Shown here in pieces: positions 1 to 64,000 of a DNA stretch of 64,000 nucleotides (position 1 is the first letter of the stretch; every line of letters begins with the position of its first letter). Position numbers and translations under genes: made by a program. The notes under the pieces were generated by a model. It was not told the origin of the DNA and ran no database searches. It saw only the letters and a list, made by a program, of their open reading frames with translations. The stretch is from NCBI RefSeq assembly GCF_029887875.1, contig NZ_JARXRM010000032.1:98440-162439 (forward strand). The letters run 5' to 3'. The stretch comes from Luteimonas endophytica. GTDB lineage: Bacteria > Pseudomonadota > Gammaproteobacteria > Xanthomonadales > Xanthomonadaceae.

Positions 1-642
1 CTACGGGGCGGGCGAGGGCGGCGGCGGCCAGGCGTTGACCACCGCGCAGAACAGGCGCGCGGTCTGTTCCGCGTCGTACACGGCCGAATGCGCCTCGGCG
101 CTGTCCCAGGTGAAGCCCGCGGCCTGGACCGCGCGCGCCAGCACCGTCTGGCCGTAGGCAACGCCGCCGAGGGTCACCGTGTCGAACACGCTGAACGGAT
201 GGAACGGATTGCGCTTGTGGCCGCAGCGCGCCACCGTGGCGTTGAGGAAATTCAGGTCGAAGTGGGCGTTGTGGCCGACCAGGATCGCGCGCTGGCAGCC
301 GTGCTTCTTCACCGCGGTGCGGATCGGCGCGAACACGTGGTTCAACGCCTCGCGCTCGGGCTTGGCGAGCCGGAAGGGGTGGTCGAGATCGATGCCGGTG
401 ATCTCCAGCGACTGCGGATCGATCTCGGTGCCGTCGGCCGGCACCACGTGGGCGCTGGCGGTCTCGCCGAGCACGTAGCGGCCGCCGGCGTCGAGGTCGA
501 TCGGCACCACCGCGATCTCCAGCAGTGCGTGCCGGGTCCAGTCGAAGCCGCCGGTTTCCACGTCCACCACCACCGGCAGGTAGCCGCGGAAGCGCTTCGC
601 CATCGGGCTGGCGGGCGTCGCGGCGGGAGGGGTCTGGTTCAT
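1..642 (-). CDS. rnt: Ribonuclease T
   Basis: 213 aa, complete; the stop codon is the first three bases of the window. RNase T is a dimeric DEDD-family 3'-5' exoribonuclease that trims the 3' ends of tRNA and other stable RNAs and removes the terminal A of tRNA-CCA. The exonuclease fold is clear: VVDVETGG (D27, E29), HNAHFDLN (D130) and the DEDDh pair HSAVYDAEQ (H186, D191). Family length is normal. The start at 642 has GGAG very close upstream; M14 (MAKRFRG) is an alternative and residues 1-13 look dispensable. It is transcribed in the same direction as efpL, 55 bases downstream of it. Confidence 0.95.
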
Positions 643-697
643 GGCTCCAGCCTAGCAGGCCCGCGGCCGCGGGCCGTGCCGCGCCCGCGCCGGGGGT

Positions 698-1264
698 TCA
701 ATCGGCGCGGCCGGCGAACTCGCCGCTGGTGGTGTTGACCAGGACGCGCTCGCCGTTGCCGATGTATTCGGGCACCTGGATCTCGATGCCGGTGCTCAGC
801 CGCGCCGGCTTGGGGCGCTTGGTGGCGGTGCCGCCCTTGAGCTCCGGCGGAGTCTCCACGACCTCGAGCGCGACCGTCTGCGGCAGCTGCAGGCCGACCG
901 GGGCCTCGTCGATGATCTGCACGTAGCAGCCGGTCAGGCCGTCGTGCACATAGCCGGCGTCCCCGCCGACCACGTCGGCATCCAGGGTGTAGGGGGTGTA
1001 GTCCTCGTCGTCGAGGAACACGAACGCCTCGCCGTCCTTGTAGGAGAAGCTCGCCTGGCGGCGCGAGAGTTCGACTTCGCGGAAATCCTCGTCGGCGCCG
1101 GCGCTCAGGTCCAGCTTGCCACCGCCGGGCACCGCGTACAGGGTGAAGCGGAACTTGACGTTGCCGCCGCGCCCCTGGGGCGCGCTGCGCTCGATGTCGC
1201 GGACCTGGTACACGCCGCCGTTGTGTTCGATGACGTTGCCCTTCTTGATGTCGCTGGCTTTCAT
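698..1264 (-). CDS. efpL: EF-P paralogue EfpL (YeiP)
   Basis: 188 aa. Elongation factor P family protein that helps ribosomes stalled at proline-containing and other difficult motifs. The C-terminal half matches YeiP/EfpL rather than canonical [15 protein letters not shown], then [17 protein letters not shown], ending GRAD. The N-terminal KOW-like domain carries an extended loop, SAPQGRGGN, with arginine (R32) at the tip where EF-P has a modifiable lysine; EfpL proteins are known to use an unmodified arginine-tipped loop. No strong ribosome-binding site is seen before the ATG. The upstream DNA (1265-1442) is a repeat-rich spacer. Confidence 0.9.
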
Positions 1265-1267
1265 TGG

Positions 1268-1442
1268 GGACCGTGGTTGTTGATTGATGATTGGTGGGTG
1301 GTGATCGGTGATTCGTCATTCGCGATTGGGGATGGTGACCGCCCGTTCCAGGATTGCTGGGCCGGCGTCTCCTGCCGGCCGATCTCGCCGATGACCCGCT
1401 GTTGCGAATCACCCGTCACGAGTCCCGAATCACGAATCCCGA
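1268..1442. repeat. Intergenic inverted GGTGATCGGTGATTCG-type repeat
   Basis: The spacer between efpL and the SDR gene is lower in G+C than its surroundings and is built of degenerate GATTGGTGAT/GATTCG units. The left half (about 1280-1335) reads these on the plus strand and the right half (about 1405-1445) reads them as GAATCAC/CGAATCC, i.e. inverted. The 16-mer at 1300-1315 (ggtgatcggtgattcg) recurs exactly at 40934-40949. A 61-codon open frame across it is repeat-derived and not credible. The right arm reaches the stop codon of the SDR gene. Confidence 0.65.
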
Positions 1443-2213
<771 letters not shown>

Positions 2214-2291
2214 GGTGGGCTCCAGGAATGCGGGGCCCGGCATTCTAACCGCGAGCGGCGCATCGCACCGCCGGGAGCCGCGGCCGCCGGC

Positions 2292-4880
2292 TCAGCGCGC
2301 CTGTCGCAGGGCGGCGCCGCGCGCGAGCCCGGCGCCTATCTGGTGTGCGAACTCGTCGGCCGACAGCCCCGGCGCGAACAGGAAGCCTTGGCCCACCGGC
2401 ACTCCCAGCTCCAGCAGGAACTGGCGCTGCGGCTCGGACTCCACGCCCTCGGCCACCAGGCCCAGCCCGAGGCTGCGGGCGATGCCGGCCACCGCCTGGC
2501 ACACCGCGACGTCGGAATGGTTGCGCGGGACCCCCTCGACGAACAGCTGGCTGAGTTTCATGCCGTGGATCGGCAGCCGGCGCAGGTAGTTGAGCGCGCT
2601 GTAGCCCTCGCCGAAGTCGTCGATGGTGAGCACCACGCCCATCTCGCGCAGCGCGGCGAAGGTGCGCAGGGTATCGGGAGCGTCCTCGATCAGCGCACGC
2701 TCGGTGAACTCCAGCTCCAGCGCCGCGCCGGGCAGGCGGAATTCGTCGAGCACCCCGCGCACGGTGCCTGCGAGGTCGTCGCCGAGGAACTGGCGATAGG
2801 AGACGTTGACGGCGACCCGGACGATGCCGAGCCCGGCATCGCGCCAGGCCGCCACCTGCTGGCAGGCCTCGCTGAGGACCCAGCGGCCGATCCTGACGAT
2901 GTCGCCGGTGGTCTCGGCGTGGCCGATGAAGTGATCCGGGCGCATCTCGCCGAGCTGGTGGTTCTTCCAGCGGATCAACGCCTCGGCGGCGACGATGCTG
3001 CCCTTGCGCATGTCGACCTGGGGCTGGTAGACGAGGTGGAACTCGCCGTTGTCGACCGCGCGGCGCAGGTGCGTCTCCATCCGCAGGCGGTCCTCGCGCG
3101 ACTGCGCCAGCGCCGGGCTGTAGGCCTGCCAGCCGTTGCGTACCCGGCGCTTGCTGTCGTACATGGCGGCGTCGGCGCTCTGGATGACCGTCTGCGGGCG
3201 CTCGCCGTCCTCGGGCGCGCGGGCGATGCCGATGCTGGCGGTGACGTCGAATTCCTCGCCCTCGTAGCGGAAGCTGCCCTCGAAGGCCTCGAGGATGCGC
3301 CGGGCGATGCGTTCCGGGCGCTCCGGGTCGTCGGCCAGGGCGCACACCACCAGGAACTCGTCGCCGCCGAAGCGCGCGATCAGCCCCTCCGGGCCGGTGG
3401 CCTCGGCGATCCGCTGCGCCGCGTGGCGCAGCAGCTCGTCGCCGGCGCCGTGGCCGAGCACGTCGTTGACCATCTTGAAGCGGTCCAGGTCCAGGTACAG
3501 CACCGCCAGGCGCGACTGCGCGGCATCGTCCATGCGCGCGCCCATCTCGGCCAGGATCGCGTCGCGGTTGAGCAGCCCGGTCAGCGGGTCGGTGCGCGCC
3601 TGCACCCGCAGGGTCTCCTCGGCCTGCTTGCGTTCGCTGATGTCCTGCAGGGTGCCGGTGATGCTGACGTTGGCGGACTCGTCGCTCTCCGGCTCGCCGA
3701 TGATGCGCATCCACAGCATGCGGCCGTCGCTGCGCCGGCCCTGCAGCTCCAGGTCGATCGGCTGCTGCCGGTGCAGCGCCTGCTGCAGCGCGTGGCCGAA
3801 GCGGGCGCGGTCGCCCTGGCGCAGGCAGTGCAGCAGCCCCTCCATGGTCGTCGGAGGCAGCGGCTGGTCGAGGATCCGCGTCGCCTCGCCGGTCAGGTAG
3901 AGCACGTCGCGCCCGGCCTCCCACTCCCACCCGCCGATGCGGGCGAGCGCCTGGGCGCGGCTGAACAGCGCGCTGTCGCGCTTGAGCCGGGTCACGTCGC
4001 TGAAGAACGAGATCACCTGGTGGGGTCGGCGGCTGCCGGGCGCGAACAGCGGCACGGTGGTCACCGAAAGCCAGCGCAGGCGCCTTTCGGGCTTGTGGTA
4101 GAGCCCGAGCACGGTGCTCTGGGTGGCCTGGCCGCTGCGCAGCGTGCGCCGCGCCGGCAGTTCTTCGGGAGGCACCCGGCGGCCGGTCTCGTCGAGGATC
4201 GTCCATTTCTCCGGGGCCAGGTAGGCCTCCAGGCTGTGCTCGTCCTCGACGCCGAGGATGCGCATCGCCGCGGCGTTGACCTGCAGCGGGCGGTCCTCGG
4301 CGTCCTGCACCAGCACGCCCTTGTCGATCACCTCCAGCAGCTGCCCGTAGCGGGATTCCGCCTCGCGTCGCGCGCTGAGGTCCCGCGCCACCGCGACGAT
4401 GCAGCGGCTTCCCTCGTGGACGAAGCCGGCCGAATGCACCTCCACCGGGAACCTGCTGCCGTCGCCGCGCATGTTGGTCACCTCGATCACGTAGGTGCCG
4501 CCGCGGCGCAGCGTTTCCAGCACCGGCTGGAGATGGTTTTCGGGCAGGTCGGGGTTGAGCACCTCGATCGGCTGGCCGACGATCTCGTCGCGGCTGCGGC
4601 GATAGGCCGCCATGCCGGCACGGTTCAGATCGAGCACGATGCCGCGCTCGTCGAGGATGCTCACCGGATCGGGGACGGCGTCGAACAGCGCGCGGTAGCG
4701 CAGCTGCGAGGATTCGGCGTCGGAGGCGGCCGCGCGCAGCGCGTCGCCCGCGTCGGCGAGCAGACGCCGTGTGGCGGAGGGCAGGGTGGCGTCGCCGGCC
4801 GCCGCTTCCAGCGCTGCGGCGAGGGCGATCGGGTCGCCCGCGGCCTCCGCGGCGTGCGCCGCTGCGCGCCCGCGGTTCAT
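2292..4880 (-). CDS. PAS-GGDEF-EAL cyclic-di-GMP protein
   Basis: 862 aa, soluble, no signal peptide or membrane segment. Order: helical N-terminus (1-55), PAS (about 56-170), a second PAS-like region (175-300), a third (305-415, ending TLQDISERKQAEE), GGDEF (430-590) and EAL (600-850). GGDEF (505-509) is intact but the upstream RxxD product-inhibition site is absent. In EAL, E633 (EALIRW), N692, E724/E727, D754/D755 (DDFGEG), K775, E811 and Q831 are present, but the usual KID aspartate after K775 is replaced (K-L-S). Both diguanylate cyclase and phosphodiesterase activities are possible; phosphodiesterase dominance is a guess. The ATG overlaps the HMG-CoA lyase stop as ATGA, so translation should be coupled to leucine catabolism. 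Confidence 0.93.
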   Translation of the reverse strand: MNRGRAAAHAAEAAGDPIALAAALEAAAGDATLPSATRRLLADAGDALRAAASDAESSQLRYRALFDAVPDPVSILDERGIVLDLNRAGMAAYRRSRDEIVGQPIEVLNPDLPENHLQPVLETLRRGGTYVIEVTNMRGDGSRFPVEVHSAGFVHEGSRCIVAVARDLSARREAESRYGQLLEVIDKGVLVQDAEDRPLQVNAAAMRILGVEDEHSLEAYLAPEKWTILDETGRRVPPEELPARRTLRSGQATQSTVLGLYHKPERRLRWLSVTTVPLFAPGSRRPHQVISFFSDVTRLKRDSALFSRAQALARIGGWEWEAGRDVLYLTGEATRILDQPLPPTTMEGLLHCLRQGDRARFGHALQQALHRQQPIDLELQGRRSDGRMLWMRIIGEPESDESANVSITGTLQDISERKQAEETLRVQARTDPLTGLLNRDAILAEMGARMDDAAQSRLAVLYLDLDRFKMVNDVLGHGAGDELLRHAAQRIAEATGPEGLIARFGGDEFLVVCALADDPERPERIARRILEAFEGSFRYEGEEFDVTASIGIARAPEDGERPQTVIQSADAAMYDSKRRVRNGWQAYSPALAQSREDRLRMETHLRRAVDNGEFHLVYQPQVDMRKGSIVAAEALIRWKNHQLGEMRPDHFIGHAETTGDIVRIGRWVLSEACQQVAAWRDAGLGIVRVAVNVSYRQFLGDDLAGTVRGVLDEFRLPGAALELEFTERALIEDAPDTLRTFAALREMGVVLTIDDFGEGYSALNYLRRLPIHGMKLSQLFVEGVPRNHSDVAVCQAVAGIARSLGLGLVAEGVESEPQRQFLLELGVPVGQGFLFAPGLSADEFAHQIGAGLARGAALRQAR

Positions 4881-5812
4881 CCCGCGTCCGCTTCGGCCGG
4901 GTCCGGCGCCGGCGCCGGCGCGGTGGCCCGGCCGACCCTGCTGCCGGTCTCGCGGCCGAGCAGGGCCGCCAGCCAGCGCCCGGTGCCGGCCAGAGCGTCC
5001 AGGTCGACCCCGGTACGCACACCCAGGCCATGCAGCATGTACACCACGTCCTCGGTGGCGACGTTGCCGCTCGCGCCGCGCGCATAGGGGCATCCGCCGG
5101 TGCCGGCCACCGCGGCGTCGACCACGGCCACCCCTTCCTCCAGGCAGGCGAGCAGGTTGGCCAGGGCCTGGCCGTAGGTGTCGTGAAAATGCACCGCCAG
5201 CGCCGCCATCGGCACTTCGCCGGCGACCGCGCGCAGCATCTCCCGCGCCTTGATGGGGGTGCCGACGCCGATGGTGTCGCCGAGGGAGATCTCATAGCAG
5301 CCCAGCGCGTGCAGCCGGCGCGCCACCCGCACCACGTCGGCCACCGCGACCGCGCCCTGGTACGGGCAGCCCAGCACCGTGGAGACGTAGCCGCGCACCC
5401 GCACGCCGTCGCCGGCCGCGCGCTCGAGCACCGGCGCGAAGCGCCGCAGCGATTCGTCGATCGATGCATTGATGTTGCGGCGGGCGAAGGCCTCTGACGC
5501 CGCGGTGAACACCGCGATCTCCTCCACGCCCGCCGCGCGCGCGCGCTCGTAGCCCTGCTCGTTGGGCACCAGCACCGGGTAGGCCACGCCGGGGCGGCGG
5601 GCGATCCCCGCATAGACCTCGGCGGCATCGGCCAGTTGCGGGACCCATTTGGGGCTGACGAAGCTGGTCGCCTCGACCGTCCGCAGCCCGGTCTCCGACA
5701 GCCGGTCTATGAGGGCGATCTTGTCGGCGGTGGCGATCGGCGAGCGCTCGTTCTGCAGCCCGTCGCGCGGGCCGACCTCGACGATGCGCACCTCGGCGGG
5801 AAACTGGCTCAT
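4877..5812 (-). CDS. liuE: Hydroxymethylglutaryl-CoA lyase
   Basis: 311 aa. Splits HMG-CoA into acetoacetate and acetyl-CoA, the last step of leucine degradation. TIM-barrel DRE-TIM enzyme: EVGPRDGLQNE near the N-terminus supplies the metal-binding D and catalytic R; VHFHDTYGQA supplies metal ligands; AVAGTGGCPYARGASGN is the HMG-CoA lyase signature with its reactive cysteine; GNVATEDVVYML follows. The start at 5812 (MSQFPAEV) has AGGA 8 bases upstream; the open frame extends further but the added sequence is Pro/Arg-rich with no family match. An Ala/Pro tail of about 20 residues is unusual but harmless. Stop overlaps the start of the cyclic-di-GMP gene. Confidence 0.95.
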   Translation of the reverse strand: MSQFPAEVRIVEVGPRDGLQNERSPIATADKIALIDRLSETGLRTVEATSFVSPKWVPQLADAAEVYAGIARRPGVAYPVLVPNEQGYERARAAGVEEIAVFTAASEAFARRNINASIDESLRRFAPVLERAAGDGVRVRGYVSTVLGCPYQGAVAVADVVRVARRLHALGCYEISLGDTIGVGTPIKAREMLRAVAGEVPMAALAVHFHDTYGQALANLLACLEEGVAVVDAAVAGTGGCPYARGASGNVATEDVVYMLHGLGVRTGVDLDALAGTGRWLAALLGRETGSRVGRATAPAPAPDPAEADAG

Positions 5813-6031
5813 GGCATCCTGCGTTGATCGAAAGGAGATCGGGGCCGGATGCCGGACCCGGGGCCTCCGAGGGTACCGGTTCCCTGCCGGCGATTTCAGT
5901 GGCGCCGGTCCTGAACCGGGCGCCGGTACCGGCCCGCCCGGCTGCGCGGGCCTCGCCCGCCCTCGCTGCCCCCGCGCCGCTGCCGGACTGGAACCAACGC
6001 GAGACGGCAGCGCCACCGGCCGTGCCCGGGT
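5813..6031. other. Spacer between liuD and liuE
   Basis: 219 bases with no credible gene on either strand. Several copies of the sequence GGCGCCGGT/ACCGGCGCC and a GGTACCGGTTCC/GGGCGCCGGTACC pair could fold in the liuD-liuE transcript, but no poly-T follows, so readthrough is likely. No promoter is evident. Confidence 0.4.
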
Positions 6032-8038
6032 TCATCCGTCCGGCTGCAGGGTCACCAGCACCGCGTCGCCTTCGACGAACTCGCCGGTGCTGGCGCGCAC
6101 CTCGGCGATGGTGCCCGCGCGCGGCGCGCGCAGGGTCAGCTCCATCTTCATCGCCTCCATCACCAGCAGGGTCTGACCTTCGTCGACCACCGCGCCCGCC
6201 GCCGCCTCCACCAGCACCACCCGCCCCGGCATCGGCGCGGTGATCCGGTCGCTGCCGCCGGCGGCCTCGCCGGCCTCGAAACGGAAGGCCGGCAGCCGCT
6301 CGAAGCCGAAGCGGCGGTCCCCGTCGTGGATGGTCACGCGGTCGCCGTCGACCTGGGTGCGCAGCCGCCGGCCGCGCCCGTCGACGCGCAGCGTGAGCAG
6401 CTCGCCCTCCAGCCGGGCGCCCTCGATCCGCAGCGGCGCCGGTCCGGTGCCGCGGAGCAGGTAGTCGCCGGAGGTCCCGGAGGCGTGCAGTTCCAGGCGC
6501 TCGCCGTCGCGCTCCAGGACCAGCAGGCGCTCGCCGGCGTGACCCAGGCGCCAGCCGTCGGCGATCGACCACGGCGAATGCGGATCCGCGGACGCCGCCG
6601 CCCGGGCGCAGGCGCGGGCTTCCTCGTGCAGCAGGGTGGCGGCCGCAGCGGCGGCCATCTCCATCTCCCCCGCCGGTGCCGGCGGTGCCAGCACCTGGTC
6701 GAGATGGCGATCGAGGTAGCCGGTGTCGATACGTCCCTCGACGACCTCGGGGTGGCGCACCAACCGTTCGAGGAAACCGATGTTGGATTTCGGCCCGACG
6801 ATGACGCACCCCGCCAGCGCCTCGCGCAGGCGGGCGAGGGCGCGCGGGCGGTCGGCGTCGTGGACGATCAGCTTGGCGAGCATGGGATCGTAGAAGATCG
6901 TCACCGTGTCGCCCTCGACCACCCCGGAGTCGACCCGGACGTGCGCCGAGGGCGGCGGCAGCCGCAGCCTTCGCAGCCGCCCGGAGCCGGGCAGGAAGCC
7001 GGCATCCGGATCCTCGGCGTAGAGCCGCACTTCGATCGCGTGGCCCTGCTGCCGCACCTGTGCCTGGGCCAGCGGCAGCGCCTCGCCGGCCGCCACCCGC
7101 ACCTGCCACTCCACCAGGTCGAGCCCGGTCACCATCTCGGTGACCGGATGCTCCACCTGCAGCCGGGTGTTGATCTCCATGAAGTAGAAGGCGCCGTCCG
7201 GATCGACGATGAACTCCACGGTCCCGGCGTTGGCGTAGTCGATGGCGCGCGCCGCCAGCACCGCCGCCTCGCCCATGCGCGCGCGCAGCTCGGCGGTGAG
7301 GAAGGGCGACGGCGACTCCTCCAGCACCTTCTGGTAGCGGCGCTGGGCCGAGCACTCGCGCTCGTTGAGGTGGATGACGTTGCCGTGGCGGTCTCCGAAC
7401 ACCTGGATCTCGATGTGGCGCGGCCGCTCGATGTAGCGCTCCAGCAGCACCCGGTCGCGGCCGAAGGCGCTGCCCGCCTCGCGCTGGCAGCTTTCCAGCG
7501 CGGGCAGGAACTCCTTTTCGGCGCGCACCACGCGCATGCCCTTGCCGCCGCCGCCGTGGGCGGCCTTGATCATCAGCGGGTAGCCGATGCGCGCGGCCTC
7601 GCGCAGCAGCGTTTCCGGCGCCTGTTCGGCACCGGTATAGCCGGGCACCACCGGCACGCCGGCGGCGTGCATCAGCTCCTTGGCCCCCGCCTTGCTGCCC
7701 ATTTTCCGCATCGATGCCGCGGACGGGCCGATGAAGGCGAGCCCGGCCGCCTCGACCGCCTCGGCGAACTCGGCGTTCTCGCTGAGGAAGCCGTAGCCGG
7801 GGTGGATCGCGGTCGCGCCGGAGCGCCGGGCCGCCTCGATGATCGCCTCGCCGCGCAGGTAGCTGTCCTGCGGCCGTGGGCCGCCGATCGGCCAGGCCTC
7901 GTCGGCGAGGCGCACGTGTTGCGCCCCGGCGTCGGCCTCGGAAAACACCGCCACCGTGGCGATGCCGAGGCGGCGGGCGGTACGGATCACCCGGCAGGCG
8001 ATCTCCCCGCGGTTGGCGATGAGGATCTTCGCGAACAT
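6032..8038 (-). CDS. liuD: Methylcrotonyl-CoA carboxylase, biotinylated alpha subunit
   Basis: 668 aa. Carries biotin carboxylase and biotin carrier domains of 3-methylcrotonyl-CoA carboxylase, which carboxylates 3-methylcrotonyl-CoA to 3-methylglutaconyl-CoA. Biotin carboxylase spans about 1-445: ANRGEIACRVIR at the start, ATP-grasp loop HGGGGKGM, and the EINTRLQVEHPVTE metal/substrate signature. A linker (450-590) follows and the C-terminal biotinyl domain ends with EAMKME, K631 being the biotin attachment site. Methylcrotonyl rather than acetyl/propionyl specificity is inferred from the liuC and liuE neighbours. Its partner liuB is 4.6 kb away on the same strand. Confidence 0.95.
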   Translation of the reverse strand: MFAKILIANRGEIACRVIRTARRLGIATVAVFSEADAGAQHVRLADEAWPIGGPRPQDSYLRGEAIIEAARRSGATAIHPGYGFLSENAEFAEAVEAAGLAFIGPSAASMRKMGSKAGAKELMHAAGVPVVPGYTGAEQAPETLLREAARIGYPLMIKAAHGGGGKGMRVVRAEKEFLPALESCQREAGSAFGRDRVLLERYIERPRHIEIQVFGDRHGNVIHLNERECSAQRRYQKVLEESPSPFLTAELRARMGEAAVLAARAIDYANAGTVEFIVDPDGAFYFMEINTRLQVEHPVTEMVTGLDLVEWQVRVAAGEALPLAQAQVRQQGHAIEVRLYAEDPDAGFLPGSGRLRRLRLPPPSAHVRVDSGVVEGDTVTIFYDPMLAKLIVHDADRPRALARLREALAGCVIVGPKSNIGFLERLVRHPEVVEGRIDTGYLDRHLDQVLAPPAPAGEMEMAAAAAATLLHEEARACARAAASADPHSPWSIADGWRLGHAGERLLVLERDGERLELHASGTSGDYLLRGTGPAPLRIEGARLEGELLTLRVDGRGRRLRTQVDGDRVTIHDGDRRFGFERLPAFRFEAGEAAGGSDRITAPMPGRVVLVEAAAGAVVDEGQTLLVMEAMKMELTLRAPRAGTIAEVRASTGEFVEGDAVLVTLQPDG

Positions 8039-8142
8039 CCGTGGCTACTCCGGTACGCGGGGGGTGGCTGCGGTGGCGTGGTCCCGGCCGGGACCAGGCC
8101 CGCCGTCGTGAAGGCGAGGGCGGCTGGGACCCCAACCGCCGC

Positions 8143-8934
8143 TCATCGGGCCGGTGCCCAGGCCGGCGGTCGCTTGTCGAGGAACGCGGCCAGGCCTTCG
8201 CGGCCTTCGGGCGAGGCCCGCATCGCCGCGATCAGGTCGGCGGTGGCACGCTCCAGGGCTTCGCGGTCGCCCTGCGGCACCACCGCGCGCACCAGCGCCT
8301 TGGCCTGCGCCGACGCCACCGGCCCGGCCCGCAGCAGCAGCGCGACCTGGCGCTCGACCGCGGCGTCCAGGGCGTCGGCGGCCACCACCTCGTGGACCAG
8401 GCCGATGCGCAGCGCCTCGGCGGCGCCGAAGGTCTCGCCGGTGGCGAAGTAGCGGCGGGCGGCGCGCGCGCCGATGGCCGCGATCACGTAGGGCGAGATC
8501 GCCGCCGGCAACAGGCCCAGCCGCGCCTCGGTGAGTCCGAACTCCGCGCCCTCGGCGGCGATCGCCACGTCGCAGCAGGCGACCAGGCCGACGCCGCCGC
8601 CGAAGGCGGCGCCGTGCACCCGCGCGATGGTGGGCTTGGGGAGCTGGTCGAGGGTGCGCATCAGCCGGGCCAGGGCGAGCGCGTCCTCGCGGTTCTCGTC
8701 GGCGCCGGCAGCGGCCATCGAGCGCATCCAGTTGAGATCGGCGCCCGCCGAGAACGAGGGGCCGGCGCCCTCGAGCACCACGACGCGCACCTCGGGGTCG
8801 TCGCCGAGTTCCGCCAGGCGCGCCCCGAGCGCGGCGATCAGGTCGGCGTCGAACGCGTTGTGCACTCTCGGGCGGTCCATGCACAGGCGCGCGACGGCGC
8901 CGTCGCGGTACAGCTGCAGGAGGGCGTCGGTCAT
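8143..8934 (-). CDS. liuC: Methylglutaconyl-CoA hydratase (enoyl-CoA hydratase family)
   Basis: 263 aa, crotonase fold. Hydrates 3-methylglutaconyl-CoA to HMG-CoA, the step between LiuB/D and LiuE. Oxyanion-hole motifs are visible: SFSAGADLNWM and HGAAFGGGVGLVACCD; the EARLGLLPAAISPYV segment supplies the catalytic acid and the shape typical of bacterial AUH/LiuC proteins. The start at 8934 (MTDALLQL) matches the family; an upstream in-frame M (8964) would add ten residues of no known function. It is the first gene of the liuCDE run, 104 bases before liuD, and is divergent from feoA with a Fur-like site between. Confidence 0.9.
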   Translation of the reverse strand: MTDALLQLYRDGAVARLCMDRPRVHNAFDADLIAALGARLAELGDDPEVRVVVLEGAGPSFSAGADLNWMRSMAAAGADENREDALALARLMRTLDQLPKPTIARVHGAAFGGGVGLVACCDVAIAAEGAEFGLTEARLGLLPAAISPYVIAAIGARAARRYFATGETFGAAEALRIGLVHEVVAADALDAAVERQVALLLRAGPVASAQAKALVRAVVPQGDREALERATADLIAAMRASPEGREGLAAFLDKRPPAWAPAR

Positions 8935-9019
8935 CGCATCGGTTCCGGTGAACGGGCCCCGCATGATAGCGGCTGCCCCGGGCGCATCAGGGGCATACAC
9001 CTCGGCGCGGTCCGGGTAG

Positions 9020-9038
9020 AATGAGAACAATTAGCATT
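9020..9038 (+). promoter_or_regulatory. Fur box upstream of feoA
   Basis: The 19 bases aatgagaacaattagcatt form an imperfect palindrome close to the gammaproteobacterial Fur consensus; 16 of 19 match AATGAGAATAATTCTCATT, and the core matches the 7-1-7 form at 11 of 14 positions. It lies 12 bases before the feoA GTG and directly after a TAGAAT that could be the -10 element, so iron-loaded Fur would block transcription. The ATG inside this box is therefore unlikely to be the real feoA start. Confidence 0.8.
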
Positions 9039-9050
9039 CAGGTCGGTGCC

Positions 9051-9299
9051 GTGAGACTTTCAGAGTTGCCGCGAGGCGGATCCGCCCGCGTCGCCAGGGT
9101 GGAGGATCGGGTGCCCGGGGATCCGGTCGCGCGGCGGTTGCGCGAGCTCGGCTTCATCGCCGGCGAACCGGTGCGGATCACCGCGGCCGGGCCGCTGGGT
9201 GCCGAACCGCTGCTGGTGCAGGTGGGGTTCACCCGCTTCGCGCTGCGCCGTGCCGAAGCGGCGCGGGTGCTGCTGGCCGCGGAGGAGCGGGCGGCATGA
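9051..9299 (+). CDS. feoA: Ferrous iron transport protein FeoA
   Basis: 82 aa with a GTG start. Small cytoplasmic SH3-like protein that supports the FeoB iron permease. MRLSELPRGG, then RRLRELGFIAGEPVRI and a C-terminal VGFTRFALRRAEAARV, match the FeoA domain throughout. The GTG at 9051 is preferred over the ATG at 9021: it gives the standard FeoA N-terminus, has AGGT upstream, and leaves the Fur box in untranslated DNA. The stop overlaps the feoB start (ATGA). Confidence 0.9.
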   Translation: MRLSELPRGGSARVARVEDRVPGDPVARRLRELGFIAGEPVRITAAGPLGAEPLLVQVGFTRFALRRAEAARVLLAAEERAA

Positions 9300-11176
9300 G
9301 CGCACGGCTCGAGGTGCCGCGCCTGGCCCTGGTCGGCAGCCCGAACTGCGGCAAGACCGCGCTATTCAACCGCCTGACCGGCAGCCGCCAGAAGGTGGCC
9401 AACTACGCGGGGGTCACGGTCGAGCGCAAGGAAGGACTGCTCACGGCGCCGTCGGGCAGGCGCTACGCGCTGCTCGACCTCCCAGGCGCCTACAGCCTCA
9501 CCCCCTCCAGCCTGGACGAGGCGATCACCCGCGACCTGTGCCGCGGGCACTATCCGGGCGAACCCGCGCCCGACTTGCTGGTCTGTGTGGTCGACGCCAC
9601 CAACCTGCGCCTGCACCTGCGGTTCGCACTCGAACTGCGGCGGCTGGGGCGGCCGATGGTGGTGGCGCTCAACATGGCCGACGTGGCGGCGCGGCGCGGC
9701 ATCCGCATCGACCGCGAGCGGCTGGAGCGGGAACTGGGCGTGCCGGTGGTGGAAACGGTCGCGGTACGCCGCCACGGCGCCCAGGCCCTGGTGGAGCGGA
9801 TCGAGGCGCTGTCCAGCGCGACCGCGGGCGCGGCCCCGGCCGCTGCGGCGGATGCCCCCACGGCCGGCGACGACGACGCCCTGCACGCCGAGGCCCGGCG
9901 CCTGATCGATGCGGCGGTGCGGATGCCCTCGAACACCGACCGGATCGACGACGCGCTCGACCGCTGGCTGCTGCACCCGGTGGCCGGGCTGCTGACGCTC
10001 GCGGTGGTGATGTTCCTGATCTTCCAGGCGGTCTACGCCTGGGCCACGCCGATGATGGACGCGATCGACGCCGGGACCGGCTGGCTGGCCGCGCAGGTCT
10101 CGGCCACGCTGCCGGAAGGTCCGCTGGCGAGCCTGCTGGCCGACGGCATCATCGCCGGGCTCGGGAGCGTGGTGATCTTCCTGCCGCAGATCCTGATCCT
10201 GTTCGCCTTCATCCTGGCGCTGGAGGAGTCCGGCTACCTGCCGCGCGCCGCGTTCCTGCTCGACCGGATGATGTCCGCGGCCGGGCTTTCGGGGCGCTCC
10301 TTCATTCCGCTGCTGTCGAGCTTCGCCTGCGCCATCCCCGGGATCATGGCGACGCGTTCGATCCAGGATCCGCGCGACCGCCTGGCCACGATCATGGTGG
10401 CGCCGCTGATGACCTGTTCGGCGCGGCTGCCGGTGTACGCGCTGCTGATCGGCGCCTTCATCCCGCGACAGCAGATTGCGGGGGTCTTCAACCTGCAGGG
10501 CCTGGTGCTGTTCGCGCTGTACATGGCCGGCATCCTCAGCGCCCTGGCGGTCTCGTTCGTGATGAAGAAATGGCGCCGCGACGGCGGCGAGCACATGCTG
10601 ATGCTGGAGCTGCCGTCGTACCGGCTGCCGCATCCGCGCGACCTGCTGATCGGGCTGTACGAGCGCGGGATGATCTTCCTGCGCCGGGTCGGCGGCATCA
10701 TCCTCGCGCTGACCGTGCTGCTGTGGTTCCTGCTCTCGTTCCCGGGCGCGCCGGAGGGTGCCACCGGTCCGGCGATCGACTACAGCTTCGCCGGCCGCCT
10801 CGGACACGCCATGACGGGCCTGTTCGCGCCGCTGGGCTTCAACTGGCAGATCTGCATCGCGCTGATCCCCGGACTTGCCGCGCGCGAGGTGGCGGTCTCC
10901 TCGCTCGCCACCGTCTACGCGCTCTCCGCCGCCGACGACGATGCCGCCGCGCAGGCGTTGACCCCGCTGATCAGCGACGGCTGGTCGCTGGCCACCGCGC
11001 TCTCGCTACTGGTGTGGTTCGTATACGCGCCGCAATGCATTTCCACCTGGGCCACGATCCGGCGCGAAACGAACTCCTGGCGGACGATGGCGATCAGCGC
11101 CGGCTACCTGTTCGCGCTCGCCTATCTGGCGTCGCTGGTCACCTACCAGGTGGCGGTGCTGCTGGGGGCGGGCTAG
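9296..11176 (+). CDS. feoB: Ferrous iron permease FeoB
   Basis: 626 aa inner-membrane Fe(II) importer with an N-terminal G domain. G1 is GSPNCGKT (14-21), G3 is DLPGAY, G4 is NMAD. Two membrane gate regions follow: the first around LPQILILFAFILALEESGY and SFACAIPGIMATR, the second around LIPGLAAREVAVSSL, with the usual gate cysteines (SCxxP-like CAIPG) and many hydrophobic helices to the C-terminus. It is shorter than the E. coli protein (about 770 aa), as is common in this family. Translation is coupled to feoA and a small gene follows 5 bases later. Confidence 0.96.
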   Translation: MSARLEVPRLALVGSPNCGKTALFNRLTGSRQKVANYAGVTVERKEGLLTAPSGRRYALLDLPGAYSLTPSSLDEAITRDLCRGHYPGEPAPDLLVCVVDATNLRLHLRFALELRRLGRPMVVALNMADVAARRGIRIDRERLERELGVPVVETVAVRRHGAQALVERIEALSSATAGAAPAAAADAPTAGDDDALHAEARRLIDAAVRMPSNTDRIDDALDRWLLHPVAGLLTLAVVMFLIFQAVYAWATPMMDAIDAGTGWLAAQVSATLPEGPLASLLADGIIAGLGSVVIFLPQILILFAFILALEESGYLPRAAFLLDRMMSAAGLSGRSFIPLLSSFACAIPGIMATRSIQDPRDRLATIMVAPLMTCSARLPVYALLIGAFIPRQQIAGVFNLQGLVLFALYMAGILSALAVSFVMKKWRRDGGEHMLMLELPSYRLPHPRDLLIGLYERGMIFLRRVGGIILALTVLLWFLLSFPGAPEGATGPAIDYSFAGRLGHAMTGLFAPLGFNWQICIALIPGLAAREVAVSSLATVYALSAADDDAAAQALTPLISDGWSLATALSLLVWFVYAPQCISTWATIRRETNSWRTMAISAGYLFALAYLASLVTYQVAVLLGAG

Positions 11177-11181
11177 CCGCG

Positions 11182-11433
11182 ATGGACGCGTCGACCGCCC
11201 TGCAGTACGCCGTGGTCGGGCTGGCGGTCGCGATCAGCGCCTGGGTGGTGCTGGCGAAGCAGGCACCGGGCACCGCGCGTCGCCTGCGGACCGCGGCCGC
11301 GTTGGCGCTGCTGCGCCGCAGTGGCGCGCCCTGGTCGCGGGCGCTGGGCCGGCGCATCGCCCCGGCGGCCGGTCGGGCCGGCGACGCCTGCGGCGGTTGC
11401 GACGGCTGCGGGCCGGGCGACGCGACGCGCTGA
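11182..11433 (+). CDS. Small membrane protein with CxxCxxC tail (Feo-associated)
   Basis: 83 aa. One N-terminal transmembrane helix (about residues 7-26, QYAVVGLAVAISAWVVL), then an Arg/Ala-rich amphipathic stretch, then a tail reading DACGGCDGCG with three cysteines. It starts 5 bases after feoB, so it is surely co-transcribed with it. Position and Cys motif recall FeoC and other FeoB-associated cysteine-rich proteins, although it is not the winged-helix FeoC. A role in sensing iron or protecting FeoB, perhaps by binding Fe or an Fe-S cluster, is inference. Confidence 0.75.
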   Translation: MDASTALQYAVVGLAVAISAWVVLAKQAPGTARRLRTAAALALLRRSGAPWSRALGRRIAPAAGRAGDACGGCDGCGPGDATR

Positions 11434-11473
11434 GGCGGCGCCGCACCGCCGTGCTGGAATCGTGAAATGAAGC

Positions 11474-11851
11474 CTAGTGCCGGGTGCTGGCGCGCTTGGC
11501 GGGCTTGCGCATGTCGCTGGTGGGAAAGACCTCGACCGACAGGCTGAAGCTGCGTTCCTGGCCCGCATGCAGCGCGCCCACCCCCACGACCTGGCGGTTG
11601 ATCTCGTTGCCCTCGTCGTCGCGCACCACCAGCACCACCGAATACTCCCAGGCGCCGCCCTCGGCCGGGTGCCGGATGGTGCCCTCGACGTTCAACGCCG
11701 TGGTCGAGGCGGCGGCGCCGGTGGCGGCCGCCGAATCGAAACGGAGATAGTGCCGGCACGACGGGCAGATGCTGGCGCTCTGCAGGATCGTGGTCTTGCA
11801 GTGCGGGCAGGTGCGCGTGGCACCCGCCGCGCCAGGCCGGGGCGTGCTCAC
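11474..11851 (-). CDS. Zinc-ribbon protein coupled to bactofilin
   Basis: 125 aa from a GTG start whose GTGA overlaps the bactofilin stop. Residues about 14-32 form a zinc ribbon (CPHCKTTILQSASICPSC). The remainder, from about residue 50, is predicted mostly beta (VEGTIRHP..WEYSVVLVVRDDEGNEINRQVVGVGAL..RSFSLSVEVF) and looks like a single immunoglobulin-like or transthyretin-like sandwich; no named domain is recognised. No signal peptide. The overlap means it is made with the bactofilin and probably acts with it. A GTG start is chosen because the longer frame only re-reads the bactofilin C-terminus. Confidence 0.75.
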   Translation of the reverse strand: MSTPRPGAAGATRTCPHCKTTILQSASICPSCRHYLRFDSAAATGAAASTTALNVEGTIRHPAEGGAWEYSVVLVVRDDEGNEINRQVVGVGALHAGQERSFSLSVEVFPTSDMRKPAKRASTRH

Positions 11852-12393
11852 GAGGCGAGTTCGAGATCCGCCTTGTCGGCCCTGGTTTCGGACTTCGCGC
11901 CGGCCTTGGCGTCCTTGTTCTCCCAGCCGCACTCGACGTGGCCGCGGATCCGCGAGCCGGCGGCGACGGTGAGCGAACCGGCCTTCAGATCGCCGTTCAT
12001 CACCGCGGTATCGAGCAGTTCCACCCGCGCGGCGGCGTCGATGTTGCCTTCGAGCTCGCCGGCGACGATCACCTTGTCGGCGCGCACCCCGCCGTTGAGC
12101 TTGGCGCCCTTCTCGATGGTCAGGTCGCCCTGCACGTTGACGTCGCCCTTGAACTTGCCGGCGATGCGGACGTGGCCGGTGCCCTCGATCTTGCCCTCGA
12201 TGGTGAGGTTGGCGGCGATCAGCGACTCCTTCACCTCGGGGGTCGCGGGCCGGCGCGGCGGGGCGGTCTGGGTGGGATTGAAGTCGGCGACGGCCGGCTG
12301 CGGCTCACGGGCCGGTGCGGGGGAGGGGGTGGGGTCCGGCGCGAAGGAGGGCGTGTCCTTCTTGGCGGAGCTCGGCTGGTTGAAGATGGCCAT
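11848..12393 (-). CDS. Bactofilin family cytoskeletal protein
   Basis: 181 aa. Disordered Pro/Ala-rich N-terminus (1-55), then a right-handed beta-helix core (about 60-150) made of short repeats such as LTIEGKIEGTGHVRIAGKFKGDV, ending at AAGSRIRGHVECGW, then a charged tail. Bactofilins polymerise without nucleotide and organise cell-shape, stalk or polar machinery. The start at 12393 (MAIFNQPS) has GAGGA 9 bases upstream; M at 12408 lies upstream of that Shine-Dalgarno and is not used. Forms a two-gene unit with the zinc-ribbon gene. Confidence 0.9.
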   Translation of the reverse strand: MAIFNQPSSAKKDTPSFAPDPTPSPAPAREPQPAVADFNPTQTAPPRRPATPEVKESLIAANLTIEGKIEGTGHVRIAGKFKGDVNVQGDLTIEKGAKLNGGVRADKVIVAGELEGNIDAAARVELLDTAVMNGDLKAGSLTVAAGSRIRGHVECGWENKDAKAGAKSETRADKADLELAS

Positions 12394-12642
12394 CACGGAA
12401 TTCCTCATGGGCGGACAGGGACAGGCGCGTCGGCTGCCGGCGGCAGCCACGCAACGACAGGGGGTCGTGCCGCGAGACTAGCATGTGCCCACCCGCGTCC
12501 GAATGTGACCACGCTCACCGAATCCGAGATCGGGCAGGGCGTTACACGACCTTGTTGAGGCAGGCGTGCGAAGCCTCCACGCAGTCTCCACACCGCGCCC
12601 GGGGTGGACGCCCCGCGACGGGCGGCGCACCGCCGCCGCGGG
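12394..12642. other. Spacer downstream of liuB, upstream of bactofilin gene
   Basis: About 250 bases. It should contain the bactofilin promoter on the minus strand and the 3' end of the liuB transcript. No clear terminator or promoter was found. A short minus-strand frame ending at 12542 has three cysteines but no start or ribosome-binding site of its own. Confidence 0.35.
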
Positions 12643-14250
12643 TCACATCCGGAACACCCCGAACCGGGCCGGTTCGACCGGAGCGTTGAGCGCGGTGGAG
12701 ATGCCGAGCCCCAGCACCCGGCGGGTGTCCGCCGGATCGACGATGCCGTCGTCCCACAGCCGGGCGGTGGCGTACCACGGGCTGCCCTGGGTCTCGTACT
12801 GGTCGCGGACCGGCGCCTTGAAGGCTTCCTCCTCCTCCGCGCTCCAGCTGCCGCCGCGCGCCTCGATGCCGTCGCGCCTGACCGTGGCGAGCACGCTCGC
12901 GGCCTGCTCCCCGCCCATCACGCTGATGCGCGCGTTCGGCCACATCCACAGGAAGCGCGCGCCGTAGGCGCGCCCGCACATGGCGTAGTTGCCGGCGCCG
13001 AAGCTGCCGCCGATCACCACGGTGAACTTGGGAACGCTGGAGCAGGCCACCGCGGTGACCATCTTGGCGCCGTCCTTGGCGATGCCCGCGTTCTCGTACT
13101 TGCGGCCGACCATGAAGCCGGTGATGTTCTGCAGGAACACCAGGGGGATGCCGCGCTGGTTGCACAGCTCGATGAAGTGCGCGCCCTTGAGCGCCGATTC
13201 GGCGAACAGGATGCCGTTGTTGGCGACGATGCCGACGGGATAGCCGTGCAGGTGCGCGAAGCCGGTCACCAGGGTCTTGCCGTAGCGGGCCTTGAACTCC
13301 TGGAATTCGCTGCCGTCGACGATCCGCGCGACCACCTCGCGGACGTCGAACGGGCGGCGGGTGTCCTTGGGCACGATGCCGTACAGCTCCTCGGCCGGGT
13401 ACAGCGGCTCGCGCGCCTCGCGCAGCGCCACCGGCACGGTCTTGCTCCGGTTGAGGTTGCCGACGATGTCGCGGGCGATCTGCAGGGCGTGGCGGTCGTC
13501 CTCGGCGAAATGGTCGGCCACGCCGGAGACGCCGGTGTGCACCTCGGCGCCGCCGAGGGCCTCCGCGTCCACGACCTCGCCGGTGGCGGCCTTCACCAGC
13601 GGCGGGCCGCCGAGGAAGATCGTACCCTGCTCCTTGACGATCACCGATTCGTCGCACATCGCCGGCACGTATGCGCCGCCGGCCGTGCAAGAGCCCATGA
13701 CGACCGCGATCTGGGGGATGTTCTCCGCGCTCATGCGCGCCTGGTTGTAGAAGATCCTGCCGAAGTGCTCGCGGTCCGGGAACACCTCGTCCTGCAGCGG
13801 CAGGTAGGCACCCCCGGAGTCGACCAGGTAGATGCAGGGCAGGCGGTTCTCGGCGGCCACCTGCTGCGCGCGCAGGTGTTTCTTCACCGTGATCGGGAAA
13901 TAGGTGCCGCCCTTGACCGTGGCGTCGTTGGCCACGATCACCACCTCCTGGCCCATGACCCGGCCGATGCCGCAGACCATGCCGGCGGCCGGGGCGGCGC
14001 CGTCGTACATGTCCTCGGCGGCGAGCGGCGCGATCTCCAGGAACGGCGAGCCCGGATCCAGCAGCGCGCTCACCCGCTCGCGAGGCAGCAGCTTGCCGCG
14101 TGCGGTATGGCGTTCGCGCGCTGCCTCGCCGCCGCCCTCCGCGGCGCGCGCCAGCCTGCGGTCGAGCTCGGCGACCAGGGCGCGATGGTAGGCGGCGTTG
14201 TCGGTGAACTCCTGCGAGCGCGGGTCCAGGCTCGAACTCAGTGCGGGCAT
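12643..14250 (-). CDS. liuB: Methylcrotonyl-CoA carboxylase, beta (carboxyltransferase) subunit
   Basis: 535 aa. Transfers the carboxyl group from LiuD biotin to 3-methylcrotonyl-CoA. Both crotonase-like carboxyltransferase domains are present: the N-domain with [34 protein letters not shown] and [13 protein letters not shown]; the C-domain with [22 protein letters not shown] and [16 protein letters not shown]. The VDSGGAYLP and INGFMVG-type segments distinguish methylcrotonyl from propionyl carboxylases. Full length. It is split from liuCDE by the feo and bactofilin units. Confidence 0.95.
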
Positions 14251-14383
14251 CGGCGGGTCCGGCGTGACGAGCCCATCAGGATACCCGCCGTGGCCCCGGT
14301 TCGCTCCGGACGGGAGCGCGGCGTGCGCCGGAGTCGTGTACGTCCGCTACTCCGAACACCGGTCCAGGTGTCGGAGAAGGGTC
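14251..14383. other. Spacer upstream of liuB
   Basis: 133 bases between liuB and the terminator of the preceding lipoprotein gene. It must hold the liuB promoter and any LiuR-type operator, but no match to a known operator is evident and no regulator gene lies nearby. Confidence 0.35.
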
Positions 14384-14417
14384 AAAAAAAAAGGCCGCCG
14401 GAGAACCGGCGGCCTTT
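14384..14417 (-). terminator. Rho-independent terminator of the Ala/Asp lipoprotein gene
   Basis: Perfect 9-bp stem GGCCGCCGG / CCGGCGGCC (14393-14401 and 14406-14414) with a 4-base loop, extended by A-T pairs. On the minus strand it is followed by nine consecutive T (14384-14392). It is the strongest intrinsic terminator in the window and ends transcription 47 bases after the lipoprotein stop, protecting liuB from readthrough. Confidence 0.92.
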
Positions 14418-14463
14418 CCCATGCGAATGGTGTCGCAAGGCCCCGGACGGGGCCAGGCGAAAC

Positions 14464-14826
14464 TCAGTGCTGCATGTCGTCCTGGGCGGCGTCTTCGGCG
14501 CCGTCCTGAGCCTCGTCCGCGGTATCGGCGGCTTCCTCGGCGACGTCGGCAGCGTCCTCGGCGGCGTCGGCAGCGGCGTCGGCGGCTTCGTCGGTGGTGG
14601 CGGCCGAAGCGTCGGCAGCGGCGTCGGCGGCGTTGTCGGCAGCCATGTCGGCGGTGTCGGCAGCGGCCTGGGCGCTCTCGTTGCCGTAGGCGGCGTCGGC
14701 CTGGGCCTGGGCCTCGGCGGCGGCGTCAGCGGCATCGGCAGCCGCGTCCTGGGCGGCGTCCTGGTTCGAGCAGGCAGCCAGGGCAAAACCCATGGCCAGG
14801 GCAAGCAGAGCCTTGTTGATGGACAT
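14464..14826 (-). CDS. Small Ala/Asp-rich lipoprotein
   Basis: 120 aa. Lipoprotein signal peptide (MSINKALLALAMGFALAAC, lipobox LAAC, Cys19), then about 100 residues made almost only of Ala, Asp, Glu and a few Thr/Gln, in irregular AADAA-type repeats. The mature chain is strongly acidic and should be an extended or helical Ala-rich rod in the periplasm or at the outer membrane. It has GAGGAAA before its ATG, a near-consensus promoter and a strong terminator, so it is a single-gene, probably highly expressed unit. Function unknown; it resembles small abundant lipoproteins such as Lpp in organisation only. Confidence 0.8.
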   Translation of the reverse strand: MSINKALLALAMGFALAACSNQDAAQDAAADAADAAAEAQAQADAAYGNESAQAAADTADMAADNAADAAADASAATTDEAADAAADAAEDAADVAEEAADTADEAQDGAEDAAQDDMQH

Positions 14827-14883
14827 TTGGTATTTCCTCGTCGTGTGGTGAGTCAGAACGCGCAGGTAGGCGCGCCGGGGGAC

Positions 14884-14911
14884 ATCATGACAAGCCGCCG
14901 TTGGGTGTCAA
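14884..14911 (-). promoter_or_regulatory. Sigma-70 promoter of the Ala/Asp lipoprotein gene
   Basis: On the minus strand: a perfect -35 TTGACA (14906-14911), a 16-base spacer and -10 CATGAT (14884-14889, 4 of 6). It is embedded in an A/T-rich island (14912-14945) that could act as an UP element. The transcript would start near 14876, giving a leader of about 50 bases. Confidence 0.7.
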
Positions 14912-14951
14912 GTAGGTGTTTGATTTTTTTCGTAAAAATGGCGTTAACCGG

Positions 14952-16127
14952 CTAGGCCAGTTCCACCGCGATCGCGGTGGCTTCGCCGCCCCCGATGCAC
15001 AGCGAGGCCACGCCCCGCCGTCCCCCTCGGGCACGCAGGGCGTGGATCAGGGTGACCACGAGCCGGGCGCCGCTGGCGCCGATCGGATGGCCGAGCGCGC
15101 AGGCGCCGCCGTTCACGTTCAGCCGCTCGTGGACGATGCCCAGGTCCTTCATCGGCGCCATCGCCACGCAGGCGAAGGCCTCATTGATCTCGAACAGATC
15201 GACGTCCTCCACTTTCCAGCCGGCGCGCTCGAGCACGTTGCCGATCGCCTTCACCGGCGCGGTGGTGAACCACTCCGGCGCCTGGGCATGGCCCGCGTGC
15301 GCGACGATCCGGGCCAGCGGCTGCAGCCCGCGGCGCCCCGCCTCGTCGGCCGACATCAGCAGCGTGGCCGCGGCGCCGTCGGAGATTTTCGAAGAGGACG
15401 CTGCGGTCAGCCGGCCCTCCTTGCCGAAGGCCGGGCGCAGGGTCGGGATCTTCGCGGTATCGATCCGGCCCGGCTCCTCGTCGGTGTCGACCGTATGCTC
15501 GCCCTTGCGGGTGCGCACCGCGACCGGGACGATCTCGTCGGCGAAGGCGCCGCCGGAGATCGCCGCCTGCGCGCGCGTCGCGCTTTCCGCCGAGAACGCG
15601 TCCAGCTGCTCCCGGCTCAGCTCGTACTTTTCGCAGGTGATGTCGCCGAACACGCCCATCGCCTTGCCGTCGTAGGGGTTGGTCAGCCCGTCCCAGGCCA
15701 TGTGGTCGAGGAACTCGGCGCTGCCGTAGCGGATGCCGGTGCGCGAGCCGTTCAGCAGATGCGGTGCATTGGTCATCGACTCCATGCCGCCGGCCACCAC
15801 CACCGAGGACGAGCCGGCGCGGATGATGTCGTGTGCCAGCATGATCGCCTTCATCCCCGAACCGCACACCTTGTTGATCGTGGTACAGCCGGCGGCGTCG
15901 GGAATCCCCGCCGCGCGCGACGCCTGCCGCGCCGGCGCCTGGCCCAGTCCGGCCGGCAGCACGCAGCCCATGATCACCTCGTCGACCTGATCGGCGGCCA
16001 GTCCGGCGTGCTGCAGTGCGCCGGTGATCGCGGAGGCGCCGAGCGTCGGGGACGGCACGCCGGTGAACTGGCCGAGAAAGGAACCGATGGCGGTGCGTTT
16101 GGCACCGACGATGACGACGTCGCTCAT
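14952..16127 (-). CDS. Acetyl-CoA C-acetyltransferase (thiolase)
   Basis: 391 aa. Condenses two acetyl-CoA or, in reverse, cleaves acetoacetyl-CoA. Catalytic C88 (INKVCGSGMKA), H347 (GHPIGASGAR) and C377 (CIGGGEATA) are all present, with NVNGGACALGHP and GGMESMTNAPHLL typical of biosynthetic/degradative acetoacetyl-CoA thiolases. Start at 16127 (MSDVVIVGAK) begins with the first beta strand of the fold. It could process acetoacetate made by LiuE after CoA activation, but no CoA transferase is seen here. It is 125 bases upstream of the lipoprotein gene, which has its own promoter. Confidence 0.93.
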   Translation of the reverse strand: MSDVVIVGAKRTAIGSFLGQFTGVPSPTLGASAITGALQHAGLAADQVDEVIMGCVLPAGLGQAPARQASRAAGIPDAAGCTTINKVCGSGMKAIMLAHDIIRAGSSSVVVAGGMESMTNAPHLLNGSRTGIRYGSAEFLDHMAWDGLTNPYDGKAMGVFGDITCEKYELSREQLDAFSAESATRAQAAISGGAFADEIVPVAVRTRKGEHTVDTDEEPGRIDTAKIPTLRPAFGKEGRLTAASSSKISDGAAATLLMSADEAGRRGLQPLARIVAHAGHAQAPEWFTTAPVKAIGNVLERAGWKVEDVDLFEINEAFACVAMAPMKDLGIVHERLNVNGGACALGHPIGASGARLVVTLIHALRARGGRRGVASLCIGGGEATAIAVELA

Positions 16128-16382
16128 GAAGCTTGCTCCGGCAAGGGCGGGGGGGCCCGGGAAGCCGCCGATTATCGCGCCGCGCGGATGGGGCGGCAAA
16201 CGCGGGCCCATTCAGTGGAGGCGATTGCCGCAGGGCGGCGCCGCGTCACGGTTTTGCGCTGGTGCGCCCTGTGGTTTGCGGGTATAGATGGTGCGGCGAA
16301 CACCCAGCGGCGGCCGGTGCCGCGCGCGACGATGCGGCGACGCCCGCGTCGCCCGGACAATCGAAGAGAAGGAACCCATCCC
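16128..16382. other. Divergent spacer between thiolase and autotransporter
   Basis: 255 bases that must hold divergent promoters for the thiolase (minus) and the autotransporter (plus). The segment 16241-16300 is lower in G+C (TTTTGCGC...TATAGATGG) and contains TATAGA at 16285-16290, a possible -10 for the protease gene. AAGGA precedes the ATG at 16383. Confidence 0.4.
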
Positions 16383-19250
16383 ATGGCGGAACAGACTCCC
16401 CGCGCCGTTGCGGCGCCGTCCTGCAAGCTTTCGCTGCTGGCCCTCGCGGTCGGCCTGGCGCTGAGCGCCTGCGGCGGCGGCGGCGGCGACAATCGTCCCG
16501 ATCCCCCGCCCACCGAGCGCCCGCCGCCGCCGCCGACCACGGTCGAACCGCCGAATCCGGACTACAGCGAGCATCTCGCGCTGACCAATACCTACGAGGC
16601 CCACGATGCCGGGCTGAGCGGCGAAGGGGTGCGCATCGGCGTGCTGGACACCGGGGTCAACCGCGACCATCCGGCACTCGCCGGGCGGGTGGTGGACAAC
16701 CTGGTCTACGTGGATGGCGCCGACAACGATCTCTCGGTCGACGACGTCGATGGCCACGGCACCGCGGTGGCACAGATTCTCGCCGGGACCCCGTTCGGGG
16801 AATGGCCGGGCGGGATCGCCCCCGGTGCCGAGATCGTCTCCGCGCGCATCATCAACGACGAGCCGCCGGACGACGACGGCAGCGGCGACGGCAACGAGGT
16901 GGACGGCCCGCTCGGTCTCGAGCCGATCCACCAGGACATGATCGATCGCGGAGTGCGCATCCTCAACAATTCCTGGGGCGGGCTGTACTGGGACGATCCG
17001 GCCGCGACCGCGCTGATCGCCGACGAGTACCGGGACTTCATCTTCGACAACGACGGGCTGGTGGTGTTCGCCACCGGCAATCTCGAGGACGCGGATCCGA
17101 CCGACATGGCGGCCCTGCCGAGCCAGCCGGGGCCGAACGGCACCACCCCGGCGGCGGACCTGGAGCGCGGGTGGCTGGCGGTGACGGCGATCGATCCGGA
17201 CGATGTCCACCAGCTGGACTCGCTCGACGACGGCACTGTCTATCCGAACGCCTGTGGTGTGGCCATGAACTACTGTCTCGCCGCCCCGGGGACGGTCGTC
17301 GTCACCGGCACCGACGACGCCCCCGACGCGCCCGATTACTACGGCTGGGCGGGCACCTCCTTCGCGGCCCCGCAGGTCTCCGGCGCCGCCGCCCTCGTCT
17401 GGGAAGCGTTCCCGTGGTTCGACAACGACCTGGTGCGCCAGACCCTCCTCGGTACCGCTGCCGACATCGGCGATCCCGGCGTCGACGAGGTCTTCGGCTA
17501 TGGGCTGCTCGACGTCGGCCGGGCCGTGCAGGGCCCGGGGCGCTTCGACTGGGGCCGGGTCACCGCCGACTTCGACGGCATGAGCTCGGAGTGGTCGAAC
17601 GATATCGCCGGCAGCGGTGGGCTGACCAAGCGCGGCACCGGCTTGCTGGAGCTGTCCGGCGACAACGACTACCGCGGCGAGACCCGGGTGGAGGACGGCG
17701 TGCTGCGCCTCAGCGGCGCGCTGAACAACTCGGCGGTGTCGATCACGGGCAACGGTGTGCTCAGCGGCGCCGGCGCGATCGCCGGCAGCGTCGACAATGC
17801 CGGCACGGTGTTCCTCGACGCCGGCGACGGCGACACCGCGCTGACCGTCGGCGGCGACTACCGGCACCGCGATGGCGCGCAGCTGGCGCTGCTGTTCGGC
17901 GCCGGCGCGCTGCAGGTCGGCGGCGACGCCGCCATCGAGGGAGGCACGGTGCACGTGGCCGGCGTGATCGACGGCTACACCACCCGCCGCGAGGAAGAAG
18001 TGCTGCGCACCGAAGGCACCCTGAGCGGCGCGTTCGACGAGTACACCTTCGACGACGACGCGGTGTTCTTCGAGGGCGAGCTGGTGCACGACTACATCTT
18101 CGGGCGGGTGCTGCTGGAGATCGATCGTCTCGACGTGTTCGCCACCGCCTCCGCATTCGGGTCCGCGACCGCGGCCTCGCTGTCGGCGGCGGAACGCGTG
18201 GAGAACGCGTTCCGTCAGATCGACGGCCAGCGCGAAGCCGGCCAGGGCCTCATCGCCGACGGCTTCATCCGCACCGCCGGCGAGTTCCAGTCGATCCCGG
18301 ACGAGGCCACCGCCGCGGCTTCGCTGGCCAGCTTGTCGGGCGAACTCCACGCGCTGGCGTCCTCGGCCACGTTCGACGCCATCGACATGAGCCGGCGGGC
18401 GCTGACGGCGCAGTTCGGGCAGGCTGCCCCCGGGCAGGCTGCGCGGGGGGCGCGGGTCTGGCAGCGGCAACTTGGCGGTGGCGGGCAGGGCGGGTTCTCC
18501 GGCAGCGAATTCGCCGTGGACGGCTGGATGATCGGCCGCGAGCATCGTTTCGGCGGCAACGGGGTGGCCGGCTTCGCATTCGGCGAGACCCATGCCGACA
18601 GCCGCCGCGACGGCAGCCGCGACCGCGGGCGCGACCGCCAGGCGCAGGCGCAGCTGTACGCCGGCCGCCTGCACGGCAACGGCTACACCCTGGGCCAGGC
18701 CGGTTTCGGGCGCTTCGACCGGCAGCTGGAACGCCACCTGTTCACGGGGCGGCAGTCGACCGGCGTGGCGACCGCCTACGCGGGCGACTTCTTCACCGTC
18801 AACCTCGAAAGCGGCTACCGCTTCGGCGATCGCGCTGCGGCGGTGACGCCGTACGTGGGCGCCGAGTACACCCGCATCGACAGCGACGGTTTCTTCGAGC
18901 CGGGCGCGGACGGGTTCGGCCTGCGCGCCGATCCGTGGACCTCGAGCCGCAGCCAGGCCATCGCCGGGCTTCGGGCCGAGCGCGGCTGGCGTGGGCTGAC
19001 CCTGCACGGCTACGCGGAATGGCAGCACACGCTGGGTGCGAGCGGCCTGGACGTCGATGCCGCCTTCACCGGCGCCGACGCCTGGTCGTCGCTGGGCGGG
19101 CTGCAGCCCGGTCGTTCGGGCGGGCTGTTCGGGCTGGGCCTGGACGCCTGGGTGGGCCGCAGCGGGCTGGTCACGCTGGGCTGGGACCAGCGCTTCGGCC
19201 CGCGCGGCGACGCCCGCATGGTCTCGCTGCGCTACGCGCTCGGGTTCTGA
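16383..19250 (+). CDS. Subtilisin-like autotransporter protease with lipoprotein signal
   Basis: 955 aa. Residues 1-30 are a signal peptide ending in a lipobox (LALSAC, Cys30), then a Gly/Pro linker (31-58). The S8 peptidase domain (about 60-390) has D89 (GVLDTG), H125 (DGHGTAVA), oxyanion N in ATGN and S326 (GTSFAAPQVSGAAALVW). Next is an autotransporter-type beta-strand repeat (KRGTGLLELSGDNDYRGETRV) and passenger stem. The last 270 residues form the beta-barrel, ending in the terminal phenylalanine (LRYALGF). Lipidated subtilisin autotransporters such as NalP cut other surface proteins; a similar role is plausible. Start supported by AAGGA upstream. Confidence 0.9.
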   Translation: MAEQTPRAVAAPSCKLSLLALAVGLALSACGGGGGDNRPDPPPTERPPPPPTTVEPPNPDYSEHLALTNTYEAHDAGLSGEGVRIGVLDTGVNRDHPALAGRVVDNLVYVDGADNDLSVDDVDGHGTAVAQILAGTPFGEWPGGIAPGAEIVSARIINDEPPDDDGSGDGNEVDGPLGLEPIHQDMIDRGVRILNNSWGGLYWDDPAATALIADEYRDFIFDNDGLVVFATGNLEDADPTDMAALPSQPGPNGTTPAADLERGWLAVTAIDPDDVHQLDSLDDGTVYPNACGVAMNYCLAAPGTVVVTGTDDAPDAPDYYGWAGTSFAAPQVSGAAALVWEAFPWFDNDLVRQTLLGTAADIGDPGVDEVFGYGLLDVGRAVQGPGRFDWGRVTADFDGMSSEWSNDIAGSGGLTKRGTGLLELSGDNDYRGETRVEDGVLRLSGALNNSAVSITGNGVLSGAGAIAGSVDNAGTVFLDAGDGDTALTVGGDYRHRDGAQLALLFGAGALQVGGDAAIEGGTVHVAGVIDGYTTRREEEVLRTEGTLSGAFDEYTFDDDAVFFEGELVHDYIFGRVLLEIDRLDVFATASAFGSATAASLSAAERVENAFRQIDGQREAGQGLIADGFIRTAGEFQSIPDEATAAASLASLSGELHALASSATFDAIDMSRRALTAQFGQAAPGQAARGARVWQRQLGGGGQGGFSGSEFAVDGWMIGREHRFGGNGVAGFAFGETHADSRRDGSRDRGRDRQAQAQLYAGRLHGNGYTLGQAGFGRFDRQLERHLFTGRQSTGVATAYAGDFFTVNLESGYRFGDRAAAVTPYVGAEYTRIDSDGFFEPGADGFGLRADPWTSSRSQAIAGLRAERGWRGLTLHGYAEWQHTLGASGLDVDAAFTGADAWSSLGGLQPGRSGGLFGLGLDAWVGRSGLVTLGWDQRFGPRGDARMVSLRYALGF

Positions 19251-19322
19251 GGCAACGCGGCCTCGCCCTCACGGGGAGGGGCCGCGCGGGCGGCGCCCGG
19301 TGGGGGAAGGGGCCGCGGGCGC

Positions 19323-19328
19323 TATAAT
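19323..19328 (+). promoter_or_regulatory. -10 element upstream of rimO
   Basis: Perfect TATAAT, 27 bases before the rimO ATG. The -35 region at the correct distance (gtgggg) is poor. The surrounding string gctataatcgccggc is nearly repeated inside tpiA upstream of secG. Confidence 0.55.
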
Positions 19329-19354
19329 CGCCGGCCGCCCCGTCCGGCCCCAGC

Positions 19355-20713
19355 ATGTCCGCCATTCCCGCCAGGACCGCCGCCCCGCGCGTCGGCTTCG
19401 TCAGCCTCGGCTGCCCCAAGGCGCTGGTCGATTCCGAACGAATCCTCAGCCAGCTGAAGGTCGAGGGCTACGAGCTGGTGCAGCGCTACGACGACGCCGA
19501 CGTGGTGGTGGTCAACACCTGCGGCTTCATCGATGCCGCAGTGGAGGAATCGCTGGAGGCGATCGGCGAGGCGATCGCCGAGAATGGCAAGGTCATCGTC
19601 ACCGGATGCCTGGGCAAGCGCGAGGAGGTGATCCGGCAGGCGCACCCCGGAGTGCTGTCGATCAGCGGCCCGCAGGACTACGCCAGCGTGATGCGCGCGG
19701 TGCACACCGCGCTGCCGCCGAGGCACGATCCGTTCATCGACCTGGTGCCGCGCCGGGCCAGCGAAGACGAGATCGGCGTCAAGCTCACGCCGCGGCACTA
19801 TGCCTACCTGAAGATTTCCGAAGGCTGCAACCACCGCTGCAGCTTCTGCATCATCCCGTCGATGCGCGGCGATCTGGTGTCGCGGCCGGTCGACGAGGTG
19901 CTGCGCGAGGCCGAACGCCTGGTTCGCGGCGGCGTGCGCGAACTGCTGGTCGTCTCGCAGGACACCTCGGCCTATGGCGTGGACCTGCGCTATGCCGAGC
20001 GCGAGTGGCGCGGCAGGCGCTATGAAACGAGGATGCGGGCGCTGTGCGAAGGACTGGCGGAGCTGGGTGTGTGGACGCGGCTGCACTACGTCTACCCCTA
20101 TCCGCACGTCGACCGGATCATCCCGCTGATGGCCGAGGGCCGGCTGCTGCCGTACCTCGACATTCCTTTCCAGCACGCCAGCCCCCGCATCCTCCGGTTG
20201 ATGAAGCGGCCCGGGGCGGTGGAGCGCACCCTGGAGCGCATTCGCGGCTGGCGTGCGGGATGCCCTGAACTCACGATCCGCTCGACGTTCATCGTCGGCT
20301 TTCCGGGCGAAAGCGAAGCCGAGTTCGAGGAGCTGTTGGCGTTCCTCGACGAGGCACAGCTGGACCGGGTCGGCGCCTTCGCCTACTCGCCGGTGGAAGG
20401 GGCCGGCGCCAATGCGCTGCCCGACCCGGTCCCCGAGGCGCTGAAGCAGGAGCGCCTGGCGCGCTTCATGGAACGCCAGGCGGCGATCTCGGCGGCGCGG
20501 CTGGAGGCGCGCGTGGGCAGCCTGCAGCGCTGCCTGGTGGATGCCATCGACGGCGAGCTGGCGATCGCGCGCTCGCCGGCCGACGCGCCGGAGATCGACG
20601 GCCTGGTGCAGATCCAGGACGGCGCTGCGGCCGGGCTCCAGCCGGGCCAGTTCGTCGAGGTGCGGATCATGGGCAGCGACGAGCACGATCTTTACGGCGA
20701 GGTGGCGCGGTGA
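19355..20713 (+). CDS. rimO: Ribosomal protein uS12 methylthiotransferase RimO
   Basis: 452 aa radical-SAM enzyme that adds a methylthio group to a conserved aspartate of ribosomal protein S12. The N-terminal UPF0004 domain holds C20, C56 and C85 for one 4Fe-4S cluster; the radical-SAM motif CNHRCSFC supplies C158, C162 and C165 for the other; a TRAM domain closes the protein. [10 protein letters not shown] and RGDLVSRP distinguish it from MiaB. The stop overlaps the GTG of the next gene. Confidence 0.97.
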
Positions 20714-21144
20714 CCCGCGCAGGGGTCCTGGCGCTGGCGGTCATCGCCTGCATCGCGCTGCCGTCGGCATCGGCTTCCGACCGCCTCAGCGGCCGCTACA
20801 GGCCGCTCGGCGACCCCAGCGCGCCGGCCGGAGAGGCCGGACAACTCCGGGTCGAGCCGATCCCGGGCGGCGGCTGGCGGGCCTGGTTCCGCGGGCAGCC
20901 GCTGGAACTGGTCCGCGCCACGCCGGACCAGATGGCGGGCCTGTTTCCGGGGGTCGGCGCAGGCCGGGGTCTGGAATGCGGCCTGTCGGCGGCCTTCCTG
21001 CTGTGCCGGGTCGAGCCGGGCACCTACTTCCCGCGCGACGGATTCCAGTCCGGCAGCGGATATTTCTCGGTGCTGGCCGATGCCGGCCTGTTCGAGCTGG
21101 AGCGGGTGGACGGCGCCGGCGGAGGGGACGGCACCGGCCGTTGA
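20710..21144 (+). CDS. Small exported protein, function unknown
   Basis: 144 aa from a GTG whose GTGA overlaps the rimO stop. Signal peptide (about 1-23, cleavage after SASA). The mature part has one Cys pair ([11 protein letters not shown]) that could form a disulfide, and beta-rich segments ([28 protein letters not shown]). No domain recognised. Coupling to rimO suggests co-expression but not a shared function, since this protein leaves the cytoplasm. Confidence 0.7.
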
Positions 21145-21498
21145 CGGGCTTCCTCCCGTAGGAGCGGTCCATGGCCGCGCAGGCCGCGGGTGGCTTCGGT
21201 GGGTGGGGCGGCGATCCGCGGCTTCGGCTGCCGCGCCGGCTTTCGCGTGCGTGGCACGCTCCTACGACGGCAGGGCCGGGGTGTCTTCCGTGGGTAGCGG
21301 CCCATGGCCGCGAAGGCCGCGGGGCTCCGGTTGCCGTGGCGGCGATTGCCGGTCTTTCCTGCGGCGACGGCTATCGGGTGCATGGCGCATTCCTGCGGCG
21401 GCGCCGGGCCATCGGCCGCAGCCTGCGGTCGTGGTTCACGGTGCTGCCACCGCGGCGGCGCTAGCGTGCCTGCTCCCCCGTTTCGTCAGGAGTGCACC
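21145..21498. repeat. GTAGGAGCG inverted-repeat element and a diverged copy
   Basis: 354 bases without a gene. A perfect 10-bp inverted pair CGTAGGAGCG (21157-21166) and CGCTCCTACG (21257-21266) bounds a 110-bp unit whose left end continues GTCCATGGCCGCG. A diverged second copy of this left end starts near 21289 (GTGGGTAGCGGCCCATGGCCGCGAAGGCCGCGGGG in parts). Such GTAGGAGC/CATGGCCGCG units are common extragenic repeats of Xanthomonadaceae. Neither unit encodes a protein. The remaining bases up to 21498 presumably hold the promoter of the PfpI gene. Confidence 0.65.
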
Positions 21499-22026
21499 AT
21501 GGCCGACAGCAAGCGCATCGCGATCCTCGCCACCGACGGTTTCGAGCAGTCCGAGTTGATGGAGCCGCGCGCCAAGCTGCGCGAGGCCGGCTTCGAGGTC
21601 GATGTGATCGCACCCTCGGCGGGCGAGATCCGCGGCTGGAAGGGCAAGGACTGGGGCGACAGCGTCCCGGTCGACCGCAGCCTGGAGCAGGCCAACGCCG
21701 ACGACTACGCCGCGCTGGTGCTGCCCGGCGGCGTGATCAACCCCGACAACCTGCGCCGCGAGGAGAAGGCGGTCGAGTTCGTGCGCGCGTTCGATCGCGC
21801 CGGAAAGCCGCTGGCGGCGATCTGCCACGGGCCCTGGCTGCTGGTCGAGTCGGGTGCGGCCAAGGGCAGGGAAGTGACGTCGTGGCCGTCGGTTCGTACC
21901 GACCTGGAGAACGCCGGGGCGCGCTGGAAGGATGCCGAGGTGGTCACCGACGGCCACCTGATCACCAGCCGCAAGCCGGACGACATTCCGGCGTTCACCA
22001 GGGCGGTGATCGACGCGGTGTCCTGA
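21499..22026 (+). CDS. DJ-1/PfpI family protein (YhbO/PfpI type)
   Basis: 175 aa, cytoplasmic. Flavodoxin-like fold with the nucleophile elbow AAICHGPW (C109, H110) and E16 from ATDGFEQSEL, the class-I glutamine amidotransferase-like triad of PfpI proteins. Family members such as YhbO/YajL protect against glyoxals and other carbonyl stress; protease activity is doubtful. LVLPGGVINPDNLR and SRKPDDIPAF match the PfpI/general stress protein 18 group. Start at 21499 has AGGAG 8 bases upstream. Confidence 0.92.
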   Translation: MADSKRIAILATDGFEQSELMEPRAKLREAGFEVDVIAPSAGEIRGWKGKDWGDSVPVDRSLEQANADDYAALVLPGGVINPDNLRREEKAVEFVRAFDRAGKPLAAICHGPWLLVESGAAKGREVTSWPSVRTDLENAGARWKDAEVVTDGHLITSRKPDDIPAFTRAVIDAVS

Positions 22027-22038
22027 AGCTGCGGGCGG

Positions 22039-22545
22039 TCAGTCGTCGGGATAGGCGACCTCGAGGATCGTCATCCGCATCCTGCCGGCCGGCAGTTCCG
22101 CCTCGAACTCGTCGTCGGCGCGCTTCTTCAGCATCGCCCGCGCCAGCGGCGAGTCGATGCTGATCCAGCCCTGCCGGGCATCGGTCTCGTCCGGCCCGAC
22201 GATCCGGTAGCGGTGGATCGCGCCGCCGGCGGTTTCCTCGACCCCGACCCAGGCGCCGAAGTACACCGCGCCCCGGTCCGCCGGCGGAGCGTCGACCACC
22301 CGCAACGCCTCCAGCCGCGCGGACAGGTAGCGCACACGCCGGTCGATGCCGCCGAGCTGCTTCTTGCGGTAGGTGTACTCGGCGTTCTCCGAGCGGTCGC
22401 CCTCGGCGGCGGCGGCGGCCAGCGCGCGCACCACCTCCGGCCGCTGCACCCGCCAGAGGTCGTCGAGTTCGGCCTTCAGCCGTGCATGCCCCTGCGCCGT
22501 GATCAGCGCGGTGCTCTTCTCGCCCGGCGGTCGCCAGCGTCCCAT
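22039..22545 (-). CDS. greB: Transcription elongation factor GreB
   Basis: 168 aa. Rescues backtracked RNA polymerase by stimulating transcript cleavage. The coiled-coil N-terminal domain carries the acidic tip ([17 protein letters not shown]) and the C-terminal FKBP-like domain follows ([31 protein letters not shown]). The [14 protein letters not shown]-terminus and length mark GreB rather than GreA. It ends 12 bases from the convergent PfpI gene and starts 12 bases after the stop of the HerA-like ATPase gene, probably one transcript. Confidence 0.95.
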
Positions 22546-22557
22546 CCGGCGGCCGCC

Positions 22558-24060
22558 TCAGCGCTTGCCGCCGAACACGCCGAGCACGCCGCGTAGGATC
22601 TGCCTGCCGATCTGGTTGCCCAGGGTACGTGCGGCCTGCTTGCCCATCGTTTCCAGCATGCCCTGGCGGCGGTCGGTGCCGAAGACCGCGTCCTTCATGG
22701 TCCGCCCGAGGCCGCGTTCCCCTTCGTCGGGGGCACGCTTCGTCGCTGGTGCGCCGGCCTGTTGGCTCGCCGCTTCGGCGCGGCGGGCCAGCAGCTCCGC
22801 GGCCGATTCGCGGTCGACCGGCGCGTCGTACTTGGCGCCTAGCGGGCTGCCGGCGCGCACCCGGGCGCGTTCGGCCTCGCTGATCGCGCCCATCCGGCAG
22901 CGCGGCGGGGCGACCAGGGTGTGTTCGACCGGCGCCGGGATGCCCTTGTCGCCGAGGGTCGAGACCAGCGCCTCGCCGGTCCCGAGCACGCCGATGACGC
23001 TGGGCACGTCCAGCGCGGGATTGGCGACGAAGGTCTCGGCCGCCGCGCGCACCGCCTTCTGGTCGCGCGGGGTGTAGGCGCGCAGCGCGTGCTGCACCCG
23101 GTTGCCGAGCTGGCCGAGGACGTCGTCCGGCACGTCGTCCGGGTATTGCGAGCAGAAGTACACGCCCACGCCCTTGGAACGGATGATCCGGACCACCTGC
23201 TCGATCCGCTGGCGCAGCGCGGCGGGCGCGTCCTTGAACAGCAGATGCGCCTCGTCGAACACGAACGCGAGTTTCGGCCTGTCCAGATCGCCGACCTCGG
23301 GGAGGGCCTCGAACAGTTCCGACAGCAGCCACAGCAGGAAGCTCGAATACAGCCGCGGCCGCAGCACCAGCTGGTCGGCGGCGAGGATGCCGATCACCCC
23401 GCGTCCGTCCGGCGTGGTGCGCATCAGGTCGGCCAGCTCCAGGGCCGGCTCGCCGAAGAACTGCACGGCACCGTCCTGTTCGAGTCGCAGCAGCGCGCGC
23501 TGGATCGCGCCGATCGACTGCGCGTTGACCAGCCCGTACTCGGTCGATACCGCCTTGCGTTCGGCGGCCACCAGGCCGAGCAGGGCGCGCAGGTCGGCCA
23601 GGTCCAGGAGCAGCAGGCCGCGGTCGTCGGCGAGCCTGAAGACGATGTCGAGCACCCCGGCCTGGGTGTCGTTGAGCTCGAGGATGCGCGACAGCAGGGT
23701 CGGGCCCATCTCGCTGACGGTGGTCCGCAGCGGATGGCCGAGCCTGCCGTACAAGTCCCAGAATACCGTCGGGCTGCCCTCGTTGCGGTAGTCGTCGATG
23801 CCGATCGCGCGCAGCCGCTCGCCGATGCGGTCGCTGGTTTCCCCGGCCACGGCCAGGCCGGCGACGTCGCCCTTCACGTCGGCCATGAACACCGGCACGC
23901 CGATCCGGGAGAAACCCTCCGCCAGGGTCATCAGGGTGACGGTCTTGCCGGTGCCGGTGGCGCCGGCCACCAGGCCGTGACGGTTGCCGTAGCGCGGCAG
24001 CAGATGCACCTGGCGCCCGGCGGACGGCGGAAGCGCTTTTCCCAGAAGGATCGATTGCAT
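22558..24060 (-). CDS. HerA-like ATPase, DUF853 (YjgR family)
   Basis: 500 aa, cytoplasmic. Walker A at 33-40 (GATGTGKT), Walker B LAFVFDEAHLLF, and sensor/arginine-finger segments (VYFCSQYPDDVPDDVLGQLGNRVQHALRA) of the HerA/FtsK superfamily. YjgR proteins form a housekeeping branch of unknown role, without the nuclease partners of defence-type HerA. The C-terminal 100 residues are low-complexity, then MKDAVFGTDRRQGMLETMGKQ..GRQILRGVLGVFGGKR, the usual YjgR tail. The start at 24060 (MQSILLGKA) fits the family; the longer frame adds 57 basic residues without support. Confidence 0.9.
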   Translation of the reverse strand: MQSILLGKALPPSAGRQVHLLPRYGNRHGLVAGATGTGKTVTLMTLAEGFSRIGVPVFMADVKGDVAGLAVAGETSDRIGERLRAIGIDDYRNEGSPTVFWDLYGRLGHPLRTTVSEMGPTLLSRILELNDTQAGVLDIVFRLADDRGLLLLDLADLRALLGLVAAERKAVSTEYGLVNAQSIGAIQRALLRLEQDGAVQFFGEPALELADLMRTTPDGRGVIGILAADQLVLRPRLYSSFLLWLLSELFEALPEVGDLDRPKLAFVFDEAHLLFKDAPAALRQRIEQVVRIIRSKGVGVYFCSQYPDDVPDDVLGQLGNRVQHALRAYTPRDQKAVRAAAETFVANPALDVPSVIGVLGTGEALVSTLGDKGIPAPVEHTLVAPPRCRMGAISEAERARVRAGSPLGAKYDAPVDRESAAELLARRAEAASQQAGAPATKRAPDEGERGLGRTMKDAVFGTDRRQGMLETMGKQAARTLGNQIGRQILRGVLGVFGGKR

Positions 24061-24190
24061 GGCGCGGCCCGGGCTGAGGTGCGCAGATTCTATGCGATCG
24101 GCGCCACGGGGCCTGCGCGGCGGGCGCTGATTTGCCAGTCCGGCGCGGCGGCGGCTACCCTGCCGGCCCCGCAGTCCGGCCGCCGTTCCC

Positions 24191-25702
24191 ATGTCTCCAA
24201 TCCGTCGTTTCCTCCGCCCGCTGCCGCTCATGGCGGCGCTGGCCGCGCTGGTCCTGGCCGCGCCCGCGCAGGCGCAGTCGCGCCGCGAACGCGCCGCGAT
24301 CGAGGCGCTTGACCAGCGAATGGAGCAGGCCGAGGCCCGCTACCGCGAGGCGATGGTGCGGGTGCGCAACAACGAGCCCGACGCGGTGGCGCAGGGCGAC
24401 GCGGCGCTGGAGGACATGGAGGACGTGATGGTCGAGTGCGGCGGGCTGCGCAACTGCGATCCGGTCCGCCATATGAGCGTCTTCAAGCGCCTGCTCAAGG
24501 CCGATGCCGACGCGGCCGCGGCCGGCGTCGAGGAAGAGGAACAGATCGATCCTTTCGATACCGACCCCGACGGAATGGCCGGGGGCATCGCCGCCGACGT
24601 GCCGGAGGCGGCGCGCGCCGCGGCGCTGCTGAGCGACGGCCGCCGTTTCGTCGAAATGGTGCAGTACAACCCGGCGGTGCAGGAGGCGATCCGCCGCTGG
24701 CTCACCGATATGCGCCATTCGCTGATCGTCAGCCACGAGAACTACCAGTACATGCGCCACCTGATGTGGCCGCACTACCAACGTTCGGCGCTGCCGGAGG
24801 CGCTGCTGTTCGGAATCATGGCCAAGGAATCGACCGGCCGCGTGCATTCCACCTCGCGCGCCGGCGCCGCCGGGCCGATGCAGTTCATGTACGCCACCGG
24901 GCGCCGCTTCGGCCTGGGCCCGGACGCCACCGGTTTCGACACCCGCTACGATCCCTACGCGTCGGCGCAGGCCAGCGCCGCCTATCTCAACGAACGCATG
25001 GCCGAGCTCAACCGCAGCATCGAACTCGCCCTGGCCGCCTATAACGGCGGCGAGGGCAGGGCCCTGCGGGTATTCAACGCCAGCGGCGGCCGCAGTTTCT
25101 GGGACGAGTCGGTCTACAGCCAGTTCCCGCCCGAGACCCGCGACTACGTACCGATGGTGATCGCCGCCGCCTGGCTGTTCCTGCACCCGAAGAAGTACGG
25201 CCTGACCTTTCCCAAGGTGGATGCACGGCCGGCGAGCCTGGTGCTGGAGCGGCCGGCCTCGATCTACGAACTGACCATCTGCCTGGGCAGCAGCGGCAGC
25301 CGTTACGGCTACATGCGGATGCTGCGCAACCTCAATCCGCGCTACCAGGCCGACGACGTCATCCCGGCCGGTACCGAGCTCAACGCCACCGCCCGGGTGG
25401 CCGGCCTGTACGACCGCTGGTGCACCCGCGGCGCCCGGGCCGAGCTCGCCCGCGAACTGGTCGCCAGCGATCCCGGGGGGGCGATCGTGCGTTCCGGGCC
25501 GGCCGAGGCGCTGCCTGCGGTCGCCGCCCCGGCGGCCGCGGCGGTGGGCGAACATCGGGTCGCCCGCGGCGAATCGCTGGGCCGCATCGCCGAGCGCTAC
25601 GGCTGCAGCCTGCGCGAGCTGGCCGAGGCCAACCAGCTTCGCGCGCCGCGCTATCCGCTGCGCCAGGGCCAGCGCCTGCGATTGCAGGGCTGCGCGCGCT
25701 GA
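24191..25702 (+). CDS. Lytic transglycosylase with C-terminal LysM (MltD-like)
   Basis: 503 aa. Signal peptide (1-28, APAQA). A helical Ala/Glu-rich region (30-145) precedes the GH23 domain (about 190-330): catalytic E213 in MAKESTGRVH, then AGAAGPMQFM and ALAAYNGGEG, the standard transglycosylase motifs. Residues about 360-425 are a second region with two cysteines, and a LysM domain lies at 457-500 (HRVARGESLGRIAERYG). It cuts glycan strands of peptidoglycan in the periplasm. It lacks the lipobox of E. coli MltD, so would be soluble or LysM-anchored. Divergent from the HerA-like gene. Confidence 0.9.
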   Translation: MSPIRRFLRPLPLMAALAALVLAAPAQAQSRRERAAIEALDQRMEQAEARYREAMVRVRNNEPDAVAQGDAALEDMEDVMVECGGLRNCDPVRHMSVFKRLLKADADAAAAGVEEEEQIDPFDTDPDGMAGGIAADVPEAARAAALLSDGRRFVEMVQYNPAVQEAIRRWLTDMRHSLIVSHENYQYMRHLMWPHYQRSALPEALLFGIMAKESTGRVHSTSRAGAAGPMQFMYATGRRFGLGPDATGFDTRYDPYASAQASAAYLNERMAELNRSIELALAAYNGGEGRALRVFNASGGRSFWDESVYSQFPPETRDYVPMVIAAAWLFLHPKKYGLTFPKVDARPASLVLERPASIYELTICLGSSGSRYGYMRMLRNLNPRYQADDVIPAGTELNATARVAGLYDRWCTRGARAELARELVASDPGGAIVRSGPAEALPAVAAPAAAAVGEHRVARGESLGRIAERYGCSLRELAEANQLRAPRYPLRQGQRLRLQGCAR

Positions 25703-25709
25703 GGCGGGG

Positions 25710-26459
25710 TCAGGCCGGCGCTTGCGCCCCCACCGGCCGGTAGGCCTCGACGGCGGGCGGCTGGTCCCCGCCGCAGCCGGCGCGGTAGCGGCGCAGTTCC
25801 GGCCGGTTCGCGCCGCGCACGATCACCGCGGCCTCGACATGCCGTTCCCCCACCGGATTGGCGCAGGCGTCGAGCCATGCCTGCGGGTACTCGGCCAGGC
25901 TGCGGCGCTGGCCGCCGGCCAGCGAGACCAGTTCCAGCCCGGTATATGCCTGTCCCATCTGGTAGCCGTCGGTGGCGAGGAACAGCTCGTCGGTGCCGTC
26001 GCCCTGGATGTCCGCGGCCGCGGCGATGCGGTCGTGGTCCACGACGAACTGCGCCGCCACGCGGCCGTCGGCGTCCAGGACCGCCAGCATCGTGGGCGCC
26101 CGCTCCGGGCCGGTCATCGCGCCGCCGCGCCGCAGGGTGTAGGCGGTCTGCCGCGCGCCGGCGGCGGTGAACGCGCCCTCGACGCGCGAGGTCGGGGTCA
26201 GATCGCCGGGTGCGCCGTCTCCGTACACCGCGGCAACCACGCGCCGGGTCTCCTCCGCGGTCGCCTCGAACCCGGACGCGGGTACGCGCAGATCCAGCAG
26301 GACGTCGCCGGCGGGGGCCGGCGCGTCCGCCGAGGCGGTCGCGCGGGGCGCGCCGATCGCTTCCGGCCGCGAGGCATCGCCGGCGCTGCAGCCGGCGAGC
26401 AACCCTGCGAGCAGCCAGCCAGCGGCGATCGGGCCGTGCGCCGCGCGGTCAGCGGGCAC
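25710..26459 (-). CDS. Lipoprotein overlapping the peptidoglycan hydrolase gene
   Basis: 249 aa from a GTG that overlaps the 3' end of the upstream hydrolase gene by 11 bases. Lipoprotein signal with lipobox LAGC (Cys24), an Ala/Pro linker to about 45, then a globular domain containing AADIQGDGTDELFLATDGY, an FG-GAP-like or calcium-binding-like element, and three later cysteines (ACANP, GCGG). No named family recognised. Translational coupling to a peptidoglycan hydrolase suggests an inhibitor, immunity or partner protein acting in the periplasm; that is inference. Longer in-frame extensions only re-read the hydrolase C-terminus. Confidence 0.72.
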   Translation of the reverse strand: MPADRAAHGPIAAGWLLAGLLAGCSAGDASRPEAIGAPRATASADAPAPAGDVLLDLRVPASGFEATAEETRRVVAAVYGDGAPGDLTPTSRVEGAFTAAGARQTAYTLRRGGAMTGPERAPTMLAVLDADGRVAAQFVVDHDRIAAAADIQGDGTDELFLATDGYQMGQAYTGLELVSLAGGQRRSLAEYPQAWLDACANPVGERHVEAAVIVRGANRPELRRYRAGCGGDQPPAVEAYRPVGAQAPA

Positions 26460-28191
26460 CGGCGAGCAGGTTCGGCGACAGGAAGACGCGCTGGCCGTCG
26501 ACGTTGATCCAGGCGAGGAAGTCGACGTGGTCGCCGGTGCTGCCGCCGGTGCTGCCCTGGGGGCCGATGTCCTGCCCGGCCCGGATCCGGTCGCCCGGGC
26601 GCACGTCGAAGCTGTCGGCATGGGCGTAGTGCGCATGGACGGGGTAGTCGCGGCCCTGGTACTCGAAGGTCGCGTCGGTACGGGTGATCACGTAGTTGCC
26701 GTAGCCGCCGGCGTCGTGGCGGATCTCCTGCACGGTGCCGTCGAACCAGGAACGGATCCGGCCGTCGGTGGCGACATAGTCGATGCCGAGGTTGTAGACC
26801 CCCGCCGGCACCCGCTCGGCCACGCCGGGGTTGTCGGAATAGACGGCCAGGGCCTCGCGCTTGGCGCTGTGCGGCCCGCCGCGCGCCATGAAGCCCTCGG
26901 TCAGGATGAACTCGCCGAGCACCGGCGAGGTGATGGTCTGCCTCCCCGGGGTACCGCGCTCGTGCACCGGCTGGCTGAGCTGCAGGTCGCCGGCGGGTGC
27001 GGGCGCCTCGGCCGGCGGCGCGGCGCCACCGGACAACGCCGCGCCGGTGGCGGCGTCGAGCAGGCCGGTGGCGGGCAGGCCGTGGGCGTCCTGGAAGGCG
27101 CGCACCGCGGCCGAGGTATTGCGGCCGAACTCTCCGTCGACGAAGCCGTCGCGCAGCGCCGCGGGCACCACGCCGGCGTCGAGCAGCTGCTGCTGGACCG
27201 CGGAGACGCCGCCGTACAGGCGCGCTGCCACCGCCTGGGTGGCCTCGCCGGCGGTGATGCGCCCGTCGCGATCGAAGTCCAGACCCGAGTTCTGGGTGTA
27301 TTCCGGGTTGCCCTGCACGAACTCGCGGCCGGCGGGTGTGCGCAGGGTGGCATCCGGATCGGGCGTGGCCCGCCCGGACAGCACCGAGGTGTAGACCCCT
27401 TCCAGGGTGTCCAGCTGGCCGGGGTACTGGGCGAAGTAGCGCTCCACGTACTCGAGTTGCTGGACCGGCCCCATCGCCGCCAGTTCGGCGGTGGTGGTGC
27501 CGAGGCCGCGCGCGGTGGCAGGCATGAACTGGATCAGGCCGGTGGCCCCGGAACCGGCCATGTTGCGCTGGCCCGGATCGAAGCTGCCGCCGGTCTCGAA
27601 GCTCATCACCGCCAGCAGGTGCTCGGGCTGGGCGCCGAGGCGTTCGGCCATGGCTTCCACGCCGGCGATGAACTCCGGGGTCACGTTGGGGTTGCCGCGC
27701 ACCCCGACGATGCCCTCGTAGTCGAACGGCCCCTCCGCTGGCGGAGGGGCGCCGGTCCCGGGCGCCGGTCCCTGGACCGGCGGCGCCTCCGGCGCGGGCC
27801 CGGACACCGGCGGCGCCGGCTCGGGCGAGGGCTGCGCCGCCGGCACCACCAGGCGGTCGCCAGGGAAGATGAGGTCGGGGTTGCGGATGTTGTTGGCCGC
27901 CGCCAGCGCCTCGACCGTGGTGCCATGGGTGCGGGCGATCGCGCCCAGGGTGTCCCCGGAGCGCACCTGGTAGCTCTGCTGGCCGCCGTCCGGAATCGAC
28001 AGCCGGTCCCCGGCGTAGATCAGGTCCGGATTGCGGATCTGCGGGTTGCTCTGCAACAGCGCGTCCACGCCGACCCCGTAACGCTGCGCCAGGGCGCCGA
28101 GGGTCTCGCCGCGGGCGATGGTATGGACGGCGTCGTGGCCGCCGGTGTGGCCGGTGGTGGACGTCTCGTTGCGCAGCTGGACCTCGGTCAT
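26449..28191 (-). CDS. Multidomain peptidoglycan hydrolase: 2xLysM, GH23-like, EF-hand, PG-binding, M23-like
   Basis: 580 aa with no signal peptide. Two LysM domains (21-67, 73-117), Pro-rich linker, a lysozyme/transglycosylase-like domain (about 155-260) with E199 (AVMSFETGGSFD) and GSGATGLIQFMP, a canonical EF-hand loop (D305, D307, D309, E316), a peptidoglycan-binding domain (325-390, DGEFGRNTSAAVRAFQ), and an M23-like domain (430-565). In the M23 part D471, H524 and H555 are kept, but the zinc ligand H of HxGxD is N467 and the last H of HxH is D557, so metallopeptidase activity may be lost. GAGAGGG precedes the ATG at 28191. Secretion route unknown; no XVIPCD tail is seen. Confidence 0.85.
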   Translation of the reverse strand: MTEVQLRNETSTTGHTGGHDAVHTIARGETLGALAQRYGVGVDALLQSNPQIRNPDLIYAGDRLSIPDGGQQSYQVRSGDTLGAIARTHGTTVEALAAANNIRNPDLIFPGDRLVVPAAQPSPEPAPPVSGPAPEAPPVQGPAPGTGAPPPAEGPFDYEGIVGVRGNPNVTPEFIAGVEAMAERLGAQPEHLLAVMSFETGGSFDPGQRNMAGSGATGLIQFMPATARGLGTTTAELAAMGPVQQLEYVERYFAQYPGQLDTLEGVYTSVLSGRATPDPDATLRTPAGREFVQGNPEYTQNSGLDFDRDGRITAGEATQAVAARLYGGVSAVQQQLLDAGVVPAALRDGFVDGEFGRNTSAAVRAFQDAHGLPATGLLDAATGAALSGGAAPPAEAPAPAGDLQLSQPVHERGTPGRQTITSPVLGEFILTEGFMARGGPHSAKREALAVYSDNPGVAERVPAGVYNLGIDYVATDGRIRSWFDGTVQEIRHDAGGYGNYVITRTDATFEYQGRDYPVHAHYAHADSFDVRPGDRIRAGQDIGPQGSTGGSTGDHVDFLAWINVDGQRVFLSPNLLAGAR

Positions 28192-28499
28192 GGTCACCCT
28201 CTCTCCGGAAATTACGCTCCTGCGGACAGGGTGGTGGGCGAACGCCCGAGCACCAAGCTGGGGCAAACCCCAGCGAACGAAGCCCGGCCCCCCGTTCTGT
28301 GACGGCGATCGCTGCTTGACCTGCGACCGAAGACGCGCATCGACGCGAGATCGGCGCCAGACCCCTGCGGGGGGCGACGGAAGTCGCGACACCGACGCGC
28401 GATACCGGAGCCGGATTCCGTGGCAGGCGGCGGCGCCTCCGCGGGCGGGCCGGCACGGCGCCCCGGTGCGGGACACGCCGTGAATCCATCCATGCCGGC
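28192..28499. other. Leader/promoter region of the hydrolase gene
   Basis: 308 bases between psd and the hydrolase gene. Two small hairpins are visible: GCTGGGG/CCCCAGC (28257-28274) and GGGCG/CGCCC (28236-28247). A 93-codon minus-strand frame fills most of it but has no ribosome-binding site, no family match and biased Arg/Pro composition. The region should hold a minus-strand promoter; no convincing -35/-10 pair was found. Confidence 0.4.
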
Positions 28500-29357
28500 T
28501 CAGCCGCGCCTGGTCGCCAGCCGCTGGCCCAGCCGGACCGGCGCCTCGCCGCATAGCCCGGGAGCGAGGTCCGCGACGCCGGGCGGCAGCAGCACGATCA
28601 CCGTGGAGCCGTAGTTGAAGCGCGCCATCTCGGCGAAGCGCTCCAGCACGATGCCGCGGCCGCGATAGTCCTTGCGGGTGATGCGGTCGCCGTAGCGCGG
28701 GATCTCCTCGCCGCTCCAGACCGTCTCCACCCCGGACACCAGCAGCGCGCCGACCATCACCACCGCCATCGGTCCGAAGTCGGTGTCGAAATGGCAGACC
28801 AGGCGCTCGTTGCGGGCGAACAGGCGCGGAATCCGCTGCACCGCCGCCGGGCCGACGCTGAACAGCCTGCCGGGCACGTGCACGGTTTCGCGCAGGGTGC
28901 CGGTCCACGGCATGTGCACGCGGTGATAGTCCTTCGGCGACAGGTACACCGTGGCGAACACGCCGCCGTCGAACGGCTCGGCGTCGCTGCCGTCGCCGAG
29001 CAGCTCGGCGGCGGTGAACGAGCGGCCCTTGGCCTGGAAGATGCGGCCGCGCTCGTCGGGGTGGCCGATCGCCCCGCACTGGCTGATCCGGCCGTCGGCC
29101 GGCATCAGCAGGGCGCGCGGGTCCGGATCGGCGCCGCGCACGCCGGGGCGCAGCGCGCGGGTGAAGAAGGCGTTGAAGCTCGGGTAGGCGCGCGGGTCGG
29201 GGTCGGCGGCCTCCTCGAGGTCGACGCCGAAGCGCCGGGTCACCGTGTCGATCAGCCAGCGGCTGAGCGCCGGATGGCGCGAATACGCCAGCCGCCGCGC
29301 CAGCGAGGACAGCAGGCGGTGCGGCAGCGCATGGGTGAGGGTGGTGACGAGGCTCAT
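28500..29357 (-). CDS. psd: Phosphatidylserine decarboxylase
   Basis: 285 aa proenzyme. Converts phosphatidylserine to phosphatidylethanolamine at the inner membrane after self-cleavage into beta and pyruvoyl-bearing alpha chains. The protease-like triad for cleavage is present: D88 (PADGRISQ), H145 (KDYHRVHMP) and S251 in the cleavage motif, which reads YGST instead of the usual [16 protein letters not shown] and [13 protein letters not shown] are typical. Length is normal for the short proteobacterial type. Preceded 21 bases upstream by the Sco gene on the same strand. Confidence 0.96.
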
Positions 29358-29378
29358 GGTGTCGGGCCCGGAGACCGC

Positions 29379-30023
29379 TCAGTCGCGCGAGGCTTCGGTG
29401 AGCATGCGCAGGTCGGCGGCGATCGCCGCCGGATCGAGCGGCGGCTGGATCACCCCGGCCATGCGTCCCTGCGGGTCGAGCACGGCCATCGCCGCCGAAT
29501 GGTCGATGGTGTACTGGCCGGCGGGTGCGCCGTCCGGCGGCGGCACCTTCATGAACACCAAGGACAGCGAGCGGGTGAACGCCTCCAGCGCGGGCAGGTC
29601 GGCGGTCGCGCCCAGGGTGTCGCGGTGGAAACCGCCGGCGTACTCGCCGACCCGGTCCGGGCTGTCGCGTTCGGGATCGACCGAGACGAACAGCACCCGC
29701 GGGCGCAGTGTGTCCGGGATGTCTTCCCACTGCTTCTGCGCCAGGGCCAGTTCCGCCAGGGTGGTCGGGCAGACGTCCGGACAGAAGGTGAAGCCGATGA
29801 AGACGACGGTCCAGTGGCCGTGCAGCTCGCCGGGCACCAGCTGGGTGCCGTCGGACTGCTGCAGCGCGAACGGCGGCAGTTCGCGCGGCTGCGGGAACAG
29901 CGTGACCGCACGGGTCTGCGTGCCCGGTGCGGCCCGGTCGGGGAGCAGTCGCTGTGCGGCCAGCAGGCCGAGGCCGGCGGCCAGGGCGACGATCAGCACG
30001 ACGAGCGTGGCGCGGTTGAACAT
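29379..30023 (-). CDS. SCO1/SenC-type copper chaperone
   Basis: 214 aa. N-terminal membrane anchor (about 4-24), periplasmic thioredoxin-like domain with the copper-binding CxxxC motif (FTFCPDVCPT) and the distal His (YTIDHSAAM). Sco proteins deliver copper to the CuA site of cytochrome oxidase or control thiol redox. The start at 30023 (MFNRATLV) places the anchor at the N-terminus; the frame extends nine codons further without a better signal. Probably co-transcribed with psd. Divergent from prmB, with about 100 bases between. Confidence 0.92.
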   Translation of the reverse strand: MFNRATLVVLIVALAAGLGLLAAQRLLPDRAAPGTQTRAVTLFPQPRELPPFALQQSDGTQLVPGELHGHWTVVFIGFTFCPDVCPTTLAELALAQKQWEDIPDTLRPRVLFVSVDPERDSPDRVGEYAGGFHRDTLGATADLPALEAFTRSLSLVFMKVPPPDGAPAGQYTIDHSAAMAVLDPQGRMAGVIQPPLDPAAIAADLRMLTEASRD

Positions 30024-30124
30024 CTCAGGATCCACTTGAAGTTCGACCATGATACCCGCGTGGCCGATATACTTCCCGGTCCACCACGCGGCAGGCTTCC
30101 AGCCGCCAGGGCCCGGCGCGCGCC

Positions 30125-31093
30125 ATGACCGACGAACTGCAGACGATCATCGACCTGATCCGCTACGGCGCCAGCCGCTTCAGCGCGGCCGGGCTGACGT
30201 TCGGACACAGCTACGACAACGCCCTGGACGAGGCCACCCAGCTCACCCTGCACGCCCTGCACCTGCCCCACGACCTGCCGCCGGCCTACGGCCAGGCCCG
30301 GGTCACCCTGGCCGAGAAGGAGGAGGTGCTGGGGTTGTTCCTGCGCCGCATCGAGGAGCGGATCCCGGCCGCCTACCTGACCGGCGAGGCCTGGTTCGCC
30401 GGGCTCAGCTTCCGCGCCGATCCGCGCGCGCTGGTGCCGCGTTCGCCGATCGCCGAACTGATCGAGGCCGGCTTCGAGCCGTGGCTGGGCGGGCGCGAAG
30501 TGCGCAGGGCCCTGGACCTGTGCACCGGTTCGGGCTGCATCGCCCTGGCGATGGCGCACTACAACCCCGGCTGGCACGTGGACGGCGCCGACCTGAGCGA
30601 CGACGCGCTGGCGCTGGCGCGCGAGAACCAGGCGCGGCTGGGGGTCGAGAACGCGCGGTTCCTGCGTTCGGACCTGTTCTCGGCGCTGCAGGGCGAGCAC
30701 TACGACCTGATCGTGACCAATCCGCCGTACGTCACCAACGACGAAACCGACGCGCTGCCGCGCGAGTATTCGCACGAGCCCGAGCTGGGCCTGCGCGCCG
30801 GCGACGACGGGCTGGATCTGGCGCTGAGGATCCTGCGCGACGCGCCGCTGCACCTGCGCGAGGACGGTCTGCTGGTCTGCGAGGTGGGCGAATCCGAGCG
30901 CGCGCTGAGCGCGCTGTTGCCCGATCTGCCGCTGGTGTGGGCGGAGTTCAAGGTCGGGCAAATGGGGGTGTTCGTGGCCGAGTGCCACGACCTGGTCGCG
31001 CACAACGCGCGCATCGCCGCGCTCGCGGCGGCGCGCGAACCCGCGGCCGCGCCGGGTGCGGCCACCGATCCCACCCCGGCCGGGTTGTTCTGA
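30125..31093 (+). CDS. prmB: Ribosomal protein uL3 glutamine methyltransferase PrmB
   Basis: 322 aa SAM-dependent methyltransferase that N5-methylates a glutamine of ribosomal protein L3. N-terminal helical substrate-binding domain (1-110), SAM-binding [12 protein letters not shown], and the catalytic NPPY motif ([10 protein letters not shown]). The [14 protein letters not shown]-terminus and YFGLxF-type [10 protein letters not shown] separate it from PrmC. An Ala/Pro tail extends the C-terminus. Its stop is 5 bases before the aroC GTG. Confidence 0.95.
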
Positions 31094-31098
31094 GCGGC

Positions 31099-32217
31099 GT
31101 GGGCAACACCACCGGCCAGCTGTTCCGGGTCACCACGTTCGGCGAGTCGCACGGGCCGGCGATCGGTTGCGTGATCGACGGCTGCCCGCCCGGCATCGCC
31201 CTGGCCGCGGAGGAGTTCGCCGCCGACCTGGAGCGGCGCGCCACCGGCCGTACCCGGCACACTTCGGCGCGGCGCGAGAGCGACGCGGTGGAGATCCTCT
31301 CGGGCGTGTACGAAGGGCGCACCACCGGCACCCCGCTGGCGCTGCTGGTGCGCAATACCGATGCGCGGAGCAAGGACTACGAGCGGATCGCCCGCCAGTT
31401 CCGCCCCGGCCACGCCGACTACACCTACTGGCAGAAGTACGGGATCCGCGATCCGCGCGGCGGCGGTCGCTCGTCGGCGCGCGAGACCACCATGCGGGTC
31501 GCCGCGGCGGTGGTGGCCAAGAAGTGGCTGGCGGAACGGCACGGGGTGCGGGTCCGTGGACACCTGGCGCAGATCGGCGCGATCGCGCCGGCTGCCCACG
31601 ACTGGGCGGCGGTGGAGGAGAATCCGTTCTTCTGGCCGGACCCGGGCCAGCTCGCCGAGCTCGAGGCCTACATGGATGCGCTGCGCAAGTCCGGCGACTC
31701 GGTCGGCGCGCGGGTCACGGTGGTCGCCGATGGCGTGCCGCCGGGCTGGGGCGAGCCGGTCTACGGCAAGCTCGATGCCGAACTGGCCGCGGCGATGATG
31801 TCGATCAACGCGGTCAAGGGCGTGGAGATCGGCGACGGCTTCGCCAGCGTCGCCCAGCGGGGGACCGAACACCGCGACGGCATGGGGCCGGACGGCTTCC
31901 TGTCCAACCACGCCGGCGGCATCCTCGGCGGCATCTCCAGCGGACAGCGGCTGGTGGTGTCGGTGGCGTTCAAGCCGACTTCCAGCCTGCGGCTGCCGGG
32001 CCCCGGCCTGGACCTGGACGGCAACGCCGTCGAAGTGGTGACGACCGGCCGTCACGATCCCTGTGTCGGCATCCGCGCCACGCCGATCTGCGAGGCGATG
32101 CTGGCGCTGGTGCTGATCGACCAGGCGCTGCGCCACCGCGCGCAGTGCGGCGACGTCGGCGAGGTGGCCCCGCGGATCGCGGCCGCCGCGCCGGATGGGG
32201 ACGAGGGGCATGGCTGA
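31099..32217 (+). CDS. aroC: Chorismate synthase
   Basis: 372 aa with a GTG start (VGNTTGQLF). FMN-dependent enzyme that makes chorismate, feeding tryptophan, tyrosine, phenylalanine and folate. Family signatures: [24 protein letters not shown] near the start (split here for brevity), [17 protein letters not shown] and [13 protein letters not shown], plus a C-terminal [12 protein letters not shown]. Full length for a bifunctional-free bacterial enzyme. No other start codon gives a family-like N-terminus. The next gene starts inside its last three codons. Confidence 0.95.
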
Positions 32218-33208
32218 GCCGCGCCCGCGGGTCTGGCTGGCGCGGCCGCTGTTCGAGGACATCACCGGGCGGCTCGACCAGCACTTCGAGGTGGTCCGCA
32301 GCGCGGTCGAGGACCGCTACGCCAGCGACGAGATCGCCGCGCGGCTGCGCGACGTCGACGGCGCGCTGGTGACCCTGGTCGAGCGGATCGGCGCCGCCGA
32401 GATCGCCGGGGCCGCGCGGCTGCGCGCGGTCGCCAACGTCGGCGTGGGCCACGACAATCTCGACATCGCGGCGCTGGGCGCCGCCGGGGTGCTGGTGACC
32501 AACACCCCCGACGTGCTCACCGACACCACCGCCGACTTCGGCTTCGCGCTGCTGATGGCCGCGGCGCGGCGCCTGGGCGAGGCCGAGCGCTGGCTGCGCG
32601 CCGGCCACTGGGGCCGCTGGTCGTTCGACACCCTGCTCGGCGCGGACCTGCACGGCAGCACCCTCGGCATCCTCGGCATGGGCCGGATCGGGCAGGGCAT
32701 CGCCAGGCGCGGCGCCGGCTTCGGGATGCCGGTGCTCTATCACAACCGCCACCGGCTCCCGCAGTCCGTGGAACGCGGGTGCCGCGCGCAGTACGTCACG
32801 TTCGAGGCGTTGCTGCAGCGCTCCGATCATCTGGTGCTGACGCTGCCGCATTCCCCCGCCACCCACCATCTGATCGACGCCGCTGCGCTGGCGCGGATGA
32901 AGCCCGCCGCCACCCTGGTCAATATCGCCCGCGGCGGCATCGTCGACGAGACGGCGCTGGTCGCGGCACTGGCCGGCGGCCGCCTCGGCGCCGCCGGGCT
33001 GGACGTCTACGAGGGCGAACCGGCGGTGCGGCCCGAGCTGCTGGCGCTGGACAACGTGGTGCTCACCCCGCACATCGCCAGCGCCAGCCTGGCCACGCGC
33101 CGCGCGATGGTGGCGCTGGCGGTCGACAACCTGGTGGCCGCGCTCGGCCGCGGCCCGGACGCCGGCCGGCCGCCCACGCCGGTCGACCCGGATGCGCTGA
33201 AACGATAG
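32210..33208 (+). CDS. D-2-hydroxyacid dehydrogenase (glyoxylate/hydroxypyruvate reductase type)
   Basis: 332 aa. NAD(P)-binding [15 protein letters not shown], catalytic Arg in [10 protein letters not shown], Glu in DVYEGEP and His in TPHIASAS. The pattern [31 protein letters not shown] is typical of GhrB/glyoxylate reductases that reduce glyoxylate and hydroxypyruvate; exact substrate is inferred. The ATG at 32210 has GAGGGG directly upstream and overlaps the aroC stop by 8 bases; an ATG 15 bases earlier lacks that. 168 bases without a gene follow before asd. Confidence 0.9.
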
Positions 33209-33376
33209 GGAGCCGCGCCCGCCGGCGCGGTTCCCGCACCCCGCAACGCAACGGCATGCGAAGCTGTCGCGGAAACGCCCTCCGGCCGCGCCCCCGCCTG
33301 CGCCGGCCGGCGGCGACCGCCACGCCTGCACCGGCAGATCCACGCCCCTCCATCATTCCGATTCGAGTATCTCCCG

Positions 33377-34402
33377 ATGAGCGATTCCCCAAGACGATTC
33401 AAGGTCGCCGTGGTCGGCGCCACCGGCGCGGTCGGCGAGGCGATGCTGTCGATCCTCGCCGAGCGGAAGTTCCCCGTGTCGGAACTGGTCGCGCTGGCCA
33501 GCGAGCGTTCCGCCGGCGGCAGCGTGGACTGGGGCAACGACGAAGTGCTGGTGCGCGACCTGGCCGGCTTCGATCCGGCAGGCGTCGAGATCGCGCTGTT
33601 CTCGGCCGGCGGTTCGGTGTCCAAGGAGTACGCCCCGAAGTTCGCGGCCGCAGGTGCGGTGGTGATCGACAACAGCTCGGCGTTCCGCTACGACGACGAG
33701 GTGCCCCTGGTGGTCAGCGAGGTCAACCCGGAGGCCGCGAAGCGGCGACCGCGCGGGATCATCGCCAACCCCAACTGCTCGACCATGCAGATGCTGGTGG
33801 CGCTGGCGCCGATCCACCGCGAGGCCGGGATCGTGCGGATCAACGTGGCGACCTACCAGTCCGTCTCGGGCGCCGGGCGCGCCGCGATGGAGGAACTGGG
33901 CCGCCAGACCGGCGCGCTGCTGAACTTCCAGGACGCCGATCCGCAGCGTTTCCCGGTGCAGATCGCCTTCAACCTGATCCCGCAGATCGACGAGTTCATG
34001 GACAACGGCTTCACCCGCGAGGAGATGAAGCTGGTCTGGGAAACCCGCAAGATCCTCGGCGACGCGTCGATCCAGGTGAACCCCACCGCGGTGCGGGTGC
34101 CGGTGTTCTACGGCCATTCCGAGGCGGTGCACATCGAGACCCGCGACAAGATCGGCGCCGCGCGCGCGCGCGAGCTGCTGGCGGCGGCGCCCGGCGTGGA
34201 GGTGGTGGACGATCCGGTCGCCGGCGGCTACCCGACTCCCGTCACCCACGCATCCGGCCGCGATGCGGTCTACGTCGGCCGCATCCGCGAGGACATCTCG
34301 CATCCGCGCGGACTCGACCTGTGGATCGTCTCCGACAACATCCGCAAGGGCGCCGCGCTGAACGCGGTGCAGATCGCCGAACTGGTCGCCGCCGAAGGCT
34401 GA
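33377..34402 (+). CDS. asd: Aspartate-semialdehyde dehydrogenase
   Basis: 341 aa. Reduces aspartyl phosphate to aspartate semialdehyde for lysine/diaminopimelate, threonine and methionine synthesis. NADP-binding VVGATGAVGEAML, catalytic C134 (ANPNCSTMQM), H247 (VFYGHSEAVHIE) and the substrate Arg in VRVPVFYG. The short length and GILADES-free form fit the Gram-positive-like/Pseudomonas asd2 branch. The adjacency asd-fimV-truA-trpF is a known arrangement in Xanthomonas and Pseudomonas. Confidence 0.96.
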   Translation: MSDSPRRFKVAVVGATGAVGEAMLSILAERKFPVSELVALASERSAGGSVDWGNDEVLVRDLAGFDPAGVEIALFSAGGSVSKEYAPKFAAAGAVVIDNSSAFRYDDEVPLVVSEVNPEAAKRRPRGIIANPNCSTMQMLVALAPIHREAGIVRINVATYQSVSGAGRAAMEELGRQTGALLNFQDADPQRFPVQIAFNLIPQIDEFMDNGFTREEMKLVWETRKILGDASIQVNPTAVRVPVFYGHSEAVHIETRDKIGAARARELLAAAPGVEVVDDPVAGGYPTPVTHASGRDAVYVGRIREDISHPRGLDLWIVSDNIRKGAALNAVQIAELVAAEG

Positions 34403-34406
34403 AGCG

Positions 34407-34436
34407 TTGCGGAGCGGCGGCGCGGCCGGCTAGAGT
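34407..34436 (+). promoter_or_regulatory. Candidate fimV promoter
   Basis: TTGCGG (34407-34412), 18-base spacer and TAGAGT (34431-34436), 22 bases before the fimV ATG. Only partial matches to the sigma-70 consensus; TAGA(C/G)T recurs before accD, the oxygenase gene and tpiA. Confidence 0.4.
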
Positions 34437-34458
34437 CGTCCCGCAAAGGGGGAGAAGC

Positions 34459-36321
34459 ATGCTGTTGAAGTGGCGATACGCGTTGATCCTGGTGCTGGCG
34501 CTGGTCGCCGGGCCGGCGGCCGCGCTCGGGCTCGGCCAGATCCAGGTGCGCTCGCAGTACGGCGAGCCGTTCCTGGCCGAGATCCCGATCGTGTCCAGCG
34601 ACCCGGCCGAACTGCAGCAGCTGCGCGCGCGGCTCGCATCGCCCGATACCTTCGCCCGGATCGGGCTGGAGCCCCCGCAGGGCGTGGTCTCCGACCTGCA
34701 GTTCACGGTGGCGCTCGACGCCTCGGGCCGGCCGGTGGTGCGGGTGACCAGCGTCGCCCCGGTGGAGCAGCCGCTGCTGACCTTCCTGGTGGAGGTCGAC
34801 TGGGGCCAGGGGCGGCTGGTGCGCGAGTACTCGGCCCTGGTCGACGCGCCCGATACCGTCGCGGCGCCCGCGCAGCCGCCGATCCAGGCGCCCGCGGCGG
34901 CCCCCGCCGGGACCATCGTGCGTCCGCCCGAAGCGCCGCCGGCCGCGGAACCGGCCGAACCGGTCGCCGCCACGGAGCCGGCGCCGGCGGAAGCCGAAGC
35001 CGAAGCGGGCGCGGCCACCGCCTCCGAGCCCGAACCCGCGGCAGCGCCGGTGCCTGCGCCGCCACCGGCCCCGGCACCGGCGGCGACCGCGATGTCGGTA
35101 CCGGGCGAGTACGGGCCGGTGCAGGCCGGCGACACCCTGAGCCAGATCGTGCAGCGGATCGGACCGAACGACGGCGTCACCCAGAACCAGATGATGCTGG
35201 CGCTGCTGCGCGCCAACCCGGAGGCCTTCATCGGCGGCAACGTCAACCTGGTGCGCCAGGGTGCGGTGCTGCGGATCCCGCCGCGCGAGGATGCCACCAG
35301 TCTCAGCGCCACCGAGGCCACCGCCGAGGTACGCGCCCAGGTGGCGCGCTGGCGCGAGCTTTCCGCCCCCGCGCCGCAGCCGGACGCGGCGGTGGCGCAG
35401 GACGAAGGCGCCGGCGCCGGCGCCGGCGCCGGCACGGCGGAGGGCGGGGAAGTCGCGGCAGCCGGCGCACAGGCGCGGCTGGAGATCGTGCCGCCGTCGA
35501 CCGATGGCGGGCAGCAGGCGGGAACACGGTCCGGCATCACCGCCGGCGGCGAGGGCGAGATGCTTCGACAGGACATGCAGGAAACCCGGGAAACGCTGGC
35601 GGCGCGCGAGGCCGAGGTCGAGGAACTCCAGGCGCGGGTGGCGGAGCTGGAAGCGCTGCAACAACAGCAGCAGCGGCTGCTGGCGCTGAAGGATGGCGAA
35701 CTGGCGGCGGCGCAGCAGACCCTGGCCGAGTCCAACCGGCAGCAGGCGGCCGGCGCCGATGCCGCTTCCAGCGGCGGCCTGGGCTGGCTGTGGCCGGTGC
35801 TCGCGGTCGCGCTGTTGCTGGCCGCGGCCGGCGCCTGGCTGTGGTCGCGGCGCAACCGCGAGCGGCCGGTCCGCAGCTTCCGCGCCGCCACGGCTTCGCC
35901 GGTGCCGGCGCCGAACCGGCCCGGCACCCGCGCCGCGGTGGCCGGGATGGAGTCCGCGGGAATGTCCGCGGCGCGGCCGGTTTCCGGCGCGGCGCTGCCG
36001 ACCTGGCACAGCGGTGACGGGCCCCCGGCCGCCGCGCCGGCCGGAACCACGGCCGACCCCGCGGACGCGCCAGCGGAGCCCGGAACGGAGGCGGGACCGG
36101 CGGGCGGCGGTGCGAGCGCCGCCGCCGCACCGGCCGCACCGGCCGCCGCGGCCGAGCAGGAGCAAGGACAAGGGCAAGAGCAAGAGCGGATCGAACTCGC
36201 CCGCGCCTATATCGACCTCGGCGACGTCGAGACCGCGCGCGGCCTGCTGCGGGAAGTCGCCGGCAGCGGCGGGCCCGGCGAGCGCAGCGAGGCCGAACGG
36301 ATGCTCCGCGAGCTGGGCTGA
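34459..36321 (+). CDS. fimV: FimV-like polar hub/peptidoglycan-binding protein
   Basis: 620 aa inner-membrane protein. Signal peptide (1-22, GPAAA), the conserved FimV N-terminal domain ([20 protein letters not shown]), long Ala/Pro/Glu linkers, a LysM-like peptidoglycan-binding segment (about 215-275, [18 protein letters not shown]), a coiled coil with a QQQQQ run (about 365-430), one membrane helix (about 440-462), and a cytoplasmic C-terminal FimV/TPR-like motif ([25 protein letters not shown]). FimV organises type IV pili and polar cyclic-di-GMP signalling. It is shorter than the 919-aa P. aeruginosa protein. GGGGGAGAAGC precedes the ATG. Confidence 0.93.
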
Positions 36322-36324
36322 GCC

Positions 36325-36351
36325 CGGCCTGCCGGCGTCGCCGGCAGGCCG
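36325..36351 (+). promoter_or_regulatory. Perfect 12-bp hairpin between fimV and truA
   Basis: CGGCCTGCCGGC and GCCGGCAGGCCG are perfect complements with a 3-base loop (gtc), starting four bases after the fimV stop. No T-run follows on either strand, so it is more likely an mRNA 3'-end stabiliser or weak terminator than a full stop. Confidence 0.6.
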
Positions 36352-36377
36352 CATTGCAGACCCCAGGACCGACACGC

Positions 36378-37160
36378 ATGCGCTATGCACTCGGCGTCGA
36401 GTACGACGGCAGCGGGTTTTCCGGCTGGCAGCGGCTGAGCCAGCCGGGCGAGCCGGGCCCGCCGACGGTGCAGGCCGTCCTGGAACACGCGCTCGGCCAG
36501 GTGGCCGATGCGCCGGTGGCCACGGTGTGCGCGGGCCGCACCGACGCCGGTGTGCATGCGCGCTGCCAGGTGGTGCACTTCGACAGCGACGCCGCGCGCG
36601 AGCCGCGCGGCTGGATGCTCGGCGCCACCTCGCGGCTGCCGCCGGCGGTGGCGGTGCGCTGGTGCGTGCCGGTGGCCGGCGATTTCCACGCGCGCTTCGG
36701 CGCGCTCGCGCGACGCTACCGCTACCGCATCCTCAACCGCCCGGTGCGCCCGGCGCTGGCGCGCCAGTACCTGGCCTGGTGCCGCCGTCCGCTCGACGCC
36801 GCGGCGATGCACCGCGCGGCCCAGGCGCTGCTGGGCGAGAACGACTTCTCCAGCTTCCGCACCGTGCACTGCCAGGCGCCGCACGCGCGCCGCGAACTGC
36901 AGCGCATCGCGGTGGCCCGGGACGGCGACGAGGTGGTGGTGGAGGTCCAGGCCAACGCGTTCCTGCACCACATGGTCCGCAACATCGTCGGCTCGCTGCT
37001 CGAGGTCGGCGCCGGAGATCGGCCCGAGGCCTGGATCGCCGAGTTGCTGGCGGCCCGCGACCGCGCCCTGGCCGGCGCCACCGCGCCGGCCGCGGGCCTG
37101 TTGTTCGTTGGCCCGCTGTATCCGGGCAGCTGCGCGCTGCCGGCCGAGGTTTCGCGCTGA
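36378..37160 (+). CDS. truA: tRNA pseudouridine(38-40) synthase
   Basis: 260 aa. Converts U38-U40 in the anticodon arm of many tRNAs to pseudouridine. Catalytic D56 in [25 protein letters not shown] and [17 protein letters not shown] are the other TruA signatures. Start at 36378 ([14 protein letters not shown]) matches the family and has AGGA upstream. It is 76 bases before trpF, the arrangement seen in Pseudomonas and Xanthomonas. Confidence 0.96.
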
Positions 37161-37236
37161 GGCGCTTCGGGCCGGCAGGCCGGCGCGGAAAAAGTTACGC
37201 TGTCGCGCTGTCGACACGACGTTCCCGGATCCGCTC

Positions 37237-37903
37237 ATGAAGCGCACCCTGTTCCGCACCCGCATCAAGTTCTGCGGCATGACCCGCGCCGGCGACGTGC
37301 GCCTGGCCGGCGAACTGGGCGTGGACGCGGTCGGGTTCGTGTTCGCGGCGGGCAGCCCGCGCCGGGTGGAGCCGGAGGAGGCCCGGGCGATGCGCACCGC
37401 GCTCGCGCCGCTGGTCAACGCGGTCGCGGTGTTCCGCGACAACGACGGCGAATCGGTGCGCGAGGTGGTGCGCCAGGTGCGGCCCTCGCTGCTGCAGTTC
37501 CACGGCGACGAGGAGGACGGGTTCTGCCGCAGTTTCGGCGTTCCCTACATCAAGGCGGTGCCGATGCATGATACCGGCGCGCTCGACGTGATCGGCCTGC
37601 GGCTGGCCTATCCGGCCGCCACCGGGTTCCTGTTCGACAGCCACGGCGGCGGCAGCGAGCCGGGCGCCGGCGCGGTGTTCGACTGGAGCCTGATCCCGCC
37701 GGGCTTCGACGTGCCGTTCTTCGTCGCGGGCGGGCTGACCCCGGACAACGTGTACGCCGCGGCGCTGGCGACGCTGCCCTGGGGCGTGGACGCCTCCAGC
37801 GGCATCGAAAGCGCCCCGGGGATCAAGGACGGAGACCGGATGCGCCGCTTCGTCGAGGAAGTGCGGCGCTCGGATTGCCACGAACTCTCGGAAGACAGGG
37901 CCG

Positions 37904-37917
<14 letters not shown>
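37237..37917 (+). CDS. trpF: Phosphoribosylanthranilate isomerase
   Basis: 226 aa TIM-barrel enzyme converting phosphoribosylanthranilate to the ribulose form in tryptophan synthesis. Catalytic C13 (IKFCGMTR) and D in [10 protein letters not shown], with LLQFHGDE and [12 protein letters not shown] typical. Ends 14 bases inside trpB, so translation is coupled. The C-terminal tail ([13 protein letters not shown]) is encoded in this overlap. Confidence 0.95.
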
Positions 37918-39118
<1,201 letters not shown>

Positions 39119-39120
39119 GC

Positions 39121-39924
39121 ATGGGCCGCATCGCGCACCGTTTCGGCCTGCTGGCGAGCAGTGGCCGCAAGGCCCTGGTGCCATTCCTCACCGCCGGCGA
39201 TCCTTCGCTGGAAGCGACCGTGCCGGTGATGCACGCGCTGGTGGAGGCGGGGGCCGACGTGATCGAACTGGGCGTGCCGTTCTCCGACCCGATGGCCGAC
39301 GGCCCCACCATCCAGCGCAGCTCCGAACGCGCGCTGGCGCGCGGGGCCGGTCTGTCGTTCGTGCTGGAGGCGGTGCGCGGCTTCCGCGAGCGCGATGCCG
39401 ACACGCCGGTGGTGCTGATGGGCTATCTGAATCCGGTCGAGATCCGCGGCGCCGGGCGGTTCGCCGAGGCCGCGGCCGCCGCCGGCGTCGACGGCGTGCT
39501 GCTGGTCGACCTGCCGCCGGAGGAGGCGGCGGGCTTTCGCGCCGCGTTCGCGGCGCACGGGATCGCGCTGATCCTGCTGGCCTCGCCCACCACCGACCAG
39601 CAGCGGCTACGGCGGCTGTGCGAGGAGGCCGAAGGGTATCTGTACTACGTCAGCTTCGCCGGGGTGACCGGCGCCTCCGAACTGCTCGACACCGCGGCGG
39701 CCGGCGCGCGGCTGCGCCAGATCCGGGCCCGCACGGCGGTGCCGGTGGTGGCCGGGTTCGGGATCCGCGACGCCGCCGGAGCCGCGGCGATGGCCGTGGA
39801 TGCCGACGGCGTGGTGGTGGGCAGCGCCCTGGTCGCCGCCCTGGCGGGCGCGGGAGACCCCGCCGCGGCGGCGGACCGCGCGCGGGCGTTCCTGGCGCCG
39901 CTGCGCGCCGCCCTGGACACCTGA
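39121..39924 (+). CDS. trpA: Tryptophan synthase alpha chain
   Basis: 267 aa TIM-barrel subunit that cleaves indole-3-glycerol phosphate and channels indole to TrpB. Catalytic E49 (ELGVPFSDP) and D60 (MADGPTIQ), phosphate loop [10 protein letters not shown]. Three bases separate it from trpB. The rest of the trp genes (trpEGDC) are not in the window. Confidence 0.97.
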
Positions 39925-39958
39925 ACCCGGCGCGCAGGCACCCCGCCGCGCCGCGCGC

Positions 39959-39964
39959 TAGACT
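39959..39964 (+). promoter_or_regulatory. TAGACT -10-like element before accD
   Basis: TAGACT, 67 bases before the accD TTG and 35 bases after trpA. The same hexamer precedes the oxygenase gene (42398) and tpiA (44991). No clear -35. Confidence 0.35.
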
Positions 39965-40031
39965 TCGTGCACCCGGCGGACCCGTGCCGCGTGCCGCGCG
40001 CGCCGCCACCGACACCAAAGGTGAATCCGAC

Positions 40032-40922
40032 TTGAGCTGGCTGAAAAAACTGATGCCCGCGAGCATCCGCACCGAGGGCAGCGCGCCGCGCAAGCGCAGC
40101 GTCCCGGAAGGGCTGTGGGAGAAATGCGACCGCTGCGGCGCGGTGCTGTACCGGCCGGAGCTTGAGGAGCACCTGGAGGTCTGCCCCAAGTGCGGCTTCC
40201 ACCGCGCGATCCGTGCCCGCGCGCGGTTGCGCGGGTTCCTCGACCGCGACACCGGCACCGAGCTCGGCGCCGGGCTGGGCCCCACCGACGTGCTCCGGTT
40301 CAGGGACCAGAAGCGCTACGCCGACCGCATCCGGGCGGCGCAGAAGGCGACCGGCGAACGCGACGCCCTGGTCGCGATGGAAGGCGCGCTCAAGGGCCGG
40401 GCCATCGTGGCCTGCGCGTTCGACTTCGCCTTCATGGGGGGGTCGATGGGCTCGGTGGTCGGCGAGCGATTCGCGCTGGGCGCGGAGCGGGCGCTGGAGC
40501 TGCGCTGCCCGTTCGTGTGCTTCTCGGCCAGCGGCGGCGCGCGCATGCAGGAGAGCCTGTTCTCGCTGCTGCAGATGGCCAAGACCTCGGCCGCGCTGGG
40601 CCGGCTGCGCGCGGCCGGCCTGCCCTACATCTCGGTCATGACCCATCCGACCACCGGTGGCGTGTCGGCCTCGTTCGCGATGCTCGGCGACATCAACCTG
40701 GCCGAGCCCGAAGCGCTGATCGGCTTCGCCGGGCCGCGGGTGATCGAACAGACCGTTCGCGAGACCCTGCCCGAGGGCTTCCAGCGCTCGGAGTTCCTGC
40801 TCGCGCATGGCGCCATCGACCAGATCTGCGACCGCCGCGAACTGCGCGAGCGCATCGCCCGTCTGCTGGCCCTGCTGATGCGGCAGCCGCAGCCGGAGGA
40901 CGACGTGGAGGTGGCGGCATGA
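40032..40922 (+). CDS. accD: Acetyl-CoA carboxylase carboxyltransferase subunit beta
   Basis: 296 aa from a TTG start (MSWLKKLMP by family), with AAAGGTGA upstream; no ATG or GTG gives the right N-terminus. Makes malonyl-CoA with AccA/B/C for fatty acid synthesis. N-terminal zinc ribbon CDRCG...CPKCG, then the crotonase-like carboxyltransferase fold: [42 protein letters not shown] and [10 protein letters not shown]. It follows trpA, the usual Xanthomonas/Pseudomonas neighbourhood. Confidence 0.95.
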
Positions 40923-40927
40923 AGGCC

Positions 40928-41035
40928 GTGATTGGTGATCGGTGATTCGAGATTCGAAAAAGCCAGCCTCCAGCAGCCTATGCCTCACTTTCCCGGCCAA
41001 GACGCATGACCAGTCACCAATCACCAGTCACCAGT
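40928..41035. repeat. Inverted GGTGATCGGTGATTCG repeat reaching into glmM
   Basis: Left arm 40928-40957 (GTGATTGGTGATCGGTGATTCG...) and right arm about 41006-41033 (ACCAGTCACCAATCACCAGTCACC) are inverted relative to each other, about 50 bases apart. The 16-mer at 40934-40949 is identical to 1300-1315. The right arm is translated as residues 2-10 of GlmM. Confidence 0.65.
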
Positions 41036-42400
41036 TCCGGTAGCGCCGCGAAGCGGCGCTACTTCGGTACCGACGGCATCCGCGGCCGGGTCGGCGAGTC
41101 GCCGATCTCGGCCGATTTCGTGCTGCGCCTGGGCAACGCCTACGGCCACGCCCTGCGCCACGAGGAGGGCGATGGCTGGCGCAAGCCGTTCGTGGTGATC
41201 GGCAAGGACACCCGCATCTCCAACTACATGTTCGAGGCGGCGCTGGAAGCCGGGCTGGTGGCGGCCGGCGTCGACGTCGAGCTGATGGGGCCGATGCCGA
41301 CCCCGGCGGTGGCGCATCTGACCCGTTCGCTGCGCGCCGACGGCGGCATCGTGATCTCGGCTTCGCACAATCCCCACCACGACAACGGCATCAAGTTCTT
41401 CTCCGCCAGCGGCGAGAAACTCGACGATGCCACCGAGCTGGCGATCGAGGGCGCGCTCGAGCACCCGTTCCGCACCGTCCCCTCGGACAAGCTCGGCAAG
41501 GCCGTGCGCACCCGCGACGCGGTGGGGCGCTATCTCGAGGCCTGCAAGAACTCGCTGCCGCGCGGATTCGACCTGGAGGGCATGCGCGTGGCGATGGACT
41601 GCGCCAACGGCGCCACCTACCAGATCGGACCGCTGGTGCTGCGCGAGCTCGGCGCCCGCGTCGACGCCATCGGCGACGATCCGGACGGACTCAACATCAA
41701 CGACGGGGTCGGGACCACCCATCCGCAGGCGCTGGTGGCGCACGTGCGCGACTGCGGGGCCGAGCTGGGCATCGCCTTCGACGGCGACGGCGACCGGGTG
41801 ATGATGGTCACCGCCGGCGGCAGGATCGCCGATGGCGACGACCTGCTGTACGTCCTCGCCAACGACTGGTTCGACAGCGGGCGGCTGCAGGGCCCGGTGG
41901 TGGGCACGGTGATGACCAACTACGGGCTGGAGCAGGCGCTCGGCGCGCGGGGCATCGGCCTGGTCCGCGCCAAGGTGGGCGACCGCTACGTCCACCAGGC
42001 GCTGCTCGCACACGGCGGCGTGCTGGGCGGCGAGACCTCGGGCCACCTGCTGTGCCTGGACCGCGCCGGCACCGGCGACGGCATCGTCAGCGCGCTGCAG
42101 GTGCTGGAAGTGCTCAAGCGTCGCGGCATCACCCTGGAGGAGGCCCTGCAAGGCCTGCGGAAGCTGCCGCAGCAGACCGTCAATGTGCGCTACGGCAACG
42201 GCGCGCGGCCGGCGGAAGCCCCCGAAGTCCAGGCGGCGCTGGCCCGGGCGCAGGCCGCGGTGGAGGGCAGGGGCCGCGCGTTCCTGCGGCCTTCGGGCAC
42301 CGAACCGGTGGTGCGGGTGACGGTGGAAGCCGACGACGCCGCGCTGATGCAGCGCACTCTCGACGACCTCGCCGGCACCGTGCGCACGGCCGCCGGGTAG
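41006..42400 (+). CDS. glmM: Phosphoglucosamine mutase
   Basis: 464 aa. Converts glucosamine-6-phosphate to glucosamine-1-phosphate for peptidoglycan and LPS. Phosphoserine S120 in [12 protein letters not shown], metal loop FDGDGDR, sugar loop GGETSGHL and phosphate loop [11 protein letters not shown]. The first 14-16 residues ([15 protein letters not shown]) precede the family start [10 protein letters not shown] and come from the intergenic repeat; no nearer ATG, GTG or TTG exists in frame, so the extension seems genuinely translated. Confidence 0.95.
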
Positions 42401-42474
42401 ACTCCCGGGTTCGCCCCATGGCCGCAGGCTTTCCCGGGCCGGGGCGGCAACGAACCGATCGATCAGGACCCACG

Positions 42475-43419
42475 ATGACTTCCCGCATCCCGACCCTCGA
42501 CATCCGCCGCTTCGAAGACCCCGGCGACCGCGATGCCTTCGTGGCCGAGCTTGGTGCCGCCTACCGCGAATGGGGCTTCGCCGGGATCAACGGCCACGGC
42601 ATCCCCCAGGCCGACATCGACGCCGCCTACGACGCCTTCGTCGCGTTCTTCGCCCTTCCCGAGGCGGTGAAGATGAAGTACCACGTGCCCGGCAGCGGCG
42701 GGGCCCGTGGCTACACGCCGTTCGGGGTCGAGACCGCCAAGGGCGCCAGCCACTTCGACCTGAAGGAGTTCTGGCACATCGGCCGAGAGATCCCGGACGA
42801 TTCGAAGTATCGCGAGGCGATGCCGCCGAACCTGTGGCCGGAGGAAGTGCCCGGCTTTCGCGAGCACGGCTATGGCCTGTACCAGGCCCTGGACGGCCTG
42901 GGCGCGCGCGTGCTTTCCGCGCTGGCCCTGCACATCGGCCTGCCCGGCGACTGGTTCGCCGACAAGACCGACTTCGGCAATTCGATCCTGCGGCCGATCC
43001 ACTATCCGCCGATCACCGGTACCGACGTGCCCAACGAGCGCGCCGGGGCGCACGAGGACATCAACCTGATCACCCTGCTGGTGGGCGCCAGCGCCGCCGG
43101 GCTTGAGGTGCGGTCGAGAAGCGGCGACTGGGTGCCGTTCACCGCCGATGCGGACACCATCGTGGTCAACATCGGCGACATGCTGCAGCGCCTGACCAAC
43201 CACGTGTACCCCTCCACCACCCACCGGGTGGTCAATCCACGGGGCGAAGAGGCGCGCGAGCCACGCTATTCCACCCCGTTCTTCCTGCACCCGAACCCGG
43301 ATTTCCTCATCGAGGTGCTGCCGGGCACCGTGAGCGCCGACAATCCGAACCGGTATCCCGAGCCGATCACCGCGCAGGGCTACCTGGAGGAACGGCTCCG
43401 CGAGATCAAGCTGAAATAG
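42475..43419 (+). CDS. 2-oxoglutarate/Fe(II)-dependent oxygenase, isopenicillin N synthase-like
   Basis: 314 aa. DIOX N-terminal region (IPTLDIRRF..WGFAGINGHGIPQADI) and the 2OG-Fe(II) core with H193-x-D195 (AHEDINLIT), H250 (STTHRV) and the 2-oxoglutarate-binding R264-x-S266 (PRYSTPFF). Members hydroxylate or cyclise small molecules; bacterial homologues of this type are often annotated only as oxygenase family. Substrate unknown and the neighbours give no pathway. AGGAC precedes the ATG. TAGACT at 42398, overlapping the glmM stop, may be its -10. Confidence 0.85.
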   Translation: MTSRIPTLDIRRFEDPGDRDAFVAELGAAYREWGFAGINGHGIPQADIDAAYDAFVAFFALPEAVKMKYHVPGSGGARGYTPFGVETAKGASHFDLKEFWHIGREIPDDSKYREAMPPNLWPEEVPGFREHGYGLYQALDGLGARVLSALALHIGLPGDWFADKTDFGNSILRPIHYPPITGTDVPNERAGAHEDINLITLLVGASAAGLEVRSRSGDWVPFTADADTIVVNIGDMLQRLTNHVYPSTTHRVVNPRGEEAREPRYSTPFFLHPNPDFLIEVLPGTVSADNPNRYPEPITAQGYLEERLREIKLK

Positions 43420-43434
43420 CGGGCGGGCGAGGTT

Positions 43435-43459
43435 CGGACGGGCCGGGTGGGCCCGTCCG
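43435..43459. terminator. Bidirectional hairpin between convergent genes
   Basis: CGGACGGGC and GCCCGTCCG (9 bp, 7-base loop) lie in the 53-base gap between the convergent oxygenase and protease genes. No T-run on either strand, but position suits a terminator of both transcripts. Confidence 0.55.
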
Positions 43460-43472
43460 GAGGTGCCGCCGC

Positions 43473-44666
43473 TCAGCAGCCGATCGCGTTGCAGAGCGGG
43501 ACGATGTTGTCGCTCGCGAAGCGCGGCCCGACATAGCTCTGGCCGAAGTCGCCGATGTGCGGTCCGCTGACCACCGCGTTGACGTAGTTGCCGCCGTGCG
43601 AATCGTGGGCGAACTGCCGCAACCAGCCCCCGCCGCTGCTGCCGTAGGTCATGTCGCAACCCTGCACCAGCACGTTGTCGCCTTCGGCCGGCGAGCTGTA
43701 GGTCTGGCCGGCGCAGACGGTGGTGTACTGGGTGCTGAAGTTGCTCGCGTAGCCGATCGAATAGTGGAATTCGGAATAGGGCTGGTTCCAGCTGCGACCC
43801 AGCCATCCGACGTAGCTGGTGACCGGCACGCCGGTGGACGCTTCGCCGGCGAGCTTGACCACCGCGACGTCCCAGCGCCTGCCGCCCTGGTTGATCCAGT
43901 TGCCCATCACCGAGGCCGAACTCCAGCCGAAGCTGCCGTACGGGGCGACCCCGTAGCGGTCGGCCGGCACGAACACGAAGTTGGAGTTGAAGCCCTGGCC
44001 GCGGGTGTAGACGCAGTGCGCGGCGGTGATGATCACCGAATTGCCGCTGGCGACGTTGGCGGTGCAGTAGGAGCTGCCGCCCGACGGCGTGGTGAAGTAC
44101 AGCTTGCCGATCTTGTTCCAGGGCGCCAGCTGCCAGCGCGAGGTGTAGTAGTTGCCGGGGAAGCGCACGTAGGGGTGGTGCGCGCCGTCCTTCTCGCCGG
44201 CCGGCTCGGCGGCCGGTTCACCGGCCGCCTTCGCGGCGGCGTCCAGCGCCTCCCAGGCGTCCGGAAAGTGGCTCCGGGCCAGGTATTCGGCGAACGGAGG
44301 CGCCCCGCCGCCGTCCGCGGCGCCGGCCGGTCCGGCCGGGACCCGGGCGGGCGCGGCCTGGGCGCGGGGCGGCGCGGATTCAGCCCCGCTCCAGCGCATC
44401 GGCCTGACCGCGGCACGCTGCTCGCGGGTGGCGAACGGGTGGGCCCCGGCCTTGGGCCGCTGCTGCGCGACATCGGCGGCGTCGATCTTCACGACGTCGC
44501 CGCCGGGCAGTCTGAGCGGCTTCTCGCCCGCCAGCGCGGGCGCGGCGAACGGCGCCAGGGCGAGGGCGCCGACCAGGATCGAGCGGCCCAGCAGGCGAAC
44601 CACGGTGCCAACGGGGCGGGGGGCGCGGGCGCGGCCCGCGATTCGGATGTGGTGACGGACTTCCAT
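43473..44666 (-). CDS. Secreted trypsin-like (S1 family) serine protease
   Basis: 397 aa. Long signal peptide with a basic n-region (1-28) and hydrophobic core (about 30-46, cleavage after ALA). Residues 47-165 look like a propeptide rich in Ala/Pro. The chymotrypsin-fold domain starts near 180: H217 (ITAAHC), D266 (RRWDVAVVKL) and S344 (DMTYGSSGGGWL). CTANV..AAHC and VCAG..QGCD give likely disulfides. It resembles V8/glutamyl-endopeptidase-like secreted proteases of soil gammaproteobacteria. AAGGAG precedes the ATG at 44666. Expected extracellular, predatory or nutrient-scavenging role (inference). Confidence 0.88.
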   Translation of the reverse strand: MEVRHHIRIAGRARAPRPVGTVVRLLGRSILVGALALAPFAAPALAGEKPLRLPGGDVVKIDAADVAQQRPKAGAHPFATREQRAAVRPMRWSGAESAPPRAQAAPARVPAGPAGAADGGGAPPFAEYLARSHFPDAWEALDAAAKAAGEPAAEPAGEKDGAHHPYVRFPGNYYTSRWQLAPWNKIGKLYFTTPSGGSSYCTANVASGNSVIITAAHCVYTRGQGFNSNFVFVPADRYGVAPYGSFGWSSASVMGNWINQGGRRWDVAVVKLAGEASTGVPVTSYVGWLGRSWNQPYSEFHYSIGYASNFSTQYTTVCAGQTYSSPAEGDNVLVQGCDMTYGSSGGGWLRQFAHDSHGGNYVNAVVSGPHIGDFGQSYVGPRFASDNIVPLCNAIGC

Positions 44667-45023
44667 GGCTGACTCCTTCAGGGGTGGTGCTCCGTGATGC
44701 GGAACAGCGGGTCGATCGGATCGGGGCCGGCCGCGCGTCTCGACCCGGGCGCGGGCCGGCGTCGAGGGCGAAGGGAAGCGCGGGGGCGCGCGTTCGGCGG
44801 ATGCCGGGGAGGCGGGTACGAAGCTCGTTCTCGCGCCTGTTCCGGCGCGCCCGTGCGAATCCCTTCGTGCCTCTGACCTGGACTACGGGCGCGGCAGCGG
44901 ATGGCGGCCACGCTCCCCCGAGCGGCCGACGGACGGTGCGTGCCCGGGGGAAAGCGCCCCGGGTCGAGGAAGGCGAGCCGGCGGCTGCGCTAGACTTCAC
45001 GATCGTCATCGGCTGGAGTCGTC
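44667..45023. other. Divergent regulatory region, protease / tpiA
   Basis: 357 bases without a credible gene. It holds divergent promoters. Visible elements: CTCGAC/GTCGAG (44739-44766), a CCCGGGG/CCCCGGG hairpin (44943-44963), and TAGACT at 44991-44996, 27 bases before the tpiA ATG, as a -10-like element. No repeat or RNA gene recognised. Confidence 0.4.
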
Positions 45024-45776
45024 ATGCGCCGCAGGATCGTTGCCGGGAACTGGAAGCTGAACGGAGATCGCGGCTCGGCCGCGAAGCTGCTCGACGCGAT
45101 CTCCGCAGCCCCTGCGCCGGCCGGCGTGGAGCGGGTGGTGCTGCCGCCGCTGCCCTATCTGGCGGAGCTGGCCGGGCGCTACGGCGGGGCCGGGCTCGCG
45201 TTCGGCGCGCAGGACGTGAGCGAACACGCCGGCGGTGCCCATACCGGCGAGGCCGCGGCGGCGATGCTGGCCGAGGTCGGCGCCCGCTACACCCTGGTCG
45301 GGCACTCCGAGCGGCGCCAGTTCCATGGCGAGGACAACGGGCTGGTGGCGCGCAAGTTCGCCGCCGCCCGGGCCAGCGGGCTGGTGCCGATCCTGTGCCT
45401 GGGCGAGACCCTGGAGGAGCGCGAGGCGGGCAGCACCGAGGCGGTGATCGCGGCGCAGCTGGCGGCGGTATTCGAAGCGAGCGGGGCGCAGGCGCTGGAA
45501 CGGGCGGTACTCGCCTACGAGCCGGTCTGGGCGATCGGCACCGGCCGGACCGCGACCCCGGAGCAGGCCCAGGCGGTCCATGCCTTCCTCCGTGGCGAGG
45601 CGGCCCGGCGCGATGCTACAATCGCCGGCTTGCTGCCGATCCTGTACGGCGGCAGTTGCAAGCCAGACAATGCTCCCGCGCTGTTCTCGCAGCCGGACGT
45701 GGATGGCGGGCTGATCGGCGGGGCCTCCCTGGTCGCCGCCGATTTCCTCGCCATCATCGCCGCTGCGGCGCCCTGA
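45024..45776 (+). CDS. tpiA: Triose-phosphate isomerase
   Basis: 250 aa. Interconverts dihydroxyacetone phosphate and glyceraldehyde-3-phosphate. K11 (GNWKLNG), H94 (VGHSERR) and E166 ([11 protein letters not shown]) are the catalytic residues, with the phosphate loop GGLIGGASL. 15 bases separate it from secG, the usual tpiA-secG-tRNA-Leu-nuo order of gammaproteobacteria. Confidence 0.97.
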
Positions 45777-45791
45777 TACGGATCCGGTCCG

Positions 45792-46253
45792 ATGCTGTTG
45801 CTCGTCCTCAACGTCCTGTTCGTCCTGATCGCGATCTCGATGGTCGCGCTGATCCTCATGCAGCGCGGCTCCGGCGCGGCCGCCGGCTCGGGATTCGGCG
45901 GCGGCGCCTCGGCGACGGTGTTCGGCGCGCGCGGCTCCTCGAACTTCCTTTCCAAGGCCACCAAGTGGCTGGCGATCGCGTTCTTCGCGATCACGCTCTT
46001 CATGGCCTGGCACGCGACCCGCCAGGCCGCGCCGGCCGAAGTGCAGCAGGACCTCGGGGTGATGTCGGTGCCCCAGGCGCCGGCGGGCGAGGGTGCCGCT
46101 TCGGTGCCCGCCGCGCCGCAGCAGCAGGACGATGCCGCAGTGCCTGCCGCGCCCCCCGCCGCCGGGGAGCAGGCCGTGCCCGCCGCGCCGCCGGCGACCC
46201 AGGACAGCGCGCAGCCGCCGGCGGCGGATCCTGCTCCGCAGGAAGATCCATAG
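45792..46253 (+). CDS. secG: Protein-export membrane protein SecG
   Basis: 153 aa. Two membrane helices (about 2-24 and 55-75) with the conserved LMQRGSGAAAGSGFGGGASATVFGARGS-type loop between them (shown here in part: MQRGSGAAAGSGFGGG). Accessory subunit of the SecYEG translocon. The C-terminus carries about 75 extra residues of Ala/Pro/Gln, longer than the 110-aa E. coli protein and low in complexity. Possible internal promoter TACAAT at 45617-45622 inside tpiA. Confidence 0.93.
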   Translation: MLLLVLNVLFVLIAISMVALILMQRGSGAAAGSGFGGGASATVFGARGSSNFLSKATKWLAIAFFAITLFMAWHATRQAAPAEVQQDLGVMSVPQAPAGEGAASVPAAPQQQDDAAVPAAPPAAGEQAVPAAPPATQDSAQPPAADPAPQEDP

Positions 46254-46257
46254 CGCT

Positions 46258-46263
46258 TACAAT
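46258..46263 (+). promoter_or_regulatory. -10 element of the tRNA-Leu gene
   Basis: TACAAT (5 of 6 to consensus), 39 bases before the mature tRNA and just after the secG stop. The -35 region is poor; readthrough from secG may also supply the tRNA. Confidence 0.4.
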
Positions 46264-46302
46264 GCGCGCTCGATCGCCGGATCGCACGGCGATCCCGAAC
46301 AG

Positions 46303-46387
46303 GCCCAGGTGGCGGAATTGGTAGACGCACTACCTTGAGGTGGTAGCGACGAGAGTCGTAGGGGTTCGAGTCCCCTCTTGGGCACCA
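46303..46387 (+). tRNA. tRNA-Leu (anticodon GAG)
   Basis: 85 bases including encoded CCA. Acceptor stem GCCCAGG/CTTGGGC, anticodon stem CTACC/GGTAG with loop TTGAGGT (anticodon GAG at 46337-46339, reading CUC and CUU), long variable arm CGACGAGAGTCG typical of class II tRNA-Leu, and T-arm GGGGTTCGAGTCCCC. It lies between secG and nuoA as in many gammaproteobacteria. Confidence 0.97.
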
Positions 46388-46422
46388 TATCCAGCGCGCG
46401 GCATACGCTGCGCGTCGCCGAG

Positions 46423-46451
46423 AACCCCGCCGCGCGGGGTTTTCCTTTTTT
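46423..46451 (+). terminator. Rho-independent terminator after tRNA-Leu
   Basis: Stem AACCCCGC/GCGGGGTT (8 bp, 3-base loop) followed by TTCCTTTTTT. It separates the secG-tRNA-Leu transcript from the nuo operon. Confidence 0.88.
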
Positions 46452-46522
46452 GGCGGTGTTCGCGCGACGCGTCACGGCCCCTTCACGGGTGACCGCGGAT
46501 GCCGCGCGTCGCCGCGGAATCG

Positions 46523-46552
46523 TTTACTCGCGAGTTTACGAACCGCTACAAT
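46523..46552 (+). promoter_or_regulatory. Candidate nuo operon promoter
   Basis: TTTACT (46523-46528, 4 of 6), 18-base spacer, TACAAT (46547-46552, 5 of 6). It is the only promoter-like pair between the tRNA-Leu terminator and nuoA and lies in the local low-G+C spot. It implies a nuo leader of about 170 bases. Confidence 0.55.
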
Positions 46553-46728
46553 TCACCGGTTCGTGCGCGGGGCAGGAATGCCGTGGAGCGCACCGGCACC
46601 AGGGAAGGTGCAAGCCGTGCGGGCCGGTGGCAATGGCCCGCGCATCCTTCGTGTCGCGGCACGCCGCGACCGGCGCTTTGGCGTCGAGCAATGGCCGCCC
46701 GGGCGGCAAGTAGCCGAGAGAACAACGC
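46553..46728 (+). other. Long 5' leader of the nuo operon
   Basis: 176 bases between the candidate promoter and the nuoA GTG. G+C rich, with several potential stems (GTGCGCGGGGC, GCCGTGCGGGCCGG/CCGGTGGC, GCGGCACGCCGCG). No gene or known riboswitch is recognised. GAGAGAA lies just before the GTG. Confidence 0.4.
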
Positions 46729-47085
46729 GTGCTGGCCGAATACCTGCCCACCCTGCTGTTCCTGATCGTTGCCACCGGCATCGGCATCGCCCTGCTGATC
46801 GTCGGCAACCTGCTCGGGCCGAAGCGCCCGTCGGCCGAGAAGCTGGCTCCCTACGAGTGCGGTTTCGCCGCGTTCGAGGACGCGCGCATGCAGTTCGATG
46901 TGCGCTATTACCTGATCGCCATCCAGTTCATCATCTTCGACCTGGAGATCATCTTCATCGTGCCCTGGGCCACCGTGTTCCGCGATCTGGGCGTGGTCGG
47001 CCTGGTGGAGATGGGCATCTTCGCCGGCATGCTGCTGCTCGGCTTCATCTACGTGTGGAAGAAGGGAGCGCTGGAATGGGAATGA
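46729..47085 (+). CDS. nuoA: NADH-quinone oxidoreductase subunit A
   Basis: 118 aa from a GTG start. Three membrane helices with the conserved KLAPYECGF and [15 protein letters not shown] segments. Core membrane subunit of complex I, near the quinone entry site with NuoH. First gene of the 14-gene nuo operon (A to N in standard order), which couples NADH oxidation to proton pumping. Confidence 0.96.
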
Positions 47086-47131
47086 TGCCGGCATCCGCAG
47101 TGCGGCCGCCGTGCCGCGGGGGCCATCGCCG

Positions 47132-47712
<581 letters not shown>

Positions 47713-47716
<4 letters not shown>

Positions 47717-48474
47717 ACGGCACGGTGATGGAGTTCGCCGAGCGCCTGCGCGCACGCTTCGACGGCGCGGAAGTGTCGGTGGCCGCGCCGCGCGGCGAGG
47801 TCGGCATCGTATTCGAGGCGGGCGCCTGGCACGACGGCTGCCTGGTCCTGCGCGACGAGTTCGGCTTCGAGCAGCTGATCGACGTCTGCGGGGTCGACCA
47901 CCTGAGCTACGGCAGCGACGAATGGGACACCGAGGTCTCCTCGGAGGGCTTCAGCCGGGGCGTCGAGGGGCGCGGCCCCGGACGGTTCGGCTTCGGCCAG
48001 ACCACCAGCCGGCAGCTGCAGCAGCCCGACGGCGAGGGCGCGATCCCGATGCCGGCACGCCGTTTCGCCGCGGTGGCGCAGCTGCTCTCGGTGCGGCACA
48101 ACCAGCGGTTGCGCGTGACCTGCTACGCGCCCGACGACGCGCTGCCGATCGTCGACTCGCTGACCGGCATCTGGCCGGTGGCCAACTGGTTCGAGCGCGA
48201 GGCCTTCGACCTGTTCGGCATCGTCTTCGCCGGTCACCCCGATCTGCGGCGGATCCTCACCGACTACGGGTTCGTCGGCCACCCGTTCCGCAAGGACTTC
48301 CCGTTGATCGGCAACGTCGAAGTCCGCTACGACGCGGAGCGCAAGCGGGTGATCTACGAGCCGGTGACCTCGGTCGAGCCGCGCGTGGGCGTGCCGCGGG
48401 TGATCCGCGACGACGCCCGCTACGCCACCGCCGCCGGCGAGCAGATGGCGCGCAGGACGGAGGATGCGAAGTGA
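47713..48474 (+). CDS. nuoC: NADH-quinone oxidoreductase subunit C
   Basis: 253 aa peripheral-arm subunit (30 kDa type), separate from NuoD as in most non-enteric bacteria. [28 protein letters not shown] is the family signature region (core [10 protein letters not shown]). Residues about 75-110 hold an insertion with Gly and Gln that is not catalytic. Stop overlaps the nuoD GTG. Confidence 0.95.
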
Positions 48475-49781
48475 GCGTTCCGCTCGACCAGCCGCTCCAG
48501 GCCGGCGCCGGCAACGCCGCGCTGCTGCGCCAGGAGATCCGCAACTACACCATGAACTTCGGGCCGCAGCATCCGGCCGCGCACGGCGTGCTTCGCCTGA
48601 TCCTCGAGATGGACGGCGAGACCGTGGTGCGCGCCGATCCGCACGTCGGCCTGCTCCATCGCGGCACCGAGAAACTCGCAGAGTCCAAGCCGTTCAACCA
48701 GTCGATCGGCTACATGGACCGGCTCGATTACGTCTCGATGATGTGCAACGAGCACGCCTACGTGCGCGCCATCGAGACCCTGATGGGAATCGAGGCGCCC
48801 GAGCGCGCGCAGTGGATCCGCACCCTGTTCGACGAGGTCACCCGGATCCTCAACCACCTGATGTGGCTGGGTTCCAACGCGCTCGACCTGGGCGCGATGG
48901 CGGTGTTCCTGTACGCGTTCCGGGAACGCGAGGAGCTGATGGACGTCTACGAGGCGGTCAGCGGCGCGCGCATGCACGCGACCTACTATCGCCCCGGCGG
49001 TGTCTACCGCGATCTCCCCGACCGCATGTCGCGCTACCGCGAGTCGCCGTGGCGCAAGGGCGAGAAGCTCAAGCGCTTCAACGCCTGGCGCGAAGGTTCC
49101 ATGCTCGACTACCTGGAGGCGTTCGCAAAGGACTTCCCGGCGCGCATCGACGAGTACGAGACCCTGCTCACCGACAACCGGATCTGGAAGCAGCGTACCG
49201 TCGGCATCGGCGTGATCCCGCCGGAGAAGGCACTGGCCTGGGGCATGACCGGGCCGATGCTGCGCGGCTCCGGGGTGGCCTGGGACCTGCGCAAGAAGCA
49301 GCCGTACGCGAAGTACGCCGAGGTCGATTTCGACATCCCGGTGGGGGTCGAGGGCGATTGCTACGACCGCTATCTGGTGCGCGTGGCCGAGATGCGCCAG
49401 TCGGTGCGCATCATCGAGCAATGCGTGGCCTGGCTGAAGGCCAACCCCGGCCCGGTGATGATCGACAACTACAAGGTGTCGCCCCCCTCCCGCGAGGAGA
49501 TGAAGGACGACATGGAAGCGCTGATCCACCACTTCAAGCTGTTCACCGAGGGTTATTGCGTGCCGGCGGGCGAGACCTACCAGGCGGTCGAGGCGCCGAA
49601 GGGGGAGTTCGGCTGCTACCTGGTGTCCGACGGCGCCAACAAGCCGTTCCGGGTGCACCTGCGCGCTCCCGGCTTCGCCCACCTCTCGTCGATGGACGCG
49701 GTGGTGAAGGGGCACATGCTGGCCGACGTGGTGGCGATGATCGGCACCTACGACATCGTGTTCGGCGAAATCGACAGGTAG
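48471..49781 (+). CDS. nuoD: NADH-quinone oxidoreductase subunit D
   Basis: 436 aa from a GTG start overlapping nuoC (GTGA). 49 kDa subunit that forms the quinone pocket with Nuo[29 protein letters not shown], and the quinone-contacting His/Tyr region near the N-terminus are present; C-terminal [18 protein letters not shown] is the standard ending (core DIVFGEIDR). Confidence 0.96.
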
Positions 49782-49785
49782 GGCG

Positions 49786-50313
49786 ATGAGAGCGACCGGA
49801 AACTTCGAGAATGCCCGCAACGTCGACCCGATGGTCGCGCTCAGCGAGCACACGCGCGCGCATATCGACCATTGGCTGGGCAAGTTCCCGCCGGACCGCA
49901 AGCGCTCGGCGGTGCTGCAGGGGCTGCACGCTGCGCAGGAACAGAACGGCGGCTGGCTCACCGACGAGCTTATCGCCGCGGTGGCCAAGTACCTCGGCCT
50001 GCCGCCGGTGTGGGCCTACGAGGTGGCGACGTTCTATTCGATGTTCGAGACCCGCGAGGTGGGCCGCAACAACGTCGCCTTCTGCACCAACATCAGCTGC
50101 TGGTTGAACGGCGCGGAGGACCTGGTCGCGCACGCGGAGAAGAAGCTCGGCTGCAGGCTGGGCGAGTCGACCGCCGACGGGCGCGTCTACCTCAAGCGCG
50201 AAGAAGAATGCGTGGCCGCCTGCTGCGGTGCGCCCGTGGTCGTGATCAATGGCCATTACCACGAGAAGCTCACCGCCGAGAAGGTGGACGAGCTGCTCGA
50301 CGGACTGAAGTGA
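49786..50313 (+). CDS. nuoE: NADH-quinone oxidoreductase subunit E
   Basis: 175 aa, thioredoxin-like. Binds the 2Fe-2S cluster N1a through CTNISC and [26 protein letters not shown] is the family core. The start at 49786 follows nuoD by 4 bases; an extension of about 15 residues precedes the conserved part. Confidence 0.95.
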
Positions 50314-50327
50314 GGCGACCCGAGACC

Positions 50328-51698
50328 ATGGCGCACCACACTCCCCATCCATCGCCGGGTTACGGCCCCGTCGGCCCCGCGCCGAAGGATCACCAGGCGG
50401 TCTACACGACGCTGCACTTCGACAAGCCGTGGTCGTACGAGAACTACCTCAAGACCGGCGGCTACAGCGCGCTGCGGAGGATCCTCGAGCAGAAGATCGC
50501 GCCGGCGGACGTGATCGAGATGGTCAAGCAGTCCGGCCTGCGCGGCCGCGGCGGCGCGGGCTTCCCGACCGGGCTGAAGTGGAGCTTCATGCCCAAGGAT
50601 TCGGGCATGCAGAAGTACATCCTCTGCAACTCCGACGAGTCCGAGCCCGGCACCGCCAAGGACCGCGACATCCTGCGCTACAACCCGCACGCGGTGATCG
50701 AGGGCATGGCGATCGCCTGCTATGCCACCGGAGCCAGCGTCGGCTACAACTACCTGCGCGGCGAGTTCCACCACGAACCCTTCGAGCACCTCGAGGAGGC
50801 CACCGCCGAGGCCTATGCCAACGGCTGGCTGGGCAAGAACGTCCTCGGCAGCGGCATCGACATCGACATCCACAACGCCCTCGGCGCCGGCGCCTACATC
50901 TGCGGGGAGGAAACCGCGCTGATGGAGTCGCTGGAGGGCAAGAAGGGCCAGCCGCGCTACAAGCCGCCGTTCCCGGCCAACTTCGGCCTGTACGGCAAGC
51001 CCACGACCATCAACAACACCGAGACCTTCGCCTCGGTGCCGGCGATCGTGCGCAACGGCGCGGAGTGGTTCCTCAACCTGGGCAAGCCCAACAACGGCGG
51101 GCCCAAGATCTTCTCGGTCTCGGGCCACGTGGCGCGTCCGGGCAACTACGAGATCCGCCTCGGCACGCCGTTTTCCGAGCTGCTTGAGATGGCCGGCGGC
51201 ATGCGCGCCGGGCGCACCATCAAGGGGGTGATCCCCGGTGGCTCGTCGATGCCGGTATTGCCCGGCCAGACCATGCTGGGCCTGACCATGGACTACGACA
51301 GCATCCAGAAGGCGGGCTCCGGGCTCGGCTCGGGAGCCGTCATCGTGATGGACGACACCACCTGCATGGTGCGCGCCTGCCAGCGCATCGCGCGCTTCTA
51401 CTACGCCGAGAGCTGCGGGCAGTGCACCCCATGCCGCGAGGGCACCGGTTGGATGTACCGCATGCTCACCCGCATCGTCGACGGCCAGGCCACCACGGAC
51501 GACCTGTACATGCTCCGGGCCGCCGCCGGCCAGATCGAGGGGCACACCATCTGCGCGTTCGGCGAGGCCGCGGCGTGGCCGGTGCAGGGGTTCCTGCGCC
51601 ACTACTGGGACGAGTTCGAGTACGCCGTCGTCAACCGCCGCTTCCTGGTCGACGACCAGCGCGACGGCACGGTGGCGCCGAAGGCGGTGGCTGCATGA
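50328..51698 (+). CDS. nuoF: NADH-quinone oxidoreductase subunit F
   Basis: 456 aa. NADH- and FMN-binding subunit where electrons enter complex [14 protein letters not shown] binds [22 protein letters not shown] is the FMN loop, and [14 protein letters not shown] plus the later TICAFGEA cysteine hold 4Fe-4S cluster N3. Overlaps nuoG by ATGA. Confidence 0.97.
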
Positions 51699-54001
51699 GC
51701 GCGCAGCCGGTCAATCCGAAGCTGCCGCCGGATCACGTCACCGTCTTCATCGACGGGGTCGAGCTGGCCGCGCCCAAGGGCTCGATGATCATCCAGGCGG
51801 CCGACCGCGCCGGGATCGCGATCCCGCGGTTCTGCTACCACGACAAGCTGGCGATCGCTGCGAACTGCCGCATGTGTCTGGTCGAAGTGGAGAAGATGCC
51901 GAAGCCGGCGCCGGCCTGCGCCACGCCGGTGATGGACGGCATGAAGGTCAGCACCCGCAGCGACAAGGCGCTGAAGTCGCAGCGCAACGTGATGGAGTTC
52001 CTGCTGATCAACCACCCGCTCGACTGTCCGATCTGCGACCAGGGCGGCGAGTGCGAACTGCAGGACCTGTCGCTCGGCTACGGGCGCTCGGTCAGCCGTT
52101 TCGCCGAGCGCAAGCGCGTGGTCGCCGACGAGGACATGGGTCCGCTGGTCGCCACCGAGATGACCCGCTGCATCCAGTGCACCCGCTGCATCCGCTTCAC
52201 CGCGGAAATCGCCGGCACCTACGAGCTGGGCGGGATGCAGCGCGGCGAGAACCTGCAGATCGGCACCTACGACGGCAAGCCGCTGACCACGGAGCTGTCC
52301 GGCAACGTCATCGACGTCTGCCCGGTGGGCGCGCTGACCAACAAGGTGTTCCGCTTCCGCGCCCGGCCGTGGGAGCTGATCGCCAAGGAGTCTCTGGGCT
52401 ATCACGACGCGCTGGGCAGCAACCTGTTCCTGCACGTGCGCCGCGGCGAGGTGCTGCGGGCGGTGCCGCGCGACAACGAAGCGGTCAACGAATGCTGGCT
52501 GTCCGACCGCGACCGCTATTCGCACCAGGGCCTGGCGGCCGCCGACCGCGCGGTGCGGCCGCTGTTGCGCGAGGGCGGCGAGTGGCGCGAGGCCGGTTGG
52601 GACGAGGCGCTCGAGCGCGCCGCGCGGATCCTGCGCGACAACCCCGCCGACGACCTCGGCGTGCTGGTCCACCCGGGCACCTCGGACGAGGAGGGCGCCC
52701 TGCTGGCGCGCCTGGCCGAGGGCCTGGGCACCGGCAACCTCGACCACCGCATCGCCCAGTCCGACCTTTCCGACGGCGCCGCCGCCGAACCATTCGCGAT
52801 GCCGGTCGCGGACATCGCCCGCGCCGACGTGGTGGTGATCGTAGGCAGCAACCTGCGCCACGAGGTGCCGCTGCTGCACCAGCGCGTGCGCCAGGCCTGG
52901 CGCAAGGGCGCGCGGGTGCACGTGGTCAACCCGGTCGATTTCGAGTTCACCTTCGACCTGGCCGGCTGCCATGTCCTGGCACCCTCGCGGATCGCCGAGG
53001 CGCTGGCCGGGGAGGCGCTGGCCGCGGCGCTCGGTGGCGCCGAGCGCGCGGTGGTGCTGGTCGGCGCGGTCGCCGAGTGCGGCCCGCACGCCGCGGCCAT
53101 CCGCGCCGCTGCGGCCGGGCTCGCCCGTCGCCACGGGGCGGCGCTATGCCGCATCCCGCAGGGCGCCAACGCCGTCGGGCTCGCGCGCCAGGGCGTGCTG
53201 CCGGCCTCGCGCGACGCTGCCGCGATGCTCGCCGAGCCGCGTTCGGCGTACCTGCTCTACGGCATCGAGCCGGGACTGGATTTCGCCGGCCAGGCGGCTG
53301 CGCTGAAGGCCCTGGGTGGCGCCGAGGTGGTGGCGTTCAGCCATTTCGCCTGCGAATCGACACGCGCGGTGGCCGACGTGATCCTGCCGATCGGCGCGCT
53401 GCCGGAAGTCGACGCCACCATGACCAACCTCGAGGGCCGGGTGCAGCGCAGCGTGGCCGCCGGCCGGCTGCCGGGCGACGCGCGCGCCGGCTGGCGGGTA
53501 CTGCGCGCGCTCGGCGGGCAGCTGCAGCTGCCGGGTTTCGAATTCACCGAGCTGGCGCAGCTGCGTGCCGCGATGACGCCACGGGACCACGGGGTACCGG
53601 GGCGCGCCGCGAGCCCTGACACGGTTGCGAGCGACGAGAGCCGCGACCCCGCGTCGGCCGACGCGCGTGGCGATTTTGAGCGCGCCGACGGGGAGGCATC
53701 GAGCGGCCTCGAGCTGGCGGTCGCCCCGGCCCTCTACCGCAGCGACGCGGTCGTGCGCCGCGCGGCGGCGCTGCAGGCGCATCCGCTGACGCTCGGGCCG
53801 CGCATCGCGCTGCACCCGCAGGACGCGGCCGACATCGGCGTGGCCGAGGAGGGTATGGCCAAGGTGTCCAACGCCGCCGGGGTGGCGACCCTGCAGGTCA
53901 CGGTCAGCGACCGGGTGGCGCGCGGCGCCGCCTGGGCCGAGAGCGGCTATGGCCCCACCGCGGCGCTGGGCGCCGGCCTGGTGAAGGTGGTGGCGGCATG
54001 A
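51695..54001 (+). CDS. nuoG: NADH-quinone oxidoreductase subunit G
   Basis: 768 aa, largest peripheral subunit. 2Fe-2S N1b ([15 protein letters not shown]), the His-ligated 4Fe-4S N5 ([14 protein letters not shown]) and N4 ([10 protein letters not shown], with CPVGAL) are all present in the first 220 residues, followed by a degenerate molybdopterin-oxidoreductase domain. Residues about 630-670 form a low-complexity Asp/Ala/Ser/Glu linker before the C-terminal domain. Overlaps nuoH by ATGA. Confidence 0.95.
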
Positions 54002-55077
54002 GCACCGCGGAACTGCTGACCCAGCTGACCGGGCCGCTGCAGGAATGGCTGCATGGGCTCGGCCCGCTCGGCACGCTCGTCTGGATCGTGCTGAAGATCC
54101 TCGCGATCGCCGTCCCGGTGATCCTGGCGGTGGCGTTCTACGTGGTCTGGGAGCGCAAGCTGATCGGCTGGATGCACGTGCGCCACGGGCCGATGTACGT
54201 CGGCATGGGCGTGTTCCAGGCGTTCGCCGACGTGTTCAAGCTGCTGTTCAAGGAAGTCATCCAGCCGACCAAGGCGCAGCGCTCGCTGTACCTGCTGGCG
54301 CCGCTGATCACCCTGGCTCCGGCGTTCGCCGCCTGGGCGGTGGTGCCGTTCGATGCGCAGTTGGTGCTCTCCAACGCCAACGCCGGGCTGCTGTATCTGC
54401 TGGCGATGACCTCGCTGGGCGTGTACGGGATCATCCTGGCCGGCTGGGCCTCCAACTCCAAGTACGCGTTTCTCGGCGCGATGCGCTCGGCCGCGCAGGT
54501 GGTGAGCTACGAGATCGCGATGGGCTTCGCCCTGGTCGGCGTACTGATCGCCGCGGGCAGCCTCAACCTGAGCGACATCGTGATGGCGCAGGCCGGCGAC
54601 TCGGGCTTCCTGAGCTGGTTCTGGCTGCCGCTGCTGCCGCTGTTCGTGGTGTATTTCGTATCCGGCGTGGCCGAGACCAACCGTGCGCCGTTCGACGTTG
54701 TCGAGGGCGAGTCGGAGATCGTGGCCGGGCACATGGTGGAGTACTCGGGGTCGGCGTTCGCGCTGTTCTTCCTGGCCGAGTACGCCAACATGATCCTGAT
54801 CAGCTTCCTGGCGGCGATCTTCTTCATGGGCGGCTGGCTGTCGCCGTTCCACGGCTGGGGCATCCCGCTGCTGTCGGTCGACGGCTGGTGGTGGCTGTTC
54901 GCGAAGGTGTTCTTCTTCGCCAGCTTCTACGTCTGGTTCCGCGCTTCGTTCCCGCGCTACCGCTACGACCAGATCATGCGCCTGGGCTGGAAGGTGTTCA
55001 TTCCGATCAGCATCTTCTGGATCTGCGTGGTCGCGCTGATGGCCTACTATGGCGTGCTCGAAGGAGTACAGCGATGA
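53998..55077 (+). CDS. nuoH: NADH-quinone oxidoreductase subunit H
   Basis: 359 aa, eight membrane helices. Links the peripheral arm to the pump and helps form the quinone channel. [18 protein letters not shown] and [20 protein letters not shown]-type loop (core [12 protein letters not shown]) hold the conserved acidic residues. Overlaps nuoI by ATGA. Confidence 0.97.
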
Positions 55078-55562
55078 GCCGCGTCTACAACTGGTTCCGC
55101 AGCCTGCTGCTGCTCGAACTGATCGGCGGCCTGTGGCTGACGTTCAAGTACCTGTGGCGTCCGAAGTACACGCTGATGTACCCGATGGAAAAGACGCCGC
55201 AGTCGCCCCGCTTCCGCGGCCTGCATGCGCTGCGCCGCTATCCCAACGGCGAGGAGCGCTGCATCGCCTGCAAGCTGTGCGAGGCGGTGTGCCCGGCGCT
55301 GGCGATCACCATCGATTCGGAGCAGCGCGCCGACGGCACCCGCCGCACCACGCGCTACGACATCGACCTGTTCAAGTGCATCTACTGCGGGTTCTGCGAG
55401 GAATCCTGCCCGGTGGACTCGATCGTCGAGACCCACGTGCACGAATACCACTTCGAGAACCGCGGCGAGAACATCGTCAACAAGTCGCAGCTGCTGGCCA
55501 TCGGCGACCGCCTCGAGGCGGAGATCGCCGAACGTCGTGCCGCCGACGCCGCCTACAGGTAA
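55074..55562 (+). CDS. nuoI: NADH-quinone oxidoreductase subunit I
   Basis: 162 aa ferredoxin-like subunit with clusters N6a and N6b: [12 protein letters not shown] and [13 protein letters not shown]-terminal amphipathic helix lies on the membrane. [10 protein letters not shown] is the usual C-terminal motif. AGGAG precedes the ATG. Confidence 0.97.
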
Positions 55563-55565
55563 GCC

Positions 55566-56222
55566 ATGGAATTCACTCTGCTCGCCTTCCTGGTCTTCGC
55601 CGCGGTCACCGTGGTCTCCGCGGTCGCGGTGATCAGCGTGCGCAATCCGGTGCACGCGGCGCTGTTCCTGGTGCTGACGTTCTTCACCGTGGCCTGCACC
55701 TGGATCCTCGCCGGCGCCGAGTTCCTCGGCGTGGCGCTGATCCTGGTCTACGTGGGCGCGGTGATGGTGCTGTTCCTGTTCGTGGTGATGATGCTGGACA
55801 TCGACGTGGCGCCGCTGCGGGAAGGCTATGTGCGCTATCTGCCGGTCGGACTGCTGGTGGCGGGGGTGATGCTGGCCGAGATGCTGACCCTGATCGGCAT
55901 CCGCTCGCGCACGGCGCCGTTCGGGCCCGATGTGGCCGAGGCGGCGGGCCTCTCCAACACGGCCTGGGTGGCCCATCGCCTGTTCACGGATTACCTGCTG
56001 CCGTTCGAGGTCGCGGCGCTGATCCTCACCGTGGCGGTGATCGCCGCGGTGATGCTCGCGCTTCGCCGCCGCGAGGGCACCAAGCACCAGAGCCCGGGCG
56101 CGCAGTCGGCGGTGCGGGCCGCGGATCGCTTCCGCCTGGTGAAGATGGCCTCGGAGCCGCCGCGGAGCACCCAGGCGCCGCCGCCCGACGGCCAGGCGCC
56201 GGAAGGGGAGGGCAAGGCATGA
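55566..56222 (+). CDS. nuoJ: NADH-quinone oxidoreductase subunit J
   Basis: 218 aa, five membrane helices. [15 protein letters not shown] and [14 protein letters not shown] are the conserved parts, the latter holding the pi-bulge helix involved in coupling. The C-terminal 45 residues are a soluble charged/Pro tail. Overlaps nuoK by ATGA. Confidence 0.95.
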
Positions 56223-56542
56223 ATTTCTTCGGCGAGGGCCTGGCCCTGGGCCACTACCTGGCGCTCGGCGCCGCGCTGTTCTGCATCAGCGTGGCCGGCA
56301 TTTTCCTCAACCGAAAGAACGTGATCGTGCTGCTGATGTCGATCGAGCTGATGCTGCTCGCGGTCAACGTCAACTTCATCGCCTTCTCGCGTCATTTCGG
56401 CGACGCCACCGGCCAGGTGTTCGTGTTCTTCATCCTGACCGTGGCCGCCGCAGAAGCGGCGATCGGCCTGGCGATCCTGGTCACGCTGTTCCGCAACCGC
56501 GGCACGATCAACGTAGGCGACATCGACTCGCTGAAGGGGTGA
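56219..56542 (+). CDS. nuoK: NADH-quinone oxidoreductase subunit K
   Basis: 107 aa, three membrane helices with two buried glutamates ([10 protein letters not shown] and [11 protein letters not shown]) essential for proton movement. Normal family length. A hairpin-containing gap of 143 bases follows before nuoL, the largest gap inside the operon. Confidence 0.96.
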
Positions 56543-56579
56543 GCGAAGGCGCTTGCGAGCCACTGGCTCGCGCCTTCGC
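56543..56579 (+). promoter_or_regulatory. Hairpin in the nuoK-nuoL gap
   Basis: GCGAAGGC...GCGAGCC (56543-56561) pairs with GGCTCGC-GCCTTCGC (56565-56579), giving two stacked stems of 7 and 8 bp around a 4-base bulge with a 3-base loop, starting one base after the nuoK stop. No T-run. The remaining gap to 56685 has no gene. Possible mRNA processing or stability element. Confidence 0.55.
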
Positions 56580-56685
56580 GAACGACCGGCCACGGATGGC
56601 CGGGCCGGGCGCCCCGGAGCAGATGCAGTACCGCCATGGATGGCTGCAGTGACAACGGCGCCGCTTCTGGATAACCAAAAAAACG

Positions 56686-58803
56686 ATGGCAATCTCGACA
56701 ACCCACCTGCTGATCATCGTGCTGGCGCCGCTGCTGGGCTCGGTCGTGGCCGGCCTGTTCGGCCGCCAGGTGGGCCGTGCGGGCGCGCACACGGTCACCA
56801 TCCTGGGCGTCGGCCTCAGCTGCGCCTTCTCCTGCTACGTGCTCTGGCAGCTGGTGGCGCAGGGTGCGGCGCCTTACAACCAGAACCTGTACACCTTCTT
56901 CGAGGTCGGCAACTACTCGGCGCACGTCGGCTTCATGATCGACCGCCTCACCGCGATGATGATGGTGGTGGTGACGTTCGTGTCGCTGCTGGTGCACGTC
57001 TACACCATCGGCTACATGGCCGAGGATCCGGGCTACCAGCGCTTCTTCAGCTACATCTCGCTGTTCACCTTCAGCATGCTGATGCTGGTGATGAGCAACA
57101 ATTTCCTGCAGCTGTTCTTCGGCTGGGAGGCGGTCGGCCTGGTGTCCTATCTGCTGATCGGGTTCTGGTTCAAGAAGCCGAGCGCGATCTTCGCCAACCT
57201 CAAGGCCTTCCTGGTCAACCGGGTCGGGGACTTCGGCTTCCTGCTCGGCATCGCCGCGGTGCTGTACTGGTTCGGCACCCTGGACTACGCCACGGTCTTC
57301 GCCAACGCCACCCTGAAGGCGGGCGGAGGTCTGGTGGTGGAAATCCTGCCGGGCCAGGCCTGGTCGGTGGCGACGATCATCTGCATCTGCCTGTTCATCG
57401 GCGCGATGGGCAAGTCGGCGCAGGTCCCGCTGCACGTCTGGCTGCCTGACTCGATGGAGGGCCCGACCCCGATCTCGGCGCTGATCCACGCGGCGACGAT
57501 GGTCACGGCCGGCATCTTCATGGTGGCGCGGATGTCGCCGCTGTTCGAGCTCAGCGACACCGCCCTGGCCTTCGTGCTGTTCATCGGCGCCACCACCGCG
57601 TTCTTCACCGGGCTGATCGGCATCGTCCAGAACGACATCAAGCGCGTGGTCGCCTATTCCACGCTGTCGCAGCTGGGCTACATGACCGTGGCGCTGGGCG
57701 TCTCGGCGTACTCGGCGGCGGTGTTCCATCTGATGACCCACGCCTTCTTCAAGGCGCTGCTGTTCCTCGGCGCCGGCTCGGTGATCATCGCGATGCACCA
57801 CGAGCAGGACATGCGCAAGATGGGCGGCCTGCGCAAGTACATGCCGGTGACGTTCTGGACCATGCTGATCGGGACCCTGGCGCTGGTGGCGACGCCGTTC
57901 TTCAGCGGCTACTACTCCAAGGACGTGATCATCGAGGCCGCGAAGCACGCGGCGGGCGAGGGCGGCTGGGTCGCCCAGTACGGCTACTGGGCGGTGCTGC
58001 TGGGCGCGTTCGTGACCAGCTTCTACAGCTTCCGGCTGCTGTACATGACCTTCTTCGGCGCCGAGCGCTTCCGCGACGCCGCGCCGTCGCATCCGGTGGC
58101 GGCCCACGACGAGCACGGCCAGCATACGAAGCACGAGCCGCTTCACGACGATGGGCATGGCCACCACGACGACCACGGCCACCACGGCCCGCACGAGCCC
58201 CGCGAGTCTCCCTGGGTGGTCACCGTGCCGCTGGTGCTGCTGGCGATCCCGTCGATCCTGATCGGCTTCTTCACCGCCGGGCCCATGCTGTTCGGGACCG
58301 ATTGGCAGGGGCACGCGGAGCAGGCGCCATTCTTCTTCGGTGCCATCGACCTAGCGCCGGCGCGCGACACCCTGGCGGCGCTGGCGCAGGAACTGTGGCA
58401 CGGGCCGGTGGCGTTCGCGCTGCACGGCTTCCTGACCCCGGCGTTCTGGCTGGCGGCGGCGGGCTTCGTGCTGGCCACGGCGATGTACTGGTGGAAGCCG
58501 GAGCTGGCGGCCCGGGCGCGGCGCGCCTTCGCGTTGCCGGTGCGGGTGCTGGAGAAGAAGTACTGGGCCGACGATCTGTGGATCGGCGGTTTCGCCGGCG
58601 GCGGGCTGCTGCTGGGCAGGGTCTCGCGCAAGGGCGACGAGAAGCTGATCGACGGGCTGATCGTCAACGGCACGGCGCGCGTGGTCGACCTGGCCTCGGG
58701 TCTCGCGCGCCGGGTCCAGTCCGGCTACCTCTATCACTACGCTTTCGCGATGATCGTCGGCCTGATCGTGCTGCTGGCCGTGCTGATCCGCTACTGGCGC
58801 TGA
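56686..58803 (+). CDS. nuoL: NADH-quinone oxidoreductase subunit L
   Basis: 705 aa, the distal antiporter-like proton pump with its long lateral helix at the C-terminus. GWEAVGLVSYLLIGFW holds the channel Glu, HVWLPDSMEGPTPISALIHAATMV and TAFFTGLIGIVQNDIKRVVAYSTLSQLGYM the Lys residues (cores LPDSMEGPTPIS, QNDIKRVVAYS). A His/Asp-rich loop (about 475-505, HGHHDDHGHHGPHE) is inserted before the lateral helix region. Start ATG at 56686. Confidence 0.97.
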   Translation: MAISTTHLLIIVLAPLLGSVVAGLFGRQVGRAGAHTVTILGVGLSCAFSCYVLWQLVAQGAAPYNQNLYTFFEVGNYSAHVGFMIDRLTAMMMVVVTFVSLLVHVYTIGYMAEDPGYQRFFSYISLFTFSMLMLVMSNNFLQLFFGWEAVGLVSYLLIGFWFKKPSAIFANLKAFLVNRVGDFGFLLGIAAVLYWFGTLDYATVFANATLKAGGGLVVEILPGQAWSVATIICICLFIGAMGKSAQVPLHVWLPDSMEGPTPISALIHAATMVTAGIFMVARMSPLFELSDTALAFVLFIGATTAFFTGLIGIVQNDIKRVVAYSTLSQLGYMTVALGVSAYSAAVFHLMTHAFFKALLFLGAGSVIIAMHHEQDMRKMGGLRKYMPVTFWTMLIGTLALVATPFFSGYYSKDVIIEAAKHAAGEGGWVAQYGYWAVLLGAFVTSFYSFRLLYMTFFGAERFRDAAPSHPVAAHDEHGQHTKHEPLHDDGHGHHDDHGHHGPHEPRESPWVVTVPLVLLAIPSILIGFFTAGPMLFGTDWQGHAEQAPFFFGAIDLAPARDTLAALAQELWHGPVAFALHGFLTPAFWLAAAGFVLATAMYWWKPELAARARRAFALPVRVLEKKYWADDLWIGGFAGGGLLLGRVSRKGDEKLIDGLIVNGTARVVDLASGLARRVQSGYLYHYAFAMIVGLIVLLAVLIRYWR

Positions 58804-58816
58804 CGGAAAACCATAC

Positions 58817-60328
58817 GTGTCGAACTGGCCCCTACTCAGTCTGCTGATCTGGCTCCCGATCCTCGGTGGCGCCCTCACGCTCGCCTGCGGCAATGCGCGG
58901 CCGCGGCTGGCGCGCTGGGTGGCACTGGCGGTCGCCCTGCTGACCTTCGTGGTCAGCCTGCCGCTGCTGACGGGTTTCGACTTCGCCGCCACCGCTATGC
59001 AGTTCGTCGAGCGGCGCGAATGGATTCCGGCCTACGACATCCAGTACCACCTCGGCGTCGACGGCATCTCGGTGGCGCTGATCGTGCTGACCACGCTGAC
59101 CACGGCGCTGGTGCTGATCGGCGCCTGGGGCTCGATCGACAAGCGGGTGAGCCAGTACTACGCCGCGTTCCTGGTCCTGGAAGGCCTGATGGTGGGGGTG
59201 TTCGCGGCCGTGGACGCGCTGTTGTTCTACGTCTTCTTCGAGGCGATGCTGATCCCGATGTTCATCATCATCGGGCTGTGGGGCGGGCCGCGGCGGGTCT
59301 ACGCCTCGGTCAAGTTCTTCCTCTACACCTTCCTCGGCTCGATCTTCATGCTGGTCGGGCTGATCTACCTGTACCTGAAGGGCGGCAGCTGGCAACTGCC
59401 CGACCTGTACGCCCTGCCGCTGACGGCCACCGAACAGATGTGGCTGTTCTTCGCCTTCCTGGCGGCGTTCGCGGTCAAGGTGCCGATGTTCCCGGTGCAC
59501 ACCTGGCTGCCCGACGCCCACGTCGAGGCGCCGACCGGCGGCTCGGTGATCCTGGCGGCGATCATGCTGAAGATCGGCGGCTACGGCTTCCTTCGCTTCA
59601 GCCTGCCGATCGTTCCCGACGCCGGCCACGAATGGGCCTGGCTGGTGATCCTGCTGTCGCTGATCGCGGTGGTCTATGTCGGCCTGGTGGCGCTGGCGCA
59701 ATCCGACATGAAGAAGCTGATCGCCTATTCGTCGGTCTCGCACATGGGTTTCGTGACCCTGGGCACCTTCATCGCCTTCGCGCTGCTGCGCGACACCGGC
59801 AACGCCGACGCCGCGCGCCTGGGCCTGCAGGGCGCGATGGTGCAGATGGTCAGCCACGGTTTCATCTCGGGCGCGATGTTCTCCTGCGTGGGCGTGCTCT
59901 ACGACCGCATGCACAGCCGCCAGATCGCCGACTACGGCGGGGTCGCCAACGTGATGCCCTGGTTCGCGGCGTTCATGGTGCTGTTCTCGATGGCCAACGC
60001 CGGCCTGCCGGGAACCTCGGGCTTCGTCGGCGAGTTCATGGTGATCTTGGCGGCGTTCCAGAGCCACCCGCTGATCGCCTTCGTCGCGGCGATGACCCTG
60101 GTGATCGGCGCCGCCTACACCCTGTGGCTGGTGAAACGGGTGCTGTACGGCGAGATCGGCAACGCCCACGTCGCGGCGCTGCAGGACATCAACTGGCGCG
60201 AAGCGCTGGTCCTGGGGGTGTTCGCCGCCGGCGTGCTGGCGCTGGGCGTGTATCCCCGGCCGTTGACCGACCTGATGGAACCTTCCATTGCGCACCTGGC
60301 GGAACTGCTTTCCGCCTCCAAGCTGTAA
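58817..60328 (+). CDS. nuoM: NADH-quinone oxidoreductase subunit M
   Basis: 503 aa from a GTG start. Antiporter-like proton-pumping subunit. FFEAMLIPMFIIIG carries the key Glu; HTWLPDAHVEAPTGGSVILA and KKLIAYSSVSHMGFV the Lys residues. 13 bases after nuoL. Confidence 0.97.
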   Translation: MSNWPLLSLLIWLPILGGALTLACGNARPRLARWVALAVALLTFVVSLPLLTGFDFAATAMQFVERREWIPAYDIQYHLGVDGISVALIVLTTLTTALVLIGAWGSIDKRVSQYYAAFLVLEGLMVGVFAAVDALLFYVFFEAMLIPMFIIIGLWGGPRRVYASVKFFLYTFLGSIFMLVGLIYLYLKGGSWQLPDLYALPLTATEQMWLFFAFLAAFAVKVPMFPVHTWLPDAHVEAPTGGSVILAAIMLKIGGYGFLRFSLPIVPDAGHEWAWLVILLSLIAVVYVGLVALAQSDMKKLIAYSSVSHMGFVTLGTFIAFALLRDTGNADAARLGLQGAMVQMVSHGFISGAMFSCVGVLYDRMHSRQIADYGGVANVMPWFAAFMVLFSMANAGLPGTSGFVGEFMVILAAFQSHPLIAFVAAMTLVIGAAYTLWLVKRVLYGEIGNAHVAALQDINWREALVLGVFAAGVLALGVYPRPLTDLMEPSIAHLAELLSASKL

Positions 60329-60356
60329 TGACCGACCCGATGAGAGGCAGGCCGCA

Positions 60357-61823
60357 ATGACCGTCGCCGCCATGACGCCACCCGTCCGCACCTTCGCCGA
60401 GTTCGCGCCGCTGCTGCCCGAGCTGGCGGTGATCTTCGGCGCGTTCGCGCTGCTGATGCTGGACCTGTTCCTGGACGAGCGCCGCCGGGTGATCACCCAC
60501 GCGCTCGCGATCGCCACGCTGCTCGCGGCCGCGGCGATGATCGCCGCCGGCGTCGGCGGCCACGGCGTGGTCATGGAGGGCCTGTTCGTGCGCGACACCG
60601 CCGCCGACGTGCTCAAGTTCGTCACCCTGGTGGTCTCGGCGATGGCGCTGGGCTACAGCTGGCCGTACCTGCGCGAGCGCGGGCTCTACAAGGGCGAGAT
60701 CGCGGTGCTGATCCTGTTCGCCGTGGTGGGAATGATGCTGCTGGTGTCGGCCGGCAACCTGACCATGGTGTATCTCGGGCTGGAACTGCTGGCGCTGTGC
60801 TCCTACGCCCTGGTGGCGATCGACCGCGACAATCCGCTGGCCTCGGAGGCCGGCATGAAGTACTTCGTGCTCGGTTCGCTGGCCTCGGGGCTGTTGCTGT
60901 ACGGCCTGTCGCTGGTGTACGGCGCCACCGGCACCCTGTACCTGGACGCGATCAGCGCGGCCGCCGCCGACGCCGCCGGAGAGGATCGGGTGCTGCTGCT
61001 GACCGGCATGGTGTTCGTGGTGGTGGGCGTGGCGTTCAAGTTCGGTGCCGCGCCGTTCCACATGTGGCTGCCCGATACCTATCACGGCGCGCCGACCCCG
61101 ATCACCCTGTTCATCGGCTCGGCGCCGAAGCTCGCGGCGTTCGGCATGGCCTGGCGCCTGTTCGAGATCGGGCTGGGGCCGCTGCAGGAACAGTGGCAGC
61201 TGCTGCTGGCGTTGCTGGCGGCGCTGTCGCTGGCGATCGGCAACGTGGTGGCGATCGCGCAGAGCAACCTCAAGCGCATGCTGGCCTATTCGACGGTGTC
61301 GCACGTCGGCTTCCTGTTCCTCGGCCTGGCCGGCGGCGGCGCCGGCGGGTTCGCCGCGGCGATGTTCTACGCGATCAGCTACGCGATCATGTCGGCGGCC
61401 GCTTTCGGCGCGATCGTGATGCTCTCGCGCAAGGGCTTCGAGGCCGACCGCATCGACGACTTCCGCGGCCTCAACGCGCGCAGCCCGTGGATGGCGGCGC
61501 TGGTGCTGGTGATCATGGCGTCGCTGGCCGGGGTGCCGCCGTTCCTGGGGTTCTGGGCCAAGCTGGCGGTGCTGCGCGCGGCGCTGGAGGGCGAGCTGCT
61601 GTGGCTGGCGATCGTCGGCATCGTGTTCGCGGTGATCGGCGCCTACTACTATCTGCGGGTGATCAAGGTGATGTATTTCGACGAGCCCGCCGGGGAGCCG
61701 CTGCAGGCGCGCCCGGGCGGGGCGCTGCGGGCGATGTTCGCGGTCAACGCGCTGTCGCTGCTGGCGCTGGGGCTGTTCTGGAGCCCGCTGATGGCCTGGT
61801 GCCAGCAGGCGTTCGCCGGGTAG
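60357..61823 (+). CDS. nuoN: NADH-quinone oxidoreductase subunit N
   Basis: 488 aa, last gene of the nuo operon, third antiporter-like subunit. MVYLGLELLALCSYALV and FHMWLPDTYHGAPTPITLF motifs, with NLKRMLAYSTVSHVGF. The start at 60357 (MTVAAMTP) has GAGAGG upstream; an earlier in-frame ATG lies inside nuoM and is rejected. No strong terminator is seen before the tRNA-fMet promoter 30 bases downstream. Confidence 0.96.
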   Translation: MTVAAMTPPVRTFAEFAPLLPELAVIFGAFALLMLDLFLDERRRVITHALAIATLLAAAAMIAAGVGGHGVVMEGLFVRDTAADVLKFVTLVVSAMALGYSWPYLRERGLYKGEIAVLILFAVVGMMLLVSAGNLTMVYLGLELLALCSYALVAIDRDNPLASEAGMKYFVLGSLASGLLLYGLSLVYGATGTLYLDAISAAAADAAGEDRVLLLTGMVFVVVGVAFKFGAAPFHMWLPDTYHGAPTPITLFIGSAPKLAAFGMAWRLFEIGLGPLQEQWQLLLALLAALSLAIGNVVAIAQSNLKRMLAYSTVSHVGFLFLGLAGGGAGGFAAAMFYAISYAIMSAAAFGAIVMLSRKGFEADRIDDFRGLNARSPWMAALVLVIMASLAGVPPFLGFWAKLAVLRAALEGELLWLAIVGIVFAVIGAYYYLRVIKVMYFDEPAGEPLQARPGGALRAMFAVNALSLLALGLFWSPLMAWCQQAFAG

Positions 61824-61854
61824 GGCGCCAGGCCCGCCGGCCGCGGCCCGGCTC

Positions 61855-61883
61855 TTGCAAAGGCGCGGCCGCGCCTGCATAAT
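61855..61883 (+). promoter_or_regulatory. Promoter of initiator tRNA-fMet
   Basis: TTGCAA (61855-61860), 17-base spacer, CATAAT (61878-61883, 5 of 6). Transcription would start near 61890, five bases before the mature tRNA. Confidence 0.7.
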
Positions 61884-61894
61884 TGCGAATCTGC

Positions 61895-61971
61895 TGCGGG
61901 GTGGAGCAGTCTGGCAGCTCGTCGGGCTCATAACCCGAAGGTCGCAGGTTCAAATCCTGCCCCCGCTACCA
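61895..61971 (+). tRNA. metY: Initiator tRNA-fMet (CAT)
   Basis: 77 bases with encoded CCA. Anticodon CAT at 61929-61931; the anticodon stem has the three consecutive G-C pairs (GGG/CCC) that mark initiator tRNA. The acceptor 1:72 position is T:T, unpaired as required for formylation, whereas most bacterial initiators have C1:A72. T-arm GCAGG-TTCAAAT-CCTGC. Location before rimP-nusA matches metY of E. coli. Confidence 0.96.
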
Positions 61972-61990
61972 GCTTTTCGCGGTCGACGAA

Positions 61991-62012
61991 AAGCCTCCAC
62001 GGAGGCTTTTTT
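61991..62012 (+). terminator. Rho-independent terminator after tRNA-fMet
   Basis: AAGCCTC/GAGGCTT stem (7 bp, 4-base loop) followed by TTTTTG. Ends the single-gene tRNA transcript. Confidence 0.88.
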
Positions 62013-62084
62013 GTTTCCCGGCCGCGGATCGGGCTGAGCCGGAACGCGCGACCAGGCGTTCCGGCGCCGAAATCCAGTGGTATG

Positions 62085-62115
62085 GACAAGGGGCCCGCCG
62101 GGCCCCTTGTCTTTT
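62085..62115 (+). terminator. Terminator-like hairpin immediately before rimP
   Basis: Perfect 12-bp stem GACAAGGGGCCC/GGGCCCCTTGTC with 3-base loop (gcc), followed by TTTT, ending 10 bases before the rimP Shine-Dalgarno (GAGGAG). It may act as an attenuator for rimP-nusA or simply back up the tRNA-fMet terminator. No promoter was found between it and rimP, so a rimP promoter upstream of 62085 would make it an attenuator. Confidence 0.8.
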
Positions 62116-62136
62116 CCGGCAACCGAGGAGCGCGAC

Positions 62137-62772
62137 TTGGCCGACAAGGCAAGCACAATCACGGAACTGCTGGCCCCGACCGTCGAGGCGCTGGGCCTGG
62201 AGCTGCTGGGCGCCGAGTACCTGCCGACGCCGGGCAGCGCGGTGTTGCGCCTGTATATCGACCGGCCCGGGGCCGACCCGGCGGCGGGCGAGCAGGGCGT
62301 GACCATCGAGGACTGCGAGGCGGTGAGCCGCGAGGTCTCCGCACGGCTCGACGTGGAGGATCCGATCAGCGGCCACTACACCCTGGAGGTGTCGTCGCCG
62401 GGCGTGGACCGCCCGCTGTTCGCGCCCGCGCAGTTCGCGCGCTTCGCCGGCGAGACCGCCAAGGTCGGGTTGAAGCTGCCGCAGGACGGGCGCCGCAGGC
62501 TGCAGGGAAGGATCGTCGCGGTCGAGGGCGGCACCGTCTCCTTCGAAGTCGACGGCCGGCCGCTGGCGGTGGCGTTCGACAACATCGACAGGGCGCGCCT
62601 GGTCCCGGACTGGGCCGCGCTGGGCCTGGCCCCGGCCAGGGACGCCTCGGGCCGCGATGCGCGCCCGGGCAAGCAGAAGAAACCGTCGGGGCGCAAGCAG
62701 CGCCCGGACACGCAGGGCAACCAGCCACAAGCCACCAATCGCGCGGCCGATGGGCCGTCGAGTTCGGAGTGA
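62137..62772 (+). CDS. rimP: Ribosome maturation factor RimP
   Basis: 211 aa from a TTG start with GAGGAG 9 bases upstream; an earlier ATG is rejected because it lies before that site and inside the hairpin. RimP helps assemble the 30S subunit. Two domains: N-terminal alpha/beta ([38 protein letters not shown]) with [10 protein letters not shown], then a beta-barrel. The C-terminal 45 residues are a basic low-complexity tail, longer than the 150-aa E. coli protein. Followed by nusA after 7 bases. Confidence 0.94.
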
Positions 62773-62779
62773 TCCAGAA

Positions 62780-64000
62780 ATGAGCAAGGAACTGTTGATG
62801 GTCGTCGACGCGGTCGCCAACGAGAAGGGCGTGCCGGAGTCGGTGATCCTCGAAGCCATCGAGGCCGCCCTGGCCACCGCGGCCAAGAAGCGCTACGCGG
62901 AGGAGGACGTGCTCACGCGCGTCGCGATCGACCCCAAGGACGGTACCTACGAGACCTTCCGCCGCTGGGAAGTGGTGGCCGACGACGTGGTGATGGAATC
63001 GCCCGATCGACAGATCCGGCTGATGGACGCCGTCGACGAGGCCGAGGGCGTCGAGGTCGGCGACTACATCGAGGAGCAGATCGAGAACGCGGAGTTCGGC
63101 CGCATCGCCGCGCAGGCCGCCAAGCAGGTGATCGTGCAGCGCGTGCGCGAGGCCGAGCGCGCCCAGGTGGTCGACGCCTGGAAGGATCGCGTCGGCGAGC
63201 TGGTCACCGGCATCGTCAAGCGGGTCGAGCGCGGCAACGTCTTCGTCGACCTCGGCGGCAACGCGGAGGCCTTCATTCCCAAGGACAAGGCGATTCCGCG
63301 CGACGTGGTCCGCGCCGGCGACCGCATCCGCGGCTACCTCTACGACGTGCGCAGCGAGCCGCGCGGGCCGCAGCTGTTCATCAGCCGCGCCGCGCCGGAG
63401 TTCATGATGGAGCTGTTCAAGCTCGAGGTGCCGGAGGTCGGCCAGGGCCTGGTCGAGATCAAGGCCTGCGCGCGCGATCCAGGCGACCGCGCCAAGATCG
63501 CGGTGGTGGCCTACGACAACCGCACCGATCCGATCGGCGCCTGCATCGGCATGCGCGGCTCGCGCGTGCAGGCGGTGTCGAACGAACTGAACGGCGAGCG
63601 CGTCGACATCGTGCTGTGGTCGGACAACCCGGCGCAGTTCGTCATCAACGCGATGGCGCCGGCCGAGGTGCAGTCGATCATCGTCGACGAGGAGAAGCAC
63701 TCCATGGACCTGGCCGTGGCCGAGGAACTGCTGGCCAAGGCGATCGGCAAGGGCGGGCAGAACGTGCGCCTGGCCAGCCGCATGACCGGCTGGCAGCTCA
63801 ACGTGATGACCCAGGACCAGGTGACCGCCAAGTCCGAGGCCGAGCAGACCGCGGCGCGGGAGCTGTTCCAGGAGAAGCTCGAGGTCGACGAGGAAATCGC
63901 CGGCATTCTGGTGGCCGAGGGCTTCAGCACGGTCGAGGAGATCGCGTACGTGCCGGTCGGCGAGCTGCTGGCGGTGGAGGGCTTCGACGAGGACATCGTC
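62780..64000 (+). CDS. nusA: Transcription termination/antitermination factor NusA (partial)
   Basis: 407 codons present, 3' end beyond the window. N-terminal RNA-polymerase-binding domain (1-130, starting MSKELLMVVDAVANEKGV), S1 domain (about 135-200, VTGIVKRVERGNVFVDLGG), KH1 (about 230-275, GACIGMRGSRVQAVSNEL), KH2 (about 300-345, KAIGKGGQNVRLASRMTG), and the start of the acidic C-terminal region. Controls pausing, termination and antitermination. In E. coli the metY-rimP-nusA-infB operon is autoregulated by NusA; the same order is seen here. Confidence 0.97.
   Translation, partial: MSKELLMVVDAVANEKGVPESVILEAIEAALATAAKKRYAEEDVLTRVAIDPKDGTYETFRRWEVVADDVVMESPDRQIRLMDAVDEAEGVEVGDYIEEQIENAEFGRIAAQAAKQVIVQRVREAERAQVVDAWKDRVGELVTGIVKRVERGNVFVDLGGNAEAFIPKDKAIPRDVVRAGDRIRGYLYDVRSEPRGPQLFISRAAPEFMMELFKLEVPEVGQGLVEIKACARDPGDRAKIAVVAYDNRTDPIGACIGMRGSRVQAVSNELNGERVDIVLWSDNPAQFVINAMAPAEVQSIIVDEEKHSMDLAVAEELLAKAIGKGGQNVRLASRMTGWQLNVMTQDQVTAKSEAEQTAARELFQEKLEVDEEIAGILVAEGFSTVEEIAYVPVGELLAVEGFDEDIV

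Follow-up and report, generated by a model that had tools for sequence, protein, structure and literature searches.

Which codon begins the phosphoglucosamine mutase GlmM of Luteimonas endophytica, and has a dispersed repeat come to encode the N-terminus of this enzyme? The question is raised by the accD-glmM junction in the window, which is the whole 64-kb stretch of DNA that was analysed and to which the positions below refer. The first-pass annotation had read the right arm of an extragenic repeat as residues 2-10 of GlmM, an extension absent from relatives, with no alternative start between it and the conserved YFGTDG motif. From a comparison of this junction with its counterparts, we consider it highly likely that a dispersed heptamer element entered the accD-glmM junction and that translation of GlmM now begins at an ATG within its right arm, giving about 12 repeat-encoded residues.

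Organization of the accD-glmM junction

A mechanical repeat search returned inverted arms at 40928-40956 and 41003-41031 (29 nt, 76% complementary), and an Rfam search of 40700-41400 gave no match. The features of the junction are as follows.

40050..40922, forward strand: 3' part of accD, acetyl-CoA carboxylase carboxyltransferase beta subunit (TIGR00515 profile match)
40907..40911, forward strand: GGAGG, Shine-Dalgarno-like, inside accD, 7 nt before the putative old glmM start (sequence)
40919..40922, forward strand: ATGA, in which the accD stop (40920-40922) overlaps the putative relic of the ancestral glmM start (40919-40921) (sequence, relatives)
40919..40945, forward strand: putative relic reading frame, in frame with glmM and ended by the left-arm TGA at 40943-40945 (sequence)
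40928..40956, forward strand: left arm of the heptamer element, GTGATTGGTGATCGGTGATTCGAGATTCG (repeat search, unit matches)
40957..41005, forward strand: spacer of the element, common to L. suaedae (junction comparison)
41006..42400, forward strand: glmM, phosphoglucosamine mutase (ORF list, profile match, predicted fold)
41006..41008, forward strand: glmM start codon ATG, one C-to-G change from the repeat unit ATCACC, its presumed origin
41009..41035, forward strand: right arm of the element, GlmM residues 2-10 TSHQSPVTS (sequence, ORF, repeat search)
41036..41041, forward strand: end of the element (usually ..CACGG), GlmM residues 11-12 SG, compared with other element ends; CAATGACGGT in L. 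suaedae
41042..41059, forward strand: residues 13-18 SAAKRR, probably native glmM codons (compare MSAGKRRW of L025 and L152)
41040..41062, forward strand: perfect hairpin GTAGCGCCGC-GAA-GCGGCGCTAC, single copy in the genome (repeat search, copy counts)

Start codon and N-terminus of GlmM

The open reading frame 41006-42400 matches TIGR01455 with 589.4 bits over residues 20-460 (curated cut-off 447.55), which identifies it as GlmM, and the only other match in this genome (G000) is a paralogue, 33% identical. The predicted structure has a normal phosphoglucosamine mutase fold, with pLDDT <50 at residues 1-15. From 41006 the codons run ATG ACC AGT CAC CAA TCA CCA GTC ACC AGT TCC GGT AGC GCC GCG AAG CGG CGC TAC, and those at 41009-41035 lie in frame behind the ATG and encode TSHQSPVTS, as had been annotated. 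The repeat-derived part extends beyond residues 2-10, since the start codon and the end of the element belong to it too: the repeat arm makes up residues 1-10 and the end of the element residues 11-12. The start ATGACC is one base apart from the repeat unit ATCACC. Residues 13-18 are probably native to glmM, the element having replaced the native ATG, because the start MSAGKRRW of L025 and L152 resembles SAAKRRY; MSAGKRRW starts belong to less related Luteimonas, and nearer relatives start MSRRY or MSRKY.

Direct reading of the 18 codons that run from 41006 up to the Tyr codon showed, after the first, no ATG, GTG, TTG, CTG, ATT, ATC or ATA, and no NTG or ATN codon intervenes in L. suaedae either, which bears out the annotated lack of another start before YFGTDG. 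The only one-base neighbour of ATG ahead of the Tyr codon is codon 16, AAG here and ACG in L. suaedae. As far as sequence can tell, GlmM has no usable start other than ATG 41006 and, in this Luteimonas, very probably begins with a repeat-encoded tail. We regard it as very unlikely that the repeat is untranslated, with a non-canonical start nearer YFGTDG and the arm serving as 5' UTR. The weak ribosome site ahead of ATG 41006 would fit such an arrangement, and N-terminal REPs elsewhere were judged mostly untranslated in the available text of PMC3733652; however, a non-canonical start would need an NTG or ATN codon that is not there, and the in-frame ATG and the frame length are kept in both G000 and L. 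suaedae.

Ribosome access to the new start raises a further possibility. There is little Shine-Dalgarno complementarity ahead of ATG 41006, and the relic start at 40919 has GGAGG. The junction RNAs are more stably folded than shuffles (z -2.57 and -4.23), with the glmM start within a predicted hairpin. Ribosomes might start at the relic ATG 40919, and termination in the left arm might open the hairpin and couple glmM to accD, the tail still being translated. We hold this only as a tentative possibility: the retained GGAGG and old ATGA overlap are consistent with it, as is folding better than shuffles, and in G000 folding the mean unpaired value from the ATG to +15 was 0.65 with the 5' part held open versus 0.32, but L. 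suaedae stayed unchanged (0.25 to 0.26) when the accD stop and a further 13 nt were occupied, and two bases of the G000 ATG itself became less accessible. A uORF (MPHFPGQDA) whose stop overlaps the glmM ATGA occurs in G000 and L. suaedae, but was set aside because 8 of its 30 nt differ.

glmM 5' ends in Luteimonas and other Lysobacteraceae

We prefer initiation at ATG 41006 in a repeat-derived N-terminus. The 5' end was read in each of the 51 glmM genes detected among 52 Luteimonas genomes, a single genome being without a match. The nearest start lay 4 codons ahead of the YFGTDG-type motif in 40 of the 51 and 7-12 codons ahead in 9, and a start 18 codons ahead with the repeat in between was present in two, G000 and L. 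suaedae (G029). The extension is accordingly absent from 49 of 51 Luteimonas genomes (a total that counts this one), which agrees in large part with what had been claimed of relatives, but it is present in L. suaedae LNNU 24178 (G029, L002/L065), the closest named relative in the scan. There, glmM has the identical ATG, 54 nt to the Tyr codon as here, 18 codons and no alternative start, but between the two species the distance from the accD stop to the Tyr codon differs by two bases (140 against 138 nt).

Among 75 distinct junctions of Luteimonas and other Lysobacteraceae, the commonest form was an accD stop overlapping the glmM start, as ATGA or GTGA. Heptamer elements of several unit types were seen by eye at 9 of the 75 (L001, L002, L069, L070, L079, L117, L124, L133 and L147); the right arm lay behind the start codon only in L001 and L002, and in the other seven an element of another heptamer unit lay before the ATG.

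From these junctions, and from the pre-insertion form that most relatives show, we infer that the element would have landed on the glmM start codon in a shared ancestor of L. suaedae and this Luteimonas. The old start would have stayed attached to the accD stop, cut off from the glmM core and now meeting the left-arm TGA, while one base change in the right arm would have made the new ATG, leaving about 12 repeat-encoded residues, predicted to be disordered, ahead of the phosphoglucosamine mutase fold. Across most of the region G069 is closer to G000 than L. suaedae is, yet it has a different junction element and a normal start, and the history therefore needs loss, replacement or transfer. In G069 (L147, about 1480-1515) there is also a perfect hairpin, TGCTCATGGGCG-GTCG-CGCCCATGAGCA, which directly adjoins both a GGGAATC element and glmM and whose right arm contains the start codon.

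GlmM is 86% identical between G000 and L. suaedae, whereas residues 2-18 are only 71% identical (12 of 17 identical, 5 of 17 different), and because of this difference we take the tail to be most likely a tolerated addition and not a functional one. Selection of the tail for a function such as localisation or partner binding would be in keeping with its presence in two species, but seems quite improbable given that its 12/17 identity against 86% for the protein gives no sign of a conserved sequence, that it is predicted to be disordered and that it is absent in 49 of the 51 genomes.

Distribution of the heptamer element

The element is an inverted heptamer repeat (unit GTGATTS/SAATCAC) with arms around a spacer of about 49 nt. 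Its 22-nt unit form GTGATTSGTGATTSGTGATTCG, with one mismatch allowed, had 19 forward and 34 reverse matches in G000 and 124 forward and 153 reverse in G029; it was matched in 16 of 41 genomes, with 23 to 277 matches in nine congeners besides G000, and a reversed control of the 22-nt unit had 0 matches in all 41. The arms recur as inverted pairs and are mostly intergenic, so that the description of the repeat as extragenic holds for most copies but not for the in-frame elements found in several housekeeping genes. In the 64-kb window, strongly period-7 sequence occupied 2 of 1066 60-nt tiles. A second, degenerate inverted heptamer element was observed at window 1273-1440, with plus-strand units at about 1273-1328 and minus-strand units at about 1406-1440.

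Y1 transposases were rejected as carriers of the element. No GTGATTS arms were found around three Y1 transposase genes (3.0-3.3 kb each), and G009 and G022, without a PF01797 match, yet have 23 and 69 arm matches. Of the traits of a MITE, inverted arms are present, and the three Y1 loci gave no link to a transposase.

The hairpin at 41040-41062 begins with GTAG and has a perfect 10-bp stem, which would suggest a GTAG-type REP and hence an N-terminus built from two different dispersed repeats. We find this hardly credible: the hairpin has one copy in G000, one in L. suaedae and none in 39 other congeners, a looser hairpin search in four genomes revealed no family and its reversed control gave more matches, and the GTAG repeat found at the Y1 transposase loci on G000 contig 22 and in G029 is a different one, GTAGGAGCG. 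Neither many dispersed copies nor an association with a RAYT was found for the hairpin; it adjoins the Luteimonas element as a GTAG hairpin, but differs from GTAG REPs with RAYT transposases in being single copy. An origin of residues 12-19 from a GTAG REP was rejected on account of the single-copy hairpin and the different GTAGGAGCG repeats at the Y1 loci. In L185 and L187, Y1 transposase genes were observed with GTAGGAGCG REPs on their flanks, and these REPs apparently represent the GTAG REP family of these genomes.

In-frame repeats in other genes

The SAATCAC arm passes through all three frames in turn with no stop, while in the GTGATTS direction a TGA recurs every 21 nt. The right arm is stop-free in every frame because the unit length of 7 is not a multiple of three, and therefore an element at a gene start can be read from its right side, whatever the frame. 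By the same process as that proposed for glmM, repeat residues would probably have been put into ArgG, GuaA, DnaE and MetH of several congeners.

We collected 30 further arm sites in G000 and 38 arm-bearing stretches in G029; genes at arm sites named from sequence are presumably ruvC, sufC, atpA, atpD, rplK, prs, groEL and accC. From the 180 arms in the right orientation came 84 rows with a downstream coding frame (the guaA and argG loci of G000 counted twice). For most right arms ahead of a gene, the gene's own ATG follows within a few codons; 18 of the 84 rows had no start within 14 codons, and on reading, 7 of these start slightly further on and 2 look wrong-frame, and the rows left were glmM, guaA, argG and one DUF58 gene. 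The cases in DnaE, in MetH and in a GspH-like leader were missed by the 14-codon rule and spotted by eye. The GspH-like pseudopilin (L254 1327-1944, G029) has a repeat-encoded leader ahead of its cleavage motif GFTLVELM. The DUF58 protein (L256, L172) has a repeat arm near its N-terminus, and before its conserved part there is no later start in G029 and a GTG in G000.

For argG, guaA, dnaE and metH, the best 30 loci each, out of 52 genomes, were taken, of which 4 guaA, 4 dnaE and 2 metH loci stayed unread. Stretches running from the nearest start (ATG or GTG) to the conserved core counted as period-7 when 12 or more of 14 positions repeated at lag 7. This rule picked out 2 of 51 glmM, 14 of 30 argG and 5 of 26 read guaA loci, compared with 2 of 1066 60-nt tiles of the window; the guaA arm of G029 (L190) is visible by eye and falls below the rule. 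In both G000 and G029, the sole start of argG and of guaA is upstream of the arm. Period-7 sequence was in frame in the DnaE linker at 8 of 26 and in the MetH linker at 6 of 28 read loci, and these cases are free of start-codon doubt because they are internal to the reading frame. In L. suaedae, DnaE and MetH each contain a complete element in frame (MetH stretch DHRDSGLVIGDSQERSPAAPESPITNHQSR), and most of the inserted residues are missing from the solved chains 5fku (DnaE) and 3bul (MetH). The left arms in L. suaedae DnaE and MetH have each lost their single in-frame TGA through one base that departs from the unit. In a set of 97 other left arms of equal length, 24 of 291 arm-frames were stop-free, and the chance of both L. 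suaedae left arms being stop-free is <1%, by a test devised after seeing the cases. Related repeats thus appear to be read into several other Luteimonas housekeeping enzymes.

Two variants were also observed. The DnaE linker of G000 (L300, contig 31) holds only the palindrome GGCCGTGATTCGAATCACGGCC, as if the element had collapsed to a single unit in each arm, and in other species (L318, L320, L326 and L337) the same MetH loop has another type of repeat, also in frame and rich in CCCTCCCCCGC / GCGGGGGA.

Apparent change of the repeat unit in place

The argG arm units are AATCACS, AATCCCS or GATTCCC, depending on the species. Purely AATCACS argG arms occur in G000, G029, G022, G032 and G005, whose genome-wide unit matches number 53 to 277; there are no unit matches in G031, 44 in G024, 27 in G035 and, without an argG arm, 112 in G034. 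The first 21 nt of argG, beside the arm, have a mean identity of 77% across different arm units versus 74 and 84% within unit types, figures that group the mixed arm of G031 with AATCACS by rule, leave out G069 and G015 (GATTCCC) and do not enter L243 (period-7, other unit). Because identity in the start region is similar across and within unit types, the argG element looks inherited while its unit changed. We would suggest, with considerable reserve, that heptamer inverted repeats of the Lysobacteraceae are rewritable protein-coding cassettes: at orthologous places in housekeeping genes, the coding sequence on either side would be passed on by descent while the unit is swapped by a process acting across the genome, giving ArgG, GuaA and GlmM tails and DnaE and MetH loops in each species' own type (NHESPIT, NPESRIP, IPDSRFP).

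Comparison with known repeats and significance

Previous work on the GGGAATC / GGGNATC repeats of Xanthomonas and Nostoc described heptamers, mostly of about four units, dispersed between aligned genes, with the G-rich strand lying downstream of stop codons and, upstream of starts, in antisense orientation, and with frequent inverted pairs; 7-11% of the GGGAATC-type repeats at least partly overlap an ORF (Rehm et al. 2015, PMC4692102, available text). On that text, the Luteimonas element shares the tandem 7-nt units, mostly about four, the inverted pairs between aligned genes, and the equivalent junctions in related species with sequence variation (at accD-glmM and argG). The consensus GGGANTN, linked there to G-quadruplexes, does not fit, and the GTGATTS element falls outside the definition because the unit has no GGG tract, although its architecture is alike. 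GTGATTS and GGGAATC-type units both occur at orthologous sites. A word search of the available text of PMC4692102 gave no mention of glmM, and passages on translation into conserved enzymes were not found in it.

Rickettsia palindromic elements and intragenic REPs lie in frame in housekeeping genes including that of DNA polymerase III alpha (PMC3733652, available text). In DnaE and MetH the Luteimonas element is likewise in frame inside conserved proteins, but unit and host are different, with heptamer arms that are frame-neutral on the right and TGA-bearing on the left; the likeness to the Rickettsia elements, taken from the available text, is one of description. MITEs and enterobacterial RU elements also occur in genes (PMC2759123, available text), as short inverted repeats that supply coding sequence as here, whereas no transposase or clear target duplication was found for the Luteimonas element. 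In the open-licence literature we found no description of translated heptamer repeats in Luteimonas, and as far as that literature was searched, the new features are the unit, the arm capturing the glmM start codon, in-frame use that recurs in argG, guaA, dnaE and metH, and an apparent switch of unit type at a fixed site.

Annotators near such repeats cannot simply shift a start downstream. The junction would also open to test how a cell survives an insertion on a start codon, why reading through period-7 arms is easy and how the unit type changes in place. Further, it would offer a tangible example from free-living bacteria in which non-coding dispersed repeats have been taken into conserved enzymes, the states before and after being visible in sister species.
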